64,000 nucleotides of DNA from positions 1-64,000 of the forward strand of contig JANXAL010000028.1 of assembly GCA_025062325.1 (NCBI GenBank), written 5' to 3'. This stretch comes from Roseiflexus sp. (lineage in GTDB: Bacteria > Chloroflexota > Chloroflexia > Chloroflexales > Roseiflexaceae). Shown here in pieces: positions 1 through 64,000 of this stretch. The translations under genes and the position numbers were made by a program. The first letter of the stretch is position 1, and each line of letters begins with the position of its first letter. Under the pieces are notes generated by a model. That model saw nothing but the letters and a program-made list of their open reading frames with translations. It made no database searches and was not told the DNA's origin.

Positions 1-1577
1 TGCGCACGCTAGTGCTCGAGCGTCGCCCAATCATCGGCGGCGCAGTCTGTACCGAAGAGGTGATCCCCGGCTACCGGATCGATGTCGGATCATCGGCGCA
101 CATCATGATCCATCTGACCCCCGTGATCCGCGATCTCGAACTCGAACGCTACGGTCTCGAATACTGCGACATGGATCCGTATGCGTTTTACCCCATCCCT
201 GATGGCTCTGGCGCGATTGCGCTCTACCGCGATGTGGATAAAACCTGTGAGTCGATTGCGCGTGTGTCGCCGCGTGACGCCGAGGCGTACCGGCGCTTCC
301 TCGCCTTCTGGCGCCCGATCAATGAGGCAGTGTTCGAGACATTCCTCAACCCGCCGACGGTCACTGGTCTACTTGGCAGCATGATCAAGGCGCAATTGAA
401 GATTGGGCGGCAGAGCAGCCCACTCGAAACGGTGCGTCGCCTGTTCACGTCGTATGGGCAGTTGATAGTCGAGCAGTTTGAAAGCGAGCCGATGCGTGCG
501 TTCATGGCATGGCTCGGGGCGCAGTCCGGTCCGCCGCCGGACGAGATCGGTTCTGGCGACCATTTCGGCTGGTACGCGATGATGCATCTCAGCGGCGCCA
601 AGCATCCGAAGGGAGGCAGCGGGATGCTCACACAGGCAATGGCGCGTTCTCTGGTGGCGGCTGGCGGCGAGGTGCGCCTCGATGCGCCAGTGAAACGCAT
701 TCTGGTACAGGGCGGGCGCGTGCAGGGGGTCGAGTTACAGAGTGGTGACCGCATCAGCGCGCCGCTCGTGGTGTCGAATGCCCACGTCGTCACTACCATG
801 CTCGATCTAGTTGGCGCCGACCAGCTGCCGCCGGGTCTGGCGCAGCGGGTGCGCAACATTCGCATCGGCAACGGGTTCGGGATGACAGTGCGCTGCGCTG
901 CTGAAGAGTTGCCCAATTATCCTGGCGCACCGTCAGGCGGCAAGCCGCACTGGAGTCATCACGGGTTACAGATGCTCTGCCCATCGCTCCAGTACCTGCG
1001 CAACGCCTTCGCCGATTATCAGCGCGGGCTGCCATCGCGTGAGCCAGCAGTCATCAGCATGACCTTCTCCGCTATCGATCCGACGGTCGCGCCAGAGGGG
1101 AAGCATACTGTCTTTCTCTGGTCGCAATACTTTCCCTACGAACTTGCTGATGGGCGTCACTGGGACGATATTCGCGAGGAGGTGGCAGACCGCATTCTCG
1201 AAGTGCTCTATCGCCATGCGCCGAACATGCGCGGCAAGATCATTGATCGGTTCATTCAGTCTCCGCTCGATATTGAGCGCCGCCTGGGACTGCTGCGTGG
1301 CAACGTGATGCACGTTGAGATGTCGTTCGACCAGATGTTCTTTTTCCGCCCGCTGCCGGAACTGGCGAAGTACCGCACGCCGATCCGCGGGTTGTACCTC
1401 ACAGGCGCGAGCATGCACCCCGGCGGCGGCGTCTTTGCTGCGAGCGGCTACAACACCGCGCGCGTGGTCCTTGGCGATCTGCGCCGCGAACGGAGGGTGT
1501 GGGCCGGCGCAGCGCTGGCTGCCGGGAGCGTCGGCTGGCTGGCTGCGCGTCGCTGGCGCTCATCGGCGCGAGCGTGA
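1..1577 (+). CDS. CrtO-like / phytoene-desaturase-like FAD-dependent oxidoreductase, 5' end outside window
   Basis: The frame is already open at the left edge (codons for R-T-L-V-L-E-R at base 3 onward), so the N-terminal GxGxxG nucleotide-binding motif lies upstream. What remains starts inside the FAD domain with LVLERRPIIGGA, the usual beta-strand end and GG turn of this family. It ends with YLTGASMHPGGGVFAASG, the C-terminal FAD-contact motif typical of CrtO carotene ketolases and related carotenoid desaturases. The visible part is about 525 residues. The last 30 residues are hydrophobic and Arg-rich (about WAGAALAAGSVGWLAARRW), possibly a membrane contact. A role in carotenoid oxidation is inferred from family; the exact substrate cannot be read from sequence. 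The GTG at base 12 should not be taken as the start. Confidence 0.85.
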   Translation, partial: RTLVLERRPIIGGAVCTEEVIPGYRIDVGSSAHIMIHLTPVIRDLELERYGLEYCDMDPYAFYPIPDGSGAIALYRDVDKTCESIARVSPRDAEAYRRFLAFWRPINEAVFETFLNPPTVTGLLGSMIKAQLKIGRQSSPLETVRRLFTSYGQLIVEQFESEPMRAFMAWLGAQSGPPPDEIGSGDHFGWYAMMHLSGAKHPKGGSGMLTQAMARSLVAAGGEVRLDAPVKRILVQGGRVQGVELQSGDRISAPLVVSNAHVVTTMLDLVGADQLPPGLAQRVRNIRIGNGFGMTVRCAAEELPNYPGAPSGGKPHWSHHGLQMLCPSLQYLRNAFADYQRGLPSREPAVISMTFSAIDPTVAPEGKHTVFLWSQYFPYELADGRHWDDIREEVADRILEVLYRHAPNMRGKIIDRFIQSPLDIERRLGLLRGNVMHVEMSFDQMFFFRPLPELAKYRTPIRGLYLTGASMHPGGGVFAASGYNTARVVLGDLRRERRVWAGAALAAGSVGWLAARRWRSSARA

Positions 1578-2024
1578 TCGGAGCATAAGCCATCGCCGGC
1601 AGGAGCACTATTGGGTATAAGGGAGCACAAACCCGCGCGGATTCGACGGAGTGGCGCGGATCGGTTTGCGGCGAAAAACAATCCATCCGTGCGCATCCGT
1701 CTCGACTCGCGCCCATCCCTGTCCTTTCACTGCGCCAACCGACGCATCCAAACGTCTCGACCAATCACGACGGCGACCGCCATTACCCACAGATTGAAAT
1801 GCCACTATGCCCGAATGTATCCTCTGGCAGAACGACGTCAGCCTGATCGTTTCTGATGGGCGTGCCCTTCTTGTATCGAATCTTGACCTCGCAAGATTGT
1901 CGGCGCTCCTGTCATCTGATGCGATGTGCGCTGCGCCTGTTCGATCCGTGTTCATCGCTGCGCGATGTGGACGTTTTGAACGTTGTTTATGCGTTATGGT
2001 CAGCGTGTATGCATGAGGTGTTCC
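1578..2024. other. Gene-free stretch, no clear feature
   Basis: No credible coding frame was seen. The sequence around 1635-1725 has the motif cluster GCGGATTCG, GCGCGGATCGG and CGCATCCGT. Loosely similar wording (AATCCGTCTAATCC, GTATCCGTGTTCC) recurs near 2548-2595. These look like old degenerate intergenic repeats. No convincing -35/-10 pair for the downstream gene could be fixed. Confidence 0.4.
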
Positions 2025-2444
2025 ATGACAGCGCCAGATCTTGAGCAGACGCGAGCGCAGATCGGTTACCATCTGCAGTTCCTGGGGTACGAGGTCAGCG
2101 TGGATGAGAAGACGGTTCTGGCGCGCCATCCAACCAAGCCGAACATTATTATTCAGATGTTCAACGAAGGGGTTCTGTTCGCTTCAATCTCCGGCTGCGG
2201 AGAAGCTGCATCACTTGACCGCACCGGCTTTCTCGAGTTTATCAATGCAGCGAATGGCCATGCGACCGTCTCGCGCTACTACGCGGGGACGAATAACAAC
2301 TTCTTTTTGGAAGCCTGGCACTCTGGCGACTACCGGCAGGTCGATTTTGCACGCTTCGTAAGCCTGTGGGAAATGGACTTTGAGCGCCTCAAGCAGGTTC
2401 CAGGCATTTCGATGTATCCCACGCCACCGTCGACGCCGCTGTAG
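2025..2444 (+). CDS. YbjN-like domain protein
   Basis: The protein has 139 residues and resembles the YbjN / sensory transduction regulator fold (related to type III secretion chaperones). These proteins bind partners and have no known enzymatic activity. Supporting features are the small alpha/beta composition, an early LGYEVSVDE segment, a central strand pair (IIIQMFNEGVLFASIS), and a helix beginning with FLEFINAANG. The ATG at 2025 is chosen because GAGGTG lies 5 bases upstream (2015-2020); the same frame is open further upstream but without a ribosome site. It converges on the STAS regulator gene at 2636. The function is unknown and the family call is tentative. Confidence 0.6.
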   Translation: MTAPDLEQTRAQIGYHLQFLGYEVSVDEKTVLARHPTKPNIIIQMFNEGVLFASISGCGEAASLDRTGFLEFINAANGHATVSRYYAGTNNNFFLEAWHSGDYRQVDFARFVSLWEMDFERLKQVPGISMYPTPPSTPL

Positions 2445-2635
2445 TGCATCGGCTGGCGCGCACATAGCTAGGCGCACGTGATAAGCGTGAGACGCGGCGC
2501 AAGACCAGTAGCATTGACTCCTGCACGGTAGGCTGGCGTGCAGCGCATAATCCGTCTAATCCATTCCGATTTGTGCGTATCCGTGTTCCGTGACGCGCTA
2601 TGCTCACAGCAATGATCAGGCAGAGTGAGCGGACG

Positions 2636-3916
2636 TTAAGCCCCAGACTGTCTGATGCGCACGTTGAGGACGCTCTCAATCCCCTGTTCAAGCGTGCTGT
2701 ATGTAGTCACACCGGCGAGCGCGTCACTGAGCGGCGCAAGCGCCTGAGCGACTTCCGGACGGATGCCGACCAGCACTGCGTGAGCGCCAAGTAACCGGAG
2801 GGCACGAACTATCTTCAGCAACCCGTGCGCAACTTCCTCGTCCACAACCGGTACGCCGGTAATATCAAAGAGAACGTGCTGGAAATGCTTGTCGGCGACC
2901 GATTGCAAGACCTGGTCGCTCAGAGCGGCGAGCCGCGCGCTATCGATAGCGCCGATCAACGGCACGACTGCCGATGTGCGGGTGAGTGGCAAGAGGGGAA
3001 CACTCATGGCGCGAATAATTTCACGCTGCTCTTCGATAGTAGCGAGTTTCTCCTGGAGGTGCATTCGGGCTGTCTCCGCTTCAGCGCGCGCTGCTTCGGC
3101 AACGGCGACCTGCTCCTCCAGGCGCCGGGTCTGCTGAGCCAGCGCTTCGGTCATCTCATTGAACGCACGTTGCAAGCGTCCGATCTCGTCATGACTGGTA
3201 ACTCGTAATGGCGCCGCGCTGCGTTGTTCGCTCATCGCTTGCGCTGCTGCCGCCAGCGCTTCGAGCGGTTGCACTACATGCCGGCGGAGCAGGAAGAGCG
3301 CTGTGGCGGTGGTGAGGATCAGAACAGCATTAGCGCCTCCCAGCGTCAGGTTTGCTGTACTGACTCGAAAGAGCAAAACCGTTTCCGCCTCGCGGAATTC
3401 TTTCAGTGCAAGAGCCGACGTAGCGTCAGCCAGTTGTCTGCTCCGCCCCAAGAGGGCCACGAGAGAGGCGGTGTGAGTGATAATAGCTTTCCTGTTATTC
3501 TCGAGAAGAGCGTTCTCGAGAGAGAGGAGCAGCGTTTCGGTTTCGTCGATGAGGCGGGTATAGTGTTGCCGGAGCATCGTTTCCTCGTGAAGGATCTCGG
3601 GTGTCAGGCTGTGGGTTTCTCGCTCCGACATCAGAGTCAGTTCGTGACTGGCAGCGGCAAGATACACGCGAGCAATGGCGATTTTGGCGCTGGAGCCGGA
3701 CGTCGCAGCGGCGTGCGCTTCGGTGAGAGCGAGCGATAGGTAACTGCTCGCGGCGTTCGCACGTGCGACTCGTTCAGCGGTATGGTGCGTCAGATGTTCG
3801 ATAGACTGATAGATGCTTGCAATAACCGATGACGTTCCTACAATCGCGCTGATGATCAACACCAGAATGATGAATGCTGCAAACGTCACCTTTCTGGTCA
3901 GTGAAGAGCGTATCAC
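2636..3916 (-). CDS. Membrane-bound HAMP-coiled coil-STAS regulator, RsbR-like
   Basis: The 426-residue protein starts at GTG (3914-3916) behind a strong GGAGGAGAG site. In order it has a transmembrane segment (about residues 10-32), an extracytoplasmic four-helix-type region, a second membrane segment (about 185-208), a HAMP linker (about 210-262, including TSHDEIGRLQRAFNEMTEAL), a coiled coil, and a C-terminal STAS domain (about 310-420). The STAS part has the RsbR signature (PLIGAIDS, DITGVPVVD, LLGAHAVLVGIRPE). RsbR proteins form stressosome shells that bind RsbS and the kinase RsbT and control stress responses. Ser326 sits where RsbRA has Thr171. Glu360 replaces the usual Thr205-type site. 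Membrane anchoring is unlike cytosolic stressosomes. No rsbS or rsbT lies nearby, so its partners are unknown. Confidence 0.85.
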   Translation of the reverse strand: MIRSSLTRKVTFAAFIILVLIISAIVGTSSVIASIYQSIEHLTHHTAERVARANAASSYLSLALTEAHAAATSGSSAKIAIARVYLAAASHELTLMSERETHSLTPEILHEETMLRQHYTRLIDETETLLLSLENALLENNRKAIITHTASLVALLGRSRQLADATSALALKEFREAETVLLFRVSTANLTLGGANAVLILTTATALFLLRRHVVQPLEALAAAAQAMSEQRSAAPLRVTSHDEIGRLQRAFNEMTEALAQQTRRLEEQVAVAEAARAEAETARMHLQEKLATIEEQREIIRAMSVPLLPLTRTSAVVPLIGAIDSARLAALSDQVLQSVADKHFQHVLFDITGVPVVDEEVAHGLLKIVRALRLLGAHAVLVGIRPEVAQALAPLSDALAGVTTYSTLEQGIESVLNVRIRQSGA

Positions 3917-4370
3917 CCTCTCCTCCTCTCGATAACCGGAGCAACGCGAGTATGGTCGCTCCCTGGAAAGTCATATTAAGGGTCGCAGCGCCGTCTGGCA
4001 TCACTGGCAGTTCGGCTTTCCAGAACTGACCAGCAATGTGAGTCCACCGCATAGCATTCTTGACAAACCTAAAGTAGAGGCTTCCCGCCGACGCTGAGCG
4101 CCTCGATGCAACGCCGGAGGGACGCACATCCGGATCCGCTGTGCGTCAACTTTTCAGAGAGATGTTGCAGGCGACGTGTTTGTGGAGAGCGTATCATCCC
4201 GCCATTTCTCTTAGCCTCGCGTCCCGTCGCGTATGTCTGGTCCGTAGCGGGCGCTGGTGCAGGCGCATGCATCATAGAGCGCAGCACATAGTCTATGCTA
4301 GCGGATGATGGAGGCATATGAGACATTAGTGGTGTAAGGCGATAGTACTCCTTACCATTTGTAGCAGGGC
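3917..4370. other. Gene-free stretch between a STAS regulator and a glycosyltransferase gene
   Basis: No frame here has family motifs or a ribosome binding site. It should hold the promoter of the minus-strand STAS gene, but no good -35/-10 pair was found. A TTGACA on the plus strand near 4058 has no matching -10. Confidence 0.4.
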
Positions 4371-5654
4371 TTACTGCACAGCATGCTGCGCCGCTTCGAT
4401 CAGCGATTGGTAGAGATTCTCCACCTGCCTGGCGACGACGCCAGGTGCAAAACGTTGTGCCGCCAAGCGACGCGCTCCGTCGCCGAGCGCGCGTCGTTCG
4501 GCGGGTCGCTCGATCAGTTCCGCCAGGCGACGTGCAAAACCAGAGACGGTTGCCGCCAGTGCGCCGCTTTCACCGTCAATGATGATGTCAGGCGTGCCGC
4601 CAGTAGGCATGGCCAGGATGGGAGCGCCGCAGGCGCACGCTTCGAGCAACACCCGGCTGAGCGGTTCGCCCCACGCTGAGGGGAAGAGCAACAGATCGCA
4701 CCTTGCCATTAACCGTAACACCTCATCATGGTCGATCCAGTCGAGAAACCGGGCGCGCACCCGACACACGCATACTGCGTCTTCCAGTTCTGCCCGTAAT
4801 GGGCCGCTGCCAGCGATAACGAGCGTGTGACAGCGGAGCGCGGCGCCTGCCTGACGCACAATCTCGCTCAATAGATGCGCTCCCTTGTTCCGTTCGAGTT
4901 TGCCGACATAGAGGATAAATCGCTCATCGGGCGGGATCAGATTTGATGGAATGGCGATCGCAACATCGATTGCCGTGAGATCGACGATGTTTGGGAGGAT
5001 GTGCAACCGTTGAGGTTCAACCAGAGCGGCTAGGCGCTTGGCGATGTAGCGACTGCTGGCAATCACAGCGTTTGCCTGGCGCAGCGCAGCGCGACGACGC
5101 GCGAGGTGCGCCAGCATATATGGAATGGCAGGCAGCGCTGCTGCGCCGCGGAGAGGTCCCAGGCGAGCGGGCAAATCGGTCGCCAGTGATGCCCACGTCT
5201 GACGCGGGTAAGGTATGCGGTCGCCGTGCAACCCGGTTGCGAAGTAATCCCAGGGCCAGTGGTCGCGCACGCTGATGACCACCGGCGCGTTAAGGCGTCT
5301 TCCGGCTATGATGGCGGCTGGCGCAACCTGGACGTGTTGGGCGTGGATGATCGTCGCCTGAGAGCGGGGGGAGTGCGCTGCGCCCGTCTCGACTATCACC
5401 TGCGCCAGGCGGGGCCACAGCCGTTCGTTGCGTGCATAGTTGCGCACAAAGGGGATGCGCGGCGCGGAATAGCCGAAGGAAACCGTCGGAACGCCGAGCG
5501 TTTCACCCGTCGCACGATTGTGCTGCCCTTCACGCGGAACGATGGCGGTCACCGTATGACCGCGCGCGATCAACGCCAGCGCCAGTGCGTGGGCGCTCCA
5601 GCCAGCGCCGCCGCAGCGCGGAGGGAAGACGTCAGTTGGGAGGATGACGTGCAT
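4371..5654 (-). CDS. Family 4 glycosyltransferase (GT-B fold)
   Basis: The 427-residue protein has the GT4 layout. The N-terminal Rossmann half includes the Gly-rich entry CGGAGWSAHALALALIARGH, and the C-terminal donor-binding half includes FILYVGKLERNKGAHLL and FPSAWGEPLSRVLLEACACG. In the last motif the paired glutamates (EPLSRVLLE) are the GT4 E-x7-E donor-sugar ligands. It should transfer a sugar from a nucleotide donor to a glycan or lipid acceptor at the cytoplasmic membrane; the substrate cannot be inferred. It lies downstream of a second GT4 gene and a DarA-like gene on the same strand, separated from them by 252 bases of simple repeats, so co-transcription is possible but not certain. 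Confidence 0.9.
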   Translation of the reverse strand: MHVILPTDVFPPRCGGAGWSAHALALALIARGHTVTAIVPREGQHNRATGETLGVPTVSFGYSAPRIPFVRNYARNERLWPRLAQVIVETGAAHSPRSQATIIHAQHVQVAPAAIIAGRRLNAPVVISVRDHWPWDYFATGLHGDRIPYPRQTWASLATDLPARLGPLRGAAALPAIPYMLAHLARRRAALRQANAVIASSRYIAKRLAALVEPQRLHILPNIVDLTAIDVAIAIPSNLIPPDERFILYVGKLERNKGAHLLSEIVRQAGAALRCHTLVIAGSGPLRAELEDAVCVCRVRARFLDWIDHDEVLRLMARCDLLLFPSAWGEPLSRVLLEACACGAPILAMPTGGTPDIIIDGESGALAATVSGFARRLAELIERPAERRALGDGARRLAAQRFAPGVVARQVENLYQSLIEAAQHAVQ

Positions 5655-5906
5655 GCCGGGAGAGCCAAGAACTCAGAACTGAGAACTAAGTTAAGGGTTA
5701 GGGGTTGGGAGTTAGTGAGCTTGCGAGTGTCAACCTTCTCACCTTCCCGCCCGCTGCCTTCCCACCTTCAACGTGGATTATCTCCGTGCCTTCGCACCAT
5801 TGAGCGCGTGCAAAGCGAAACGTGCAGCATGATGCTTCCCCGCCTTCAACCTCCGACCTTCACGCCTGCAATCCTTGCCCCTCGCCTCTTGTTCACCTTC
5901 CTATGT
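5655..5906. repeat. Simple degenerate intergenic repeat tract (GAGAAC-type and CCTTC-type)
   Basis: Bases 5666-5725 hold a run of near-identical short words (AACTCAGAACTGAGAAC, then GGGTTAGGGGTTGGGAG). Bases 5735-5905 hold pyrimidine words such as ACCTTCTCACCTTCC and CCTTCAACCTCCGACC. The same two word types recur at about 22226-22450, 40420-40500 and 60310-60420. No coding frame is supported. Confidence 0.7.
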
Positions 5907-7082
5907 TCAACGCGTGACCCTCCCCGCAATCTCCCTCATTACTCGTTCCAGTTCCTCGCAATGCCGCGCCCATGAGAAGTGGGCCATGACGCGCTCACGC
6001 CCGCGTTCTCCCATCGCGCGCGCCTCGGCGGGATGGTCGAGCAGGTAGGCGATGGCTGCCGTCAGCGCGCCAGTGTCGCCTTCAGGGTAGAGCAACCCTT
6101 CGACGCCGTGGCGAACGATCTGATTGAGCGGCGGAATATCGATGGTCACCACCGGCAAAGCTGCCGCCATATACTCGAACACTTTCAATGGCGACCAGAA
6201 GAAGCCTGCAGCACGGAGGGCAGGATGTGCAGCCGTGTTGAACGGCGCGACTGCTACCGATGCCTGCGCCAGTAGCACAGGCACCTCATCGTATGGCACC
6301 GCACCGGTAAAGATGAACCGCGCGCGCCAGCGCGCCGCCAGTTGTTCCGCCGCTGCACGTTGCGGACCATCGCCAATAAACAGGAAGCGGCAGTCGCGCC
6401 CCTGTCCGACAAGTGCGCCGCCAGCGCGCACCGCGTCGAGCACGCCGTGCCAGGCGCGGAATGAACCGAGGAACACGACGGTCGGTTGCGTGTGCACAAC
6501 GCCGATGGACTGCCGGTCAATACGGAAGTGCTCCACATTAGCGCCCCAGTGCAGTTCAACAATATGCGTGCGCGGAATATCGGGTGGAACCGTCGTGTGC
6601 AGCGGCGTCACGATCCGATCTGCCATGCGGCACTGTGCCGTCGCCCAGCGGCGCATTGGCCCGCCGAGCGCATCGTCAAGCCGTCGTTTCAGCACTGCTG
6701 GCGGGTCGACGATCAGTGCATTGACTTCGAGGATTGACGGGATACCAAACCGTCGGGCAGCCAGGATGCCCGCACCGGCGAAATTATAGTACCGCTCCAT
6801 GATCACGTCGGGCTGCAAGGCGCGCACCAGGCGCATCATTACCGGAGCAGCGAGAAGACTCAGAGCTTTGGGAACATTGATGTGGTGCAGGCGCATGTTC
6901 CCGAAGCGAGACGACGCCGGGCGCACAAGCGAAGCGATCTCAACGGCGCCAGCCGGAGAGCGCGCGATGACATCGACTGTATGCCCGCGCCGTGCCAGCC
7001 CGCGTGCGACTTCAAGCACGTGTATCGAGCCGCCGAGCGTACCGGGAACAGGAATGCCGCTGGCAACATAGAGGATCTTCAC
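5907..7082 (-). CDS. Family 4 glycosyltransferase (GT-B fold)
   Basis: The 391-residue GT4 protein has the N-terminal acceptor-domain loop PVPGTLGGSIHVLEVARGL. The C-terminal donor-domain segments are VVFLGSFRAWHGV, FLFIGDGPQR and SPLKVFEYMAAALPVV; the last carries the conserved glutamate region that holds the donor sugar. Its ATG overlaps the stop of the upstream DarA-like gene by 4 bases (7079-7082), so translation is probably coupled. A second GT4 gene follows downstream on the same strand. The pair probably acts on a cell-surface glycan or glycolipid, but substrate and product cannot be inferred. Confidence 0.9.
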   Translation of the reverse strand: MKILYVASGIPVPGTLGGSIHVLEVARGLARRGHTVDVIARSPAGAVEIASLVRPASSRFGNMRLHHINVPKALSLLAAPVMMRLVRALQPDVIMERYYNFAGAGILAARRFGIPSILEVNALIVDPPAVLKRRLDDALGGPMRRWATAQCRMADRIVTPLHTTVPPDIPRTHIVELHWGANVEHFRIDRQSIGVVHTQPTVVFLGSFRAWHGVLDAVRAGGALVGQGRDCRFLFIGDGPQRAAAEQLAARWRARFIFTGAVPYDEVPVLLAQASVAVAPFNTAAHPALRAAGFFWSPLKVFEYMAAALPVVTIDIPPLNQIVRHGVEGLLYPEGDTGALTAAIAYLLDHPAEARAMGERGRERVMAHFSWARHCEELERVMREIAGRVTR

Positions 7083-7321
7083 AGGCGCTCGTAGCGTTCG
7101 AGATCCAGCGTGATCGAGAGCGTTCCAGGCGCTTTGCTGCGAACCAGATCCAGTGCGCGATCAACAGCGGCGTCTTCCACGCCGACCAGCAGCGTCGTTC
7201 TGCCTTTGCGAAGGAAACCGCCGGTCGATGCCAGTCGGGTCACGCGAAACCCTTGTTCGACCAGCGCATCGACGGTTGCATCCGCGACACTATCATCGGT
7301 CACGAAGATCAGCAGCTTCAT
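7079..7321 (-). CDS. Short DarA-like (PII-like) cyclic-di-AMP receptor candidate
   Basis: The 80-residue protein starts KLLIFVTDDSVADATVDAL and contains FRVTRLASTGGFLRKGRTT followed by LLVGVED. This is the core signature of the DarA/PstA (PF06153) family, PII-like trimers that bind cyclic-di-AMP in Firmicutes. DarA itself is about 109 residues. Here the long loop before the last strand is reduced to a few residues (RSKAPGTLSITLDL), so ligand binding or partner choice may differ. Its stop overlaps the start of a GT4 glycosyltransferase by 4 bases. It is transcribed away from fabD, with which it shares a divergent promoter region. Binding of c-di-AMP is inferred from family only. Confidence 0.8.
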   Translation of the reverse strand: MKLLIFVTDDSVADATVDALVEQGFRVTRLASTGGFLRKGRTTLLVGVEDAAVDRALDLVRSKAPGTLSITLDLERYERL

Positions 7322-7357
7322 GGGCGCTCCTTGAAGCTGAACACCAGCGCAGCGAGC

Positions 7358-7366
7358 ATTATACCA
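7358..7366 (-). promoter_or_regulatory. Extended -10 promoter for the DarA-like/GT4 genes
   Basis: Read on the minus strand this is TGG followed by TATAAT, a perfect -10 with extended TGN. It lies about 37 bases before the start of the DarA-like gene. No good -35 was found, which is common for extended -10 promoters. Confidence 0.5.
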
Positions 7367-7409
7367 GATCGATCCCTTGCTGAGTCATTGTGGCAAAGTG
7401 CGCAAACAT

Positions 7410-7438
7410 TTGACAACTATAGCGCTCGTTGCTATACT
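7410..7438 (+). promoter_or_regulatory. Sigma70-type promoter for fabD-fabF
   Basis: TTGACA at 7410-7415 is followed after exactly 17 bases by TATACT at 7433-7438. Transcription would start near 7445, giving a leader of about 110 bases before fabD. Confidence 0.75.
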
Positions 7439-7555
7439 CCTGCGTTGTTTTGCGGGCGCTGGCTCAGCCCGCATATCTGCGGTTATCTGTCGCAGCGCCA
7501 ACGACGGTGCACGGCAGTCGGTTGCTCGAGCACATCCCTGCATCAGGAGGATCGC

Positions 7556-8548
7556 TTGAACCCCTTTGATGATATGAAAAAGCGAATTGCGCTGGTGTTT
7601 CCAGGGCAAGGTTCGCAATATGTCGGCATGGGCAAGGAGTTGTGCGAAGTATCGCCTGCTGCGCGTCGGGTTTTTGAAAAGGCGGATCAGGTGCTCGGCT
7701 TCGAGCTTTCTAAACTGTGCTTTGAGGGTCCGCAGGAGGAACTCGATGATACGATCAACGCTCAGCCAGCTATCCTGACGGTAAGCATCGCATGTCTTGA
7801 GGCGCTCAAAGAGCGCTTTGGTCCGCTCGGGTATCTGGGCGCTCCCTCGCTGGTCGCCGGTCATAGCCTCGGAGAATTTACTGCGCTCGTTGTGGCTGGC
7901 GTGCTTGATTTTGAGGACGCCCTCAAACTGGTGCGCGAACGCGGGCGGTTGATGAAGGAGAGCGGTGAGCAGCGTCCTGGCGGTATGGCGGCAGTCGTCG
8001 GGCTGGATGACAAGACCTTGGAAGAGGTTGTGCAGGAGGCGCAAGCAGAAGGGGTCGTCTCGGTCGCCAATGCGAACTCTCCGGGGCAAACAGTGATTTC
8101 CGGCGAACATCGAGCGTTGCAGCGCGCAATGGAGCTGGCGAAGGCGCGTGGCGCAAAACTCGTTCAGCGTCTGCAGGTCAGTATTGCCGCGCATTCACCG
8201 TTGATGCAGAGCGCCTCGGCGCGGTTCGATGAACTTCTCGACCGGTTTCAGTTGCGCCCGCCGAAAGTGCCGCTAATCGCCAATATCAGCGGTCGCGCGC
8301 TGACAACGGTGGAAGAACTGCGGCAGGAGTTGTCGCAGCAATTGACGCGCCCGGTGCAGTGGACTCGTTCGGTGCAGGAGATGGTGTCCCACGGTGTCGA
8401 TACGATTATTGAAGTTGGCCCGCGTCAGGTGCTTTCGGGGTTGATCAAACGCATCACGCCGCACGCCAAGCCGGTGCCGCTGACGGATGCCGAGGTGGCC
8501 CGTATGGTGGCGCAAGCGGCGAGCGAAGAGGAAGGCTCTGGCATTTGA
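7556..8548 (+). CDS. fabD: Malonyl-CoA:ACP transacylase
   Basis: FabD moves the malonyl group from CoA to acyl carrier protein for fatty acid elongation. The 330-residue product has the family entry VFPGQGSQYVGMG, the catalytic serine elbow VAGHSLGEFTA, and the active-site histidine region SIAAHSPLM. Length and domain order are normal. The start is set at the TTG of 7556 because a perfect AGGAGG (7545-7550) lies 5 bases upstream; an in-frame ATG at 7574 is the alternative, and the open frame further upstream is non-coding. fabF follows after 95 bases on the same strand, so the two probably form an operon. Confidence 0.95.
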   Translation: MNPFDDMKKRIALVFPGQGSQYVGMGKELCEVSPAARRVFEKADQVLGFELSKLCFEGPQEELDDTINAQPAILTVSIACLEALKERFGPLGYLGAPSLVAGHSLGEFTALVVAGVLDFEDALKLVRERGRLMKESGEQRPGGMAAVVGLDDKTLEEVVQEAQAEGVVSVANANSPGQTVISGEHRALQRAMELAKARGAKLVQRLQVSIAAHSPLMQSASARFDELLDRFQLRPPKVPLIANISGRALTTVEELRQELSQQLTRPVQWTRSVQEMVSHGVDTIIEVGPRQVLSGLIKRITPHAKPVPLTDAEVARMVAQAASEEEGSGI

Positions 8549-8643
8549 TGAGTCAACCTTATGATAACCCCCTCTAAGCATACGACAGTAATGTGTTGGA
8601 CGGGCTGTCGGGTTGCAGCCGCATGATTCGGAGAGGCTCCGCC

Positions 8644-9891
8644 ATGAACGCTGGGCGGCGAGTTGTTATTACGGGTCTGGGCGCCGTGACGCCGTGTGGA
8701 AACACGGTTCCGGCGATGTGGGAGGCGCTCCTCGCCGGGCGCAGCGGGATTGGTCCAATCACCCGCTTCGACGCCTCTGGTTTTGCGATTCGGATCGCTG
8801 GCGAGGTGCGCGGTTTTTCGCTCGATCCTGCCGTCGATGCGCGGGAAGCGCGCCGGATGCCGCTGTATGTACGATATGCGCTCAATGCCGTGCTCGAGGC
8901 GGTGCGTGACGCACGCCTCGATATGACCCGCGAAGACCCGGAGCAGGTCGGTGTGGTCTTTGGCAGCGGCGCTGGCGGCCTTGATCTGATCTTCGACAAT
9001 CACGACATTCTGCGTGAGCGCGGTCCCCGGCGCGTCTCTCCAACCATGATCGCCAATATGATTCCCGACTCGGCCAGCGGCTACATCGCAATCCAGTTGG
9101 GGGCGCAGGGTCCGAATATGGCGGTCGTCGCTGCGTGCTCTACCGGCGGGCACAATGTCGGCGAAGCCTATGAACTGATCCGTCGGGGTGACGCCGCTGT
9201 TGTGATTGCTGGCGGGAGCGAGGCGCCGATCTATCCGACGATTGTGGCATCATTCTCGAATATGCGCGGCCTGGCGGAAGATAATCTCAACCCCGAACGT
9301 GCCTGTAAGCCGTTTGATGCCCGCCGCGATGGGTTCATTCTTTCAGAAGGCGCTGCTGCGCTGGTGCTAGAAAGCCTTGATCACGCCTTAGCGCGCGGTG
9401 CGCCGATTGTGGCGGAAATCGTCGGCTACGGCAATAGTTGCGATGCCAGCGATATGATTGCTGCAGATGAGCAGGGGCGCGGCGCGGCGCGCGCGATGGC
9501 GATGGCATTGCGCAAATCCGGTCTTCCGCCGGAAGCAGTGAATTACATTAATGCTCACGGCACCGGTACACCGCTCAACGATCTCGCCGAAACACGCGCA
9601 ATCAAGTCAGTATTTGGCGATCATGCGTATCGCCTGGCAGTCAGTTCCACCAAATCGATGCTTGGCCATATGATGGGTGCGGCAGGCGCGGTCGAGGCGC
9701 TGATCTGCGCGCTGGTCATTCGCGATGGGCGCATTCCGCCGACCATTAATCTCGAAGAACCTGACCCCGATTGCGACCTGGACTATGTGCCGAATGCGGC
9801 GCGCACCGCTGACGTCCGGGTGGCGCTGTCGAACTCAATCGGATTGGGCGGTCACAATTCCGCGTTGCTGCTGCGACGCTTCGAGGAATGA
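8644..9891 (+). CDS. fabF: Beta-ketoacyl-ACP synthase II
   Basis: The 415-residue condensing enzyme elongates acyl-ACP with malonyl-ACP. The start motif is RRVVITGLGAVTPCGN. The catalytic cysteine lies in VVAACSTGGHNVGEA, the first histidine in NAHGTGTPLND, and the lysine/second histidine in SSTKSMLGHMMGAAGA, so the Cys-His-His set is complete. The ATG at 8644 follows GAGAGG at 8631-8636. It is downstream of fabD and probably shares its promoter. No acpP or fabG is seen in the window. Bases 9892-10024 between it and the convergent next gene hold no clear terminator. Confidence 0.95.
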   Translation: MNAGRRVVITGLGAVTPCGNTVPAMWEALLAGRSGIGPITRFDASGFAIRIAGEVRGFSLDPAVDAREARRMPLYVRYALNAVLEAVRDARLDMTREDPEQVGVVFGSGAGGLDLIFDNHDILRERGPRRVSPTMIANMIPDSASGYIAIQLGAQGPNMAVVAACSTGGHNVGEAYELIRRGDAAVVIAGGSEAPIYPTIVASFSNMRGLAEDNLNPERACKPFDARRDGFILSEGAAALVLESLDHALARGAPIVAEIVGYGNSCDASDMIAADEQGRGAARAMAMALRKSGLPPEAVNYINAHGTGTPLNDLAETRAIKSVFGDHAYRLAVSSTKSMLGHMMGAAGAVEALICALVIRDGRIPPTINLEEPDPDCDLDYVPNAARTADVRVALSNSIGLGGHNSALLLRRFEE

Positions 9892-10024
9892 GCGCCTATT
9901 CCTTGTACTCTCACCTTACGAGGCGTGCCGGCGCCGGAGCGATCTTCGGTCGCACAGAGAGATTGCTTCGCTCGCAGTGATACCTAACCATTAAGTCTTC
10001 GGGCAAGCTCTCGATGTTGGATGC

Positions 10025-10957
10025 TCAACCATTCCCCAACGCCAGGTTATGCTCCGGGCACCAGCCGTCGTACCCGCCGACGCTCACGAAGCGCCAGCGC
10101 GTCCCCTCGGCATCGACTGGATCGCGATCAAGCAGCGTCACTTCCAGCCCTTCACTCAGCGGAATTGGCTGAGTCGGCGCGCGGAAGCTTGGCATTGTGC
10201 GCAACCATCCCGGTCCGCCAGGCGGAAGGTTGACAATTCGCGCTTTCTGTGGCGCGGGAGTGTTAGTGGGCGGCAGCGCAATCGATGCCGACAGACGTGT
10301 CGGCGGCGCGCTGGCAATTGAGGGAGGCGCGGGCGTCAGTTGCCGCATACTGATAACTGCCAGCGTGATTAGAAACAGCAATGCGACGGCTGCTAGCGCT
10401 ATCCGGAACGATCCGCTCTCTGGAATCAACTCTGCCCGGCGCGCTTTTCGCTCCGCAGCGCGAGCGCGCAACCCGGATACCGTTGCTGCTGATGGTCGCG
10501 TTGCTGTAGTTGTGGTCGGACCAACCGCCGCGTGATGTGCGCCGGTCGGCGCCCGGCGCGCGGCAGTGTCACGCTCGACGCCGGATGATGTCAGACCACA
10601 GAGTTCAGCAACGAATTCGCCGTAGGCAGCCACGCTGCGAGCAGTGCCAGTGAAGCCTTCACCGTGGGCAAATCCGGTGCGCACCCGGTTGATCTCGAGC
10701 ACGCGCTCACGCTGCTTCTCAGTCAGCAATCCGGCGCGCTGCGCTAGCATTGCGCGCGTCGCCCACGTTATCGTTCCTTCGTCTATTGCCTTGCGTTCTG
10801 CGTCGCTCAGCGACGGGCTGCGGCGCAGTTCAGCGTCCAGATAGTCCGATAACGCGCTGTGAAACGCCAGCAGCGCTGCACCGAGCAGATCGCTGTCATC
10901 GCCAGCGCGTCGTACCAGCTCGAAGCCGCGTCGCACTTTTTCTTCGATACGTGTCAC
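10025..10957 (-). CDS. HEPN-like / transmembrane / SH3-like domain protein
   Basis: The 310-residue protein starts at GTG 10957 behind AGGAGG with 7-base spacing; the frame runs further upstream without a ribosome site. Residues about 1-130 are helical. They contain NRVRTGFAHGEG, which resembles the Arg-x4-His helix of HEPN domains. A Thr/Ala-rich linker and a basic stretch precede one membrane segment (about FRIALAAVALLFLITLAVISM, residues 195-215). A Pro-rich linker and an SH3b-like C-terminus follow, including LEVTLLDRDPVDAEGTRWRF and GYDGWCPEHN. The C-terminal part would lie outside the membrane if the N-terminus is cytoplasmic. The function is unknown, and the HEPN assignment rests on one motif. 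Confidence 0.65.
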   Translation of the reverse strand: MTRIEEKVRRGFELVRRAGDDSDLLGAALLAFHSALSDYLDAELRRSPSLSDAERKAIDEGTITWATRAMLAQRAGLLTEKQRERVLEINRVRTGFAHGEGFTGTARSVAAYGEFVAELCGLTSSGVERDTAARRAPTGAHHAAVGPTTTTATRPSAATVSGLRARAAERKARRAELIPESGSFRIALAAVALLFLITLAVISMRQLTPAPPSIASAPPTRLSASIALPPTNTPAPQKARIVNLPPGGPGWLRTMPSFRAPTQPIPLSEGLEVTLLDRDPVDAEGTRWRFVSVGGYDGWCPEHNLALGNG

Positions 10958-11119
10958 TGCGCTCCTCCTGCCACTGGCAAGCTTCACACTTCCTGTTCGC
11001 CCTTCGTACCTGCTGGTTTCACCGCTGAGGCGCAGAGGGATCGACCTGCAACGTTCTCCACGCACTATCCGGACAGATGGGCACAGACGCTTCTCAGGGG
11101 TGGACTTTTTGCATATGCT

Positions 11120-11790
11120 CGTATATTTTGCGCATTGCGACCCCTTGTTTTTCCCTCGTCTCCTTGCCTTGCAAGTGTAGATTTTTTAAGTGCGACGAGG
11201 GTTTGCCGCGCCCTGACGCCTTTTTTCCCCCTCATTCCCCCGACTCACGAGGGTAGAGTTCTTGGTAGCGATGGATGTTGTCCGCATCCTGACGTCTGTT
11301 TTCCCCTCGTCCCCCCGCCCCCTTCTCCCACAAGGGGAGAAGGGGGAGCTGGGGTGTCCTGACGCCCAAAACGGGCAATGCAACAGAAGAGCTTGCCGAA
11401 AACATCTGCACTTGCGAGCATTCCCCTGCTTCCTTCTCCCGCCAGGGGGAAGGGGGAGTTTGCGCATCCCAACGCTCCAAATGTGCAATGCTACAGAAGG
11501 GCATGCTGGAAAAATCTGCACGTGTGAGCTTCTCCCATCCCCCCTGCGCCCCCCGTATGCGAGGGGTTGAGACGCAGATCGAATGCCGCTGTACCGCCGG
11601 TTCCCCGCACCCCCTCCTGTAGACGGAGGTGGAGGAGAAGGGGGAGTTGAGGCATTCCGATGCCTGAAATCAGCGATGCGACCGAACGGCTTGCAAAAAA
11701 TCTATACACGTGCGCCGGCGGCGCTCCCGCACCCCCGGTCACCGACGACCCGCGTATACGCACGGTGCGACGCTTCATCTAACAAAGACC
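11120..11790. repeat. Palindromic intergenic repeat array, copy group 1
   Basis: Tandem degenerate copies of a unit of about 100-115 bases. Each has a palindrome of the type CCCCCTTCTCCC-loop-GGGAGAAGGGGG (best copy about 11317-11347), then a spacer with GTCCTGACGCC, GGGCAATGCAACAGAAG and a last part like CATCTGCACTTGCGAG. Further palindromes lie near 11430-11460 and 11605-11650. Open frames here are unlikely to be genes. The rest of the gap, 11791-12006, holds nothing recognised. Confidence 0.8.
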
Positions 11791-12006
11791 CTTGAGGTCA
11801 GGAAACGTGCGAGCTACGATCGGGGATCGTTCTCGCTAGCCAATTGTCTGGACCAGACATCGATCACCAGCGGGGACCCCGAGGGTGAGATGCGTCTTCG
11901 ACCTTTTCGCCCGCACTGTGCGCCGTCTCAACAGGCGTACAGCCGTGCGTCCCTCTGCCTTCATGTCAAATAATAGCACACATGTTCTTATCTGGCAACG
12001 CGATCC

Positions 12007-13281
12007 TTAGGATCGTCGAATGACATCGATGCCGCCCATATACGGGCGCAGGACTTCGGGAACGACGATGCTGCCGTCGGCCTGCTGGTAGTTTTCCATG
12101 ATAGCAATCAGGGTGCGCGGCAGGCCCAATCCCGATCCGTTCAGGGTATGGACATACTCCGGGCGCGCTCCCGGCGCCGGACGGTAGCGAATGTTCGCTG
12201 CTCGCGCCTGGAAGGCTTCAACATTCGAGCATGAGCTGACCTCAAGCCATTCGCCCTGCCCTGGCGCCCACACCTCAATATCGTAGGTGCGGGTAGCAGC
12301 GAATCCTAGGTCGCCGGCGCAGAGCTCCTTGGTGCGGAAGGTCAGTCCTAGCAAGCGACAGGTCTCTTCGGCATCGGCGCGCAGTTTTTCAAGTTCATCG
12401 TAGCTGGTCTCGGGGCGAACGAACATATACATTTCAACTTTGTCGAACTGATGCCCGCGCTTAATGCCGCGCACATCGCGCCCAGCGCTCATCTTTTCAC
12501 GGCGGAAGCAGGGGGTATACGCGCAATAGCGCAGCGGCAACTGATCCGCCTCCAGTATCTCGTCGCGGTGCAGATTGGTCACTGGCACCTCGGCAGTCGG
12601 CACCAGCCACAGATCGTCCTCCACGTCGCGGTAGAGATTGTCGCGGAACTTGGGCAACTGACGCGCGCCCCACATGCACTGCTCCTTCACCACGAACGGC
12701 GGGTAGACCTCATAGTACCCTTGCCGAATGTGAAGATCGAGCATCCATTGGATAAGGGCGCGTTGCAGGCGCGCTCCCAGCCCTTTGAGGACGTAGAAGC
12801 GCGAGCCGGAGAGTTTGACGCCGCGCTCGAAATCGATGATGTCGAGCGCTTCGCCAAGTTCCCAGTGCGGCTTCGGCGTGAAATCAAAGGTGCGCGGTTC
12901 GCCTTCCTGCGCTACAACCACATTGTACGTCTCGTCTGGTCCGTCGGGAACCGAGGGATGCGGCAGGTTGCGCAATTCCATCAGCGCAGCGAGCTGCTGC
13001 TCCTCAACCGCTGCAAGTTCACGGTCCAGCGCGGCGATGCGATCACCGACGGCGCGCATCTCAGCGATCTTCGCTTCGCGGTCGGGAACATTGCCCATTT
13101 TGCCGATTTCTTTCGAGACCGCGTTGCGCAACGCTTTCAGTTGTTCCACTTCGCGCAGCAGGGCGCGGCGTCGTTCATCGTAAGCCAGCACAGCATCAAC
13201 CTGCGCCGGGTCGACGCCAGCCCGCCCAAGCGCCGCTTTGACCATGTCGGGTTGCTCGCGGATCAATCGAATGTCTAGCAT
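12007..13281 (-). CDS. serS: Serine--tRNA ligase
   Basis: The 424-residue class II synthetase charges tRNA-Ser. The N-terminal long coiled-coil arm (about residues 27-100) binds the tRNA variable arm and begins after [18 protein letters not shown]. Class II motif 2 is seen in [20 protein letters not shown], and motif 3 near [20 protein letters not shown]. Length is normal. The ATG follows AAAGGA. It lies 12 bases downstream of a Nudix gene and probably belongs to a Nudix-Nudix-serS operon driven from about 14.59 kb. No T-box leader was seen. Confidence 0.97.
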
Positions 13282-13293
13282 TGGCGATTCCTT

Positions 13294-13785
13294 TCAGAGC
13301 AGCACGTAGCTCCATGAAACCATCTTGCCGTTTTTGTATGGCGCGACGCCGAAGAAGGTTCGATGATCACGCGCGAAGACCATATCGATCCAGAGGCGGT
13401 CGCTGTCCCATAGATTCAGCTCGTGGAGGCGCGATAAGGGCACCCATTCCAGGTCTCCTTCCGGGTTTCTGGTGAAGGGTGTGCCGCTCCAGCGGTCGAT
13501 GCGGAAGACGAAGGCGAACCAGTCCTCTTCATTTTTACCGAAGCCGGGCCAGTTAAGGGCGCCGCGCAGCACCATCTCTTCCACCTCGATGCCAGCTTCT
13601 TCGCGGATCTCGCGCTTCATGCCGCTTACCACATCTTCGTGCGCATGAAGCTTGCCTCCCAGACCATTGTATTTGCCGTAGTGCACATCGTCGGGGCGTG
13701 CATTGCGATGCACCATCAGCACCGATTGGCCGTCAGGCGACATCACATATCCGAGTGTTGCCAGGATAGGCGTATATGCAGGCAT
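13294..13785 (-). CDS. Nudix hydrolase, 8-oxo-dGTP diphosphatase-like
   Basis: The 163-residue Nudix protein carries a complete Nudix box, G-x5-E-x7-REUxEExGU, as GGKLHAHEDVVSGMKREIRE followed by EAG. It hydrolyses nucleoside diphosphate-X bonds. The short protein and the WPGFGKNEEDWFAFVFRI segment resemble MTH1-type oxidised-nucleotide pyrophosphatases, but substrate is an inference. The ATG at 13785 is preferred over an earlier in-frame start because GGAG lies 6-7 bases upstream. It sits between a second Nudix gene and serS with short spacers. Confidence 0.85.
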   Translation of the reverse strand: MPAYTPILATLGYVMSPDGQSVLMVHRNARPDDVHYGKYNGLGGKLHAHEDVVSGMKREIREEAGIEVEEMVLRGALNWPGFGKNEEDWFAFVFRIDRWSGTPFTRNPEGDLEWVPLSRLHELNLWDSDRLWIDMVFARDHRTFFGVAPYKNGKMVSWSYVLL

Positions 13786-13815
13786 AAACGCTCCACTGGT
13801 TCTCAAGAGCAGGTT

Positions 13816-14304
13816 CTACCACAGCGCCGAAATCCCTGTAGCGCCAGCCAGGTATTCATCGATCCGGCGACGCGATCCGGGATCGATGCCGTCGGGCAAG
13901 TCGCTCAACGGAAAAAAACGCGCTTCTGCAATTTCAATCGAAGACGATGCTCCAGGTTCACCCTGCGCAGTGAACACAAAGACGATGATATAGTTGACAT
14001 AATTGAAATGAAAGGCGTCATAGACGCCAAGCACGCGCTGAAACTCTGCCGGCACGCCGGATTCCTCGTACACCTCGCGGCGCGCTGCTTCTTCCAGACG
14101 TTCGTAAGGATTGATCGCACCGCCGGGCAATCCCCAGGGCGTTGCGCCGCCGCGATGACGCACCAGCAACACCTGATCGTCGCGCACGACCAGCGCACGC
14201 ACCCCCAGGAGCGATGGACGGGCGATGTGCCAGAGCATGCCGCGCAGAGCGTGAGCCGCGCGGTAGATCAGCGCCAGTGCGCCGTTGACGATCTGTTGGT
14301 GCAT
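13816..14304 (-). CDS. Nudix hydrolase
   Basis: The 162-residue protein has a full Nudix box (GGAINPYERLEEAARREVYE followed by ESGV), after the strand VRALVVRDDQVLLVRHRGG. The N-terminal 30 residues (ALALIYRAAHALRGMLWHIA) form an amphipathic helix not part of the Nudix fold. The substrate is unknown. It is the first gene of the probable Nudix-Nudix-serS operon. The ATG at 14302-14304 has no close Shine-Dalgarno; a GGAG lies about 19 bases upstream, so the start is uncertain by a few codons. Confidence 0.85.
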   Translation of the reverse strand: MHQQIVNGALALIYRAAHALRGMLWHIARPSLLGVRALVVRDDQVLLVRHRGGATPWGLPGGAINPYERLEEAARREVYEESGVPAEFQRVLGVYDAFHFNYVNYIIVFVFTAQGEPGASSSIEIAEARFFPLSDLPDGIDPGSRRRIDEYLAGATGISALW

Positions 14305-14577
14305 GATACGGTCAATAAAAAATCTCCACGTCCCTGAAGGACGAGGAGCTTTCTCCCCATTGCGCCGCCTTCGTTCGTCGCGTCCAGCAAGCGCGGCCTC
14401 ATTGTGCTGTCCGCTAACAGGCGCGTCCGGTGCTATTCGAGCGGATCAGGATAGCCGCGCCTTTCCTCTGCATCTCAGGGGGATGTAGCATTCACCTGGC
14501 AACCGCCTCGCCCTAGCTAGCGGCCCTCCGCGCGCTCATGAGCGCCTGCACCATCGCCGTCCTCATCGTTAGGGAAC

Positions 14578-14606
14578 ATTATAGCAGCCCTGCAGATGGC
14601 GTGCAA
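14578..14606 (-). promoter_or_regulatory. Sigma70-type promoter for the Nudix-Nudix-serS operon
   Basis: Read on the minus strand there is TTGCAC (14601-14606), a 17-base spacer, and a perfect TATAAT (14578-14583). The start site would be near 14571, leaving a leader of about 265 bases before the first Nudix gene. The rest of the gap 14305-14577 shows nothing else. Confidence 0.65.
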
Positions 14607-14620
14607 TGCTTGGCGTGTGA

Positions 14621-16249
14621 CTAATACGCCACAGCGCATCCGTCTTTGCGCGGATCGGAACCGGCATGACGCACGCCTGCTTCGTCAACGACGATGATCT
14701 GCCCGCCACCGAAGCCAAACATCCCCTGACGATCCACGACGCGATGACCGCGCGCCGCAAGCGCCGCCGCAACCTCTGGATCGTGCTCGAGCGCTACGGC
14801 ATCCTGACCAAGATAGGGGTCGATCAGCTCGAAGCGCGGTGCATCAAGCGCCTCCTGCGGATTCATCCCGAAATCGATCATATTCACCAGCATCTGAACG
14901 TGCCCCTGGGGTTGCATGAACCCGCCCATCACGCCAAAACTGGCCCACAGCCGATCGCCGCGCGTGACGATGCACGGAATAATCGTATGGTAGGGACGTT
15001 TGCCAGGTGCAACGCAGTTGGGATGGTCCGGGTCAAGAACAAAACCGGCGCCGCGATTCTGCAGGCAGATGCCGGTGTCGCCCGCTACCACGCCTGACCC
15101 GAACGCCATGTACAGGCTGTTGATGAATGAGACCGCATTGCCATCGGCATCGACCGCCGTGACATACACTGTATCGTGGCCGCCGGGGAGCGCACTGGGG
15201 CGCACTGATGGCATAGCGCGCTGCGGGTCGATCTGCGCGCGACGTTCAGCAGCATGCGCTGCAGAGAGGAGCCAGTCGGTCGGCACGTGAACGTGCGCTG
15301 GATCGGCGACGTAGGCTGCGGCATCGGCAAATGCCAGTCGCAACGCTTCGATCTGAAGGTGCAACGCTTCCGGCGAAGCGGGCGTGAGCGCTGCCATATC
15401 GAAGCCTTCGAGGATGTTCAATGCTATCAGCGCTGTAATCCCTTGCCCATTCGGTGGACACTCGTAAACGGTGTACCCGCGATAGGTTGTGCTGATCGGC
15501 GTTTCCCAGGTCGAACGGTGCGCTGCCAGGTCTTCGAGGGTCAGCACGCCGCCGTCACGTGCGCTGGTTGCCGCAATCGCCGCTGCAATCGCACCGCGGT
15601 AGAATGCGTCGCGCCCGCCTTCTGCGATCAAGCGCAGCGAGCGCGCCAGGCCGGGCTGGCGGAACAGTTCGCCAGCGCGTGGGGCGCGTCCCTGCGGCAG
15701 GTAGGTGCGAGCCGTGTCGGGATGAGCAGCGAGTTTTGGCTCCGCCAGTTTCCAGCTACGCGCAATGATCTCGCTGACCGGGAAGCCGTGCTCGGCATAC
15801 TCAATGGCTGGCGCGAGCACCTGGGCGAGCGGCAGGCGGCCATACGCCGCCAGCAGTTCGACCCACGCATCCACTGCGCCGGGAACCGTCACCGGCAGCA
15901 TGCCGGTCGATGGGATGCTGGTCAGTCCGCGTGCAATGAATGTGTCGCGTGATAGTCCGGCTGGCGCGCGTCCGCTGCCGTTCAACGCCCGAACAGTGCG
16001 CAATTGAGCATCATAAATCAGGGCAAAGGCATCACCACCGATGCCGGTGCTCATCGGTTCGACAACATTGAGCGCAGCAGCAGCGGCAACGACTGCGTCA
16101 GCCGCGCTCCCGCCCGCCAACAACATGCGCAGTCCCGCCTGAGCCGCCAGCGGTTGACTCGTGGCCACCACGCCGCGGTTGGTCATCACTACCGAACGTC
16201 TCGAACGAAAACGCTCGCCGCTGACCGGTGGGAGATCGAGGTACGACAT
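14621..16249 (-). CDS. Gamma-glutamyltransferase family (Ntn-hydrolase)
   Basis: The 542-residue protein belongs to the GGT family, made as a proenzyme that cleaves itself to expose a threonine nucleophile. The self-cleavage site is GGHDTVYVTAVDADGNAVSF, with Thr as the new N-terminus of the small subunit. The substrate carboxylate region LNGSGRAPAG and the late motif FGVMGGFMQPQGH are present. No signal peptide is seen, so a cytoplasmic acylase or YwrD-like role is as likely as a secreted glutathione hydrolase. The ATG at 16249 follows GAGGAG; an upstream in-frame start lacks a ribosome site. Confidence 0.88.
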   Translation of the reverse strand: MSYLDLPPVSGERFRSRRSVVMTNRGVVATSQPLAAQAGLRMLLAGGSAADAVVAAAAALNVVEPMSTGIGGDAFALIYDAQLRTVRALNGSGRAPAGLSRDTFIARGLTSIPSTGMLPVTVPGAVDAWVELLAAYGRLPLAQVLAPAIEYAEHGFPVSEIIARSWKLAEPKLAAHPDTARTYLPQGRAPRAGELFRQPGLARSLRLIAEGGRDAFYRGAIAAAIAATSARDGGVLTLEDLAAHRSTWETPISTTYRGYTVYECPPNGQGITALIALNILEGFDMAALTPASPEALHLQIEALRLAFADAAAYVADPAHVHVPTDWLLSAAHAAERRAQIDPQRAMPSVRPSALPGGHDTVYVTAVDADGNAVSFINSLYMAFGSGVVAGDTGICLQNRGAGFVLDPDHPNCVAPGKRPYHTIIPCIVTRGDRLWASFGVMGGFMQPQGHVQMLVNMIDFGMNPQEALDAPRFELIDPYLGQDAVALEHDPEVAAALAARGHRVVDRQGMFGFGGGQIIVVDEAGVRHAGSDPRKDGCAVAY

Positions 16250-16282
16250 AGATGCTCCTCTGGGAGATGACAAAACCGAAAC

Positions 16283-16313
16283 TTGACAGCCAAACGCGAA
16301 CCTCTGCTATAAT
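16283..16313 (+). promoter_or_regulatory. Sigma70-type promoter for the small membrane protein
   Basis: TTGACA at 16283-16288 and TATAAT at 16308-16313 are both perfect hexamers, separated by 19 bases (slightly long). Transcription would begin near 16320, about 78 bases before the gene. Confidence 0.65.
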
Positions 16314-16397
16314 AGCTCGTAGACCCCGAAACAACAAGTTGCGCTCTCGTTTCAATTCATCGGTTCTGCCCCGCCAGCACCCGTGGAGGCAATGAGT

Positions 16398-16907
16398 ATG
16401 AGTCGCACTAGTGTTCGTGTGGTCAGATCATCAGTGCGCGTGAAGCGTCCGGTCGGGGTGGCGATACTTGCCAGCGCTGGCGTCATCTTGGGCATCATAC
16501 TGGCGCTGGTTTCGATGGCGCTGATTGCTTATAAGGTCATGCTCGGCATTCCGCTGGCGCTGCAGATGATCGATCTGGCGTTTGCAATTGTTGTTCCCTT
16601 CACGATAGTCTGGTTTTTCTGGGGGTTGTGGGAGGTGCTGCAGAGCGCTTGGTGGTCGCATATAATAGGCGGGCCGCTAGCTGTGGCAGGTCTGGGCGCG
16701 GCGTTTGTCTGGCGCGATACAATCATCGGATTACTAGTGCGAGGTCTGCCTGTCACGGTTCACCCGTGGGTCGGAACAGGATTTGTCTGGTCAGTGTGGG
16801 TCGTTTTGATCCTTGAGATGGTCACGGTAATATACCTGCTGACTGCCCGGAAAACCTTTGGCGTTGGCGCGCCGAAACCGTTGTGGCAGCAACGCCGTCT
16901 GCGATGA
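16398..16907 (+). CDS. Small polytopic membrane protein, function unknown
   Basis: The 169-residue protein has about four hydrophobic segments: GVAILASAGVILGIILALVS, a second beginning near MIDLAFAIVVPFTIVWFF, a third near GPLAVAGLGAAFVW, and a fourth near FVWSVWVVLILEMVTVIYLL. The N-terminus is basic (VRVVRSSVRVKR), suggesting it stays inside. The ATG at 16398 follows GGAGG with 8-base spacing; the ATG at 16392 is too close. It has its own strong promoter and no same-strand partner close by; the next gene begins 244 bases downstream. I do not recognise the family. Confidence 0.75.
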   Translation: MSRTSVRVVRSSVRVKRPVGVAILASAGVILGIILALVSMALIAYKVMLGIPLALQMIDLAFAIVVPFTIVWFFWGLWEVLQSAWWSHIIGGPLAVAGLGAAFVWRDTIIGLLVRGLPVTVHPWVGTGFVWSVWVVLILEMVTVIYLLTARKTFGVGAPKPLWQQRRLR

Positions 16908-17150
16908 TGGCGCGTGGATAATGGCCCACATCTTCATGGGATCTAGCGCGTTTTTGCATGCCCTGGTTTGCGGGCGACGATCTGCCCGGTCGTATGGCGA
17001 CCAGTGACCAGCGCTGAATCGGGACTCTGGCGACGGAGAACAGCGGATCGGTCGCCGGAAGTCCAGCAGAAACTCCAGTCTGAGAATGCTCGTCGGATCT
17101 ACCGTCTGCCCTCAGTTGCACGATCGCGTACTCTGTGATATCTTGCGCCT

Positions 17151-18110
17151 ATGTGGGCGCATCTCAATCATTACCTTCCGGACGATCCCGCGTACTCTGA
17201 TGCCATGCGCCGGGTGATGGCGCGCCTTGGCGATTATGCGGCAGCGATTGTCGAGCCGCTCAAGGCGCGCCCGATGAGCGCGACCCTTGTGTGTGCAACG
17301 AATCGGCGCATCGAGGTGCGCATTACAACTGCAACCACCCATCTATTGCTGGTCATTGCTCCCGACTCGAATCTGGCGCACGAAGTCTTCTTCTTGCGCA
17401 TGCTCGCGGCGCACGACCTGCCAGCGCCACGCCTGATCACCCACGATCTGAGCTGCACCTCTGTTCCGTTCACGTATGCTCTTGAAACGTATCCTGGCAG
17501 CCTAACGCTCGCCTCGCTCAACGATGCGGCGCTTGTACGTGTGGCGGGGAGGAAGATAGGGCGAGTGCTGCGGCGGATTCATCGAATCGAGGCGCCTGGC
17601 TTCGGCGCGCCAACGTCGGCTGGTCGCTGGTCGGCATCAACGTGGCGTGAAGCGCTGGCGCACTGGCTTGAGCAACGGAACTTCGATGCCCAGGCGGAAG
17701 CTGTTCTGGGTTCGGACCTTGCAGTCGCGCTGCGCTCTGCAACGCTTGATCATCCGGCGCTTGCCTGCGCTCAACCACGAGTGGTACATGGCGCAATTGA
17801 GCCCTCACGCGTTGTGATTAGCGCAGGTGAGTCGGTGCAACTCGAAGGTCTGGTGCGACCTGAAGCGCCGGTCGGTGGCGATCCGTTATTTGATCTGGCA
17901 TATGCGCTTTCTTCGTGTCAGTCGCCAGTCTTCCGCCGGAGTGTGCTGGAAGGGTACGAAGCCGGAGGAACGTTAACCGCCGAACATTACGCGCGCTTGG
18001 ATCGTCTGCGGCTGCTGATAGATGTTGCATACGCCTTCGAGATGGGTGATCCGGCAGTGCTCGCCGGTTTGCCAGCGGCAGTGATGGCTCGGCTAGGGGA
18101 ACTGTCATGA
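17151..18110 (+). CDS. APH/phosphotransferase-fold protein with lost catalytic residues
   Basis: The 319-residue protein has the aminoglycoside phosphotransferase (protein-kinase-like) fold in its C-lobe. The catalytic loop, normally HGDxxxxN, reads VVHGAIEPSRVVI, so the base Asp is Ala and the Asn is Arg. The metal-binding IDxE region reads LEGLVRPEAPVGGDPLFDLA, also without the Asp. It is therefore probably not an active kinase. A GH57 pseudogene begins 3 bases after its stop, suggesting a former pair in glucan metabolism. A TTGCAC-17-TATCTT element at 17116-17144 would start the mRNA at or next to the ATG, so the message may be leaderless; this is weak. Confidence 0.75.
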   Translation: MWAHLNHYLPDDPAYSDAMRRVMARLGDYAAAIVEPLKARPMSATLVCATNRRIEVRITTATTHLLLVIAPDSNLAHEVFFLRMLAAHDLPAPRLITHDLSCTSVPFTYALETYPGSLTLASLNDAALVRVAGRKIGRVLRRIHRIEAPGFGAPTSAGRWSASTWREALAHWLEQRNFDAQAEAVLGSDLAVALRSATLDHPALACAQPRVVHGAIEPSRVVISAGESVQLEGLVRPEAPVGGDPLFDLAYALSSCQSPVFRRSVLEGYEAGGTLTAEHYARLDRLRLLIDVAYAFEMGDPAVLAGLPAAVMARLGELS

Positions 18111-18113
18111 ACC

Positions 18114-18669
18114 ATGGATACAAGCGCAGGAAAGCGAACGTTTCCAGGCGATCTGGCGCTCGTGTTCGCCGGGCACGTATCATACCTGCGCCCTGCCGGT
18201 CGTTGTCCCGATGGTGAGGATCCGCTGCACGAAACGGGTGCATGTTCGATCATTCCTGTGCTGAACGTCCTGTACGCTCTGCACGAGCGCGATATGCGCC
18301 CATAGGTGTCACTGGCGTACTCGCCGGTATTGCTCGAACGACGGGCGGAGGCGAAGCGGAGGATCTGGTCGTCGAGATAGCGCGACGCTTTCCCGATGCC
18401 TGTGGCGACCGGGAGCGCGCGCTCAATCAAGCGGCGCACGGATTGTTGCTGGCGCGGTCAAGCGATTGGTTGCCGCTGCTTGGTCGGAATGATGCCAGCG
18501 AAGCGTGCCATCCGTGAGACTGCCTGGTGCGCTGTCCACAGATGTGGGCGCTGGTAGAGTGCGACTCGCCTGACGAAGCAGATCTGGTAACGCTTGCCGC
18601 TATCGAAGAGAGCGTCGCTCTCTTCCCTCATCCAAATTACCGTATTCTGGCGGCAGAGACTGCAGGATG
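18114..18669 (+). pseudogene. Remnant of a GH57 alpha-glucan branching enzyme-like gene
   Basis: Three pieces match one GH57 protein of about 500 residues. Piece 1 (18114-18302) reads GDLALVFAGHVSYLRPAGR and PDGEDPLHE, then NVLYALHERDMRP and an in-frame TAG (18303-18305). The same frame continues as VSLAYSPVLLER, the expected next strand. Piece 2 (about 18385-18517, another frame) reads RERALNQAAHGLLLARSSDW, the C-terminal motif. Piece 3 (about 18525-18669), after a TGA in the same frame, reads IEESVALFPHPNYRIL, the last motif. Most of the catalytic middle is missing. So the gene has stops, a frame change and a large deletion. It follows the degenerate APH-fold gene by 3 bases. Confidence 0.8.
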
Positions 18670-18680
18670 ACACGCGACAT

Positions 18681-19022
18681 TCAGGTGACAATCGGCAGTC
18701 CCGCGCGCACCCATGCGATGATGCCGCCGCGCAGGTTGAGCACATTGCTGTACCCGGCGCGCCGGAGTATATCGGCGGCGATGCCGCTGCGATTGCCCGA
18801 ACGACAGATGGCGATGATCGTGGCATCTTTAGGGATGCTGCTCAGTTTCCGCGACAACTGTCCCAGCGGAATGAGCACGCTGTCGGGGATATGCGCTTCG
18901 ACATATTCTTCACGCTCGCGCACATCAAGCAGGTACAGGCGTTCACCGCGGGCAAGGCGCTGCTGCACCTCGACTGGCGTAATCTCGTCAGGTCTGGGTC
19001 GCAGTCGGAAGACATTAAACAT
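18681..19022 (-). CDS. Single-domain rhodanese-like sulfurtransferase
   Basis: The 113-residue protein is one rhodanese domain with the entry LYLLDVREREEYVEAHIPDS and the active-site loop ICRSGNRSG. The cysteine there carries the persulfide and the Arg fits the CxxGxR pattern. It probably moves sulfane sulfur between thiols; the acceptor is unknown. The start at 19022 follows AGGAG with 5-base spacing; the frame continues far upstream into repeat sequence and is not coding there. It stands alone. Confidence 0.9.
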   Translation of the reverse strand: MFNVFRLRPRPDEITPVEVQQRLARGERLYLLDVREREEYVEAHIPDSVLIPLGQLSRKLSSIPKDATIIAICRSGNRSGIAADILRRAGYSNVLNLRGGIIAWVRAGLPIVT

Positions 19023-19214
19023 TGCGCTCCTCTCCGCATTCTTCGTTCCAACCTTCACCAAGAATACGATGCGTCGATCAGTTGAGACGTTACAGGCTCG
19101 TGCATCATGGGAAGGATAAACAAGAAGCTTACTCCTTTGCACGGTTCGCTTTCGATGCCCACGGCGCCGCCTGGCGCCAGCATGCGCTGACGGGCAACGG
19201 CGAGCCTCTCGCAG

Positions 19215-19515
19215 GCTTTGGACCTGCGCGTGGGTTCTGCGCATTGCGATAGATTGTTTCCCCTCATCCCCTCTGCGCCCTCTTCTCCCACAAGAGGAGA
19301 AGGGGGCGTTGGAGCATCCTGTGGCCTGAAACGGGCAATGCAACGGAAGGGCTGGCCAAAAACTCTACACTTGTGAGAAGAAGGAGGGGTCAGGGTATCC
19401 TGATGCCTGAAACAGACAGTCAGCACGGGGGATCGCCAGAAAAATCTCCGCCTGTATCCCTCCGACACCCTTCTTCACACGGTAAGAAGGGGGAGATTGG
19501 GCGTCCCGACGCCTA
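19215..19515. repeat. Palindromic intergenic repeat, copy group 2
   Basis: It contains TCTTCTCCCACAAGAGGAGA flanked by C and G runs (about 19288-19312), then CATCCTGTGGCCTGAAACG, GGGCAATGCAACGGAAGG and CTCTACACTTGTGAG. A second degenerate unit runs to about 19505. The same unit occurs at 11.1-11.8, 25.9-26.2, 29.7-30.0, 56.7-57.0 and 58.0-58.25 kb. No gene is supported between 19023 and 19590. Confidence 0.8.
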
Positions 19516-19547
19516 ATACATCCGCACTTCAATTGGTTAATGAAACG

Positions 19548-19576
19548 TTGCATTATGTGACTTCATGTGCTACACT
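19548..19576 (+). promoter_or_regulatory. Promoter of tRNA-Arg
   Basis: TTGCAT (19548-19553), a 17-base spacer and TACACT (19571-19576) preceded by TGC (extended -10). Transcription would begin about 8 bases before the mature tRNA. Confidence 0.7.
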
Positions 19577-19590
19577 AAATAACGATTTGA

Positions 19591-19666
19591 GGTCCAGTAG
19601 CTCAACGGACAGAGCACCAGTCTTCGGAACTGGGGGTTGGGGGTTCGAATCCCTCCTGGACCGCCA
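19591..19666 (+). tRNA. tRNA-Arg (anticodon TCG)
   Basis: A full cloverleaf can be folded. The acceptor stem GGTCCAG pairs with CTGGACC. The anticodon arm is CCAGT-CTTCGGA-ACTGG with TCG at 19624-19626, and the T-loop is GGTTCGAATC. The discriminator is G and the CCA end is encoded (19664-19666). It would read CGN arginine codons, CGA in particular. Confidence 0.95.
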
Positions 19667-19859
19667 CCTTTTACCCCTTTCCAACTGCCAGTCGCCGACA
19701 ATCGGGCGTGCCTTGATACGTTGCATACTCACACGTGCACAGTACGGTCTACACCTGCGCCCGCTACTGTATGCCGCTTAGTCAGGAGACGATGTACTTT
19801 CTGATCCACGATAGAGTTGTCCAGTAGTACGCATTTGTAAGCAGCGGATATGAGACGTT

Positions 19860-22244
19860 ATGAACGACAAGACACCGCTCAATGTGTTACTGGTTGCTCA
19901 AAGCGATGATGTTGCGGGCAGGCTCCGAGCTACGTTCGGCGATTTGGCGATCATTCTCGACCATGTTTCCCCTGACCAGGCATTATACACGTTGTCGGTC
20001 TCCCCTATCGACGTCGTGCTCCTTGATGTCAGTCCCTTCCCAGATGTACCTCTGGAGTTGATCGCATCGATCGTAACCGCTGCGCCGCACGTTCCAATCC
20101 TGGCGCTGGTAGTCGACGACGCCGACCCGCGCGCGTTGGCGGCGCTGGCAGCGGGCGCGCACGATTTTGTCAGTTCTAAAGCGGCAGCAAGTGCAATTGT
20201 CGCTCGTTTGCGCAGCGCCGCAGCGCATGGTCTGGCTGAGAAGAACGATCAACCAATGGCGCTGAAGGACCTTATCCTGCGCAGCAACGATGCGGTCCTC
20301 CTCATTGGCCGTGATGGCCGGGTCAATCAGGCAAATGCCGCTGCCGCCGCGCTTTTTGGCGTGTTAACCGAGCGATTGATCGGCGAGCCGTTTGGCACGC
20401 CCATCGTCTCAAATCTGGCGACAACGATTGACATTCCGCGACGGGATGGCGAGCCGATTGCTGCTGAGCTATTTCTGCTTCGCGTTCTGAGCAATCAGTC
20501 CGATGATGCGTACCTGGCAATTCTGCGCAGCATCTCGCGGTATCACCGTCTCGATGTCGATCTGCGCCTGATGATGGCGGCTATTTCCAGCACCAGCGAC
20601 GGCATCGTGATCGCCGACCTTGATGGAGTTCCGCACTACCAGAACCCCGCATTTCAAAAAATGACCGGCTTGACCCTCGACGACTTACGGGTGGCTGGCG
20701 GTCTGCTGCGTCTCTATCGCGATGTCGGCGTAGCGCGCGCAGCACTGGCGGCAGTACGCAGCGGACAATCCTACCGCGGGGAATTGCGTCTGATCGACCG
20801 TCAAGGTCATTTGGTCAACGTGTTGCTGAATATCGATCCGGTGCTGGATGCATCAGGCCGAGTGATTGCGCTAGTTGCAGTGCATACCGATGTGACTCAG
20901 CGCAAGATGACCGAAGATCGTCTGGCGTACCTGGCATCGCACGATCCGCTGACCGGTCTGGCGAATCGGGCATGGATGCTTGATCGGTTGCAACTGGCGC
21001 TAGAGCGACGCAACCGGCATGGTGCGGCGCCGTGCGGCGTTGTGCTGCTTGACCTGGATCGCTTCAAACAGATCAACGAGAGCCTGGGGCATATGATCGG
21101 CGACGAAGTATTAATAGCCGTCGCTGGTCGCCTGAAACATATCACCCGTCCCGGTGACACGGTGGCGCGTCTTGGAGGTGATGAGTTCGCGGTAGTTGTC
21201 GACTCGGTCGGTTCACTGGAGGATATCTGGCGGATTGCGCTGCGTATCCAGCAGGCGCTGAGTCATCCCATCACGGTGCAGGATTATACGTTGACCGTTG
21301 GCGTTAGCCTTGGAATTGCAGTGGATAATGGGCAAACAACGGACGCAGCAGCACTGTTGCGCAACGCTGATACGGCGCTCCATCAGGCGAAGGCGCGCGG
21401 GCGGTCGCGCATTGTTCTGTTTGAGGAGGCGATGCATACCGCAGCGGCAATCCGGTTGCAGCTCGAACTCGAGTTGCGTCAAGCGTTGCAGCGCCAGATG
21501 CTTGTGTTGCACTATCAACCGATCGTGAGTCTCTCTAGCGGAGCGATCCATGGCTTTGAGGCGCTTATGCGCTGGTATCGTCCATTCAGTGATTTGGCGC
21601 TTCCCGACAGTTTTTTGTCAGTTGCTGAAGAAGCTGGCATGATCCCGGAGATAAGCGCCTGGAGCATTGATGAAGTCTGTCGTCAGGCGCGTCGCTGGCG
21701 CGACCAGTTTGGCGCCGCTGCGGAGATGCCCATCAGTCTCAATATTCATAGCCAGCAGTTTGAGCAGGCGGATCTGTCGCATCAGGTGCAGCAGGCGCTT
21801 CGTGCATTCAACCTGTCCGGTTCGGCGCTGATTATCGAAATCACTGAGAAAGTGGCATTGACCGATCTTGATCGGGCTGTGTCCCAGTTGCAACAACTCA
21901 AGAAATTGGGGGTCCGGGTGGTGCTGGACGATTTCGGCGCCGGATATTCGTCGCTCAGTTATCTTGCACGCCTGCCGGTCGACGGTGTTAAGATCGATCG
22001 GGTGTTTGTCCAATCAATGATGCACGATCCACTGGCTGCCACGATTGTGCGCGCTGTTATGACTCTTGCTAGAGAGCTCAAGCTGCACGTTGTGGCGGAA
22101 GGTGTTGAAACGGAAGAGCAACGCGCAGCGCTGTTGCGACTCGGGTGCACCTGCGCGCAAGGGTGGCTGTTTGGTCAGGCTGTTGACGCCGATGCAGCAG
22201 CGAAGTTGATCGAGAAGCAACTGGAACTGAGAACCGAGGACTGA
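19860..22244 (+). CDS. REC-PAS-PAS-GGDEF-EAL cyclic-di-GMP protein
   Basis: The 794-residue cytoplasmic protein begins with a receiver-like domain (about 8-120, with the phospho-Asp site VVLLDVS). Two PAS domains follow (about 130-230 and 235-345), then a diguanylate cyclase domain (about 355-520) and a phosphodiesterase domain (about 535-790). GGDEF (439-443) is intact, and RPGD five residues before it matches the product-inhibition I-site. EAL (567-569, GFEALMRW), DDFGAGYSSL and KIDRVFV are present, so both making and breaking of c-di-GMP are possible. Balance between them cannot be told from sequence. No transmembrane segment and no kinase gene adjoin it. The last codons fall in a GAGAAC-type repeat. 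Confidence 0.93.
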   Translation: MNDKTPLNVLLVAQSDDVAGRLRATFGDLAIILDHVSPDQALYTLSVSPIDVVLLDVSPFPDVPLELIASIVTAAPHVPILALVVDDADPRALAALAAGAHDFVSSKAAASAIVARLRSAAAHGLAEKNDQPMALKDLILRSNDAVLLIGRDGRVNQANAAAAALFGVLTERLIGEPFGTPIVSNLATTIDIPRRDGEPIAAELFLLRVLSNQSDDAYLAILRSISRYHRLDVDLRLMMAAISSTSDGIVIADLDGVPHYQNPAFQKMTGLTLDDLRVAGGLLRLYRDVGVARAALAAVRSGQSYRGELRLIDRQGHLVNVLLNIDPVLDASGRVIALVAVHTDVTQRKMTEDRLAYLASHDPLTGLANRAWMLDRLQLALERRNRHGAAPCGVVLLDLDRFKQINESLGHMIGDEVLIAVAGRLKHITRPGDTVARLGGDEFAVVVDSVGSLEDIWRIALRIQQALSHPITVQDYTLTVGVSLGIAVDNGQTTDAAALLRNADTALHQAKARGRSRIVLFEEAMHTAAAIRLQLELELRQALQRQMLVLHYQPIVSLSSGAIHGFEALMRWYRPFSDLALPDSFLSVAEEAGMIPEISAWSIDEVCRQARRWRDQFGAAAEMPISLNIHSQQFEQADLSHQVQQALRAFNLSGSALIIEITEKVALTDLDRAVSQLQQLKKLGVRVVLDDFGAGYSSLSYLARLPVDGVKIDRVFVQSMMHDPLAATIVRAVMTLARELKLHVVAEGVETEEQRAALLRLGCTCAQGWLFGQAVDADAAAKLIEKQLELRTED

Positions 22245-22450
22245 GAACTAAAAACCGAGAACCAAAGCACTGAGAACCGAGAACTGGGTTGGAGGCTAGG
22301 AAGTCTTCCCGCGTTCTACCTGCCTATGATCAACGTCGGCATTCAACGCGCGACGACGACTTTCGATCTGCGACTTTCCTGCCTCTCACCTCGCGCCTCT
22401 CACCTCTTGCCTTACTTCACCTGCGTATCTTCACCTTCTCGCTGCTGATC
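22226..22450. repeat. Simple degenerate repeat tract overlapping a gene end
   Basis: GAACTGAGAACCGAGGACTG and related words run from inside the end of the GGDEF-EAL gene to about 22290. Pyrimidine words such as CCTGCCTCTCACCTCG and GCGCCTCTCACCTCTTGCC follow to about 22440. The rest of the gap to 22543 holds a short hyphenated repeat (CACAAACCCGGTGGGCG) and no gene. Confidence 0.65.
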
Positions 22451-22543
22451 CGCCACGCTCCTGGTAGAAACACACTGGCTCCAGGTAGCCCACAAACCCG
22501 GTGGGCGTTAGGTCCCGTTATCTGCAGATTGGCATGAGGTATG

Positions 22544-23239
22544 CTACCGTCGTCGCAGCAGGAGCGAGACGTAGTACAACATCTGGAGAAGTGCAGTGGC
22601 TGCGGCAGCGACATACGTCAGCGCCGCAGCATCGAGCACTGCTTTGACTCCTTCGGCTTCCTGGCGCGTCACTAGACCGTACCGTTCGAGCATAGCGCGA
22701 GCGCGGGCGCTGGCGTCGAACTCGACTGGCAGCGTCACCAGGCTGAAAATTGCACCGCCGCTCATCAGCAAGACGCCGATCCAGGCAAGCGTCAGCCATG
22801 TCTGCGAGAAGGCGCCGAGCACCAGCCCGACCATCAGCAGAATGCCGCCAAGTTGTGCGCCAACGTTGACGATACCGACGATACCAGAGCGCAACCGCAA
22901 CCAGGCATATCCCTGCCGGTCTTGCAGTGCATGCCCCAACTCATGCGCAACGATCGCCATAGCTGCGACTGAGGGATGGGCGATTGAACCGGCGGAGAGA
23001 CGCATCGCTTTCGCGCGCGGGTCGTAGTGATCGGTCAGTTCGCCGCCGATCTGTTCAATGCGCACAGAGTCGAGACCTTCATTGCGCATCAGGACGCGTG
23101 CCACGTCGAGGCCGGTCATGTTGCGCGCATTGCGCACCTGCGCATACCTCCTGTATGTTGACTGCACCTTCCACTGCGCCCATAGTGTGATGCCTGCGCC
23201 GAGCAGCATCACAATGAGATAGATAGGGCTGAAGAACAT
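22544..23239 (-). CDS. YugP-type membrane zinc metallopeptidase
   Basis: The 231-residue protein has an N-terminal membrane segment (SPIYLIVMLLGAGITLWA), the zinc motif AIVAHELGHALQD (HExxH), and two or three later hydrophobic segments (about VGIVNVGAQLGGILLMVGLVL). VEFDASARARAML follows, where the Glu is probably the third metal ligand, as in the PF04298/YugP family. These are membrane-embedded proteases with poorly known substrates. The ATG at 23239 follows AAAGGA. The start overlaps by 31 bases the end of an upstream frameshifted gene on the same strand. Confidence 0.88.
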   Translation of the reverse strand: MFFSPIYLIVMLLGAGITLWAQWKVQSTYRRYAQVRNARNMTGLDVARVLMRNEGLDSVRIEQIGGELTDHYDPRAKAMRLSAGSIAHPSVAAMAIVAHELGHALQDRQGYAWLRLRSGIVGIVNVGAQLGGILLMVGLVLGAFSQTWLTLAWIGVLLMSGGAIFSLVTLPVEFDASARARAMLERYGLVTRQEAEGVKAVLDAAALTYVAAAATALLQMLYYVSLLLRRR

Positions 23240-23873
23240 ATTCGTTTCCTTTGCACCATGTCGGCGGGCGATATCCGGAACGGCTCGAAAGCGCCCCTCA
23301 AACGCTCGCGCACCAGCGTCGGTGCGCCGAGCGATGCCACCGTGTGCTGCACCAGCAACGCCGGAATGCTTGGTGCATAGTATACCACTGCCGAGTAAGC
23401 GCCGCTTGCCTGTCCGATGGACTCGGTGCGAATATGCTGAGAGCGTTGCTGCTTTGGCGACACAATCGTTTCCGGCGCAACGCTGACAAAAATGGCAATC
23501 TGCTGATCGAGCAGCAGCAATTCCTTCGGGTTGCGCAATTCTCTCGGTCCGCGCTCGAGATCGCCAGCAGCCAGGATGTTCTCCACTTCGTCGAGGGCGC
23601 GGATCGCGTCACCTGCACGCGCCTGCAGGTTTCAACATCATCGCTGCGACCGGCAAACAGCTTCGCAGGCGGAATGGCGTCGCGGAATTGAGCGAGCAGC
23701 GCACGCAAGGTGCGCAATTCCTGGCGAATGGCTTCCTGCTCAGCGCGGCTCACCTCACGTTCAAGTTCGGTCGGGCGATCAGCGCCAACCGCGATCCGCA
23801 CGCCAATAGCGCGCCTGGCGTTCGGGTCTTCCAGGACATTGGCATGGCTTTCTTTCCATTGCACAGGATGCAC
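23209..23873 (-). pseudogene. Frameshifted gene of unknown function
   Basis: Two frames carry protein-like sequence that joins end to end. The first (23873 to about 23630) reads LEREVSRAEQEAIRQELRTL and ends near GRSDDVETC. The second (about 23626 to 23209) continues as LQARAGDAIRALDEVENILA, then LLLDQQIAIFVSVAPE and AGDLERGPRELRNPKELLLL-type text. One lost base in the GAAACC tract at about 23628-23633 would rejoin them into about 221 residues. It may be a real mutation, a sequencing error or recoding. I do not recognise the family. It lies just upstream of the YugP-type gene and divergent from purF. Confidence 0.55.
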
Positions 23874-23943
23874 GGAAGCATGGGTCGCGCTGTTGTCCGG
23901 CGATAGCGCTGCAATGCAAAGCGATCTGTCGGGGACATTGCGG

Positions 23944-23949
23944 TATAAT
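23944..23949 (+). promoter_or_regulatory. Possible -10 element for purF
   Basis: A perfect TATAAT lies 114 bases before purF, but no matching -35 is visible at 16-18 bases. Tentative. Confidence 0.35.
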
Positions 23950-24062
23950 ACTCATGCGCGGGTGGCGGCAGAGCGTCGTCTTGGCAAAGTGGTGTGCATT
24001 CCCATTAGCGCGTTGTCAATCCAACCACGCCACCGGGGAATCCATCGTCAGGGAGCAATCAC

Positions 24063-25463
24063 ATGGCATGGGGCGACAAGCCAAGGCATGAGTGCGGCAT
24101 TTTCGGCATCTACGCGCCGCACGAGGACGTGGCGCGCCTGACGTTTTTCGGTCTCTATGCGCTGCAACATCGCGGGCAGGAAAGCGCGGGCATCGCGGTG
24201 TCTGATGGACGACGCATCCATCTCCACAAGGATATGGGGCTGGTCGCTCAGGTGTTCAACGAAGAAAACCTGCGTCCGCTCAAAGGGCATATTGCGATTG
24301 GGCATACCCGCTACTCCACGACCGGCTCATCAAAATTGCAGAATGCGCAGCCGTTTGTCGTGGAAAGCGCCCTCGGTCCGCTGGCTGTCGGTCACAATGG
24401 CAATCTGACGAATGCGCCGCAACTGCGGCGCGAGTTGTTGCTGCGCGGCGTCGGCCTAACATCGTCGAGCGATAGTGAAGTGATCACCCAGATGCTCGCA
24501 GGCGGCGAGGGGCGCACCTGGGAGGAGAAACTGCGCGTCTTCATGATTCGCGCTCAAGGAGCGTACTGCCTGACGGTGCTAACGCGCGATACACTCTATG
24601 CGGTTCGCGATCCATGGGGACTGCACCCGCTCTGCTACGGGCATCTCGGCAACGGCGGCTGGGTCGTGGCATCGGAGAGTTGTGCGCTGGCGACCATTGG
24701 CGCAACCCTGGTGCGTGAACTGGAGCCAGGTGAAATCATGGCGTTCGATGAGCGCGGTCCTCGCACGATTGCGCACTCTCCGGCGTCACAGCGCGCCATG
24801 TGCCTGTTTGAGTACATCTATTTCGCGCGCCCTGACAGCATCGTAGATGGGCAGACGCTGCACGCGGCGCGAGTCGCTGCCGGGCGCGAACTGGCGCGTG
24901 AGGCGCCAGCCGACGCTGATATTGTCATTCCGGTGCCCGACAGTGCCGTTCCCGCCGCCATCGGCTACGCGCAGGAGTCGGGCATTCCCTATCAGGAAGG
25001 GTTGATTAAGAACCGGTATATCGGACGCACCTTCATTCAACCCGACGACCGCCTGCGCAAACTGGGCGTGCAGTTGAAGTTCAACCCGCTGAGCGACAGC
25101 CTGGCAGGCAAGCGCGTCGTCCTGGTGGACGACAGCATCGTGCGCGGCAATACGTCGGGTCCCATTGTGCGGCTGCTGCGCGATGCCGGCGCCGTCGAAG
25201 TGCATATGCGCGTCTCGTCGCCGCCGATCAAACACCCCTGCTTCCTCGGCGTCGATATGGCGACCTACCCGGAGCTGATTGCGCACCGGTTGACGCTGCC
25301 AGAGATCCGCGATTATCTGGGGGTTGATAGCCTGGCGTACCTCAGCCTGGAAGGTCTCATCCGCGCAACTGGCAATGCGAGCAAGGGGTTCTGCAACGGC
25401 TGCTTCACCGGCAGGTATCCGGTGGAAGTGCAGCTCGTCGAGAAGGAAGTGTTCGAGGCGTGA
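24063..25463 (+). CDS. purF: Amidophosphoribosyltransferase
   Basis: PurF makes phosphoribosylamine from PRPP and glutamine, the first step of purine synthesis. The 466-residue protein has a 10-residue propeptide before the glutaminase nucleophile Cys11 (HECGIFGIY). The PRPP loop is VVLVDDSIVRGNTSG. Cysteines for a 4Fe-4S cluster of the Bacillus type are seen in MCLFEYIYFARPDS, KHPCFLGVDM and GFCNGCFTG, so this is the Fe-S form, which is oxygen-sensitive. Length is normal. No other pur genes adjoin it. Confidence 0.97.
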   Translation: MAWGDKPRHECGIFGIYAPHEDVARLTFFGLYALQHRGQESAGIAVSDGRRIHLHKDMGLVAQVFNEENLRPLKGHIAIGHTRYSTTGSSKLQNAQPFVVESALGPLAVGHNGNLTNAPQLRRELLLRGVGLTSSSDSEVITQMLAGGEGRTWEEKLRVFMIRAQGAYCLTVLTRDTLYAVRDPWGLHPLCYGHLGNGGWVVASESCALATIGATLVRELEPGEIMAFDERGPRTIAHSPASQRAMCLFEYIYFARPDSIVDGQTLHAARVAAGRELAREAPADADIVIPVPDSAVPAAIGYAQESGIPYQEGLIKNRYIGRTFIQPDDRLRKLGVQLKFNPLSDSLAGKRVVLVDDSIVRGNTSGPIVRLLRDAGAVEVHMRVSSPPIKHPCFLGVDMATYPELIAHRLTLPEIRDYLGVDSLAYLSLEGLIRATGNASKGFCNGCFTGRYPVEVQLVEKEVFEA

Positions 25464-26226
25464 GGAAAGCGGCGTTTACCCTTTTTGCTTACGTTGTTGG
25501 AGCTGCCGCTCGAAAGATAGAGATGCACAACCGGCAAGCTCTAGAAGAGAGTTGGGGGTGTAAGGCGCAAAGGCGCAAATATATTTGTGGTGAGGCCGTT
25601 ACGATAGCCTTAGATGTGTAAGGAGTAGCGTTGCCCACGACCTATTGGCAGCGTTCACATTAGGGCGCCTGTACGACAGCGTTGACCAGGTCTAGGGTGA
25701 GAGCAGTGCATGCCCCGTCAGGAAGGGAGGTGCGGAGGGTGGCACGTCCTCCGCGATAATCAACGGCAGTGGGAGAGTATCGGTAAAACGCCGCACCACG
25801 CTGCACCGCCAACTCTGGGGAGCTATTCGCCGCTCGCCGCCTATCGGTAAGGATGACACCGGAGCGCCCACAGGAACTCCCTACAGGTGTAGATTTTTTC
25901 TGGCAAGCCTACGCCTCGCATCGACCGTTTCAGGCATTAGAACGGTTCGACCCCCTTCCCCTTGTGGGAGAGGAGTGCAGCTCACAAGGGTAGGTTTTTT
26001 GGCAAACCCTCAAGCCGCAATGCCTGTTGTGCGCGTCAGGACGCGCACACTCCCCCTTCTCCCCTCGTGGGAGAAGGGGGCGGGAGGATGAGGGGAAAAT
26101 AGGCGTTAGGACGCGTCAAATATTGCCCCCTAAAAACTCTGCGCGTGTAAGCGGGGGATGAGGGGAAAACGGGCGCTAGGATGCGGCAAACACTCGTGAG
26201 AGCAAAAATTGCTTCTCCCAAGTCAT
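25464..26226. repeat. Gene-free gap with palindromic repeats, copy group 3 (inverted)
   Basis: Bases 25464-25870 hold no credible gene; GGCGCAAAGGCGCAAA at about 25565-25580 resembles the inverted repeat found before mvaS. From about 25880 to 26215 the dispersed repeat appears in the opposite orientation (CTCACAAGGGTAGGTTTTTT, GCGCGTCAGGACGCGC). It includes a palindrome of the type CCCCCTTCTCCC-loop-GGGAGAAGGGGG at about 26051-26081. Confidence 0.7.
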
Positions 26227-26256
26227 TTGTCTCGCCCCCCAGAAATGCGCTAGAAT
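26227..26256 (+). promoter_or_regulatory. Probable promoter of polA
   Basis: TTGTCT (26227-26232), an 18-base spacer and TAGAAT (26251-26256). The start would be near 26263, about 39 bases before polA. Confidence 0.5.
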
Positions 26257-26301
26257 ATCCGTGTTACTTGCTGAAGCGCCAGATGGCGAAGTGAGCATGC
26301 T

Positions 26302-29241
26302 GTGGCACACGACCGTCCGCTGCTATTGCTGATCGATGGCCATGCGCTGGCATATCGCGCCTTCCACGCGCTGGCGGAAGCCGGGTTGCGCTCCTCAACC
26401 GGCGAGCCGACGTATGCGGTCTACGGTTTCACCTCGGCGATGCTCAGCGCTATCGAGGAGTATCACCCCGAGTATGCGGCGGTGGCGTTCGATGTCGGCA
26501 AGACCTTCCGCGACGATCTGTACGCCGAATACAAGGCGAACCGCGCTGAGACCCCGGCGGAGTTTGAGCAACAACTCGAACGCATCAAACAAGTGCTGGC
26601 GGCGTTCGATATTCCGATCTACACGGCCGAAGGGTATGAAGCCGATGATGTGATTGGCACGCTGGCGCGCCAGGCGACCGAGCGCGGCGTCGATGTGCTG
26701 ATTCTCACCGGCGATACCGATACGCTCCAGTTGGTCAACGAGCACGTGACCGTGCTCCTCCACAATCCGTACCACCGCGGACCGAGAACGATCACGCGCT
26801 ATGGCGTCGCGGAAGTGGCGGAACGCTACAAAGGACTGCGCCCCGATCAACTCGCCGATCTGCGCGGCTTGAAGGGCGATCCGTCCGACAATATCCCCGG
26901 CGTCAAGGGCATCGGTGAAGCTGGCGCGATTGCGCTGCTCAATCAGTTCGGCACAATCGAGAACCTGTACGACCATCTCGACGAAGCGCCAAAGCGCTAC
27001 CAGAAGCACCTCGAAGGGCAACGCGACATCGCGCTCTTCAGCAAGAAACTGGCGACGATCGTATGTGATGCGCCGGTGACGCTCAATCTTGCGGCCGCGA
27101 CGCTTGCTGACTACGACCGTAGCCGGGTGATTGCGGTCTTTCAGGAACTCGAGTTTGGCGCGTCGCTTGTCAAACGCCTTCCTCCTATCATTAGCACAAC
27201 TGCCGCGCAACCATTGCCAGCAGCGCCGCAGCCGTTGCTGTCCACGCCGCAAGCAGAGGCGCCAGCGCCGCTCCAGGCTGAGATGTTTGCGCCGGAAGCG
27301 ACTCCTCCATCAGAGCCTTTCGCCGAACCGCAGCAGTTGACTCTGTTTGGCGACACAGAGGTTGCGCCGCCTCCTGGAGTGCGAGTCGAGGCGCCATCGC
27401 GCGCAGCGCCGGGCGAATACCATGCCGTCTGTACTGATGCCGAGCTGGAGACAGTAATTGCCGAGCTCGCTGCTGCGCCGCTGATTGCGTTCGATACCGA
27501 GACGAGCGGCATGAATCCGCTGCGCGATGACCTCGTCGGTCTTTCGCTGGCGACAGTCCCTGGTCGGGCATGGTACATTCCCGTTGGGCATACCACTAGC
27601 GAGGCGCAACTGCCGCGTGAGCGGGTGATCGCGGCGCTGCGCCCGTTCTTTGCCGATCCAGCGCGCCCCAAAATCGCTCATCATGCCAAGTTCGACATTG
27701 AAGTGCTGGAGCGCGCCGGAATTCCGGTTGAGGGTCTGTCGTTCGATACAATGCTGGCCGCCGGGTTGCTCGACAAACGCCGTAACCTGAAAGACCTGGC
27801 GTTTTACGAACTGGAACTCGCCGAGCCGCTAGACGTGATTGGCGACCTGATTGGCAAAGGGAAAAGCCAGGTCTCCTTCGCCGAGGTGCCGATCGCGCGC
27901 GCCACGCCGTATGCCGCTGCCGACGCCGATATGACGCTGCGCCTGAAACCAGTGCTCGAGGCGAAACTGCGTGCCGCTGGCAGCGTCGCCGATATTTTCT
28001 ATCGCCTGGAAATGCCGCTCGTCCCGGTGCTGGTGCGGATGGAACAGGCAGGCATTCTGCTCGATGTTCCGTATATGCGGGCGCTTGGCGAGCGCATGGG
28101 GCAAGAACTTGCACAGATCGAGCAGCAGATCTTCGCCATTGCCGGGCAGCCGTTCAACATCAACTCCGGCGATCAGTTGAGCGAGGTGCTGTTTGGTCCC
28201 AAGATCAACCTGCCCACGACCGGTCTCGACCGCACGCGGACGGGGCGCTACTCGCTGACAGCGCAGGCGCTCGAGGAATTGCAGGCAAGTGATACCACTG
28301 GCATCGTCGAGTTGATCCTGCGTCACCGCCGCCTGAGCAAACTCAAATCAACCTATGTTGACGAGCTTCCGGCGCTCGTCAACCCGGAGACTGGCAGAGT
28401 CCACACCGATTTCAATCAGCTCGGCACGGCGACTGGACGGTTGAGCAGCAATTCGCCAAACCTGCAAAATATTCCGAGCCGCACCGAAGAAGGGCGCGAG
28501 GTGCGGCGCGGGTTCATTGCTGCGCCCGGTCACGTGTTGATTGCTGCTGATTATTCGCAGATTGAGTTGCGCGTGCTGGCGCATATCACCGGCGATCCAA
28601 ACCTGATCCAGACGTTCATTGAAGGACGCGACATCCACGCTGCCACCGCCGCCCGTCTGTTCGGCGTCGGCTTCAATGCCGTGGATAAGAATCAGCGGCG
28701 GATTGCCAAAACCGTCGTCTTCGGCGTCATCTACGGCATCAGCCCGTTCGGGCTTGCGCAGCGCCTGGGCATTTCACGCGAACAGGCGCGCAACCTGATT
28801 GATAGTCTGTTCAATCAGTTTCCCCGCATCCGTGACTACATCGACCGCACGCTGGAAACCGGGCGGAACGAAGGGTATGTTCAGTCGCTCTTCGGGCGCC
28901 GCCGCCCCATGTTCGACCTGCGCACCTCCGGTCCACGGCGTCAGGCAGCCGAGCGCGAGGCGATCAACCATCCGATCCAGTCCACGGCGGCGGACATCAT
29001 GAAACTGGCGATGATCGCGGTTGACGCCGAACTGCGCCGCCGTCGGTTGCGCACCCGTATGCTGCTCCAAGTTCACGATGAACTGATCTTCGAGGCGCCG
29101 GAAGCGGAAGTGGACGAGGTGGTGGCGCTGGTGCGCGAACAAATGGAGGGCGTGTTGAGTGACATGCAGCCGCCGTTCGCTGTCCCGTTGCGCGTCGAAA
29201 TCGAAAAGGGACCGAACTGGGAAGAACTGACACCCGCATGA
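26302..29241 (+). CDS. polA: DNA polymerase I
   Basis: The 979-residue protein has all three PolI domains. The 5' nuclease (about 1-290) starts LLLIDGHALAYRAFHAL and includes GYEADDVIGTLA and LKGDPSDNIPGVKGIGEAGA. A Pro/Ala-rich linker (about 295-370) follows. The 3'-5' exonuclease (about 375-560) has FDTETSGMNP, KFDIEVL and YAAADADMT, so proofreading acids are present, unlike Taq PolI. The polymerase (about 590-979) has DYSQIELRVLAHI, the O-helix RRIAKTVVFGVIYG with the Phe that disfavours dideoxy selection, and QVHDELIFE. The start is GTG. It acts in Okazaki processing and repair and stands alone between repeat-filled gaps. Confidence 0.97.
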   Translation: MAHDRPLLLLIDGHALAYRAFHALAEAGLRSSTGEPTYAVYGFTSAMLSAIEEYHPEYAAVAFDVGKTFRDDLYAEYKANRAETPAEFEQQLERIKQVLAAFDIPIYTAEGYEADDVIGTLARQATERGVDVLILTGDTDTLQLVNEHVTVLLHNPYHRGPRTITRYGVAEVAERYKGLRPDQLADLRGLKGDPSDNIPGVKGIGEAGAIALLNQFGTIENLYDHLDEAPKRYQKHLEGQRDIALFSKKLATIVCDAPVTLNLAAATLADYDRSRVIAVFQELEFGASLVKRLPPIISTTAAQPLPAAPQPLLSTPQAEAPAPLQAEMFAPEATPPSEPFAEPQQLTLFGDTEVAPPPGVRVEAPSRAAPGEYHAVCTDAELETVIAELAAAPLIAFDTETSGMNPLRDDLVGLSLATVPGRAWYIPVGHTTSEAQLPRERVIAALRPFFADPARPKIAHHAKFDIEVLERAGIPVEGLSFDTMLAAGLLDKRRNLKDLAFYELELAEPLDVIGDLIGKGKSQVSFAEVPIARATPYAAADADMTLRLKPVLEAKLRAAGSVADIFYRLEMPLVPVLVRMEQAGILLDVPYMRALGERMGQELAQIEQQIFAIAGQPFNINSGDQLSEVLFGPKINLPTTGLDRTRTGRYSLTAQALEELQASDTTGIVELILRHRRLSKLKSTYVDELPALVNPETGRVHTDFNQLGTATGRLSSNSPNLQNIPSRTEEGREVRRGFIAAPGHVLIAADYSQIELRVLAHITGDPNLIQTFIEGRDIHAATAARLFGVGFNAVDKNQRRIAKTVVFGVIYGISPFGLAQRLGISREQARNLIDSLFNQFPRIRDYIDRTLETGRNEGYVQSLFGRRRPMFDLRTSGPRRQAAEREAINHPIQSTAADIMKLAMIAVDAELRRRRLRTRMLLQVHDELIFEAPEAEVDEVVALVREQMEGVLSDMQPPFAVPLRVEIEKGPNWEELTPA

Positions 29242-29264
29242 CATGGTGCGGAGGCGGGAAGTAG

Positions 29265-29300
29265 GGGCGTGGCGCTGCCACGCCCGGCGCTGCCACGCCC
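29265..29300. terminator. Hairpin after polA, possible terminator
   Basis: GGGCGTGGC and GCCACGCCC form a perfect 9-bp stem with loop GCT (29265-29285), 24 bases after the polA stop. A second GGCGCTGCCACGCCC copy follows. No T-run is present, so termination is uncertain. Confidence 0.35.
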
Positions 29301-29689
29301 GCAGACACCTGTGAAGGGGAGTGTTTCCATATGAAGGCGGGAAGGTCGAAAACATACCCGACCCTTAAGGTCTCTGCCAGTTGACCCCGTGTGCCGCGCG
29401 TCGCCCGTGATGGCTACATTATTGTCAAATGGTGACTGACCTCTCAGCGAGGCATCACTGCTCCATGCGTCACCGATCAACAGGAGGCTGGCGTCATTGC
29501 GGGCCGCCATTGCCACGCTGCGCTCACAGCAGGCGCTTCGCGTGCAGAAGGTTCTGCGAAAGCAACCTCTCCGCTGCGCAACGGACTGCTCTATGTACAA
29601 CACTGCGCTCACTGCAAGCAGCGCTGGTTGCATTCGGAGCGACTTGTTGATGCAGCCTAGTTTAGCCTGCGCAAACACACTTTGCTGGT

Positions 29690-30025
29690 ATAGGCTTTTT
29701 GGTGTGCAAAGCGGGTTTGCCGCATATTGATGCCCTTGGTCCCCTCATCTCCCTGGCTCCCTTCTCCTGCCCTTACCCATAGATGTTTGCCGCGTCCTGG
29801 ACGCTTTTTCTCCTCATCCCCTCAACCCCCTTCTACCAGGGGAGAAGGGGGAGTTAGAGCGTCCTGATGCTTGGAACGGGCGATGCAACATCAGAACTTG
29901 CTAAAATCTACATTTGTGAGATTCCCCTTCTCCTGCTATGGGAGAAGGGAGAGTGTGCGCGTCCTGACGATCAAAATGGTGCAGTATACGGGCTGACCGA
30001 AAAATTCTACAACCTGTGAGGTCAG
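29690..30025. repeat. Palindromic intergenic repeat, copy group 4
   Basis: Palindromes at about 29826-29853 (CCCCCTTCTACCAGG, GGGAGAAGGGGGAG) and 29924-29952 are each followed by GCGTCCTGA, a GGGCGATGCAACATCAG-like part and AATCTACATTTGTGAG. These are two tandem degenerate units. Bases 29301-29689 hold no supported gene. Confidence 0.75.
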
Positions 30026-30215
30026 TCGCGGGAGGCGGTTCAGCCGGTAGCAGCGCGTGGATAACAAACACCACATCTAGGACGGCGCCCTGTATCATCC
30101 TCATGTCACGCCTGCGCGTCACAATCAGCATAGGCGTATGCTACAATGAAAGGGCGCAGCAATGAGCATAGGCGTACTGACCGGAAAGGAAACCTTCTCA
30201 GGAGATCACCCCTGT

Positions 30216-31208
30216 ATGACCTTCGTTGAACCCGTGACGCAGGCACGTCCCCGCGACCAACGCCCGCGTGAGGCAGAGCGACCCACCTTTTCGATTGTCG
30301 CGCCCGTGTATAACGAAGAGGTGCTGTTGCCGGAGTTTTACCGTCGCGTCGTGGCAGCCATTGAGCCGCTCGGCGAACCGTTCGAGATTATTCTGGTGAA
30401 TGATGGGTCGCGCGACCGATCGCTCCAGATCATGCTGGAATTGCACGAGCGTGATCCACGGGTCAAAGTCATCAACTTTTCACGCAACTTCGGGCATCAG
30501 ATTGCCATCACCGCTGGCACTGACTATGCGCGCGGCAAGGCGGTCGTCGTCATCGACTCTGACCTTCAAGACCCGCCGGAAGTAATTGTGGACATGATCG
30601 CCCGCTGGCGCGAGGGGTATCAACTGGTCTACGGCGTGCGCTCCGAACGCGAGGGCGAGACAGTGTTCAAACTCGCTACTGCCTCTCTCTTCTACCGCCT
30701 CATTCGTAAAATCACCAGTGTCGATATTCCCGTCGACACCGGTGATTTCCGTCTGATGGATCGCAAGGTGGTCGATGCGCTCAAATCAATGCGTGAACAT
30801 CATCGCTTCATGCGCGGATTGTCGGTGTGGGTCGGCTTCAAGCAAACCGGCATCACCTATAAGCGCGACGCGCGCAAGGCAGGGGTCACCAAGTATCCGC
30901 TGCGCAAGATGCTAAAGTTTGCAATGGACGGCATCACGGCCTTCTCATACCTGCCGCTGCAACTGGCGACCTATGTAGGGTTCAGCGTGGCGGCGCTTGG
31001 TTTACTTGGCATCATTGCGGTGATTTTCCTGCGTCTGCTCGGCAATGAGCTGCTAGGTCAGGCGACGACGCTGGTGGCAGTGCTGTTCATGGGAGGCGTG
31101 CAACTGGTCTTCCTCGGCATCATTGGCGAATACCTGGGCCGCATTTACGATGAGGTCAAGCAACGTCCCCTCTATATCGTCGCCGATGCAATCGGGTTTG
31201 ATGAATAA
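30216..31208 (+). CDS. Family 2 glycosyltransferase, GtrB/DPM1-like with membrane anchor
   Basis: The 330-residue protein probably moves a sugar from a nucleotide donor to polyprenyl phosphate. The GT-A domain begins [20 protein letters not shown], has [11 protein letters not shown] and the metal motif [13 protein letters not shown] (DxD-type), then [16 protein letters not shown]. Two membrane segments follow near the C-terminus (about [20 protein letters not shown] and [20 protein letters not shown]) with [14 protein letters not shown] after them, as in GtrB. The ATG at 30216 follows AGGAGA by 10 bases. An earlier ATG at 30162 (18 more residues) is possible, but a TACAAT -10 at 30142-30147 would start the mRNA only about 8 bases before it. 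Confidence 0.9.
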
Positions 31209-31217
31209 TCCCCTGCG

Positions 31218-31260
31218 GCGCGGTAAAAGACGTTGCATTGCAACGTCTTTACCGCGCTCT
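31218..31260. terminator. Strong bidirectional terminator hairpin
   Basis: GCGCGGTAAA-A-GACGTTGCA pairs with TTGCAACGTC-TTTACCGCGC, about 19 bp with one bulged A and a minimal loop. It lies between the convergent GT2 gene and lplA. Confidence 0.85.
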
Positions 31261-31262
31261 TA

Positions 31263-32048
31263 TCACGGCACAGCCCGCAGCCATTCCTCTGTGCCGAATT
31301 TGGTTTCAACCAGCCGCTCGGCCGCCTGCCATTCCTCCGGTTTGATCGCGGAGTCGGTCAAGCCATGCTGCGCACGAAAGGTGTCGATCATGCGCTCGAT
31401 GATCGCCTCACGCGGCAAACCGGTTTGGCGACGCAGCGGATCGACCCGTTTGGCGGCGCTGGCAATCCCTTTGTCGCTGAGTTTCTCGCGTCCGATTCGC
31501 AGCACCTCCACCATCTTAGCGCTATCGATATCATACGCCATGGTCACGTGGTGGAGCACCGCGCCGTTGCGCCGCGTTTGCGCTGCTCCGCCGATCTTCC
31601 CCGCTGCCGATGTAATATCGTTGATTGGTTGGTACCACGCCTCTACGCCGAGTGACGCCAGCGCATCGAGCACCCAACGGTCGAAGAAGGCGTAGGATTC
31701 GACCATGCTCATCCCCGCCACCAGTTCGACTGGCGCGTAGATTGAATAGGTAATCGTGTTTCCCGGTTCGATGAACATCGCACCGCCGCCAGTAATTCGG
31801 CGGACGACCTGCACCCCATGGCGCCGCGCGCCTTCCAGATCGACTTCGTTGCGCAGCGACTGGAAGCGACCAATTACGACAGCACTGGCAGCCCACTCCC
31901 AGATACGCAGCGTCGGCTTGCGCCGTCCGGCAGCGACCTCCTCCAGCAGCGCCTCATCAAGCGCCATGTGCATCACCGGAGCGATTGGCGCGTCCCGGAT
32001 CAACTGCCAGTCATATGCGCGCCAGGAAGATGATGGTTGTGTGCTCAT
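31263..32048 (-). CDS. lplA: Lipoate--protein ligase, catalytic subunit (LplA-type, split form)
   Basis: The 261-residue BPL/LplA/LipB-fold protein has the ligand loop VRRITGGGAMFIEPGNTITY and the conserved lysine region SAAGKIGGAAQTRRNGAVLH. Full-length bacterial LplA has a C-terminal accessory domain; here the protein ends after the catalytic domain, and the accessory domain is a separate gene just upstream. Its ATG overlaps that gene's stop by 4 bases, so the two are coupled. It attaches lipoate via lipoyl-AMP to E2 or GcvH lysines in the cytoplasm. Octanoyltransferase (LipM) activity cannot be fully excluded, but the neighbour favours LplA. Confidence 0.88.
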   Translation of the reverse strand: MSTQPSSSWRAYDWQLIRDAPIAPVMHMALDEALLEEVAAGRRKPTLRIWEWAASAVVIGRFQSLRNEVDLEGARRHGVQVVRRITGGGAMFIEPGNTITYSIYAPVELVAGMSMVESYAFFDRWVLDALASLGVEAWYQPINDITSAAGKIGGAAQTRRNGAVLHHVTMAYDIDSAKMVEVLRIGREKLSDKGIASAAKRVDPLRRQTGLPREAIIERMIDTFRAQHGLTDSAIKPEEWQAAERLVETKFGTEEWLRAVP

Positions 32049-32329
32049 TGCGTACCTCCCTGAAGAGCGCGGCGCACCGCTTCAGCCACTCCTTCTGGCG
32101 TAATTCCAAGCAATTCGGCATGCGCAGCCGCTTCGCGCACCCGTTCGGCAATCGTCTCCACCGGCGTGTCTGCCGGGAGACCTTCGAGCGCTGCAGCCAT
32201 CCATTCCAACGCTTCCGCCGGTTCGAGAAAAAAGTCGCCGCTTAGGACAACATCACGCAGTGCGCCGTCGGTCACGTTCAGATCGACAACGACCAGTTTG
32301 CCGCCAGGGATTTTGTATTCGCCATGCAT
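32045..32329 (-). CDS. lplB: Lipoate--protein ligase accessory domain (LplB-type)
   Basis: The 94-residue protein starts HGEYKIPGGKLVVVDLNVTD and continues SGDFFLEPAEALEWMAAALE. This matches the C-terminal LplA domain (PF10437), which exists as a separate LplB in archaea such as Thermoplasma and is needed for lipoyl-AMP formation there. It lies directly upstream of lplA with a 4-base overlap, so equal amounts are likely made. The role is inferred from family and context. Confidence 0.85.
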   Translation of the reverse strand: MHGEYKIPGGKLVVVDLNVTDGALRDVVLSGDFFLEPAEALEWMAAALEGLPADTPVETIAERVREAAAHAELLGITPEGVAEAVRRALQGGTQ

Positions 32330-32407
32330 GCCACTGCTCTTTCTCTTATGACTGCCGTCTGTCCTGGTGTTCAGCCTGAATGTCAGATGGTACAGTGCAG
32401 CATACCA

Positions 32408-33082
32408 CTACGAGCATTCGATTGCAAGGATTTGATCGGCAACCTCTGCCATATCTGTGCCGATAATATCGGGGCGTGGAAAGAGCGGATCGAGCACCAT
32501 GCCGGGACGGGCGACGAAGGCGGCGGCGCAACCGGCGTGCAACGCTCCAGCAATGTCCCAGGCGTGTGTGGCAACCATGCGGATCCGTCGGGTTGGAACA
32601 TAGAGGCGGTTTGCGGCGTATTCATAGGGTTCCGGCGCGGGTTTCAGGCGTCGCACGATATCGGCGGAAAAAATGTTCTCAAAGAAGTGGGCGATGCCAG
32701 CATTTGTCAACTGCGTTATTGCCACTTCCTCAGTTGAGTTCGTCAATGCCGCCAGACGTAAACCGGCGGATTTCAGACGCTCGAGTGCAGCGGGGACGTC
32801 AGCATGAGGCGGCAGGTTGCGCATACCGTCAAGGATGGCTGCGCCATCGTCTGCTGAGAGAGAAGTTCCATAGCGTGCCGCAGTCATCTCCAGCGCTGTC
32901 GTCCAGATCTTTGTGAAGTTGACATACGCTCCGGTAATAATTGTAACGAACGCCGACTGAAGCACCTGGTTGAACCATGCCTGGCGCGCGTTGACGGCTC
33001 CGAACATCCGTGTGAAGAGCGGATCGAGCGCGCGCATGTCCAGTAGTGTCTCGTTCACATCGAAAACAATCACCCGCGGCAT
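32408..33082 (-). CDS. HAD-superfamily protein, type II haloacid dehalogenase-like
   Basis: The 224-residue HAD protein has motif I VIVFDVNETLLDM (nucleophile Asp; Asn two residues later as in L-2-haloacid dehalogenases, where phosphatases have Asp). Motif II is ALTNST, the motif III lysine is in RRLKPAPEPYEYA, and the late THAWDIAGALHAG fits the dehalogenase subgroup. It may hydrolyse short halogenated acids or be a phosphatase of unknown substrate. It stands 78 bases upstream of lplB on the same strand, so loose co-transcription is possible. Confidence 0.85.
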   Translation of the reverse strand: MPRVIVFDVNETLLDMRALDPLFTRMFGAVNARQAWFNQVLQSAFVTIITGAYVNFTKIWTTALEMTAARYGTSLSADDGAAILDGMRNLPPHADVPAALERLKSAGLRLAALTNSTEEVAITQLTNAGIAHFFENIFSADIVRRLKPAPEPYEYAANRLYVPTRRIRMVATHAWDIAGALHAGCAAAFVARPGMVLDPLFPRPDIIGTDMAEVADQILAIECS

Positions 33083-33446
33083 TGTCTCCTCCTGTCATTG
33101 TTCCACACCAGACGAGCCACTAGATGAGAAGCTGACGTTCACGCTTCGGGCTGAAGCCATGACTCAGGTCAGGCAAGCTCTTCCGAGGCTTTCATGCACT
33201 CAGCGAGAGTCTTAGGCCTGCAGCGATTGGTTGCGTTAATTCGCGGCGTCTGCCGCGAGCGAAGCGCGGCGGCGCGAAATGGCGCCTGGCACGCTGGTAT
33301 CTCATGGGCTCAATGTCTGGTTTATCCTCCTGTAAGGTAACGTCGCACGCGCGCACAGACAGCGATGCAGCCTGAGCGTGTTCCACAGCGCTGTGAACTG
33401 GACGAATAGAAGGTGCGGAGAGTATGCAAACTTAACTGGCGGATAC
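33083..33446. other. Gene-free stretch with a small hairpin
   Basis: TCGCGGCGTCTGCCGCGA at 33241-33258 forms a 7-bp stem with loop GTCT. Wording near 33139-33175 (GCTTCGGGCTGAAGCC, ACTCAGGTCAGG) resembles 34436-34470 (GTCCTGAGTGAGGGCTTGAG), another short degenerate repeat. No gene is supported. Confidence 0.4.
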
Positions 33447-33926
33447 CTAGTCGGCAAGTGTCTCCGACCAGGCAATGAACCGCCGGAGATCGGCTTCGAC
33501 CTGACCCCAGACAACCGGATAACGCGCAATCAGGCGTTCGATCCGCTCTTCGTCGAGCTCGCTCCTTACAACGTGGCGAAACGCCAGGAATTCGCGCAGA
33601 CCATCGATGCTGTCGCCGGGCAGCGCTGTGGGACGGTCGCCCCAGGCTGCTCCCGTGCGCTCGAGCAATCGCCGCTGCCAGTCGAAGCCGCTCGGCTGAG
33701 CGCCATCCAGTTCTGCGGCTACCGTCTGAAAAATTCGCTCGCAACCGGTGTAGAGGTTATGTAGCTTGAGCGCAAGATTTTCGTAAAACAGCCTGGCATG
33801 CCCTGGATCGTGCGCGATTTCTGCGTGCGCAAATACAATATCTTCTGGCAGGCGTTGTAACCGCTCGAGTTCTCCGGAAAGATCGGCTGCCACGCCGCGT
33901 AAGCGTTCTGGTGACACTAGTTGCAT
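33447..33926 (-). CDS. HepT-like (HEPN family) protein with altered active site
   Basis: The 159-residue helical protein starts at ATG 33926, two bases after the stop expected for the upstream MNT gene. It reads EDIVFAHAEIAHDPGHARLF, YENLALKLHNLYTGCERIF and LREFLAFRHVVRSELDEERI, as in HepT toxins paired with MNT antitoxins. HepT RNases use Arg-x4-His-x-Tyr. Here FRHVVR is followed directly by SELD, so the His and Tyr positions are missing, probably by a short deletion. The protein is probably not an active RNase. In the sequence as given the upstream MNT frame runs into this one without a stop. Confidence 0.75.
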   Translation of the reverse strand: MQLVSPERLRGVAADLSGELERLQRLPEDIVFAHAEIAHDPGHARLFYENLALKLHNLYTGCERIFQTVAAELDGAQPSGFDWQRRLLERTGAAWGDRPTALPGDSIDGLREFLAFRHVVRSELDEERIERLIARYPVVWGQVEADLRRFIAWSETLAD

Positions 33927-33928
33927 AG

Positions 33929-34307
33929 TTACAGTTCTTCTCCAGTCGCCAGGACACGATCGCGCACATGCGGAAACAACCCGCCAAGCGGCTTCAGGTC
34001 CACCGGAAAGTCGGTCAGTTTTCCCGCTTCCGCTAGTGCAAAAATAGTCGGCGGGCGCAAGCCCGTCCATTGCCAGATCGATGTCGGAATCAGCAGCGAA
34101 GCGACCGGTGACCAGTGAACCGCAGAGGATGACGCGGGTTGCGCTCAATTTCCGGTGCAGCGTGGCTGCAATACGTTCGGCGTCGTAGCGCGCCTGGTGC
34201 GCTAGACGCCAGTTGCGCTCGCGTTCAATAGCTTGGCGGCGGCGCCAGCGTTCGACATATTCTTCAATCTGGCGATCCATGCCTGGAAGGTCGGCTATGG
34301 GACTCAT
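33929..34307 (-). pseudogene. MNT-type nucleotidyltransferase antitoxin, frameshifted in a homopolymer
   Basis: Residues up to about 89 are normal and carry the MntA motif GS-x10-DxD (GSLVTGRFAADSDID). After DLAMDGLAPADYF the frame reads CTSGSGKTDRLSGG, which is not family-like. Taking one base from the five-A run at 34040-34044 restores FALAEAGKLTDFPVDLKPLG and ends at a TAA (33929-33931). The gene should therefore be about 126 residues and has one extra base in the run. MntA enzymes AMPylate HepT toxins to silence them. The shift may be a mutation, slippage, or sequencing error. Confidence 0.75.
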
Positions 34308-34501
34308 CCGAATGCCTTGCTGCGCGGAGATCGACGCAGTGCCGCAAAATCATTTGAATAGGGCTGCGCCCCCCATATTACACCAGATTCAACTAAATCT
34401 CAAATGAGATTGAGAAGATAGTGCGGAGCTTCTACGTCCTGAGTGAGGGCTTGAGCCCGCAGCTCAGAGGGCGCGCGGCTCGGTAGCACGGGTTTAACTT
34501 C

Positions 34502-37030
34502 CTACCCTACTGGCAGAGCATTGACCCAGAACGCATCCATCTTCGTGCGCAAGAGGGCGTGTTCTGGTCGTTCAAGGTGCGGGTCGTCCGCCAGGATGGT
34601 GCGTGCTTCGTGGTGTGCTAACTTAAGCAGGCGCACATCAGTCAACTGCGCCACTTTGAGGTCGGGGGTGCCGCTCTGCCGCGTGCCGAAGAACTCACCA
34701 GGCCCGCGCAGTTGCAGGTCGATCTCCGCCAGGCGGAAACCATCGCTGATCGTCTCCATCGCCTCCATGCGGCGGCGCGTCACTTCGTTCTGCTCTTTGT
34801 CGCATACGAGGATGCAGTAGCTCTGATGCACCCCGCGCCCGACTCGCCCGCGGAACTGGTGTAACTGCGCCAGACCGAACCGTTCCGCCCCCTCGATCAT
34901 AATCGTTGTTGCATTGGGCACATCGATGCCGACTTCGATCACGGCAGTGGCGACCAGGATATCGTATTCGTGGTTGCGGAAAGCGATCATGACGGCGTCC
35001 TTCTCGCGCGGCAGCATTTTGCCATGGATGAGCGCAACCCGCAGATCGGGAAAGACCTCGCGCGATAACATAGCGTGCATTTCTTCGGCGGAGGGCAGAT
35101 CAACTTTCTCGCTCTCTTCGACCAGCGGGCAGATGATGAACGCCTGACGCCCTTTGGCGACTTCGCGCCTGATGTGCCGATAGGCTTTTTCACGCTCAGC
35201 AGTGGTAATCCAGCGCGTCTTGATCTCCTGTCGTCCTGGCGGTAATTCGTCGAGCACCGATACGTCCAGGTCGCCGTAGATGGTCAGCGTCAGCGTGCGC
35301 GGGATAGGGGTCGCTGTCATCACCAGCATATGCGGGTTGTACCCTTTGTTCTTCAGGCGCTGCCGCTGTTCGACGCCAAAGCGGTGCTGCTCATCGACGA
35401 TCGCCAGCCCAAGCGCAGCGTACTGCACGCTTTCGGTGATCAGTGCGTGCGTGCCGACGATCAGGTCGATGTCGCCGCGCGCAATCCCTTCCAGCACCCG
35501 GCGGCGCTCTTTTGCGCTGAGGCTGCCGGTGAGCAGCGCCACCCGCACCCCGCGTCCGTCGAGGTCATCATCGCCGCTCATGCCCAGAATGCGTTTGATC
35601 TCTTCCAGACGCTCGCGTTGCTCCGGGTCGAGATCGTCGTTTTCTGGACCATGGCGGTGATCGCGAGGAACCGGCACGTGGCTCAAGAGCGCGCGCAGAC
35701 TGCGATAGTGCTGCTCCGCCAGCAGCTCAGTCGGCGCCATGAGCGCCGCCTGATAGCCGGCCGCGATCACCTGGAGCGCCGCTGCCGCCGCGACGACCGT
35801 TTTGCCGCTGCCAACATCGCCCTGGAGGAGACGCGCCATTGGGATTGGGCGCTCCATGTCGGCAATAATTTCTTCGATAGCGCGTACCTGGGCATTGGTC
35901 AACTCGAATGGCAGCCGCTTGAGAAACGCTTCGTGCACCTCGTCGCAGCGGGTGATGGCGTATCCGTGTTGCGACTGCCAGAGTATTTTGCGCTGAAGGA
36001 CTCCGAGCTGTATGAATAAAAACTCGTCGAACCCAAGGCGGCGACGCGCCTGTTCAAGCTTTTCGTGATTGTCAGGAAAGTGAATCTGTGCAATCGCCTC
36101 CGACAGTGGCATTAGCCCTGTTCGTTCGAGCACCGTCGGAGGCAGATGGTCTTCCAGCATTGGCGCGCAGCGATCCACCACTTGCTTGATCAACGCGCGC
36201 GCACTCCGTTCGACTAGCCCGCGGGTTAGAGGATGGACCGGCACCAGACGTCCAACGTGGATCAGATCGTCGTCGGTGAAGGGTTGCCATTCAGGCGACG
36301 CCATCTGACGCAATCCGTCGTAGACGCCGATCTTTCCGCTCAATACCACCTTTGTGCCGACCAGGAAGCGCTGCGCCAGCCAGGGTTGGCGGAAGAAGAC
36401 CACCCTGAGCGTGCCAGTTTCATCACCGACCAGAATATCGAGCCGTGAGCCGCCGCTCTTCATTGGTAAGGTGCGCACATCGAGCACTTCGGCAATAATG
36501 GTCTCAACTGCGCCCGGTTGCAGTTCGGCGATCGTTTTGCGTGAGGTGAAATCATCGTAGCGATGGGGAAAGTGGTAGAGCAGATCGTGGACAGTGCGAA
36601 TGCCGAGGCGTCGGAACGACTGTACCATCTGGCGTGTGATGCCCGGTATGTCATCGAGCGGCGAATCGGGAGTAAGCGAGCGCGCTGGGGGAGTGGAACG
36701 GGAAGAACGACGGATTGGCGCGCGCGTCGGCGTCGCTGATGCGGGCGCCGGCGCAGGCTGAGGGTCTGGTTGGGTGCGGAATAGGGAACGCAGGCCTTCG
36801 AGCGCAATGCCGACGCGCGCGCGGCGGGTCGGCTGATCGAGCGCGGCGTATCCGGCGAGTAGTTCGAGCACCCGCTGGACCGGCTCATAGCGCAGCGCAG
36901 CGCCAGCTTCCATCCGCCAGGCAGTCAGAAAGCGCTCCAGACCGCCAGCGACAGCGCTATCGTTGCAGCCACGACGCTCTTCCTCTGCCAGCAGCTTGCC
37001 CAGGCGAATGATCTGGTCTTTGCCATCCAT
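34502..37030 (-). CDS. recG: ATP-dependent DNA helicase RecG
   Basis: RecG reverses stalled forks and moves Holliday junctions. The 842-residue protein has an extra helical N-terminal region and a Pro-rich linker (about 1-130), then the wedge/OB domain (DIPGITRQMVQSFRRLGIRT, HRYDDFTSRKTI, about 130-300). The SF2 helicase core has Walker A LLQGDVGSGKTVVAAAAA, Walker B DEQHRFGVEQR (DEQH), motif III MTATPIPRTL, and motif VI QFRGRVGRGVHQSYC. The N-terminal extension is longer than in E. coli (693 residues) and is like that of some thermophile RecG proteins. It lies downstream of the decayed degV copy in a conserved rpmB-asp23-fakA-recG neighbourhood. Confidence 0.96.
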   Translation of the reverse strand: MDGKDQIIRLGKLLAEEERRGCNDSAVAGGLERFLTAWRMEAGAALRYEPVQRVLELLAGYAALDQPTRRARVGIALEGLRSLFRTQPDPQPAPAPASATPTRAPIRRSSRSTPPARSLTPDSPLDDIPGITRQMVQSFRRLGIRTVHDLLYHFPHRYDDFTSRKTIAELQPGAVETIIAEVLDVRTLPMKSGGSRLDILVGDETGTLRVVFFRQPWLAQRFLVGTKVVLSGKIGVYDGLRQMASPEWQPFTDDDLIHVGRLVPVHPLTRGLVERSARALIKQVVDRCAPMLEDHLPPTVLERTGLMPLSEAIAQIHFPDNHEKLEQARRRLGFDEFLFIQLGVLQRKILWQSQHGYAITRCDEVHEAFLKRLPFELTNAQVRAIEEIIADMERPIPMARLLQGDVGSGKTVVAAAAALQVIAAGYQAALMAPTELLAEQHYRSLRALLSHVPVPRDHRHGPENDDLDPEQRERLEEIKRILGMSGDDDLDGRGVRVALLTGSLSAKERRRVLEGIARGDIDLIVGTHALITESVQYAALGLAIVDEQHRFGVEQRQRLKNKGYNPHMLVMTATPIPRTLTLTIYGDLDVSVLDELPPGRQEIKTRWITTAEREKAYRHIRREVAKGRQAFIICPLVEESEKVDLPSAEEMHAMLSREVFPDLRVALIHGKMLPREKDAVMIAFRNHEYDILVATAVIEVGIDVPNATTIMIEGAERFGLAQLHQFRGRVGRGVHQSYCILVCDKEQNEVTRRRMEAMETISDGFRLAEIDLQLRGPGEFFGTRQSGTPDLKVAQLTDVRLLKLAHHEARTILADDPHLERPEHALLRTKMDAFWVNALPVG

Positions 37031-37152
37031 AGGGTTCTGTTATGAAACCAGCCAACCGGTGATGCCGAGCGCCTCGGGTCCTAATGCACGACAAGTGCTG
37101 CGCCGATCGACACAGTGCGAATGCGGTCGCGCGCGAACAGCCCCGCATTGAC

Positions 37153-37551
37153 TCAGGCATTCGCCAGCGACTCGGCGTCAGCGCGGTCGGTTGTGTAGAC
37201 GACGCTCGATTCCTGGTATGCGCTGCGCGCTTGGAGCGACTCCGGCAACCGTGCCAGGACGCGCCGCCAGGTGCATAGCCGTTCGACCGATGGCATCTGC
37301 GAGTTGCACACTTCGGGATTCGGTTTCACGTTGAGCCGTAGCCGTACCAGCACACGGGTGCGGTTGATGCACCCGCTGCGCTGCAGGCAGCGCGCTGTCT
37401 GAAATGCCGCAGCAGTTTGATATCGATGTCATCGCGCAGCGCTTCTCCCTGCCGATGCAGCAGCGGCGGCGCAACGTAAAATGTGATCTGCAGCGCACCC
37501 ATCAACCGGAATGTCTGCGGTCGAGTCGACCGCAATCTTGACCGACGGCAT
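37153..37551 (-). pseudogene. Decayed second degV gene
   Basis: The ATG at 37549-37551 overlaps the stop of the intact degV (TGATG) and starts MPSVKIAVDSTADIP, the DegV N-terminal signature. The frame then breaks. Another frame continues ALQITFYVAPPLLHRQGEAL and RDDIDIKLLRHF, as in the next DegV strands. After a further shift and a missing middle part, LNVKPNPEVCNSQMPSVERL, CTWRRVLARLPESLQ and VVYTTDRADAESLANA match the C-terminal half. About half of the gene is gone. Bases 37031-37152 before recG show nothing else. Confidence 0.7.
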
Positions 37552-38399
37552 CAGTCGATACCCTCGAAAACCGCCACACCCATGGCGCCAGGTCCGAGGA
37601 ATGCGCCGACGCTCGGACCAAACTGCGCGATCTGCACCCGGTCGCGCGGGAAGATCGGGTCGACCTTTTCCAGCAACTTCTCAACATCTTCTGGCGTCGT
37701 TGCATATAGCGCCGTCACCTCGCGGACGCGTGGAAAATCTTCGATAAAGGTATACAACCCTTCAATGGCTTTGGCGCGGGTGCGGGTGCGTTCATAAGGC
37801 ACAATTTCGCCGTCGTCGAGCAAGAGCAGCGGCTTGATGCGCTGCATTGAGCCGAGCACCGTCGTTGCCAGCGCAAGCCGCCCGCTATGCTCGAGATACT
37901 CAATAGTATCGACGAAGAAGACCAGATGGCAGTGCTGGATCAGCAAGTTGATCAATTGCGCCACTTCTTTGGGAGTTGCACCATCGCGCACGGCACGCGC
38001 GGCGTGGACAACGACCATGCCGAGTGCCATCGAGATCAATTTGCTGTCGATAATGTCCACTCGGCTAGACGAGGCGGGCAAACGGTTGCGTGCCTGCTGC
38101 GCCACGCGATACCCCGGCACAAGACGGCTAGAAAGATGGATGGAAAAGATGTGGTCATACTCGAGCGTCAAGCGGCGGTACAGTTGCTCGAAGGTTGTCA
38201 TCGGCGGCGGCTGCACTGCAATCTGCGCACGGTTCTCCTGCAGCACCTGATAGAACTGATCCGCCGTAATGTCGAGACCGGCGCGATAACTCTGAGCGCC
38301 GACGACTATCTGCAACGGCACGATCTCGATCCCTAATTCGTGCGCAACACTCAGCGGGATGTCACTGGAACTATCGGTGACGATTTTGATACTGGCCAT
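37551..38399 (-). CDS. DegV family fatty acid-binding protein (FakB-type)
   Basis: The 282-residue protein is a complete DegV: ASIKIVTDSSSDIPLSVAHE, FSIHLSSRLVPGYRVAQQAR, and a late GAFLGPGAMGVAVFEG. DegV/FakB proteins hold a fatty acid and present it to the kinase FakA, which makes acyl phosphate for phospholipid synthesis. Here the adjacent fakA is a remnant and the second degV is decayed, so this copy may work with a kinase encoded elsewhere, or bind fatty acids for another purpose. It starts at ATG 38399 with a weak ribosome site. Confidence 0.9.
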   Translation of the reverse strand: MASIKIVTDSSSDIPLSVAHELGIEIVPLQIVVGAQSYRAGLDITADQFYQVLQENRAQIAVQPPPMTTFEQLYRRLTLEYDHIFSIHLSSRLVPGYRVAQQARNRLPASSSRVDIIDSKLISMALGMVVVHAARAVRDGATPKEVAQLINLLIQHCHLVFFVDTIEYLEHSGRLALATTVLGSMQRIKPLLLLDDGEIVPYERTRTRAKAIEGLYTFIEDFPRVREVTALYATTPEDVEKLLEKVDPIFPRDRVQIAQFGPSVGAFLGPGAMGVAVFEGID

Positions 38400-38447
38400 A
38401 TACGTTTCTCATTTCATCTGCACAAGGGTCACGGCATCTGACAGCAT

Positions 38448-38825
38448 TTACCCAAGCGCAATGACGACATCGCTGCCAGGCTGTCCGCTGACGTGCATTT
38501 CAACACGCAGCTCAGGAAAGGCGATACGGATTGCCTCTGCCAGCATCTCTATCCGGGCATCACCAACCCTCATAGCTGGAGTAGAGCGCCGCGACCTTAG
38601 CCTCGCCTGCTCCGAGCCGATGCAGTGTATGGCACACATTATACGCATCTTGTGTCGCTTCTGCAGGCGTCTTGGATACGCTGACTTGCTGCCAGTTGAA
38701 GATGATCACCCGTACCTGTGCTGTCACCGCCGTCATCGACCGGAGATGAATCAGCCTAGAAGTTCAGCGCCAGCAGAGCGGCAATCCCCTGTGGCGGCGC
38801 GGATAACCGTCAGCGTTGCGCCCGC
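38448..38825 (-). pseudogene. Decayed fakA (DAK2-domain fatty acid kinase) C-terminal remnant
   Basis: Fragments in three frames match the end of FakA/YloV in order. About 38756-38805 reads RLSAPPQGIAALLALN (the conserved PQGIAA segment) and then a TAG. About 38570-38720 reads EAKVAALYSSYEG and then a TGA. Bases 38448-38555 read LAEAIRIAFPELRVEMHVSG followed by QPGSDVVIAL, the C-terminus, where active proteins have a GGQP turn. The N-terminal DAK2 kinase domain is absent. The position between asp23 and degV is the normal one for fakA. Confidence 0.75.
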
Positions 38826-39179
38826 TTATCGACCTCCCACCCCCTGCACTCGGATGTTGACCGTCGGTTCGGGAAGGTCAAGCGCAAACGACAGCGCAGC
38901 GCGCACAGCGGATTGTGCGGCGCTTGCTACATCGGCAATCGGTCTGCCTGCCCGAACGATCAGGTACACATCGACCTCAAGATTGTTTTGATGCACATGC
39001 ACCTCAATGCCGCGGCGCTCGTCGCCTGGTGGAAGGATGAGCGGCGGCCCCTGCGGATCGCTCAGACCGGCGACGCCGTCGGTTTGCAGCGCAGCAGCAG
39101 CGGCAATTGACGCAATGGCGCGTGGCGCGACGAAGACGCGCCCGGCGGGAGTCCTGTTAGTTGTGGCATGATTGTTCAT
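38826..39179 (-). CDS. Asp23/Gls24 family protein (YloU-like)
   Basis: The 117-residue protein has the Asp23 layout: GRVFVAPRAIASIAAAAALQ, TDGVAGLSD, GIEVHVHQNNLEVDVYLIVR and a final VNIRVQGVGGR. The family includes YloU/AmaP partners linked to cell-envelope stress; the molecular role is unclear. GGAG lies 8 bases before the ATG. It is divergent from rpmB and upstream of the fakA remnant, the same order as rpmB-yloU-yloV in Bacillus. Confidence 0.9.
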   Translation of the reverse strand: MNNHATTNRTPAGRVFVAPRAIASIAAAAALQTDGVAGLSDPQGPPLILPPGDERRGIEVHVHQNNLEVDVYLIVRAGRPIADVASAAQSAVRAALSFALDLPEPTVNIRVQGVGGR

Positions 39180-39192
39180 GGTCGCGCTCCAG

Positions 39193-39221
39193 TTGCATCA
39201 TGCGTCAGAACATGGTATAGT
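39193..39221 (+). promoter_or_regulatory. Promoter of rpmB
   Basis: TTGCAT (39193-39198), a 17-base spacer and TATAGT (39216-39221) preceded by TGG (extended -10). Transcription would start near 39228, 54 bases before rpmB. Confidence 0.7.
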
Positions 39222-39281
39222 CTTCGGCTAGTATGTCAACAATGTCGCGATATTCCTGACAAAACGGGGGAGCAGGCTGAC

Positions 39282-39488
39282 ATGGCCAAGTGTATGATGT
39301 GTAACAAGAGCGTCAGTTTCGGGCGCAATATCCGACACAAGGCGTCGGGTGGCTGGGCGCGGCGTGCGCCAAAGACCAATCGTACCTTCAAACCGAATGT
39401 GCAAAAGACGACGATTCTGGTTGATGGTGAGAAAGTGCAAATCAAGGTGTGCACTCAATGCCTGCGCACGATGTATCGAGTGCGCTAA
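39282..39488 (+). CDS. rpmB: 50S ribosomal protein L28
   Basis: The 68-residue L28 starts MAKCMMCNKSVSFGRNIRHK and has FKPNVQKTTILVDG. It carries a CxxC near each end (CMMC and CTQC), so it is the zinc-binding form of L28. The frame upstream of ATG 39282 is not coding. GGGGGAG lies about 10 bases before the start. It is divergent from asp23 and followed by a hairpin terminator. Confidence 0.96.
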   Translation: MAKCMMCNKSVSFGRNIRHKASGGWARRAPKTNRTFKPNVQKTTILVDGEKVQIKVCTQCLRTMYRVR

Positions 39489-39509
39489 ACTCATTCTGCT
39501 GATTGCTCG

Positions 39510-39545
39510 GGCTGGCGTTGCGTGGTGGCGCCAGCCTTTCTCATT
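39510..39545 (+). terminator. Terminator after rpmB
   Basis: GGCTGGCG (39510-39517) pairs with CGCCAGCC (39529-39536) across an 11-base loop, followed by TTTCTCATT. Confidence 0.75.
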
Positions 39546-39587
39546 CCCATGGCGGAATGAAAACGCCCGCCATTATAGCGGATATGG

Positions 39588-40403
39588 TCAGGACGTGCAA
39601 TTCAGCACGTACCGCCGCAGCGCATAGGCGACGCCCGCCTCGGAGACCGGCGGCAGCACAGCGTGCGCGCGAGCGCGCACCGTCAGAGCCGCATTCCCCA
39701 TTGCTAGACCAAGCCCTGCCCAGGTGATCATTGAGAGGTCGTTCTCCTGATCGCCTATTGCCATCACTGCCTCACGCGGCGTTCCCAGTGAGTGCGCCAG
39801 GGCAGCCAGCGCATTCCCTTTGCTGACGTGCGGTGCAGTCAGTTCACCAAAAATGGCATGCGAACGAACGATTGCCAGCGACTCGCCGAAGCGGGCGGTC
39901 AGGCGCGCCAGTTCGCGTTCGACCACTGGCGGATCGGCAACGAACAGCAGTTTGGTTGGCGGCACACGCGCCACCAGGCGATCCAGATCGGGAGCGACGG
40001 CGATCTCTGTTCCTTCGGGATGAAAGGCAAGGTAGGATTCGAGTTCTGGTCGATACGCTGCAATATGATGAACATCGTTCATGTAGGCGATCACGAAGAT
40101 GTCAGCATCGAGAAGTTCGCGCACTGCCGCTGCTGCCAGATCGGCAGGCATTGCTGCGTGGTACAACATGGCGCCGGTGAGCGGATGGCGCACCATCGCT
40201 CCCTGGTAGCAGATAATCGGCGCGCGAATGTTAAGCTCACGGGCAAACGGCACGGCAGCGCCAAACACGCGCCCCGTCGCCAGCGTCACATGGATGCCGC
40301 GATCCTGCACAGCGGCGATCGTTTCGCGTACTTCGGGATGGATAACCAGATCGTGGTCGATAACGGTGCCGTCGAGATCGAGAGCGATTAACTGGAAGGG
40401 CAT
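39588..40403 (-). CDS. Cof-type HAD hydrolase (sugar phosphatase family)
   Basis: The 271-residue HAD protein has motif I LIALDLDGTVIDHDLVI, motif II VTLATGRVFGAAVP, and the late MAIGDQENDLSMITWAG with SKGNALAALA before it (motifs III and IV). The C2-type cap and length fit the Cof/YidA group, which dephosphorylates sugar phosphates or flavin precursors; the substrate is unknown. It converges on rpmB. Confidence 0.9.
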   Translation of the reverse strand: MPFQLIALDLDGTVIDHDLVIHPEVRETIAAVQDRGIHVTLATGRVFGAAVPFARELNIRAPIICYQGAMVRHPLTGAMLYHAAMPADLAAAAVRELLDADIFVIAYMNDVHHIAAYRPELESYLAFHPEGTEIAVAPDLDRLVARVPPTKLLFVADPPVVERELARLTARFGESLAIVRSHAIFGELTAPHVSKGNALAALAHSLGTPREAVMAIGDQENDLSMITWAGLGLAMGNAALTVRARAHAVLPPVSEAGVAYALRRYVLNCTS

Positions 40404-40728
40404 GAGTCACGTCCATCCGACAGGGTCGAGAAACGAGAACCGAGAACCAAGAACTGAGAACCGGGATCGGAAATTGGAAAGCTCACTCTTTGCGCTGTCA
40501 TAAACGAACGAATGGGGGGACGAACGAGCGAACGGAAGCGAATACCGACTGCGCGCCAGAAATCAGAGAGTTTGCTCGTTGTACTATTGGTGAGTGCACG
40601 AATGCGGAAACGAATATGCGAATGGAAGCGAATGACTGCCAAGAACGAAAGCCTGCCGGGAACGAGTATCTGCTGGAGATGAATGAGTGCTAGAACACAA
40701 AGCGTTGAGCCCCTCCACCTTTCCACCT
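40404..40728. repeat. Simple degenerate repeat tract
   Basis: GAGAACCGAGAACCAAGAAC and related words occur at about 40430-40470. GAACGAATGGGGGGACGAACG-type words, with nearly the same spacing, run at 40503-40660. The 3' end of prmC (from 40729) is itself in a CCACCTTTCCACCTTCAACC tract. No gene is supported. Confidence 0.65.
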
Positions 40729-41601
40729 TCAACCGTCCGCCGTTTCAACCGTCACTACCCTGTCTCGCCCGGCGAGGTCGTGCACCACGCGCACTGCAGC
40801 GGTCGGGAATGCCTGGCGCGCCAGCGACATCACTGCCTCAGCCTGGGTTGCGCCGATTTCCAGCATCAGTGCGCCGCCTGGTCGCAACGCTCGTGGCGCT
40901 GCCGCCAGCAGGCGACGGTAGACGACGAGACCATCACTGCCGCCGTTGAGCGCCAGGTGCGGCTCGTGCAACCGCACGCCAGCGTCGATATCCTCGAGCA
41001 CTGTATACGGTGGATTGCTGACCAGCAGATCAACCGGTTGCGGCAGCGGCGCCAGCAGATCGCCCCACAGAAGCGTCACACGATCAGCGACGCCGTGCAG
41101 TTCAATGTTCTGCCGCGCCACTGTCAGCGCATCGGCAGAAAGATCGGTTGCATAGATCAGGGCATTGGGGAGATGCACCGCCAGTGCGATGGCAATGCAC
41201 CCGCTGCCAGTTCCAATATCGGCGATCAGAAGCGTATTGTGCGGAGACCGACGTTGTCGCGCCCATTCGAGTGCGGCATCAACCAGCGTCTCGGTTTCGG
41301 GGCGCGGCACGAGCACCCGTTGGTCGACAATGAACTCTAGCCCGTAGAACTCTTTGCGTCCAACCAGATAGGCAACCGGTTCACGCGCTGCGCGGCGCTG
41401 CACCAGTGTGCGAAACATCCGCAGCGTATCATCGGAGATCGTCTCGCGAACTCCGGCGAGCACACGGGCGCGCGACCAGCCAAGCGCATGCGCTAGCAAA
41501 ATCTCTGCATCCAGGCGCGGCGTATCACTAATGTCACGCAACGTTTCGACAGCCCAGGCGAGCGCCTGATTGACAGTAGTATGCGAGTCGGGGAGCGTCA
41601 C
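40729..41601 (-). CDS. prmC: Release factor glutamine N5-methyltransferase
   Basis: PrmC methylates the GGQ glutamine of release factors RF1/RF2. The 290-residue protein has an N-terminal helical domain (about 1-85), AdoMet motif I IADIGTGSGCIAIALA and the catalytic LLVSNPPYTVLEDI (NPPY). The start is GTG at 41601, 3 bases after the stop of the preceding hypothetical gene, so it is probably the last gene of the prkA operon. The C-terminus overlaps a simple repeat tract. Confidence 0.93.
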   Translation of the reverse strand: MTLPDSHTTVNQALAWAVETLRDISDTPRLDAEILLAHALGWSRARVLAGVRETISDDTLRMFRTLVQRRAAREPVAYLVGRKEFYGLEFIVDQRVLVPRPETETLVDAALEWARQRRSPHNTLLIADIGTGSGCIAIALAVHLPNALIYATDLSADALTVARQNIELHGVADRVTLLWGDLLAPLPQPVDLLVSNPPYTVLEDIDAGVRLHEPHLALNGGSDGLVVYRRLLAAAPRALRPGGALMLEIGATQAEAVMSLARQAFPTAAVRVVHDLAGRDRVVTVETADG

Positions 41602-41604
41602 CTG

Positions 41605-42138
41605 CTACGCCTCGCAGGTCAGTGCACTTTCAAGCGCAGCAATCATGCGCCCAATCAGGGCGAAGGTCGCTGGGTATTCAATCCGCTCTCGCTCAATCAT
41701 TCCCGGCGCCCAGCGATACCGGGCAATCGTCGCCGATGGTCGTCCGGTGCAACTTAGCACCACCTCCCAGTAGGTAATGTCGGAATCCTCGCGGTGGGGC
41801 GGGGACGAGCGCAACTGTGCAATGCCTTCGCTGTCCTCGAGCTCCCAGACGGCCAGCGGCTCTTCAAGAAAGCTCATTGCTCGGATTGTGGCAGCCGCGT
41901 GATGACTGAGCCAGGCGCGCACATCGTGCATGACGGGTTCGGTGTGGCATGTCACCGCGAGTTCGCGGATCGTCGCGCTGAAACGATCCAGGTCGGTCAG
42001 ATCGATGCGAGCATCAGCGGCGGCGGATGGAACTGCAATCACCTTTGCGCCATCATCATTCCAGGAAAGTGCACTCACCGCCTGCGGACCCTCGCTCGCC
42101 AGGCGCTTCAATGTATCAACCGTCTGTTTTCCTAGCAT
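41605..42138 (-). CDS. Hypothetical protein in the prkA-prmC gene string
   Basis: The 177-residue protein is not recognised. It is mixed alpha/beta, acidic, without membrane segments or clear motifs; segments include LSWNDDGAKVIAVPSA and WEVVLSCTGRPSATIARYRW. The ATG at 42138 is chosen because GGGGAGG lies 8 bases upstream, while the ATG at 42144 is too close. It sits 21 bases after spoVR and 3 bases before prmC, so it is co-transcribed with both. Confidence 0.75.
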   Translation of the reverse strand: MLGKQTVDTLKRLASEGPQAVSALSWNDDGAKVIAVPSAAADARIDLTDLDRFSATIRELAVTCHTEPVMHDVRAWLSHHAAATIRAMSFLEEPLAVWELEDSEGIAQLRSSPPHREDSDITYWEVVLSCTGRPSATIARYRWAPGMIERERIEYPATFALIGRMIAALESALTCEA

Positions 42139-42159
42139 TGTCATTCCTCCCCGGCAGAC

Positions 42160-44853
42160 CTAATCCATCTTCCGTTCCGAGAAATCGCGTCCATCGAACG
42201 TGATCAACCGCCGCTTTTCGTCCACCACCGTTTCGAGATGCACCGGTCGCGTCCAGATGCGCTGGATATTGCGCAGCGTATCGCGTGCATAGTCCATCCT
42301 CAGCTCAACCCCCTCATAACGATGACGCAGATAGAGTTCGCCGCGATTGTTGTAATTCCCATCTTCGACGTAGATGAACGGTTGCCCGAAATTCGTCAGG
42401 CGGAACAGGAGTTTCTCCTTGATCTCCTTGAACTCGCGCGACGCGATCTCATACATATCTGTATCACGATTGTAGCGGAATGTAAAGAGCTTCTGCCGCA
42501 TCACAAACTCAGGCGTCAGGAACTCGTCAATAAACGTAACATCATTGTAGAGACGGCGGATCTCGAACAGTTTCTGACGCCCCAGACCTAACTGCTTATC
42601 CCAGTTGAGTTTAGCGGCTAAGTCTTCGCATTCCTCGTACTCTTTGCCGAAACGCCCGGTATTCCAGCGGAACTCAATATCGCGCAGCAGTTCGAGTCCG
42701 AGTTTATACGGATTGAGGCGCCCGGGATGGACCGCGACTACGCTGGAGTGACGGTCGGCGAAGTCAATCAGTTCATTGTCACGCAGCGCCTTCTTGGTCA
42801 TAATCTCCGAGTGCCAGTAGCTATTGTGGTTGATGAAGCCCTGCGCAGCGTAGCGGTGCGTTGCGCGCACCGAGATATCATACACATGAGCGCGTCCTCG
42901 CTCAATCGACACGATCTCGTCCGACCAGTCCTCGCGCCTGAACCAGCGTCGATCTTCGATATAGTGCGCCAGCGCCGCCTGCTTGCGCGCCAGACCGAAG
43001 CCGATCTCGGCGAAGAAAACGGCGGCTGAACGACCGGTGACATGCACGCGCCACGTACCATCCGCATTGGCGCGACGGCTGGCAAGGATGCCGAAGTTAA
43101 GCAGCAGTACTTGAACAGTTTTGCCCATCTCCTCGCTGGCAGTGGATAGAGTGACGCCAGCCGCGCTCGCATAGCCATCGCAGTCATACAGCGCACGCAG
43201 GAACGCCGCAACAACCGGCTTCGGCGAGCGCAGAATGACATCGGGCACGGTCTTCTCACGCGCCGCAACGCCGGTCTTGAGCCCAAGATAGGTCAGGAAA
43301 TCATGGGCATCGCGCGACGAGAACGAGACGCCCCAGCGCTTCCCATCCCTGTGCCAGCGCGCCTCGATGCCGAACAGGGAGCGAACGAGATTGGCGAAGG
43401 CATGCGCCTGATCCTCATCGGCGGTCGTCAACCCGATAGTATGCTTGACCGCGCTGATATGTCCGTTGCTGCACAGATACCCCAGAAACGCTGCCAAACG
43501 CTCATCCACGACCTCTGGCGCGCGAATGGGAGTCTGTCGCCAGGTGGAGCCGTAGTCGGCAATCGCGGCGTCGTGCGCTGCAACGAGCGGCGCCAGCGTT
43601 GGTGCGTGAACGCCGCGCACACTCCGCTGAGAGCGAATGGCAGTCTCAATCTCGACCTCAGCGTCATCGGTGATCGGTGCGAGCATCATGCGGCGGACCG
43701 GTAACCAGTCGATAGCGACGTACTGTTGCGCCCACAGGTTCTGCCCGCCGCTAACCCTGACCCGGTCGCCGACCTGGAGTTCATCAAGGCGGCGCCAGTC
43801 GCCATTGGGCAGCATCACGCGATGGTTAATCGAGCCTTCGAGTTCCAGACCACGCCGTGTACGGATCTTGATTGTCTCGTAGTTCTCGAACGACGCCCAA
43901 TCATAGACGGCTTGCGGCGTTTCACCATCGCTCACCCTCACTGCCTGTCGGCGGGCAACGATATCACCGAGGCGGAGTACTCCCTGATCGGTGAATACCA
44001 GCGTATCGTACCGGCAGCAGGCCCATCCCTCATTGAGTATCTTCGTCATCCCCTGGGGAGCGAAGTAGTACGCCTCATCGCGCACAATTTCGAGGATCGA
44101 ATGCTGCCAGCGTTCTAGCGGCGCATAATTCATTAGGAAGAGAAGCACATCCTTCTGCGGATGCTCCGGGAATTTCTTCTGGCGCGCGCGTTCCTCCTCG
44201 AGGCGTTTTCGCTGTTGCTCGAGAAACTCCGGCGGGTTGATGTAGTCGCGCATGTAGCTGCGTTCAACCGGCAACCCCTCGACCACCAGTGGCTCTTCCT
44301 CGGCCGTAACCGATTGATGGGTCTGCGCTTCAGGGCGCTTAATATACGGCGCATGGTAATCGATCAGGTTTTCGAGTGAGAGGCAGATATCGATGAACTC
44401 TTCGACCGTCTCGTAGCCATAGCGGTCGATGAGGCGCTGCACGCGCGCAGCGTGATTCGCCATTTCATCGAGCATCTTGCGGTTCGTATGCGCGAACCAC
44501 ATGTTATTCTTGAAGAAGTCGACGTGCGCCGCGACATGCGCCATCACCATCTTCTGCGTGACCATGTCGTTGCCTTCGAGGAGATACGCATATGCGGGGT
44601 TGGTGTTGATGACCATCTCATAGATCGTCGAGCCAAGCCAGATGTGGCCCTTCATGAGCTGGTCATACTCCATGCCGAAGCGCCAGTGGGGGTAACGGAT
44701 CGGAAATCCGCCAAGCGCTGCAGTTTCATAGAGGGTGCGATAATCGAGCACTTCATAAATGATAGGGAAGAAATCGAGCCCATACTCTCTGGCGTAGGCT
44801 TCGATTTCCTCCCACGCAGCCTGCAACTCGGGGGGAAGACGGGTGTTTTTCAT
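42160..44853 (-). CDS. spoVR: SpoVR family protein interrupted by an intein
   Basis: The 897-residue precursor contains about 498 residues of SpoVR and one intein (residues 279-677). The N-extein ends MTKILNEGWA and the C-extein begins SYWHSEIMTKKAL; joined they give the conserved SpoVR core EGWASYWHS. Other SpoVR marks are FFPIIYEVLDYRTLYETAAL and HVDFFKNNMWFAHTNRKM at the start. SpoVR acts with the PrkA kinase and the DUF444 protein in stress and starvation responses in non-sporing bacteria; the biochemical role is unknown. It lies 21 bases after the DUF444 gene. Function depends on protein splicing. Confidence 0.95.
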   Translation of the reverse strand: MKNTRLPPELQAAWEEIEAYAREYGLDFFPIIYEVLDYRTLYETAALGGFPIRYPHWRFGMEYDQLMKGHIWLGSTIYEMVINTNPAYAYLLEGNDMVTQKMVMAHVAAHVDFFKNNMWFAHTNRKMLDEMANHAARVQRLIDRYGYETVEEFIDICLSLENLIDYHAPYIKRPEAQTHQSVTAEEEPLVVEGLPVERSYMRDYINPPEFLEQQRKRLEEERARQKKFPEHPQKDVLLFLMNYAPLERWQHSILEIVRDEAYYFAPQGMTKILNEGWACCRYDTLVFTDQGVLRLGDIVARRQAVRVSDGETPQAVYDWASFENYETIKIRTRRGLELEGSINHRVMLPNGDWRRLDELQVGDRVRVSGGQNLWAQQYVAIDWLPVRRMMLAPITDDAEVEIETAIRSQRSVRGVHAPTLAPLVAAHDAAIADYGSTWRQTPIRAPEVVDERLAAFLGYLCSNGHISAVKHTIGLTTADEDQAHAFANLVRSLFGIEARWHRDGKRWGVSFSSRDAHDFLTYLGLKTGVAAREKTVPDVILRSPKPVVAAFLRALYDCDGYASAAGVTLSTASEEMGKTVQVLLLNFGILASRRANADGTWRVHVTGRSAAVFFAEIGFGLARKQAALAHYIEDRRWFRREDWSDEIVSIERGRAHVYDISVRATHRYAAQGFINHNSYWHSEIMTKKALRDNELIDFADRHSSVVAVHPGRLNPYKLGLELLRDIEFRWNTGRFGKEYEECEDLAAKLNWDKQLGLGRQKLFEIRRLYNDVTFIDEFLTPEFVMRQKLFTFRYNRDTDMYEIASREFKEIKEKLLFRLTNFGQPFIYVEDGNYNNRGELYLRHRYEGVELRMDYARDTLRNIQRIWTRPVHLETVVDEKRRLITFDGRDFSERKMD
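42823..44019 (-). mobile_element. Intein with LAGLIDADG-type homing endonuclease domain in SpoVR
   Basis: The element is 399 codons in frame. It begins with Cys (CCRYDTLVFTDQG, block A) and has GSINHRVMLP (block B with His). It ends HVYDISVRATHRYAAQGF then INHN before the +1 Ser of the host (blocks F and G). Between the splicing halves are two LAGLIDADG helices: AAFLGYLCSNGHIS (about residue 461 of the precursor) and AFLRALYDCDGYAS (about residue 558). The usual GDG of the first helix is SNG, so one catalytic Asp is Asn; the second keeps DG. Splicing residues (Cys1, block B His, His-Asn end, +1 Ser) are all present. Splicing is expected; DNA cutting may be lost. Confidence 0.93.
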
Positions 44854-44874
44854 ATACTATACCACGTGTACGCG

Positions 44875-45984
44875 CTACCGGCCTTTGCCAAGAAAATCCT
44901 TAATCGCATCATAAATATCGTCGCGATCAGCTATCTCCGAGATCACCAGCGCCTCATGCTTGCCCAGATGCTCCTCGAGATCGTGCGCAAAGCGCCCGGA
45001 TCCATAGAGCGAACGCACCTGACCGTAGCAGAACTGGTTGACCTTGGGCAGCAGTTGGGTGCGCAGCAGTTCGATACATTCGCGCGTATCGCCGCCACCC
45101 CAGTTGTCGCCGTCGGAAAAGTGGAACGGGTAGATATTCCATTCTTCAGCCGGGTAGCGCTCATCGATCAGTTTGTTGCACAATTTGTACGCCGAACTGA
45201 TCTTGGTGCCGCCGCCTTCACGGATATGGTAGAACGTCTCCTGATCGACCTCTTTTGCGGCAGCGTCGTGCACAATGTAGCGAATATCAATCGACTTATA
45301 CTGCGAGCGCAGCCAGGTTTCGATCCAGAACGCTGTAATGCGCACCAGCTCCTTCTGCTCTGCACCCATTGAACCGCTTACGTCCATCATGTAGATGATG
45401 ACCGCATTCGACTCAGGTTGAAGCGTTTCTTTCCAGGAGCGATAGCGCATATCCTGGCGAATTGGCACGACAATCGGGTCGGCGATGTTGTATTCGCCTG
45501 AAGAAATCTGGCGTTTGAGCGCCTCGCGGTAGGTGCGCTTGAAATGCCGCAATGAGTCCGGCCCGACACGGCGGATGCCGGAGTAGCGATCCTTCTGTGA
45601 GATGATATTTTTCTTCCCCTTCGGCTTGATATTGGGCAGTTGCAATTCCTCGCCAAGGATCTGCGCCAGTTCTTCGAGGGTGACATCAACCTCGATGATG
45701 TGCTGCCCTGGTTCAGAGCCTGCCTCACCCTGCCCCGACTGCCCATCGCCCTGCCCGATCGGGTCGCCGACGTTGCCGTCGCCCTGCCCGACGCCACCGC
45801 TCTGGCGCAAGCCATAGCGGAACTGCGGCAGATCGATCTGCGGCAGCGGGATCGACACGTACTTGCGTCCCTGGCGGCCGATCATCTCACCCTGCGACAT
45901 GTACTTGCGCAGGTCCTTCTTGATCTTGCCGCGTACAATCTGGCGAAAGCGGTTCAAATCGCGCTCAACGCGGTGGATTGACAT
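44875..45984 (-). CDS. DUF444 (YeaH/YhbH) family protein with von Willebrand A domain
   Basis: The 369-residue protein matches the YeaH/YhbH family. The N-terminal part is basic ([20 protein letters not shown]), a Gly-rich charged linker follows ([20 protein letters not shown]), and a VWA-type domain has the metal site [16 protein letters not shown]. It includes the family pattern [14 protein letters not shown] and [14 protein letters not shown]. It works with PrkA and SpoVR; in E. coli YeaG-YeaH are co-expressed under RpoS in starvation. It lies between prkA and spoVR, 21 bases before spoVR. Confidence 0.93.
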
Positions 45985-45989
45985 AGTGA

Positions 45990-46151
45990 TGCCTTTATTC
46001 GTGAGAGGCTGGAGGTGAGAGGCTATAGATGAGAAGCTGGAGGTAAGAGGCTAGAGGTGAGAGGCTATGAGGTGAGAGGCTGGAGGTGACCCTTCGCCTC
46101 TTGCCTCTCGCCGCTCGCCTCTTGCCTCTTGCCGCTCGCCTCTTGCCTGAC
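45990..46151. repeat. Purine/pyrimidine-split simple repeat within the prkA operon
   Basis: Bases 46002-46090 repeat words like GAGAGGCTGGAGGTGAGAGG on the plus strand. Bases 46091-46148 repeat GCCTCTTGCCTCTCGCCGC. The halves can pair imperfectly into a long hairpin (about 40 bp region). It lies between the prkA stop and the DUF444 start. Confidence 0.7.
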
Positions 46152-48230
<2,079 letters not shown>

Positions 48231-48251
48231 GAATTGTCCTCCTGGTTTGTT

Positions 48252-48285
48252 GCCGCCATTCGCATGCTGTGCGAATGCCTACGGC
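48252..48285 (-). promoter_or_regulatory. Inverted repeat in the prkA leader
   Basis: CATTCGCA (48257-48264) and TGCGAATG (48270-48277) form a perfect 8-bp stem with a 5-base loop, extended by GCCG/CGGC (48252-48255 and 48282-48285). It lies about 20-55 bases before the prkA start, close to the ribosome site, and could affect translation or bind a regulator. Confidence 0.5.
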
Positions 48286-48494
48286 AATACGTTACCGGTT
48301 GCAACAGCCTGTGCCATTGCGCCGGTCGGGTATCTGTGGTCCTGATAACGTGCATTGACTCCAGCTGTAGATGGTGCGCTGCTCCAATGAAGAGATGCGA
48401 TACACCGCAGATCTATATACCCGCTGATCGCTGCACCGATACAGCTAGACATCTCAGGGGGCGGGTAGGAGGCCTGGTATTCCAGGTGTTGTCT

Positions 48495-48523
48495 ATTATA
48501 GCAATCCGCGTATCGAGCGTCAA
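48495..48523 (-). promoter_or_regulatory. Promoter of the prkA operon
   Basis: Read on the minus strand this is TTGACG (48518-48523), 17 bases, then a perfect TATAAT (48495-48500). The leader would be about 258 bases. The rest of 48286-48494 shows no gene. Confidence 0.75.
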
Positions 48524-48575
48524 GGGAATATTACAGGAAAATCACGATACCGCAAAACAAATTTTCGCCAGCGCC

Positions 48576-49406
48576 TTACGACGCATCGTGCGGAAACGGG
48601 AACACGCGCACAATGTCGCCAATCCCGGCGCCCAGCGTTTGTGCCGCATTACCGTTGCGCACGGCGATCTCCAGATGATCGCTGCTGCCAATCAGCGCAA
48701 CCAGGGCGCCAACCGGCACATCGGCATACGTCCGATACAATCCCTCGATGCGTTGCCCAATCAATTGGGCGACCATGCGCTCGCCGATCCCCGCCTCCTT
48801 CAGGTGTTTCAGCGTGATGTTCGTGATGCAGTTGCCGAAATGATCGATATGAATGACGCGCCCGACAAGCTCACCGTGCCGTCCGCGCGACGGTTGCTCC
48901 AGCATGGCTTCGACGATCTCCTCGCATCGCTCGCCAAATGCTGCTGGCGGAACGCCAAGGGTCAGGTGCGCTGCCACAGGCGCAAACACATCACGCCCGT
49001 GGAAGGTGCTGCTAACATGCGGCAACCAGTAGCGCGACTCGGTCAGGTTGTAGACGGCGCACTTTTCTGCGCCCCACTGCGCAATCGCGTCGCGCCACAC
49101 ATACGTCAGCACGCCATTATCCGGCGCGACATACGCAGCGACCGGGGTTGTCAGAATGATCCGACGCCGTTTGCTTCCCACGCCCGGATCGACCACGACG
49201 ACATGCACGGTCCCCGGCGGAAAAAAGGCGCCGAAGGTCTGGACGATGTACGCTGCCTGATGAATGTCTTGCGGCGCGATCTGATGCGTGATGTCCACAA
49301 TGGTCGCCTTGGGCGCAATCCCAAGAATGACCCCCTTCATAATGCCGACGTAACTGTCTGCCAGCCCGAAATCGGTCGTCAGCGTGATAATCCCTGATGG
49401 CTGCAT
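48576..49406 (-). CDS. S-adenosylmethionine hydrolase family (DUF62)
   Basis: The 276-residue protein starts SGIITLTTDFGLADSYVGIM and has VVVVDPGVGSKRRRIIL and YVAPDNGVLTYVWRD, the adenosine and Asp-Arg-His sites of the SAM hydroxide adenosyltransferase family. These enzymes split SAM to adenosine and methionine using water; the fluorinase is a relative. The ATG at 49406 is preferred (GAGG 6 bases upstream) over a GTG at 49421, which would overlap the dynamin gene stop. It is the last gene of a run of at least four minus-strand genes. Confidence 0.9.
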   Translation of the reverse strand: MQPSGIITLTTDFGLADSYVGIMKGVILGIAPKATIVDITHQIAPQDIHQAAYIVQTFGAFFPPGTVHVVVVDPGVGSKRRRIILTTPVAAYVAPDNGVLTYVWRDAIAQWGAEKCAVYNLTESRYWLPHVSSTFHGRDVFAPVAAHLTLGVPPAAFGERCEEIVEAMLEQPSRGRHGELVGRVIHIDHFGNCITNITLKHLKEAGIGERMVAQLIGQRIEGLYRTYADVPVGALVALIGSSDHLEIAVRNGNAAQTLGAGIGDIVRVFPFPHDAS

Positions 49407-49417
49407 ATACCACCTCG

Positions 49418-51187
49418 TCACGAGCGTTCTACCTCTGCCTGCAATCGACTGATTTCCGCTTCGGCGTCCGACAGTTCGCGCTGGGTCGTCAACAAATGGT
49501 CGTGCTGGGTATAGACGAAGCGGGTGTACGGGTCGATGGCGTCGCGGATGCGGGTGATCATCCGGTCAAGTTCGGCGTTAAACTGGCGTTCCATGGTTTC
49601 GGCGAGCGTCTCGCGGAGCTCAGTGACGCGCTGATGGAACTGACGTTTGATCTGGCGGCGTTTATTCGGGATGATGTACAACCCGCCGATCGCCAGCGCT
49701 CCGGCGACTAGGACGCCAGTCACGTCGAGCAACGCGCCGTGCAGCAGCAACACGAGCAATGCGCCAATCCCGACCGCGCTTGCGCCGACCAGTGTTGAGC
49801 TGGCAAGAGCTGAACGCACCTCCTCGGTCAGCGCCTGCGCTTCCGCTTCGCGGTCGTAGGTGGCGACGACCTTTTCCGCCTCACGGGCCACCGATTCGAT
49901 CAGCGCATTCCGGTTATACTCGAAGGTCCCGCCGATCTCGCCGATCAGTCCGCTGCGCTGCTGCACTGCCCGTTCGCGGCGCAGATAATCCATCACCCCC
50001 TGCCACATGCGCAGGTTCTTCTCCACCATCCAGTCGATCAACGCCTGCAGGCGCGCTTCGATCTGCTGCGGCACGTCGGCGACCACCTCGCGTGCGAACG
50101 TCTCGCTGATCTCCTGCTGATGACGCACTAGGTTGAACAGATTGCTCACGCGGATGGTATCGTCGAAGAACCGCATGCCGCGCAGCTCGAATTCATTGAG
50201 AATGTTGGCGACATCAGCGCGGTGACGCTGAAAATCGTCGGCAAGATCACTGCGGAACTGCTCAAGTTGCCGTTCGATGTTCTCGATGGCGGCGACGTCG
50301 TCGCGCAGCGACATCAGCCGATCTTCGACGGCGGCCAGGTAGCGTTCCGCCAACCGACGCGCCACGCCCAGCGGCGAGAGAAGTTTCAGGCGCACGCGCT
50401 GCTCTTCGTCGAGGGTGTCGCTAATATACTGTTCGATTGCCGGGAAGCGGCTGGCTTCCCACAGCGCCTGATCGTCGCTAGTGCGCGCCTGGCGCGCTAG
50501 CCGCGATGAGACAGCGAAGATCTCGGGGCGCACGCCAAACAAGTCCTCGGCATGCTTGCCGACGAATGCGACCACCTCTGTCAGACCGGCGTCGTCGAGC
50601 AGATCGGCTTTGTTGATGACGATCACGACCTTTTTGCCCCAATCGCGGATGAGTTCAAGAAAGGCGCGTTCACTGGCAGAAAACGGCTGACTGGCGGATG
50701 TCACGAATAGCACCAGGTCGGCGCGGGGGATGAAGTTGCGCGTCAGCTCTTCGTGGCGCTGAATGATCGCGTTTGTTCCAGGTGTATCCACGATCGCCAG
50801 ATGGCGCAGCACATCGGCGGGGAAACGATACTCGACCAGAAACGCGCCGCTGACGGTTTCGCCCGGCGGGTCGCCGTAGCGCAGGACGGTAATCCGATCC
50901 GTGGTTGGAGTCACTCCCTCGGCAACCACCATCGATCCCAAGAGCGCATTGATGAAACTTGACTTGCCGGAATTGTACTCGCCAGCGACGACGAGCAGGA
51001 ACAGCTCGTCGAGATTGGCGATCACATCATCGAGTATTCGGGCGTCGGCGGGCGCCACATCGACGCCAAACCGCTTCAATGCAGCACGCAACGCCTCCAG
51101 CGCAGCCCGGATCTGCTCAATTAGCGCCTCCTGGCGCTCGGTCAGAAGTTTGCGGCGGGTCAGGAACGGCGTCATCCCGGCGCTCAC
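49418..51187 (-). CDS. Bacterial dynamin-like GTPase
   Basis: The 589-residue protein has a large GTPase domain with P-loop VVAGEYNSGKSSFINALLG, switch 1 VTPTTDRITVLR, DxxG VDTPGTNAI, and NKxD VINKADLLDD. Helical stalk regions follow. Two adjacent hydrophobic segments (about GASAVGIGALLVLLLHGALL and GVLVAGALAIGGLYII) form a membrane paddle near residues 470-515, then a final coiled coil. This is the BDLP layout. Such proteins bend or fuse membranes. Its N-terminus follows the HisKA-like small gene by 3 bases. Confidence 0.92.
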   Translation of the reverse strand: MSAGMTPFLTRRKLLTERQEALIEQIRAALEALRAALKRFGVDVAPADARILDDVIANLDELFLLVVAGEYNSGKSSFINALLGSMVVAEGVTPTTDRITVLRYGDPPGETVSGAFLVEYRFPADVLRHLAIVDTPGTNAIIQRHEELTRNFIPRADLVLFVTSASQPFSASERAFLELIRDWGKKVVIVINKADLLDDAGLTEVVAFVGKHAEDLFGVRPEIFAVSSRLARQARTSDDQALWEASRFPAIEQYISDTLDEEQRVRLKLLSPLGVARRLAERYLAAVEDRLMSLRDDVAAIENIERQLEQFRSDLADDFQRHRADVANILNEFELRGMRFFDDTIRVSNLFNLVRHQQEISETFAREVVADVPQQIEARLQALIDWMVEKNLRMWQGVMDYLRRERAVQQRSGLIGEIGGTFEYNRNALIESVAREAEKVVATYDREAEAQALTEEVRSALASSTLVGASAVGIGALLVLLLHGALLDVTGVLVAGALAIGGLYIIPNKRRQIKRQFHQRVTELRETLAETMERQFNAELDRMITRIRDAIDPYTRFVYTQHDHLLTTQRELSDAEAEISRLQAEVERS

Positions 51188-51190
51188 TTT

Positions 51191-51448
51191 TCAATCTTGA
51201 GTCGGATAATCGTCAAGATATCGCTTCAACAATACGACCAGACGACCCAGATCATCGATCCGCGCGCGCATGTGGCCGATTATCTCACTGCGCTCGCCAT
51301 CGTCGAGCGTCTCATTCGCCAGTCGGTTCACTTGATCGCCGAGCGCGCTAACCGGAGCGTACAGCTCGCGCAATACTAGCGATAGCATTTGCGGTGCAGT
51401 CAACTCAGCCCACGGATGCGAATCGGATGTGTGATGATGCTCAGCCAT
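51191..51448 (-). CDS. Small helical protein resembling a lone histidine-kinase HisKA helix pair
   Basis: The 85-residue protein starts at ATG 51448, 8 bases after GGGAG. Its core MLSLVLRELYAPVSALGDQV, then ETLDDGERSEIIGHMRARI and DDLGRLVVLLKRYL resembles the HisKA dimerisation hairpin. The phospho-His position seems to be Arg (LRELYAP where kinases have SHELRTP), and no ATPase domain follows. The start overlaps the S9 peptidase end by 8 bases, and the dynamin-like gene begins 3 bases after its stop, so all three are coupled. The function is unknown. Confidence 0.65.
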   Translation of the reverse strand: MAEHHHTSDSHPWAELTAPQMLSLVLRELYAPVSALGDQVNRLANETLDDGERSEIIGHMRARIDDLGRLVVLLKRYLDDYPTQD

Positions 51449-53534
51449 CGATATGCTCCCTACGAGATGCGACCTCGCCGCCGGGACGCGGCTGACAGAA
51501 CCGGTCAAACCACTCCAGAATGCGGCGCATGTGATCAGCGCGATGGTCTGGCTCGCCAGTACGGGTGAGTTCGTGCCCTTCACGCGGATAGCGCACAAAC
51601 TCGACAATCTGCCTCCGCCGGCGCAGGAAGGCGAACAGCTGCTCCGCCTCACTGATCGGCGTCCGGTAGTCACGTTCAGCGTGGAGAATGAGCAGCGGCG
51701 TGGTAATACGGTGGGCATACGCCAGCGGCGAGTGTCGCCAGAGCAGTTCGTGGTTCTCCCACGGAAACCCTTCGAAGACCAGTTCGACCAGTTCGTGCGC
51801 GTCGCTAGTGCTGTACTGCGTCAACAGATTGTAGACGCCGCGCGCCGCGACGGCGCAGGCGAACCGGTCGCTATGGGCGATCAGCCAGGCAGTCAGATAC
51901 CCGCCATACGAACCGCCGGTGACTGCCACACGCTGCGGATCGATATATCCCCGCGCAATCAGCGCATCGATCCCGGCATGAATATCGGGTGCGTCGGCAA
52001 ATCCCCAGTTCGCCTGCGTCGCCAGGCGCCAGGCGTTGCCATACCCATCGGAGCCGCGCGGATTGCAAAAGAAGACCACATACCCACGCGCAGCGGCGGT
52101 CTGCCACTCGTGCCACATGCTACGCACGCCTGGCCCCCACATCAGATGCGGCCCGCCGTGGATGTAGACCGCGAGAGGGTAGCCGCCGGGTCGCACCGGG
52201 TCGAAACCGGGCGGATGGACAACCCACCCTTGCACTTCACACCCGTCCGGCGCGGTGAAGACCAGTTCCTCAAACGGCGCCACAATCCGTTCTTCCAGTA
52301 ATGCCGCATTGAATGCAGTCAACTGACGTTCGATGCCATAGACATTGCGGGCATACAACTCGCAGGGGTTAGCAGCGTTCCCCGCTATGAAGGCGACAGT
52401 TCCATCGCGACCCACATCAAACTCGGCAATAAACCGATCACGGGGCATCTGCGCGAGCCGTTCGCAGCCACTGCCATCCAGCGCGACGCGCCACAGCGGC
52501 TGCGCGCCGCGATGCCCAGCGAGGCACAGCAGTCCGTCGCTTCCCGGCAACCAGTCGTATGCAGTGATATTGAGGTCGGCGGCAGCTGTCAGATCGTGCG
52601 GCTCGCCGCCGCATGCGTCCATTACCACCAGCGACGTTGCCGCGGCGAACGGTTGACCTTCCGGCGCGCGCAGGCACGCGATCCAGCGACCATCGGGCGA
52701 CGGTAATGGCGCAAAATGGGTGAAACCAGGGCTGGTCAGGCGCTGCGGCTCGGCGCGTCCTTCCGCCAGCACCGGCACGCGCAGCACATCAAAGAAGAAA
52801 AACTGTGAATCTCCCTCTGGATCGCGTGTGGCAGTCGTCAACAGCGCCTGACCGTCCGGCATCCACACCGGCGCGCCAAAATCGAGGTTGGCATCGGTCA
52901 CGCGGCGTGGTGCGGGCACAGGGGCATCATCGTCTTCAGGAACCTCGATGACATAGATTTGCGCATAGCGGTCGTCGCAGAACTCAACGCCGGTACGATA
53001 GGGGAGGCGCCGCACCACACGCGGGTCGAAGCGGCGCTGTTCTTCATATTTGCGGCGCTCGATGCGTTGTTTGAGGGTGAACTCATCGACGGGCTCAGGT
53101 TCCGGCTCGCCTGCGTCCTCTCTCGCGCGCTCGGCGGCATTCAGGCGCGAAAGGAAGGCAATGCGGCGACCATCCGGGCTCCACGCCGGGTCGCTCACTC
53201 CCTGCGGCAATGCGGTCAGGCGGCGCGCCTCGCCGCCATCGCGTCGTATGACATACAGTTGCGGTTGATCATCGCCGCGCATGCCAACGAACGCCAGCCA
53301 GCGCCCATCGGGACTCCAGCGCGGTGCAGAGTCTTTCGCTCCGGAGGTGAAACGGCGCGGTGGGCCGCCATCGGTCGGTACAATCCAGATTGCACGATGG
53401 TAGGCGTTTGCCGGACGGTCAATCGTCACCCGCACGAAGGCCACCTCGCGGCCATCCGGACGGACCTGCAAGTCTTCCAGCCATCCAAGGCGATAAAGGT
53501 CTTCGATCACAAAAGGAGAAGCGTTCTGTTGCAC
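51441..53534 (-). CDS. S9 family prolyl oligopeptidase-like serine peptidase
   Basis: The 697-residue protein has an N-terminal beta-propeller with several WSPDGR-type repeats (PRWSPDGRWLAFVG, PAWSPDGRRIAFLS) and a C-terminal alpha/beta hydrolase domain. The nucleophile is VTGGSYGGYLTAWLIA, the Asp lies in LHAERDYRTPISEAEQLF and the His in YPREGHELTRTG. It is of the acylaminoacyl-peptidase or dipeptidyl-peptidase type. No signal peptide is seen, so it is probably cytoplasmic. The GTG at 53534 is chosen because AGGA lies 7 bases upstream; the TTG at 53591 is a weaker choice. Confidence 0.92.
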   Translation of the reverse strand: MQQNASPFVIEDLYRLGWLEDLQVRPDGREVAFVRVTIDRPANAYHRAIWIVPTDGGPPRRFTSGAKDSAPRWSPDGRWLAFVGMRGDDQPQLYVIRRDGGEARRLTALPQGVSDPAWSPDGRRIAFLSRLNAAERAREDAGEPEPEPVDEFTLKQRIERRKYEEQRRFDPRVVRRLPYRTGVEFCDDRYAQIYVIEVPEDDDAPVPAPRRVTDANLDFGAPVWMPDGQALLTTATRDPEGDSQFFFFDVLRVPVLAEGRAEPQRLTSPGFTHFAPLPSPDGRWIACLRAPEGQPFAAATSLVVMDACGGEPHDLTAAADLNITAYDWLPGSDGLLCLAGHRGAQPLWRVALDGSGCERLAQMPRDRFIAEFDVGRDGTVAFIAGNAANPCELYARNVYGIERQLTAFNAALLEERIVAPFEELVFTAPDGCEVQGWVVHPPGFDPVRPGGYPLAVYIHGGPHLMWGPGVRSMWHEWQTAAARGYVVFFCNPRGSDGYGNAWRLATQANWGFADAPDIHAGIDALIARGYIDPQRVAVTGGSYGGYLTAWLIAHSDRFACAVAARGVYNLLTQYSTSDAHELVELVFEGFPWENHELLWRHSPLAYAHRITTPLLILHAERDYRTPISEAEQLFAFLRRRRQIVEFVRYPREGHELTRTGEPDHRADHMRRILEWFDRFCQPRPGGEVASRREHIDG

Positions 53535-53612
53535 GGATGAGTCCTGCACTGGAGCACAACTCGCATCATATGTTTGTTCTCGCGCACGCAAACACTTATG
53601 GTTCTGCAGCGA

Positions 53613-53954
53613 TCAACGATCCTGCCATGCGGGAACATCGAACGGCATGGAGGAGCGACGCAATTCACGAAACGTCTGACGGTCGACTGCGCTTTCACCA
53701 AGGAAGTAGAGCACGCCTGCGACCACGTCGTACCGATACCGCTGGCGCATCCAGCGCCCCTCCGCTCCCTGGCGCAGCACATCGATCAGCCAGGCGGCAG
53801 CATGTTCATCGTAACGTTCGGCAATAATCCAGACCAACTCATCGCGGCGGAAGGTGCGCGCCATGCGCTGCCGTGCATCGTTCAAGCTTTCCTCCGGCGT
53901 CGGCGGCTCGATGCTTGATGACGGGCCATTGCGCGGAGCGAGCAAGGCACACAT
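53613..53954 (-). CDS. Hypothetical small protein
   Basis: The 113-residue protein starts at ATG 53954 behind GGGAGAG. Segments include RRDELVWIIAERYDEHAAAW and RQRYRYDVVAGVLYFLGES. There is no membrane segment or known motif. It begins a run of co-directed genes (S9 peptidase, HisKA-like, dynamin-like, SAM hydrolase), 79 bases ahead of the S9 gene. Confidence 0.7.
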   Translation of the reverse strand: MCALLAPRNGPSSSIEPPTPEESLNDARQRMARTFRRDELVWIIAERYDEHAAAWLIDVLRQGAEGRWMRQRYRYDVVAGVLYFLGESAVDRQTFRELRRSSMPFDVPAWQDR

Positions 53955-53989
53955 AGACACTCTCCCGCATTATTGTTACTGGCGACATC

Positions 53990-53998
53990 ATTATACCA
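53990..53998 (-). promoter_or_regulatory. Extended -10 promoter for the S9-dynamin gene run
   Basis: On the minus strand TGG plus TATAAT is perfect. The start site would be about 29 bases before the first gene. No -35 match. Confidence 0.5.
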
Positions 53999-54163
53999 TT
54001 GTACGCTGCAGTGCGGGATTCGGCGCAATGGGGACACGGATTGGCACGGACCTGCGTGCGATGGAAGGCCGTCGTCCATGCGCACAACAGGTCATCAGCA
54101 GCTCAAGGATGGTGAGATTGGCTCTCATGACCAATCGGTGGCGCCCCATTCCCCCATCCATAG

Positions 54164-54169
54164 TATAAT
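54164..54169 (+). promoter_or_regulatory. Possible -10 for the penicillin acylase-family gene
   Basis: TATAAT lies 43 bases before the gene; no -35 is visible. Confidence 0.35.
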
Positions 54170-54211
54170 TGCCGTTATCGCCATCGATGTTGAACTGTTT
54201 GCGAGGCAACA

Positions 54212-56629
54212 ATGCGGTTGCTGAGACGCTTTCTTCTCTGGCTAGCGCTTGGACTGGTCGTTGCGCTAGCGCTCGGCGCTGGCGGCGGGTACCTCTGGCT
54301 GCGTCGCTCGCTGCCGCAGACAAGCGGCGAAATCCGGGTGAGCGGGATGAGCGATCCGGTCACGATTGTGCGGGATAGCGATGGCGTCGCGCACATCACC
54401 GGCGCGACCGAGACCGACGCCGCATTCGGGTTAGGATTCGTCCACGCCCAGGAACGGCTCTGGCAAATGGAGATGCAACGCCGGATTGGCCATGGTCGAC
54501 TCTCCGAGATCTTCGGCGCAACAACGCTCAATACTGATCGCTTTTTACGCACCCTTGGCGTGGCCCGCGCCGCGCGCAGCGCCCTTGAGCGGCTCGATGC
54601 CGAAACCATCGCCATCCTCGAAGCGTATGCGGCAGGCGTAAACGCCTTTCTGGCCACAAATCCCCTACTGCCGCCGGAGTTTCTCATCCTTGGCGTCCAG
54701 CCTGAACCCTGGCAGCCAATCGATTCACTTGTTTGGGCGAAGATGATGGCATGGGACCTCGGCGGCAACTGGAGCGAGGAGGTGATGCGTTCGCTGCTCA
54801 TCGCACAGATTGGACCGGAGGACGCCAATTTTCTGATGCCTGCTTACACTGCTGACGGTCCGCTGATTCTGCCGCAAAGCGCGCTGCACCAGCCCGCAAC
54901 ATCGGCAACCATGCCGGGCGTGGCGATCCAGCCCGCTACGGCGCGCGCCATGCTCGAACTCTGGAAGACGGTTCATCTGACTACGGGATTGGGCAATCGG
55001 CTGGCTGGCTCGAACAACTGGGTGATTAGCGGTGCGCGCACGGCAAGCGGCAAACCGCTGCTGGTTAACGACCCCCACCTCGGTACGCGCATCCCCTCGA
55101 TCTGGTATTTGGCGCATATGCGGGGAGGTGCGATCAATTCCATCGGCGCAACCTTTCCAGGTCTGCCGGCGGTCGTTATCGGTCATAACGAGCGTATCGC
55201 CTGGGGCGTGACCAATGCCGGTCCTGATGTGCAGGACCTCTACATCGAGCGGATCGATGCGCAGAATTATGTTGAGTACAATGGTAGGCGCGAACCAGTC
55301 ACGCTGATCAGTGAAACAATCTCTGTCAAAGACGCAGCGCCAGTGACGCTGACCGTGCGTATCACCCGCCACGGTCCGATCATCAGCGACGTGACATCCG
55401 GCACTGGTGAAACGCTGGCGTTCCGCTGGACGGCGCTCGATGAGGAGGACGCAACGATCCGCGCCTTTCTCAACATTAACCGGGCGCGCAACTGGGCGGA
55501 GTTCACGGCGGCGCTGCGCGATCTGAAGGCGCCAATGCAAAACTTCGTGTATGCCGATGTTGAGGGTAACATTGGCTACTATGCGCCAGGCGCGCTGCCG
55601 ATCCGTCGCAATGGCGACGGGACGCTGCCTGTGCCGGGCTGGACCGACGAGTACGAGTGGGTCGGGTATGTGCCGTTCGAGGAGTTGCCCCACGTCTACA
55701 ACCCGCCGCAGGGCTATATCGTGACCGCGAATAACCGGGTGGTCGGCGATGATTACCCCTATCTGCTGGCAACCTCGTGGGCAGCGCCGTACCGGGCGCA
55801 ACGTATCATCGAAATGATCGAACAGGGCGATCGGCTCACCGTCGCTGACATGCGGGTGATGCTGGGCGATGTGGTCTCAGTGCAGGCGCGCGAGTTGTTA
55901 CCCGTGTTGCTCGCTGTTCAACCGGCCGGACCGCGCGAAGCCGCTGCGCTCGAACTGCTGCGCGGCTGGGACGGCGCCATGCGCGGCGACAGCGCAGCCG
56001 CTGCAGTCTTTCAGGGATACTACTATGCCGCCATCGAGACGATCTTCGCCGATGAATTGCGCGACCTCTTCGCGCGTCAGTACCAGTCCGAGCGCGATTT
56101 TCCAGCAATGGCGCTGCGCGCTGTGCTGCTTGACGGTCGCAGTGAGTGGTGCGATGACGTGACAACGCTCTCGGTCACGGAAGACTGCGCAACAACGCTG
56201 GCGAAGGCGCTGACGCGCGGGCTGGAGGCAATGGCAGATGCGCAGGGAGAAAGCGATCCGGCGCGCTGGCGCTGGGATCGCGTCCATCAGGCGGTCTTCC
56301 CGCACGAGCCATTCAGTCAGGTTGGGGCGTTGCGCAGTATTTTTGAGCGGCGCATCCCTAACGGCGGCGACAATTTCACCGTGAATGTCGCACCGGTGCG
56401 CCTTACCGAACCATATCTGCAGTACAATGCGCCATCGTATCGCCAGATTGTTGACCTGAGCGACTTGAATGCATCGCGGTTTATGCACACCACCGGTCAA
56501 TCGGGCAACGTATTGAGCAGCCGCTACAGCGATTATCTTGAACGCTGGCAGCGGGTGGAAGACATACCGATGCGATTCAGCGGCGCTATTGAAGGTGAGC
56601 GCTTAGTGCTGGCGGGCTCTCAGGGGTAG
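54212..56629 (+). CDS. Penicillin acylase family (S45 Ntn-hydrolase)
   Basis: The 805-residue precursor starts with a signal/anchor segment (LLRRFLLWLALGLVVALALG) and should be exported. The alpha-chain part has VTIVRDSDGVAHITGATETD and AFGLGFVHAQERLWQMEM. Self-cleavage is expected before the Ser of GNRLAGSNNWVISGARTASG, which becomes the beta-chain nucleophile. The downstream NDPHLGTRIPSIWYLAHM and AWGVTNAGPDVQDLY motifs are typical. It hydrolyses amides such as acyl-homoserine lactones, penicillins or aculeacin; the substrate is unknown. It is transcribed alone, divergent from the S9 run. Confidence 0.94.
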   Translation: MRLLRRFLLWLALGLVVALALGAGGGYLWLRRSLPQTSGEIRVSGMSDPVTIVRDSDGVAHITGATETDAAFGLGFVHAQERLWQMEMQRRIGHGRLSEIFGATTLNTDRFLRTLGVARAARSALERLDAETIAILEAYAAGVNAFLATNPLLPPEFLILGVQPEPWQPIDSLVWAKMMAWDLGGNWSEEVMRSLLIAQIGPEDANFLMPAYTADGPLILPQSALHQPATSATMPGVAIQPATARAMLELWKTVHLTTGLGNRLAGSNNWVISGARTASGKPLLVNDPHLGTRIPSIWYLAHMRGGAINSIGATFPGLPAVVIGHNERIAWGVTNAGPDVQDLYIERIDAQNYVEYNGRREPVTLISETISVKDAAPVTLTVRITRHGPIISDVTSGTGETLAFRWTALDEEDATIRAFLNINRARNWAEFTAALRDLKAPMQNFVYADVEGNIGYYAPGALPIRRNGDGTLPVPGWTDEYEWVGYVPFEELPHVYNPPQGYIVTANNRVVGDDYPYLLATSWAAPYRAQRIIEMIEQGDRLTVADMRVMLGDVVSVQARELLPVLLAVQPAGPREAAALELLRGWDGAMRGDSAAAAVFQGYYYAAIETIFADELRDLFARQYQSERDFPAMALRAVLLDGRSEWCDDVTTLSVTEDCATTLAKALTRGLEAMADAQGESDPARWRWDRVHQAVFPHEPFSQVGALRSIFERRIPNGGDNFTVNVAPVRLTEPYLQYNAPSYRQIVDLSDLNASRFMHTTGQSGNVLSSRYSDYLERWQRVEDIPMRFSGAIEGERLVLAGSQG

Positions 56630-56679
56630 CGTTTTTCAGGGGCGAGGGCGTTTTCCGCGTCTAGACATCCCTGTTCTCC

Positions 56680-56990
56680 TTATCCCCCGGCCTCTCAAGC
56701 ATAGGCTTTCTGGCGTGCGAAGCAGATTTGCCTCGTTCTGACGCCCATTTTCTCCTCATCCCCCGACCTCTTCTCCTACAAGGGGAGAAGGGGGCGTGCG
56801 CGCATCCTGACGCCATCCCAACGCTCAGAGCAGTCGATGCGGCATATGCGAAACGGTGCGCATAACGCAAGTGTAACGTGTGAATGATGTCCAGACCCAC
56901 AAGGGGAGAAGGGGGAGGTGCCGCGTCCCAATGCCCAGAGCGAGCAATCCAACGTGAGGACTTGCTTGAGTCTGCCCCTGTAACGCCCAT
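56680..56990. repeat. Palindromic intergenic repeat, copy group 5
   Basis: Plus-strand words TCTTCTCCTACAAGGGGAGA (about 56769-56790) and CCACAAGGGGAGAAGGGGGA (about 56898-56917) are flanked by GTTCTGACGCCCATTTT, GCATCCTGACGCC and GAGCGAGCAATCCAACG. Two degenerate units. No gene is supported in 56630-57009. Confidence 0.7.
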
Positions 56991-57009
56991 GATCCAGGAT
57001 CGCCAGCAT

Positions 57010-57846
57010 CTAATGCGCCCCTTGTGAGCGCCCTTCCTCTAATGTTGCTGCCACAAGGCGCCCTAACTCCTGCTGCGCATAGTTGCGGAACGTTTCGAGG
57101 AGCATAGCAGGAAACGCCCCCGTGTTCTCAGCATCGCAATAGTGTATTAGTGCCATCTGAACCAGCGGGCGTAGTACGGATGGCAAGTGGTTGAGCGCCC
57201 ATCGACCACCTTCCTCTTTTGAGAACACCTGGCGCGTCCGGAGAAATGCCAATGTGCGGCAGGCGTTGAGAATGGCATAGACTGGATCGGCGTAGATGCG
57301 TTCCAGCGCCTCAGTGACATCGCTGATGATTGCAGCAATATAGTCGGCTTCTGGAACTTCCGGGAACACATCAGTGACAGGCGGCCCGTAGAGTACGATG
57401 CCTCGCTGTCGCACGACCGTGATGTGCGCCGAAAGGTCAGGATCGCGTCGCTCTCTGGCATTCCAGGCGCGCCACCCCTCCCCCGTTAAGTCTCGTGTAT
57501 ATGCGTCGCGCCACATTTCACTGTAGTAGAAATCGAACAGTGGTGGATGGCGCCACGGCGTCAGCATCGTCAGGGCCAGAAAACTGACCTCAATCGGCGC
57601 TGGTTGGCGCGACGCGCGCAACAGGTGATCGGCAATGTTGCGCTTCGTGGCTACAGACATCGGCGCGTGTGTGATGACCAGGAGATCGAGATCGCTCTGC
57701 GCCGGATTGAAACACCCCATTGCCAGGGAGCCGTGCAGGTACACGCCAACCAACTCATCGCCAAGGATCATGCAAACGTCTGAGACATACCGCTCAACCT
57801 GCGCGCGGATTGTGTAGGGAGATGTATTCCAGCCAAACTGGCTCAT
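57010..57846 (-). CDS. AadA-like aminoglycoside nucleotidyltransferase family protein
   Basis: The 278-residue protein has the nucleotidyltransferase site GVYLHGSLAMGCFNPAQSDL followed by DLLVI (GS-x10-DxD) and a C-terminal helical domain, the AadA/ANT (DUF4111) layout. Such proteins adenylate spectinomycin-type drugs, but many chromosomal relatives have no shown resistance role. It is flanked by repeat arrays on both sides. Resistance should not be assumed. Confidence 0.85.
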   Translation of the reverse strand: MSQFGWNTSPYTIRAQVERYVSDVCMILGDELVGVYLHGSLAMGCFNPAQSDLDLLVITHAPMSVATKRNIADHLLRASRQPAPIEVSFLALTMLTPWRHPPLFDFYYSEMWRDAYTRDLTGEGWRAWNARERRDPDLSAHITVVRQRGIVLYGPPVTDVFPEVPEADYIAAIISDVTEALERIYADPVYAILNACRTLAFLRTRQVFSKEEGGRWALNHLPSVLRPLVQMALIHYCDAENTGAFPAMLLETFRNYAQQELGRLVAATLEEGRSQGAH

Positions 57847-57989
57847 AGTGAGGATGACTCATACAGTTGGTCTCGTGATCGGAGAATGCCATCGCCTGCT
57901 CGTGCGCCTGTGCTGCACCCGTACAGTATACACCCTCTATCCTGTAATCGATGGTCTTCTCTCGCAAAGGTTGCTTTAGACGCCCATGC

Positions 57990-58260
57990 GCAGGAGATGG
58001 CAAGGGGCTCGTCGCGCAGGGCTTGCCGAACAATCTACACTTGTGAGCATCCCCCTGTCCCCTCCCTCTCGCGTGGAGGCTTTTTGGCGTGCGCAACGGG
58101 TTTGCCGCGTTCGAACGCCTGGTTTCCCCCTCATCCCCCCGATCCCCTTCTCCAACCAGGGGAGAAGGGAGAGGTTGGGGCGTCCTGACGTTTGAAATGG
58201 GCGATGCAACACGAGGGCTTGCTGGCAGGATCTGCCCTTATGAGCCTTGGGCTCTCCCTA
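57990..58260. repeat. Palindromic intergenic repeat, copy group 6
   Basis: Includes GAGGCTTTTTGGCGTGCG, a palindrome CCCCTTCTCCAACCAGGGG followed by AGAAGGGAG (about 58143-58171), GCGTCCTGACGTTTGAAATG, GGGCGATGCAACACGAGGG and GATCTGCCCTTATGAG. It matches the group 1 unit with base changes. Confidence 0.75.
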
Positions 58261-58280
58261 TGTGCCTCGCGCCTCTCTCC

Positions 58281-60260
58281 TTACCCCTCCTCCAGTTCCA
58301 CCAGCGTCGCCCCTTTAGCGACCAGCGCACCGACGGGGTAGGGCAGGCGCAACACAATCCCGTCATGTGGCGCGGCGACGATGTGCTCCATCTTCATCGC
58401 TTCCAGTACTACGAGCGGTTGGTGCGCCGACACCCGATCCCCCTCCTGCACCAGAATGCGCGCAATCGTGCCCGGCATCGGCGCTTCCAGCCCGGCGCGA
58501 CTGTGGCTATGCCCGGCTGCTCCCAGACGCTCGATTTCCAGCGCAGCGTGCACCAGGCAGAACCGCTGTCCACCCCACTCGATGATCCGCGTCTCGCCGT
58601 TGTGCGCTATCCTGAATCGCTCGATACGCCCATCCCTCATTCGCAGCGTCAGGCGATCAGAACACGCCTCGAGCACACTGGCGATGTAAACCTTCCCATC
58701 GATCTCGACGCGCCACTCGCTGGCATCTTCGGTGATGCGGACACACCGCTCGCTTTCGCCATCGCGGTAGCGTAGCGGCATCTCGGCGCGCAGCATTCGC
58801 CACGGTCCCAGCGCGCCCCACGGATCGCGTGTGGCGGCTCTGCCGCGTGCCAGCGGCTGGACATCGGCAATTGCTGCTGCCAGCAGCACCTCGTCTGGGA
58901 TGGGAGCAGGAACCGGCAGGCGCTGCGTGATCGCGTGCGCCGTCAGAAAATCGGTGGTCGTTTCGCCCGCGATGAATGCCGGATGTGCCACAATCGCGCG
59001 CAGCAGCGGCAGATTAGTTGTCACCCCTTCGACGGCGCAGGCGTCGAGCGCGGTGCGTAACCGGGCGATTGCGGCAGCCCGGTTATCGGCATGGACGATG
59101 AGTTTTGCCAGAAGCGAGTCGTAGTAGAGTGTCACCTCGTCGCCGGTTTCGACGCCAGCATCGCAGCGGATGTCGGGCGGAACGTCAAAGCGCGTCAGTC
59201 GTCCGCCGGTCGGCAGAAAGGTCACCGGGTCTTCAGCGCAGAGACGCACCTCGATAGCATGCCCGCGCTGATGCAGGTCTTCCTGGCGGAACGGCAGGCG
59301 CGCACCGCTGGCGATTGCGATTTGCAGTTGCACCAGATCGACGCCAGTCACGGCTTCAGTAACCGGGTGTTCGACCTGCAGGCGCGTATTGACTTCGAGA
59401 AACGCAAAACTGCCGTCGGTCTCGTCATACAGGAACTCGGCTGTCCCTGCGTTGACGTAGCCAGCAGCGCGCGCAAGGCGCACTGCTGCTTCACCAATCA
59501 TCTCTCGCTGTCTGGGAGTCAGCACTGGCGATGGCGACTCTTCGACAATCTTTTGATGGCGACGCTGGATTGAGCACTCGCGCTCGAACAGGTGCACATA
59601 GTTGCCGTGCGCATCCGCGAGGATCTGCACTTCGATGTGACGTGGGCGTAGCAGCAATTTTTCCAGGAAGATCGTATCATCATCGAACGCGGCACGCGCT
59701 TCGCGGCGGGCGCTTTCCACTGCCGCAGGAAGTTCATCGGCGCTCTTGACGACGCGCATGCCGCGCCCACCGCCCCCGGCACTGGCTTTGATCAGAAGCG
59801 GATAACCAATGCGCGCCGCTTCGCGCGCCAGCGTCTCATCACTCTGGTCGGCGCCGTGATAGCCGGGCGCAATCGGAACACCGGTGGCGAGCGCTAAGCG
59901 GCGGGCAGCGATCTTGTCGCCCAGCGCCTCGATGGCTTCCGGCGGCGGACCGACAAATACCAGCCCGGCATCGCGGCAGGCGCGGGCAAAGGCAGCGCGT
60001 TCGGCAAGGAAACCGTAGCCGGGATGGATGGCTTGCGCGCCAGCGCGCAGCGCCGCCTCGATAATTGCTTCGATGCGCAAATAACTCTCCGGCGCGGGCG
60101 CAGGACCGATTGGCAACGCTTCGTCTGCCAGGCGCACGTGGAGCGCCCGACGATCCGCTTCGCTGTAGACGACGACAGCAGCAATCCCCAGGGCATGACA
60201 AGCGCGAATGATCCGGACGGCGATCTCGCCGCGGTTGGCGATCAAGAGTTTGGCGAACAC
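58281..60260 (-). CDS. Acyl-CoA carboxylase alpha subunit (biotin carboxylase plus biotin carrier)
   Basis: The 659-residue protein begins KLLIANRGEIAVRIIRACHA, has the ATP-grasp Gly loop KASAGGGGRGMRVVKSADEL, and VNTRLQVEHPVTEAVTGVDL. The C-terminal biotin domain carries LEAMKMEHIVAAPHDG with the biotin lysine. It carboxylates the carrier biotin for an acetyl-, propionyl- or methylcrotonyl-CoA carboxylase; which one cannot be decided here, as the beta subunit is not adjacent. Phototrophic Chloroflexota use such enzymes in the 3-hydroxypropionate bi-cycle and in fatty acid synthesis. The start is GTG. Confidence 0.93.
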   Translation of the reverse strand: MFAKLLIANRGEIAVRIIRACHALGIAAVVVYSEADRRALHVRLADEALPIGPAPAPESYLRIEAIIEAALRAGAQAIHPGYGFLAERAAFARACRDAGLVFVGPPPEAIEALGDKIAARRLALATGVPIAPGYHGADQSDETLAREAARIGYPLLIKASAGGGGRGMRVVKSADELPAAVESARREARAAFDDDTIFLEKLLLRPRHIEVQILADAHGNYVHLFERECSIQRRHQKIVEESPSPVLTPRQREMIGEAAVRLARAAGYVNAGTAEFLYDETDGSFAFLEVNTRLQVEHPVTEAVTGVDLVQLQIAIASGARLPFRQEDLHQRGHAIEVRLCAEDPVTFLPTGGRLTRFDVPPDIRCDAGVETGDEVTLYYDSLLAKLIVHADNRAAAIARLRTALDACAVEGVTTNLPLLRAIVAHPAFIAGETTTDFLTAHAITQRLPVPAPIPDEVLLAAAIADVQPLARGRAATRDPWGALGPWRMLRAEMPLRYRDGESERCVRITEDASEWRVEIDGKVYIASVLEACSDRLTLRMRDGRIERFRIAHNGETRIIEWGGQRFCLVHAALEIERLGAAGHSHSRAGLEAPMPGTIARILVQEGDRVSAHQPLVVLEAMKMEHIVAAPHDGIVLRLPYPVGALVAKGATLVELEEG

Positions 60261-60299
60261 GGCTCTCTATCCTGTGAGTCAACCTTTCTGCAACCCGTC

Positions 60300-60305
60300 A
60301 TTATA
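60300..60305 (-). promoter_or_regulatory. Possible -10 of the carboxylase gene
   Basis: Minus-strand TATAAT about 40 bases before the GTG start. No clear -35, so tentative. Confidence 0.35.
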
Positions 60306-60309
60306 GAGC

Positions 60310-60420
60310 ATGATAGGAGTCAGGGGTCAGGGAGCCTTCTGACCTTCAACCTGCAACCTTCAACCTGCAACCCGCCTACCAGCACCCTCTCACCTCTCGC
60401 CCCTCGCCTTGCGCCTTGCG
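60310..60420. repeat. Simple degenerate repeat tract
   Basis: Words CCTTCAACCTGCAACC repeat at 60343-60375, then CCCTCTCACCTCTCGCCCC and GCCTTGCGCCTTGCG to about 60420. The same word set occurs at 5.7-5.9, 22.4 and 46.1 kb. Confidence 0.65.
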
Positions 60421-60530
60421 TCGTCCGCCCATCTGCAGCGTTCAACGGGCAACGCTTTGACATTGCGGCGCGACGGCGCCGCCTTCAACTCTGTGCGTTT
60501 GCGCTTTGGTGCGATCGAAACGTGCAACGT

Positions 60531-61259
60531 TTATCCCTCCACCTTCCGCATCCCCATCGGAACCAGCACTCCGTCGCGCCAGATTCCTTCAACCTGCACC
60601 ATACCATAGCGCACAGCGCTGCCCGGCGTTGTGGTCAGGCGCGAGAGCAAGGCAGCGTCACGCAGCGGTGTGCGCAGTTTCACCTGGCGCGTCTGCGGCG
60701 CTGGTGCGCCGCCAGGACCAAGCGCCTCGGCAAGGATGGCTTCGTTCTGGCTAGCAATCAGTCCACCAGTCACACGCACTGCCTGCCCAACTGCTGGAGT
60801 CGTTGCCAGCAACGCGACTGTCGTCTCCTGCCAGGGAAGCGGCGTGATTGTCCGCAGACGCATCCGATACCCGAATGCGCCGTTGGGACCAAATGCGCCA
60901 GGACCTTCGAGATCGCCAGTTACGGCGACTGCCAGGTAACGCACCGCGCCAGCCGGTTGAGCGCGGGCGGCAAGGTCGTCGATAACCTCGCCGGGGTCGA
61001 GCCACACATGGCGCACTGGCAGATCGGCGGGCGTAGGAGTTGCGCCGCTGCTGAAACTCAGCCCGGCAACCAGGCGCGCGCCGCTGGCGTCGATCAGCAG
61101 GTAAGCGCTGATCGGCGACGATGTGCGCAGCGCACCCAGCGCCGCATCGAGCGGAAGGAACGTCGGCGTCGGAGCGGAAGGGGACGCTGGCGTGTCGCCG
61201 CATGACGCCAGGATTGCAAGAAATGTGCAGACCATCAACAATCGCTGCATAGGTCCCAT
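60531..61259 (-). CDS. Predicted lipoprotein, function unknown
   Basis: The 242-residue protein has a short signal with lipobox (LLMVCTFLAILASCGD), so the Cys would be lipidated after signal peptidase II cleavage. A Ser/Pro/Thr-rich stretch follows, then beta-rich sequence, including VRHVWLDPGEVIDDLAARA and WQETTVALLATTPAVGQAVR. No family is recognised. The ATG at 61257-61259 or the one three codons later are both possible. It is divergent from mvaA. Confidence 0.75.
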   Translation of the reverse strand: MGPMQRLLMVCTFLAILASCGDTPASPSAPTPTFLPLDAALGALRTSSPISAYLLIDASGARLVAGLSFSSGATPTPADLPVRHVWLDPGEVIDDLAARAQPAGAVRYLAVAVTGDLEGPGAFGPNGAFGYRMRLRTITPLPWQETTVALLATTPAVGQAVRVTGGLIASQNEAILAEALGPGGAPAPQTRQVKLRTPLRDAALLSRLTTTPGSAVRYGMVQVEGIWRDGVLVPMGMRKVEG

Positions 61260-61332
61260 CGTACCATGAAAGTCTTAGACAGGGGAATGATAGGTTTTGA
61301 CAGTTTTCGTGGCGTGTTTGAACGGATCCGCC

Positions 61333-61341
61333 TGCTATACT
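61333..61341 (+). promoter_or_regulatory. Extended -10 for the mvaA-mvaS genes
   Basis: TGC followed by TATACT (61336-61341). A TTGACA at 61297-61302 is too far upstream to pair. The start would be about 48 bases before mvaA. Confidence 0.45.
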
Positions 61342-61395
61342 CGCGCGTAGCAGCAAGCGGAATGTTCAAAAATTCACAGAGGAGACAGACAACCT

Positions 61396-62766
61396 ATGGG
61401 AATGCGCACCTCACGGATCAGCGGGTTCTATCAGCTCAGCCCCGACGAGCGTCTCGAAATCGTGCGGTCGTTCGATGGGCTGAACGATGAAGACCTGCGC
61501 CAGCTCCGCGGCGGCGATGGCGCCCTGACCGTTGAGCGCGCTGACAAGATGATCGAGAACGTGATTGGCACCTTCAACCTGCCGCTTGGCATTGCGACCA
61601 ACTTCCTGATCAACGGGCGCGATGTGCTCATTCCAATGGTCGTCGAGGAGCCATCGATTGTCGCAGGCGCCAGTTACGCGGCGAAGTTGGTGCGCGATGG
61701 AGGCGGGTTCCAGGCGAGTTCGACCCCGCCGCTCATGATCGGCCAGGTGCAACTGGTGCGCGTCGCCGACCCGCACCGCGCTCGCCACGACATCCTGGCG
61801 CGTCGCGCGGACATTCTAGCGCTTGCCAATCAGCAGAGCAGCACGCTGGCGGCGCTCGGCGGCGGCGCCAAGGATGTTGAAGTGCGTTTCTTCGAGACCA
61901 GCCCGATGGGTCCGATGCTGGTCGTGCATCTGATCATCGACTGCCGCGATGCGATGGGCGCCAATGCCATCAATACGATGGCAGAAGCGGTTGCGCCGTT
62001 GCTCGAGGAGATCAGCGGCGGCAAGGCGTACCTGCGTATCCTCTCGAATCTGAGTGATCGACGGTTGGCGCGGGCGCGGGCGGTTGTGCCGGCACAGTCG
62101 CTAGCGCGCGACGGTCTAAGCGGCGAGGAGGTCATTGAAGGCATTCTGTGGGCGTATGCCTTGGCTGTGGTTGACCCCTATCGTGCAACGACGCACAACA
62201 AGGGAATCCTAAACGGTATCGATCCGATCCTGATCGCGACCGGCAACGACTGGCGGGCCGTCGAGGCGGGCGCGCACGCCTACGCCGCGCGGAGCGGTCG
62301 GTACACGTCGCTATCGCACTGGGAGCGTGACGCGCAGGGGAATCTGGTTGGCACCCTTGAGATGCCGCTCGCAGTCGGCGTTGTCGGTGGCGCGACGAAG
62401 GTGCACCCGGCGGCGCAGGCGGCGCTCAAGTTGCTGGGAGTCACCCACGCGCACGAACTGGCGGAAATCTGTGTCTGCGCTGGTCTGGCCTCGAACCTGG
62501 CGGCAATGCGTGCGCTGGCGACCGAGGGGATTCAGCGCGGTCACATGAGCCTGCATGCACGTCAGATCGCCATGGCTGCCGGAGCGCAGGGCGCTGAGGT
62601 GGATATGATCGCGGCGCGGATGGTGCAGGAGCGGCAGATCAAACCGGCGCGCGCCGAGGCGCTGCTGGCGGAGCTGCGCGCCCGCAACGCTGGCGCCGAT
62701 CACGCTCCGTCGGAAGCGTCGCACCGTTCATTGTCAGAGGCTTACAGCATCGCTCAAACAGGTTGA
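61396..62766 (+). CDS. mvaA: Hydroxymethylglutaryl-CoA reductase (class II-like)
   Basis: The 456-residue protein has the HMG-CoA reductase marks [20 protein letters not shown] and [20 protein letters not shown], with the catalytic Glu. The conserved Asp region is [18 protein letters not shown] and the His near the C-terminus is in [13 protein letters not shown]. The length and start fit the bacterial class II enzyme. In the mevalonate pathway it makes mevalonate from HMG-CoA; the neighbouring HMG-CoA synthase supports a biosynthetic role. GGAG lies 11 bases before the ATG. Confidence 0.95.
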
Positions 62767-62777
62767 CGCGAAGGGGC

Positions 62778-62830
62778 AAAGGCGCAAAGTCGCGCAATCA
62801 ATACTACAACTCCTGCGTCTTTGCGCCTTT
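62778..62830. repeat. Inverted repeat between mvaA and mvaS
   Basis: AAAGGCGCAAAG (62778-62789) and CTTTGCGCCTTT (62819-62830) form a perfect 12-bp stem with a 29-base loop, 11 bases after the mvaA stop. It is not followed by a T-run. It could reduce read-through or protect mvaA mRNA. Similar words occur near 25565. Confidence 0.6.
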
Positions 62831-62982
62831 GCGTTAGCCCTTCTGAGCAGCTCTCCAGGATGACCGACAACCGGGAGGAGAACCCGGAACGCTGCATCCC
62901 GCTGTTGTGATGCAATTCCGTCTGTGCGGGCGCGCAGCGTTGTTCCGTGTTCTCTTTTCTTTGCCTTTGAAGGAGTAGTGTT

Positions 62983-64000
62983 ATGATGAAACCCGAACGA
63001 CCTGTAGGCATTATTGGGTACGGCGCGTACATCCCGCGCTTCCGCATCGCAGCGCGTGAGATTGCCCGTATCTGGGACGGCGCTGGAGGGACGCCGGTCG
63101 ACTCCAAGAGTGTGCCCGGTCCTGACGAAGATACGATTACGATGTCGATTGAAGCGGCGCGTAATGCTCTGGCGCGAGCGCGCATCACGCCCGACCGCCT
63201 CTCGGCAGTGTGGGTCGGCAGCGAGAGTCCCCCTTACTCGGTCAAACCGTCTGGCACGCTGGTTGCCGAGGCGCTTGGCGCAACCCCGTGGGTCAGCGCG
63301 GCCGACTGGGAGTTCGCCTGCAAAGCCGGTTCTGAGGCGTTGACCGCTGCGATGGGGATGGTTGGCAGCGGTATGGCGCAGTACGTGCTGGCAATTGGCG
63401 CCGATACGGCGCAGGGCCGACCCGGCGATGCGCTGGAATACACCGCTGCTGCTGGCGCCGCAGCGCTGCTCGTTGGTCCGGCAGCGGAGGCAGTGGCGGT
63501 TATTGAGGGCACAACCTCGTATGTGACTGATACGCCCGACTTTTTCCGCCGCGCTGATACGACATACCCCGTGCACGGGCACCGCTTCACTGGCGAGCCA
63601 GCTTATTTCAACACGTTGCGCAGCGCTGCCGAGCGGCTGCTGCACGACCTGGGAGCGCAGCCATCGGATTTCACCTATGCCGTCTTTCACCAGCCGAATA
63701 CGCGCTTCCCGCAGACCGTCGCCCGCCAACTGGGGTTCACGCCGCAACAGATTGCACCCGGGCTGCTATCGCCGAGGATCGGCAACGCCTACTCGGCAGC
63801 CGCGCTCCTCGGATTGTGCGCCATTCTCGATGTGGCGAAGCCAGGGGACAGGATTTTTGTGGCGACCTATGGTTCCGGCGCGGGATCTGACGCCTATGCG
63901 CTGCGCGTGACTGAGGCGCTGCCTGAACGCCGTGAGCGTGCACCGCTCACAGCCGCGTATCTGGCGCGTGAAACGTTCGTCGATTATGCCGTATACGCCA
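62983..64000 (+). CDS. mvaS: Hydroxymethylglutaryl-CoA synthase, 3' end outside window
   Basis: 339 residues are visible and the frame stays open to the window edge. The start ATG (62983) follows AAGGAG by 7 bases. Features are VGIIGYGAYIPRFRIAAREI, the catalytic Cys in WEFACKAGSEALTAAMGM, the His in VFHQPNTRFPQTVARQLG, and GNAYSAAALLGLC. The short early region, without eukaryote-type inserts, resembles archaeal HMG-CoA synthases, which often sit beside a thiolase and a DUF35 OB-fold gene; those may follow beyond the window. It condenses acetoacetyl-CoA and acetyl-CoA to HMG-CoA, the substrate of mvaA. Confidence 0.92.
   Translation, partial: MMKPERPVGIIGYGAYIPRFRIAAREIARIWDGAGGTPVDSKSVPGPDEDTITMSIEAARNALARARITPDRLSAVWVGSESPPYSVKPSGTLVAEALGATPWVSAADWEFACKAGSEALTAAMGMVGSGMAQYVLAIGADTAQGRPGDALEYTAAAGAAALLVGPAAEAVAVIEGTTSYVTDTPDFFRRADTTYPVHGHRFTGEPAYFNTLRSAAERLLHDLGAQPSDFTYAVFHQPNTRFPQTVARQLGFTPQQIAPGLLSPRIGNAYSAAALLGLCAILDVAKPGDRIFVATYGSGAGSDAYALRVTEALPERRERAPLTAAYLARETFVDYAVYA

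Follow-up and report, generated by a model that had tools for sequence, protein, structure and literature searches.

The gene for SpoVR in the window analysed here, which is the whole stretch of 64,000 nucleotides from Roseiflexus sp., is split by a long in-frame insert, and the locus raises the question of what this insert is and which of its activities are likely to have survived. The host bacterium is photosynthetic and belongs to the Roseiflexus group. Most inteins are hosted by ATPases and replication enzymes, and SpoVR, which is a stress-operon protein, lies outside these classes. The first-pass annotation of the window had proposed an intein whose splicing motifs are intact and whose endonuclease is probably weak or dead. 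Both parts of this proposal are backed in the present work by comparison with 84 other copies at the same site, by intein-free SpoVR genes within the genus and by a structure model, and the reading which very likely applies is that the insert is a class-1 intein which was once mobile, in which the first catalytic aspartate has recently been lost and a helix-turn-helix (HTH) region has decayed, and which would still splice but would no longer home.

The SpoVR locus and the anatomy of the insert

The SpoVR precursor open reading frame, recognized by Pfam, occupies 42160..44853 on the minus strand and comprises 897 codons plus stop. Upstream of it in the same operon lie a DUF444 (YeaH-type) gene (44875..45984, minus strand) and a gene for the PrkA serine kinase (46152..48230, minus strand), both also recognized by Pfam, and the three together form the usual PrkA-YeaH-YcgB/SpoVR stress operon. 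A 179-residue open reading frame located between spoVR and a downstream methyltransferase-type gene (window positions 41605-42144, minus strand) has no significant Pfam match.

The insert itself occupies 42823..44019 on the minus strand, where the first-pass annotation had placed it correctly to the base, and extends from Cys1 to Asn399. Its 1197 nucleotides (399 codons) contain no stop and lie in frame between the EGWA that closes the N-extein (44020..44853, minus strand; SpoVR residues 1-278, ending in NEGWA) and the SYWHS that opens the C-extein (42160..42822, minus strand, stop included; SpoVR residues 279-498). At the N-terminal junction the codon GCC (Ala, 44020-44022) is followed by TGC (Cys1, 44017-44019), and at the C-terminal junction AAT (Asn399, 42823-42825) is followed by AGC (Ser+1, 42820-42822). 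Splicing block A (CCRYDTLVFTDQG) lies at 43981..44019, block B (LELEGSINHRVM) at 43813..43848 and blocks F and G (HVYDISVRATHRYAAQGFINHN) at 42823..42888, all on the minus strand, and the splicing residues are all present: Cys1, Ser63 and His66 in block B, Asp381 and His388 in block F, the terminal His398-Asn399, and Ser+1. Block B has the form S..H rather than the textbook T..H, but this form is normal for the SpoVR-intein family, and His66 is invariant in both alignments. The endonuclease carries a first LAGLIDADG motif (AAFLGYLCSNGHIS) at 43453..43494 and a second (VAAFLRALYDCDGYAS) at 43165..43212, both on the minus strand, with LAGLIDADG helices at residues 173-183 and 267-281. The Cys start, the His-Asn end with Ser next to it, the splicing blocks and the two helices, all of which had been described at first pass, are confirmed by the codons, by Pfam and by the alignments.

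Given this anatomy, splicing would proceed after translation by an N-S shift at Cys1, transfer to Ser+1, and cyclization of Asn399 aided by His398, and excision of the intein would join the exteins into a SpoVR with a predicted length of 897-399 = 498 residues.

Identification of the insert as an intein

Pfam finds SpoVR on the open reading frame in two pieces (E 1e-123) which flank matches to LAGLIDADG_3 and Intein_splicing; on the insert, LAGLIDADG_3 matches in two stretches (E 7e-21), and the NCBIfam intein_Nterm/Cterm models match weakly at the two ends. The structure model of the insert (pLDDT 92.5, pTM 0.88) has the HINT splicing fold and resembles many inteins with Z of 16-33. Over its whole length the model is matched best, among solved structures, by the intein TliVMA (Z 33.2; 312 residues aligned at an rmsd of 3.2 A), with PhoVMA next (Z 28). 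These two VMA-b inteins, the active one of Thermococcus litoralis and the degenerate one of Pyrococcus horikoshii (PDB entries 7QSU, 7QSS and 7QST), combine HINT with a two-motif LAGLIDADG endonuclease as the SpoVR intein does, but they are hosted by the P-loop of the V-ATPase, share 26-28% identity with the window intein, and carry their accessory domain between the endonuclease and the C-terminal splicing part, whereas the HTH of the SpoVR intein, a three-helix segment, follows the N-terminal splicing part and precedes the endonuclease. PI-SceI, the yeast VMA1 intein, likewise consists of a splicing fold, a LAGLIDADG endonuclease and an extra DNA-recognition region (Z about 20-21), but it has about 15% identity to the window intein and differs from it in host, insertion site and accessory region. 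The splicing domain of the Mtu RecA mini-intein aligns to the window intein at about 2 A with Z 20; mini-inteins of this type resemble the end point reached by the SpoVR copies of Chloroflexus (274-279 residues), while the window copy still has a full-length endonuclease.

When the whole precursor was modelled, confidence in the SpoVR part was modest (pTM 0.49), and the listed top structure matches are all inteins, homing endonucleases or their relatives, so the SpoVR fold is left without a claim. A search by sequence found no solved relative of SpoVR.

An insert which is fixed at one point of a protein in many genomes could in principle be a lineage-specific SpoVR domain rather than an intein. 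This explanation is extremely improbable in view of the intein splicing fold and blocks, and it is contradicted by SpoVR proteins that lack the insert: comparison of relatives, which the first-pass annotation had suggested, shows that in 28 Chloroflexales genomes which were inspected the insertion point of SpoVR carries no intein. Among these genomes, G001 and G003 belong to the same genus and have empty-site DNA in which GCC runs directly into AGT. In addition, presence and absence of the insert change at least 12 times on the Chloroflexales SpoVR host-gene tree, gains and losses being counted together. The insert in SpoVR is a class-1 intein.

A second close copy of the intein in the genome as a donor was considered and rejected, because a search with the insert at E 0.1 recovered just the insert, which was also the single match of the Pfam splicing model in the genome. 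Because the assembly is a draft of 143 contigs, a second spoVR allele may lie in a gap.

SpoVR appears to be a new intein host, and the insertion point a new site, for an intein of known kind. No mention of SpoVR together with an intein was found in the open-licence literature, where the first-pass statement that no SpoVR intein was known therefore holds; the term "undescribed" is provisional to that extent. The choice of site suggests that EGWA/SYWH is a likely functional centre of SpoVR, a poorly understood protein.

Decay of the endonuclease in the window copy

The first LAGLIDADG motif of the window copy reads SNG, as noted at first pass, where full-length relatives mostly read GDG; the codons are AGC AAC GGA, compared to GGC GAT GGA and GGC GAT GGG in the two closest relatives. 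The middle codon (AAC, 43465-43467) places Asn185 in the first helix, where a catalytic acid is required, and the second helix retains its catalytic Asp281. Aspartate occupies the position of residue 185 in 95% of full-length relatives, and 56 of 64 retain both catalytic acids.

In order to separate changes in the homing parts from changes in the splicing parts, positions kept in at least 90% of 64 copies were defined as conserved. The window copy has changed none of the 32 conserved splicing positions and four of the 47 conserved endonuclease positions (G184S, D185N, R230G, G285S), while its two nearest sisters, L074 and L075, both of which have GDG, show no change at either set of positions. 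The splicing score of the window copy is the second-highest of the 64, and its endonuclease profile score is mid-range (rank 36 of 64). Across the family, the eight full-length copies that have lost a catalytic acid have lower endonuclease scores (p 5e-4, the copies being treated without regard to relatedness) and splicing scores that are not lower (p 0.85, 64 copies, relatedness again uncorrected). When independent branches are compared, the direction is the same in 4-5 of 5 pairs, which are too few for significance (sign test, median p 0.125).

It is unlikely, given this pattern, that the endonuclease is still active, either because Asn185 is tolerated or because the enzyme acts as a nickase through Asp281. 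What speaks for activity is the intact second motif, the middling profile score, and a dN/dS against the nearest copy of 0.15 in the endonuclease, which compares with 0.04 in the N-terminal splicing part, 0.07 in the C-terminal splicing part, 0.42 in the HTH and linker, and 0.02 in SpoVR. This low value suggests that the loss is recent, and the constraint which the endonuclease region still appears to be under would mean either that inactivation occurred very recently or that the domain keeps some role. Against activity stand the near-universal aspartate at position 185, the joint change of four conserved positions and the HTH, and the parallel with PhoVMA. The family profile aligns the Asp of GDG with the IADG of active TliVMA and the MANG of PhoVMA, so that PhoVMA, like the window copy, has Asn at the first catalytic position; PhoVMA lacks catalytic Asp residues, is inactive, and cut DNA once they were restored (PMC8966425). 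The analogy is imperfect because in PhoVMA, unlike in the window copy, the second Asp is also missing and the second motif is truncated. Some residual nicking by the window endonuclease may persist, because Asp281 remains.

A putative LacI-like helix-turn-helix region which has decayed with the endonuclease

The putative DNA-recognition region that separates the N-terminal splicing part from the endonuclease (residues 113-156; 43552..43683, minus strand) is tentatively read as LacI-like from Pfam matches in the family, from model helices and from profile scores. With an E threshold of 0.1, the LacI HTH profile PF00356 matches 23 of the 64 family members, the lowest E being 1.4e-4; the window copy is not among them. 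The model of the window copy places helices at residues 113-120, 124-131 and 139-156, with lower local confidence (pLDDT 56-83). Against a family HTH profile from which the Roseiflexus rows were left out, the window copy scores 25 bits and the two intact sisters reach 61 and 58; for the splicing parts, scored with the same rows left out, the window copy and these sisters are equal. The eight copies with a lost acid have a median HTH score of 23, compared to 62 (p 2e-4, uncorrected for relatedness). Read from these alignments, the HTH of the window copy decays together with its endonuclease, and the decay is limited to the parts associated with homing.

A mobile ancestor would have used the two-motif LAGLIDADG nuclease with its LacI-like HTH to cut intein-free spoVR, and repair would have copied the intein in. 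In the genome of the window, the recent change of Asp185 to Asn and the decay of the HTH would have left an intein which is now inherited vertically. From the loss of Asp185 together with the HTH decay it follows that this copy probably still splices and homes no more, the loss of homing probably being recent. Near-identical pairs of inteins in which HTH and catalytic acids are lost and splicing residues kept make these predictions directly testable.

The closely related L078 and L079 inteins of the Oscillochloris group have DNA that is about 95% identical except in two segments, at residues 1-40 and 101-160: the opening 40 codons, in which the two blocks of 20 codons match at 28 and 41 of 60 bases, and the HTH segment, where the figure is 36-42 of 60. 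These segments reflect either recombination or diversification, and no donor for them was found among the SpoVR-intein copies compared.

Stages of the homing cycle in Chloroflexales

The homing cycle, which passes through invasion, decay, deletion and loss, is usually assembled from scattered cases. In Chloroflexales, a single fixed site within one order carries intact, dead, truncated, mini and empty alleles, and the window copy, which the first-pass annotation had described by itself, becomes one stage of a decay series in a widespread intein family. In addition to the empty sites described above, the series includes copies with GDG (in G002, G004, G059, G055, G037 and others); point-dead copies, which are the window copy with SNG, that of G005 with SR and one codon lost, and that of G009 with GGG and CNG; shortened inteins of 325-368 residues; and mini-inteins of 274-279 residues without an endonuclease, which are found in 7/7 inspected genomes of genus g16 (Chloroflexus). 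Genus g29 alone contains 400-residue, 325-residue and empty alleles. This natural series fits the Goddard-Burt homing cycle (reviewed in PMC7765530).

The preceding results bear on whether splicing, too, might be broken or conditional, mature SpoVR then being rare or produced only under stress as in a regulatory switch. The host is a stress-operon gene, the Cys-Cys start could be redox-sensitive, and mini-inteins persist in every inspected Chloroflexus genome after loss of the endonuclease. However, the catalytic splicing residues are all kept and the splicing score is among the highest in the family, and persistence of mini-inteins is equally expected, since precise deletion is rare. Broken or conditional splicing therefore appears unlikely, and it is doubtful in a similar way that the intein has been retained after homing because slow or stress-dependent splicing times SpoVR activity, the Chloroflexus mini-inteins then being the established form of such control and the window copy lying near the beginning of the path towards it. 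The preferred reading is that of a copy which splices and no longer homes.

A co-conversion scar at the site was considered: flanking identity is flat relative to the other occupied Roseiflexus copies, and the intein-free copies differ more just downstream of the site (44-49/60), which may hint at co-conversion. Two empty-site SpoVR genes of genus g12 (L050 and L059, in genomes G031 and G070) have Thr at +1 (TFWHS) and occur beside occupied relatives; the site has possibly been altered against homing. In G065 (L056 / L144), SpoVR is split between frames and a 283-residue intein is still readable, which reflects either a sequencing error or a broken gene.

Distribution across phyla

A scan of the intein and its flanks against 84,980 species genomes yielded at least 79 loci. 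The 85 same-site inteins that were measured, the window copy included, all begin with Cys (85/85) and all end in His-Asn (85/85), although the latter count is for the relatives partly a matter of construction, because the boundary search used that pattern. Their hosts are labelled as Chloroflexota, Planctomycetota, Myxococcota, Acidobacteriota, Bdellovibrionota, Nitrospirota and, for one metagenome-assembled genome, Pseudomonadota. The last of these may be misnamed, because it groups with Myxococcota in both trees, and single odd hosts (Nitrospira, Bdellovibrio) could be binning errors, because most of the genomes are metagenome-assembled; one fixed SpoVR site is occupied in at least six phyla, and probably in seven. 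Among 400 sampled Chloroflexota genomes, families f27 and f46, which belong to other orders, also have SpoVR split at the same profile point in frames of about 830-930 codons, as judged by profile split and frame length only.

The same-site copies nearest to the window intein are from Roseiflexus, and within the genus the intein is less conserved than its host (87.7 vs 97.6% identity). The reverse is seen in some Chloroflexota-Planctomycetota pairs, in which the inteins resemble each other more closely than their hosts do (62.9 vs 45.4% in one example), but these identities are supporting evidence only, because L084, with its long-branched SpoVR, takes part in the strongest pairs. The intein and host trees disagree on some copies: a single Planctomycetota clade is rejected by the intein tree (p 7e-7), because of L100, and is not rejected by the SpoVR tree (p 0.29); L121 and L124 are joined in the intein tree, a grouping rejected by the SpoVR tree (p 4e-9); and L100, from Planctomycetota, and L124, from Nitrospira, both group with inteins of Myxococcota. 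Horizontal spread between phyla is partly supported by these sequence comparisons. As a single clade of Chloroflexota inteins stands unrejected (p 0.77), descent of the window copy within this phylum is compatible with the tree, and its origin in another phylum is without support.

Viral and phage copies

On two IMG/VR contigs, a SpoVR gene beside a DUF444-type gene is occupied at the same site, by inteins of 420 and 416 residues, and PrkA is also present on one of them (L153). Neither record gave a match to Terminase_6N, and their assignment to viruses is that of IMG/VR. The viral inteins have 27-28% identity to the window intein and form a separate long branch, and so give no support to a recent phage source for the latter. 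The best match in phage records lies in a helicase-like protein of an uncultured phage of 485 kb rather than in SpoVR. SpoVR genes occur on the viral records L153, L154, L166 and L169 (the isolated Thermus phage MN1); on L153 they have PrkA and DUF444 beside them, and L169 also carries a gene for a serine protein kinase.

Mycobacteriophage inteins in TerL and other proteins sit at functional motifs and are carried by phages (PMC5050341), as SpoVR copies also are on the two IMG/VR contigs. The viral SpoVR of L154 (1120-4995) has a second intein besides that at the EGWA site, which in the HxxxH/DFFKNN motif immediately follows the second His (AHCSAH | CFITGTLIE..ITHN | SDFFKNN), and the position of this copy suggests that the motif, too, is a likely functional centre of SpoVR. 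At the end of the same contig, a ribonucleotide reductase contains a further intein-like start (RRC LPQNTLIHTKNGL).
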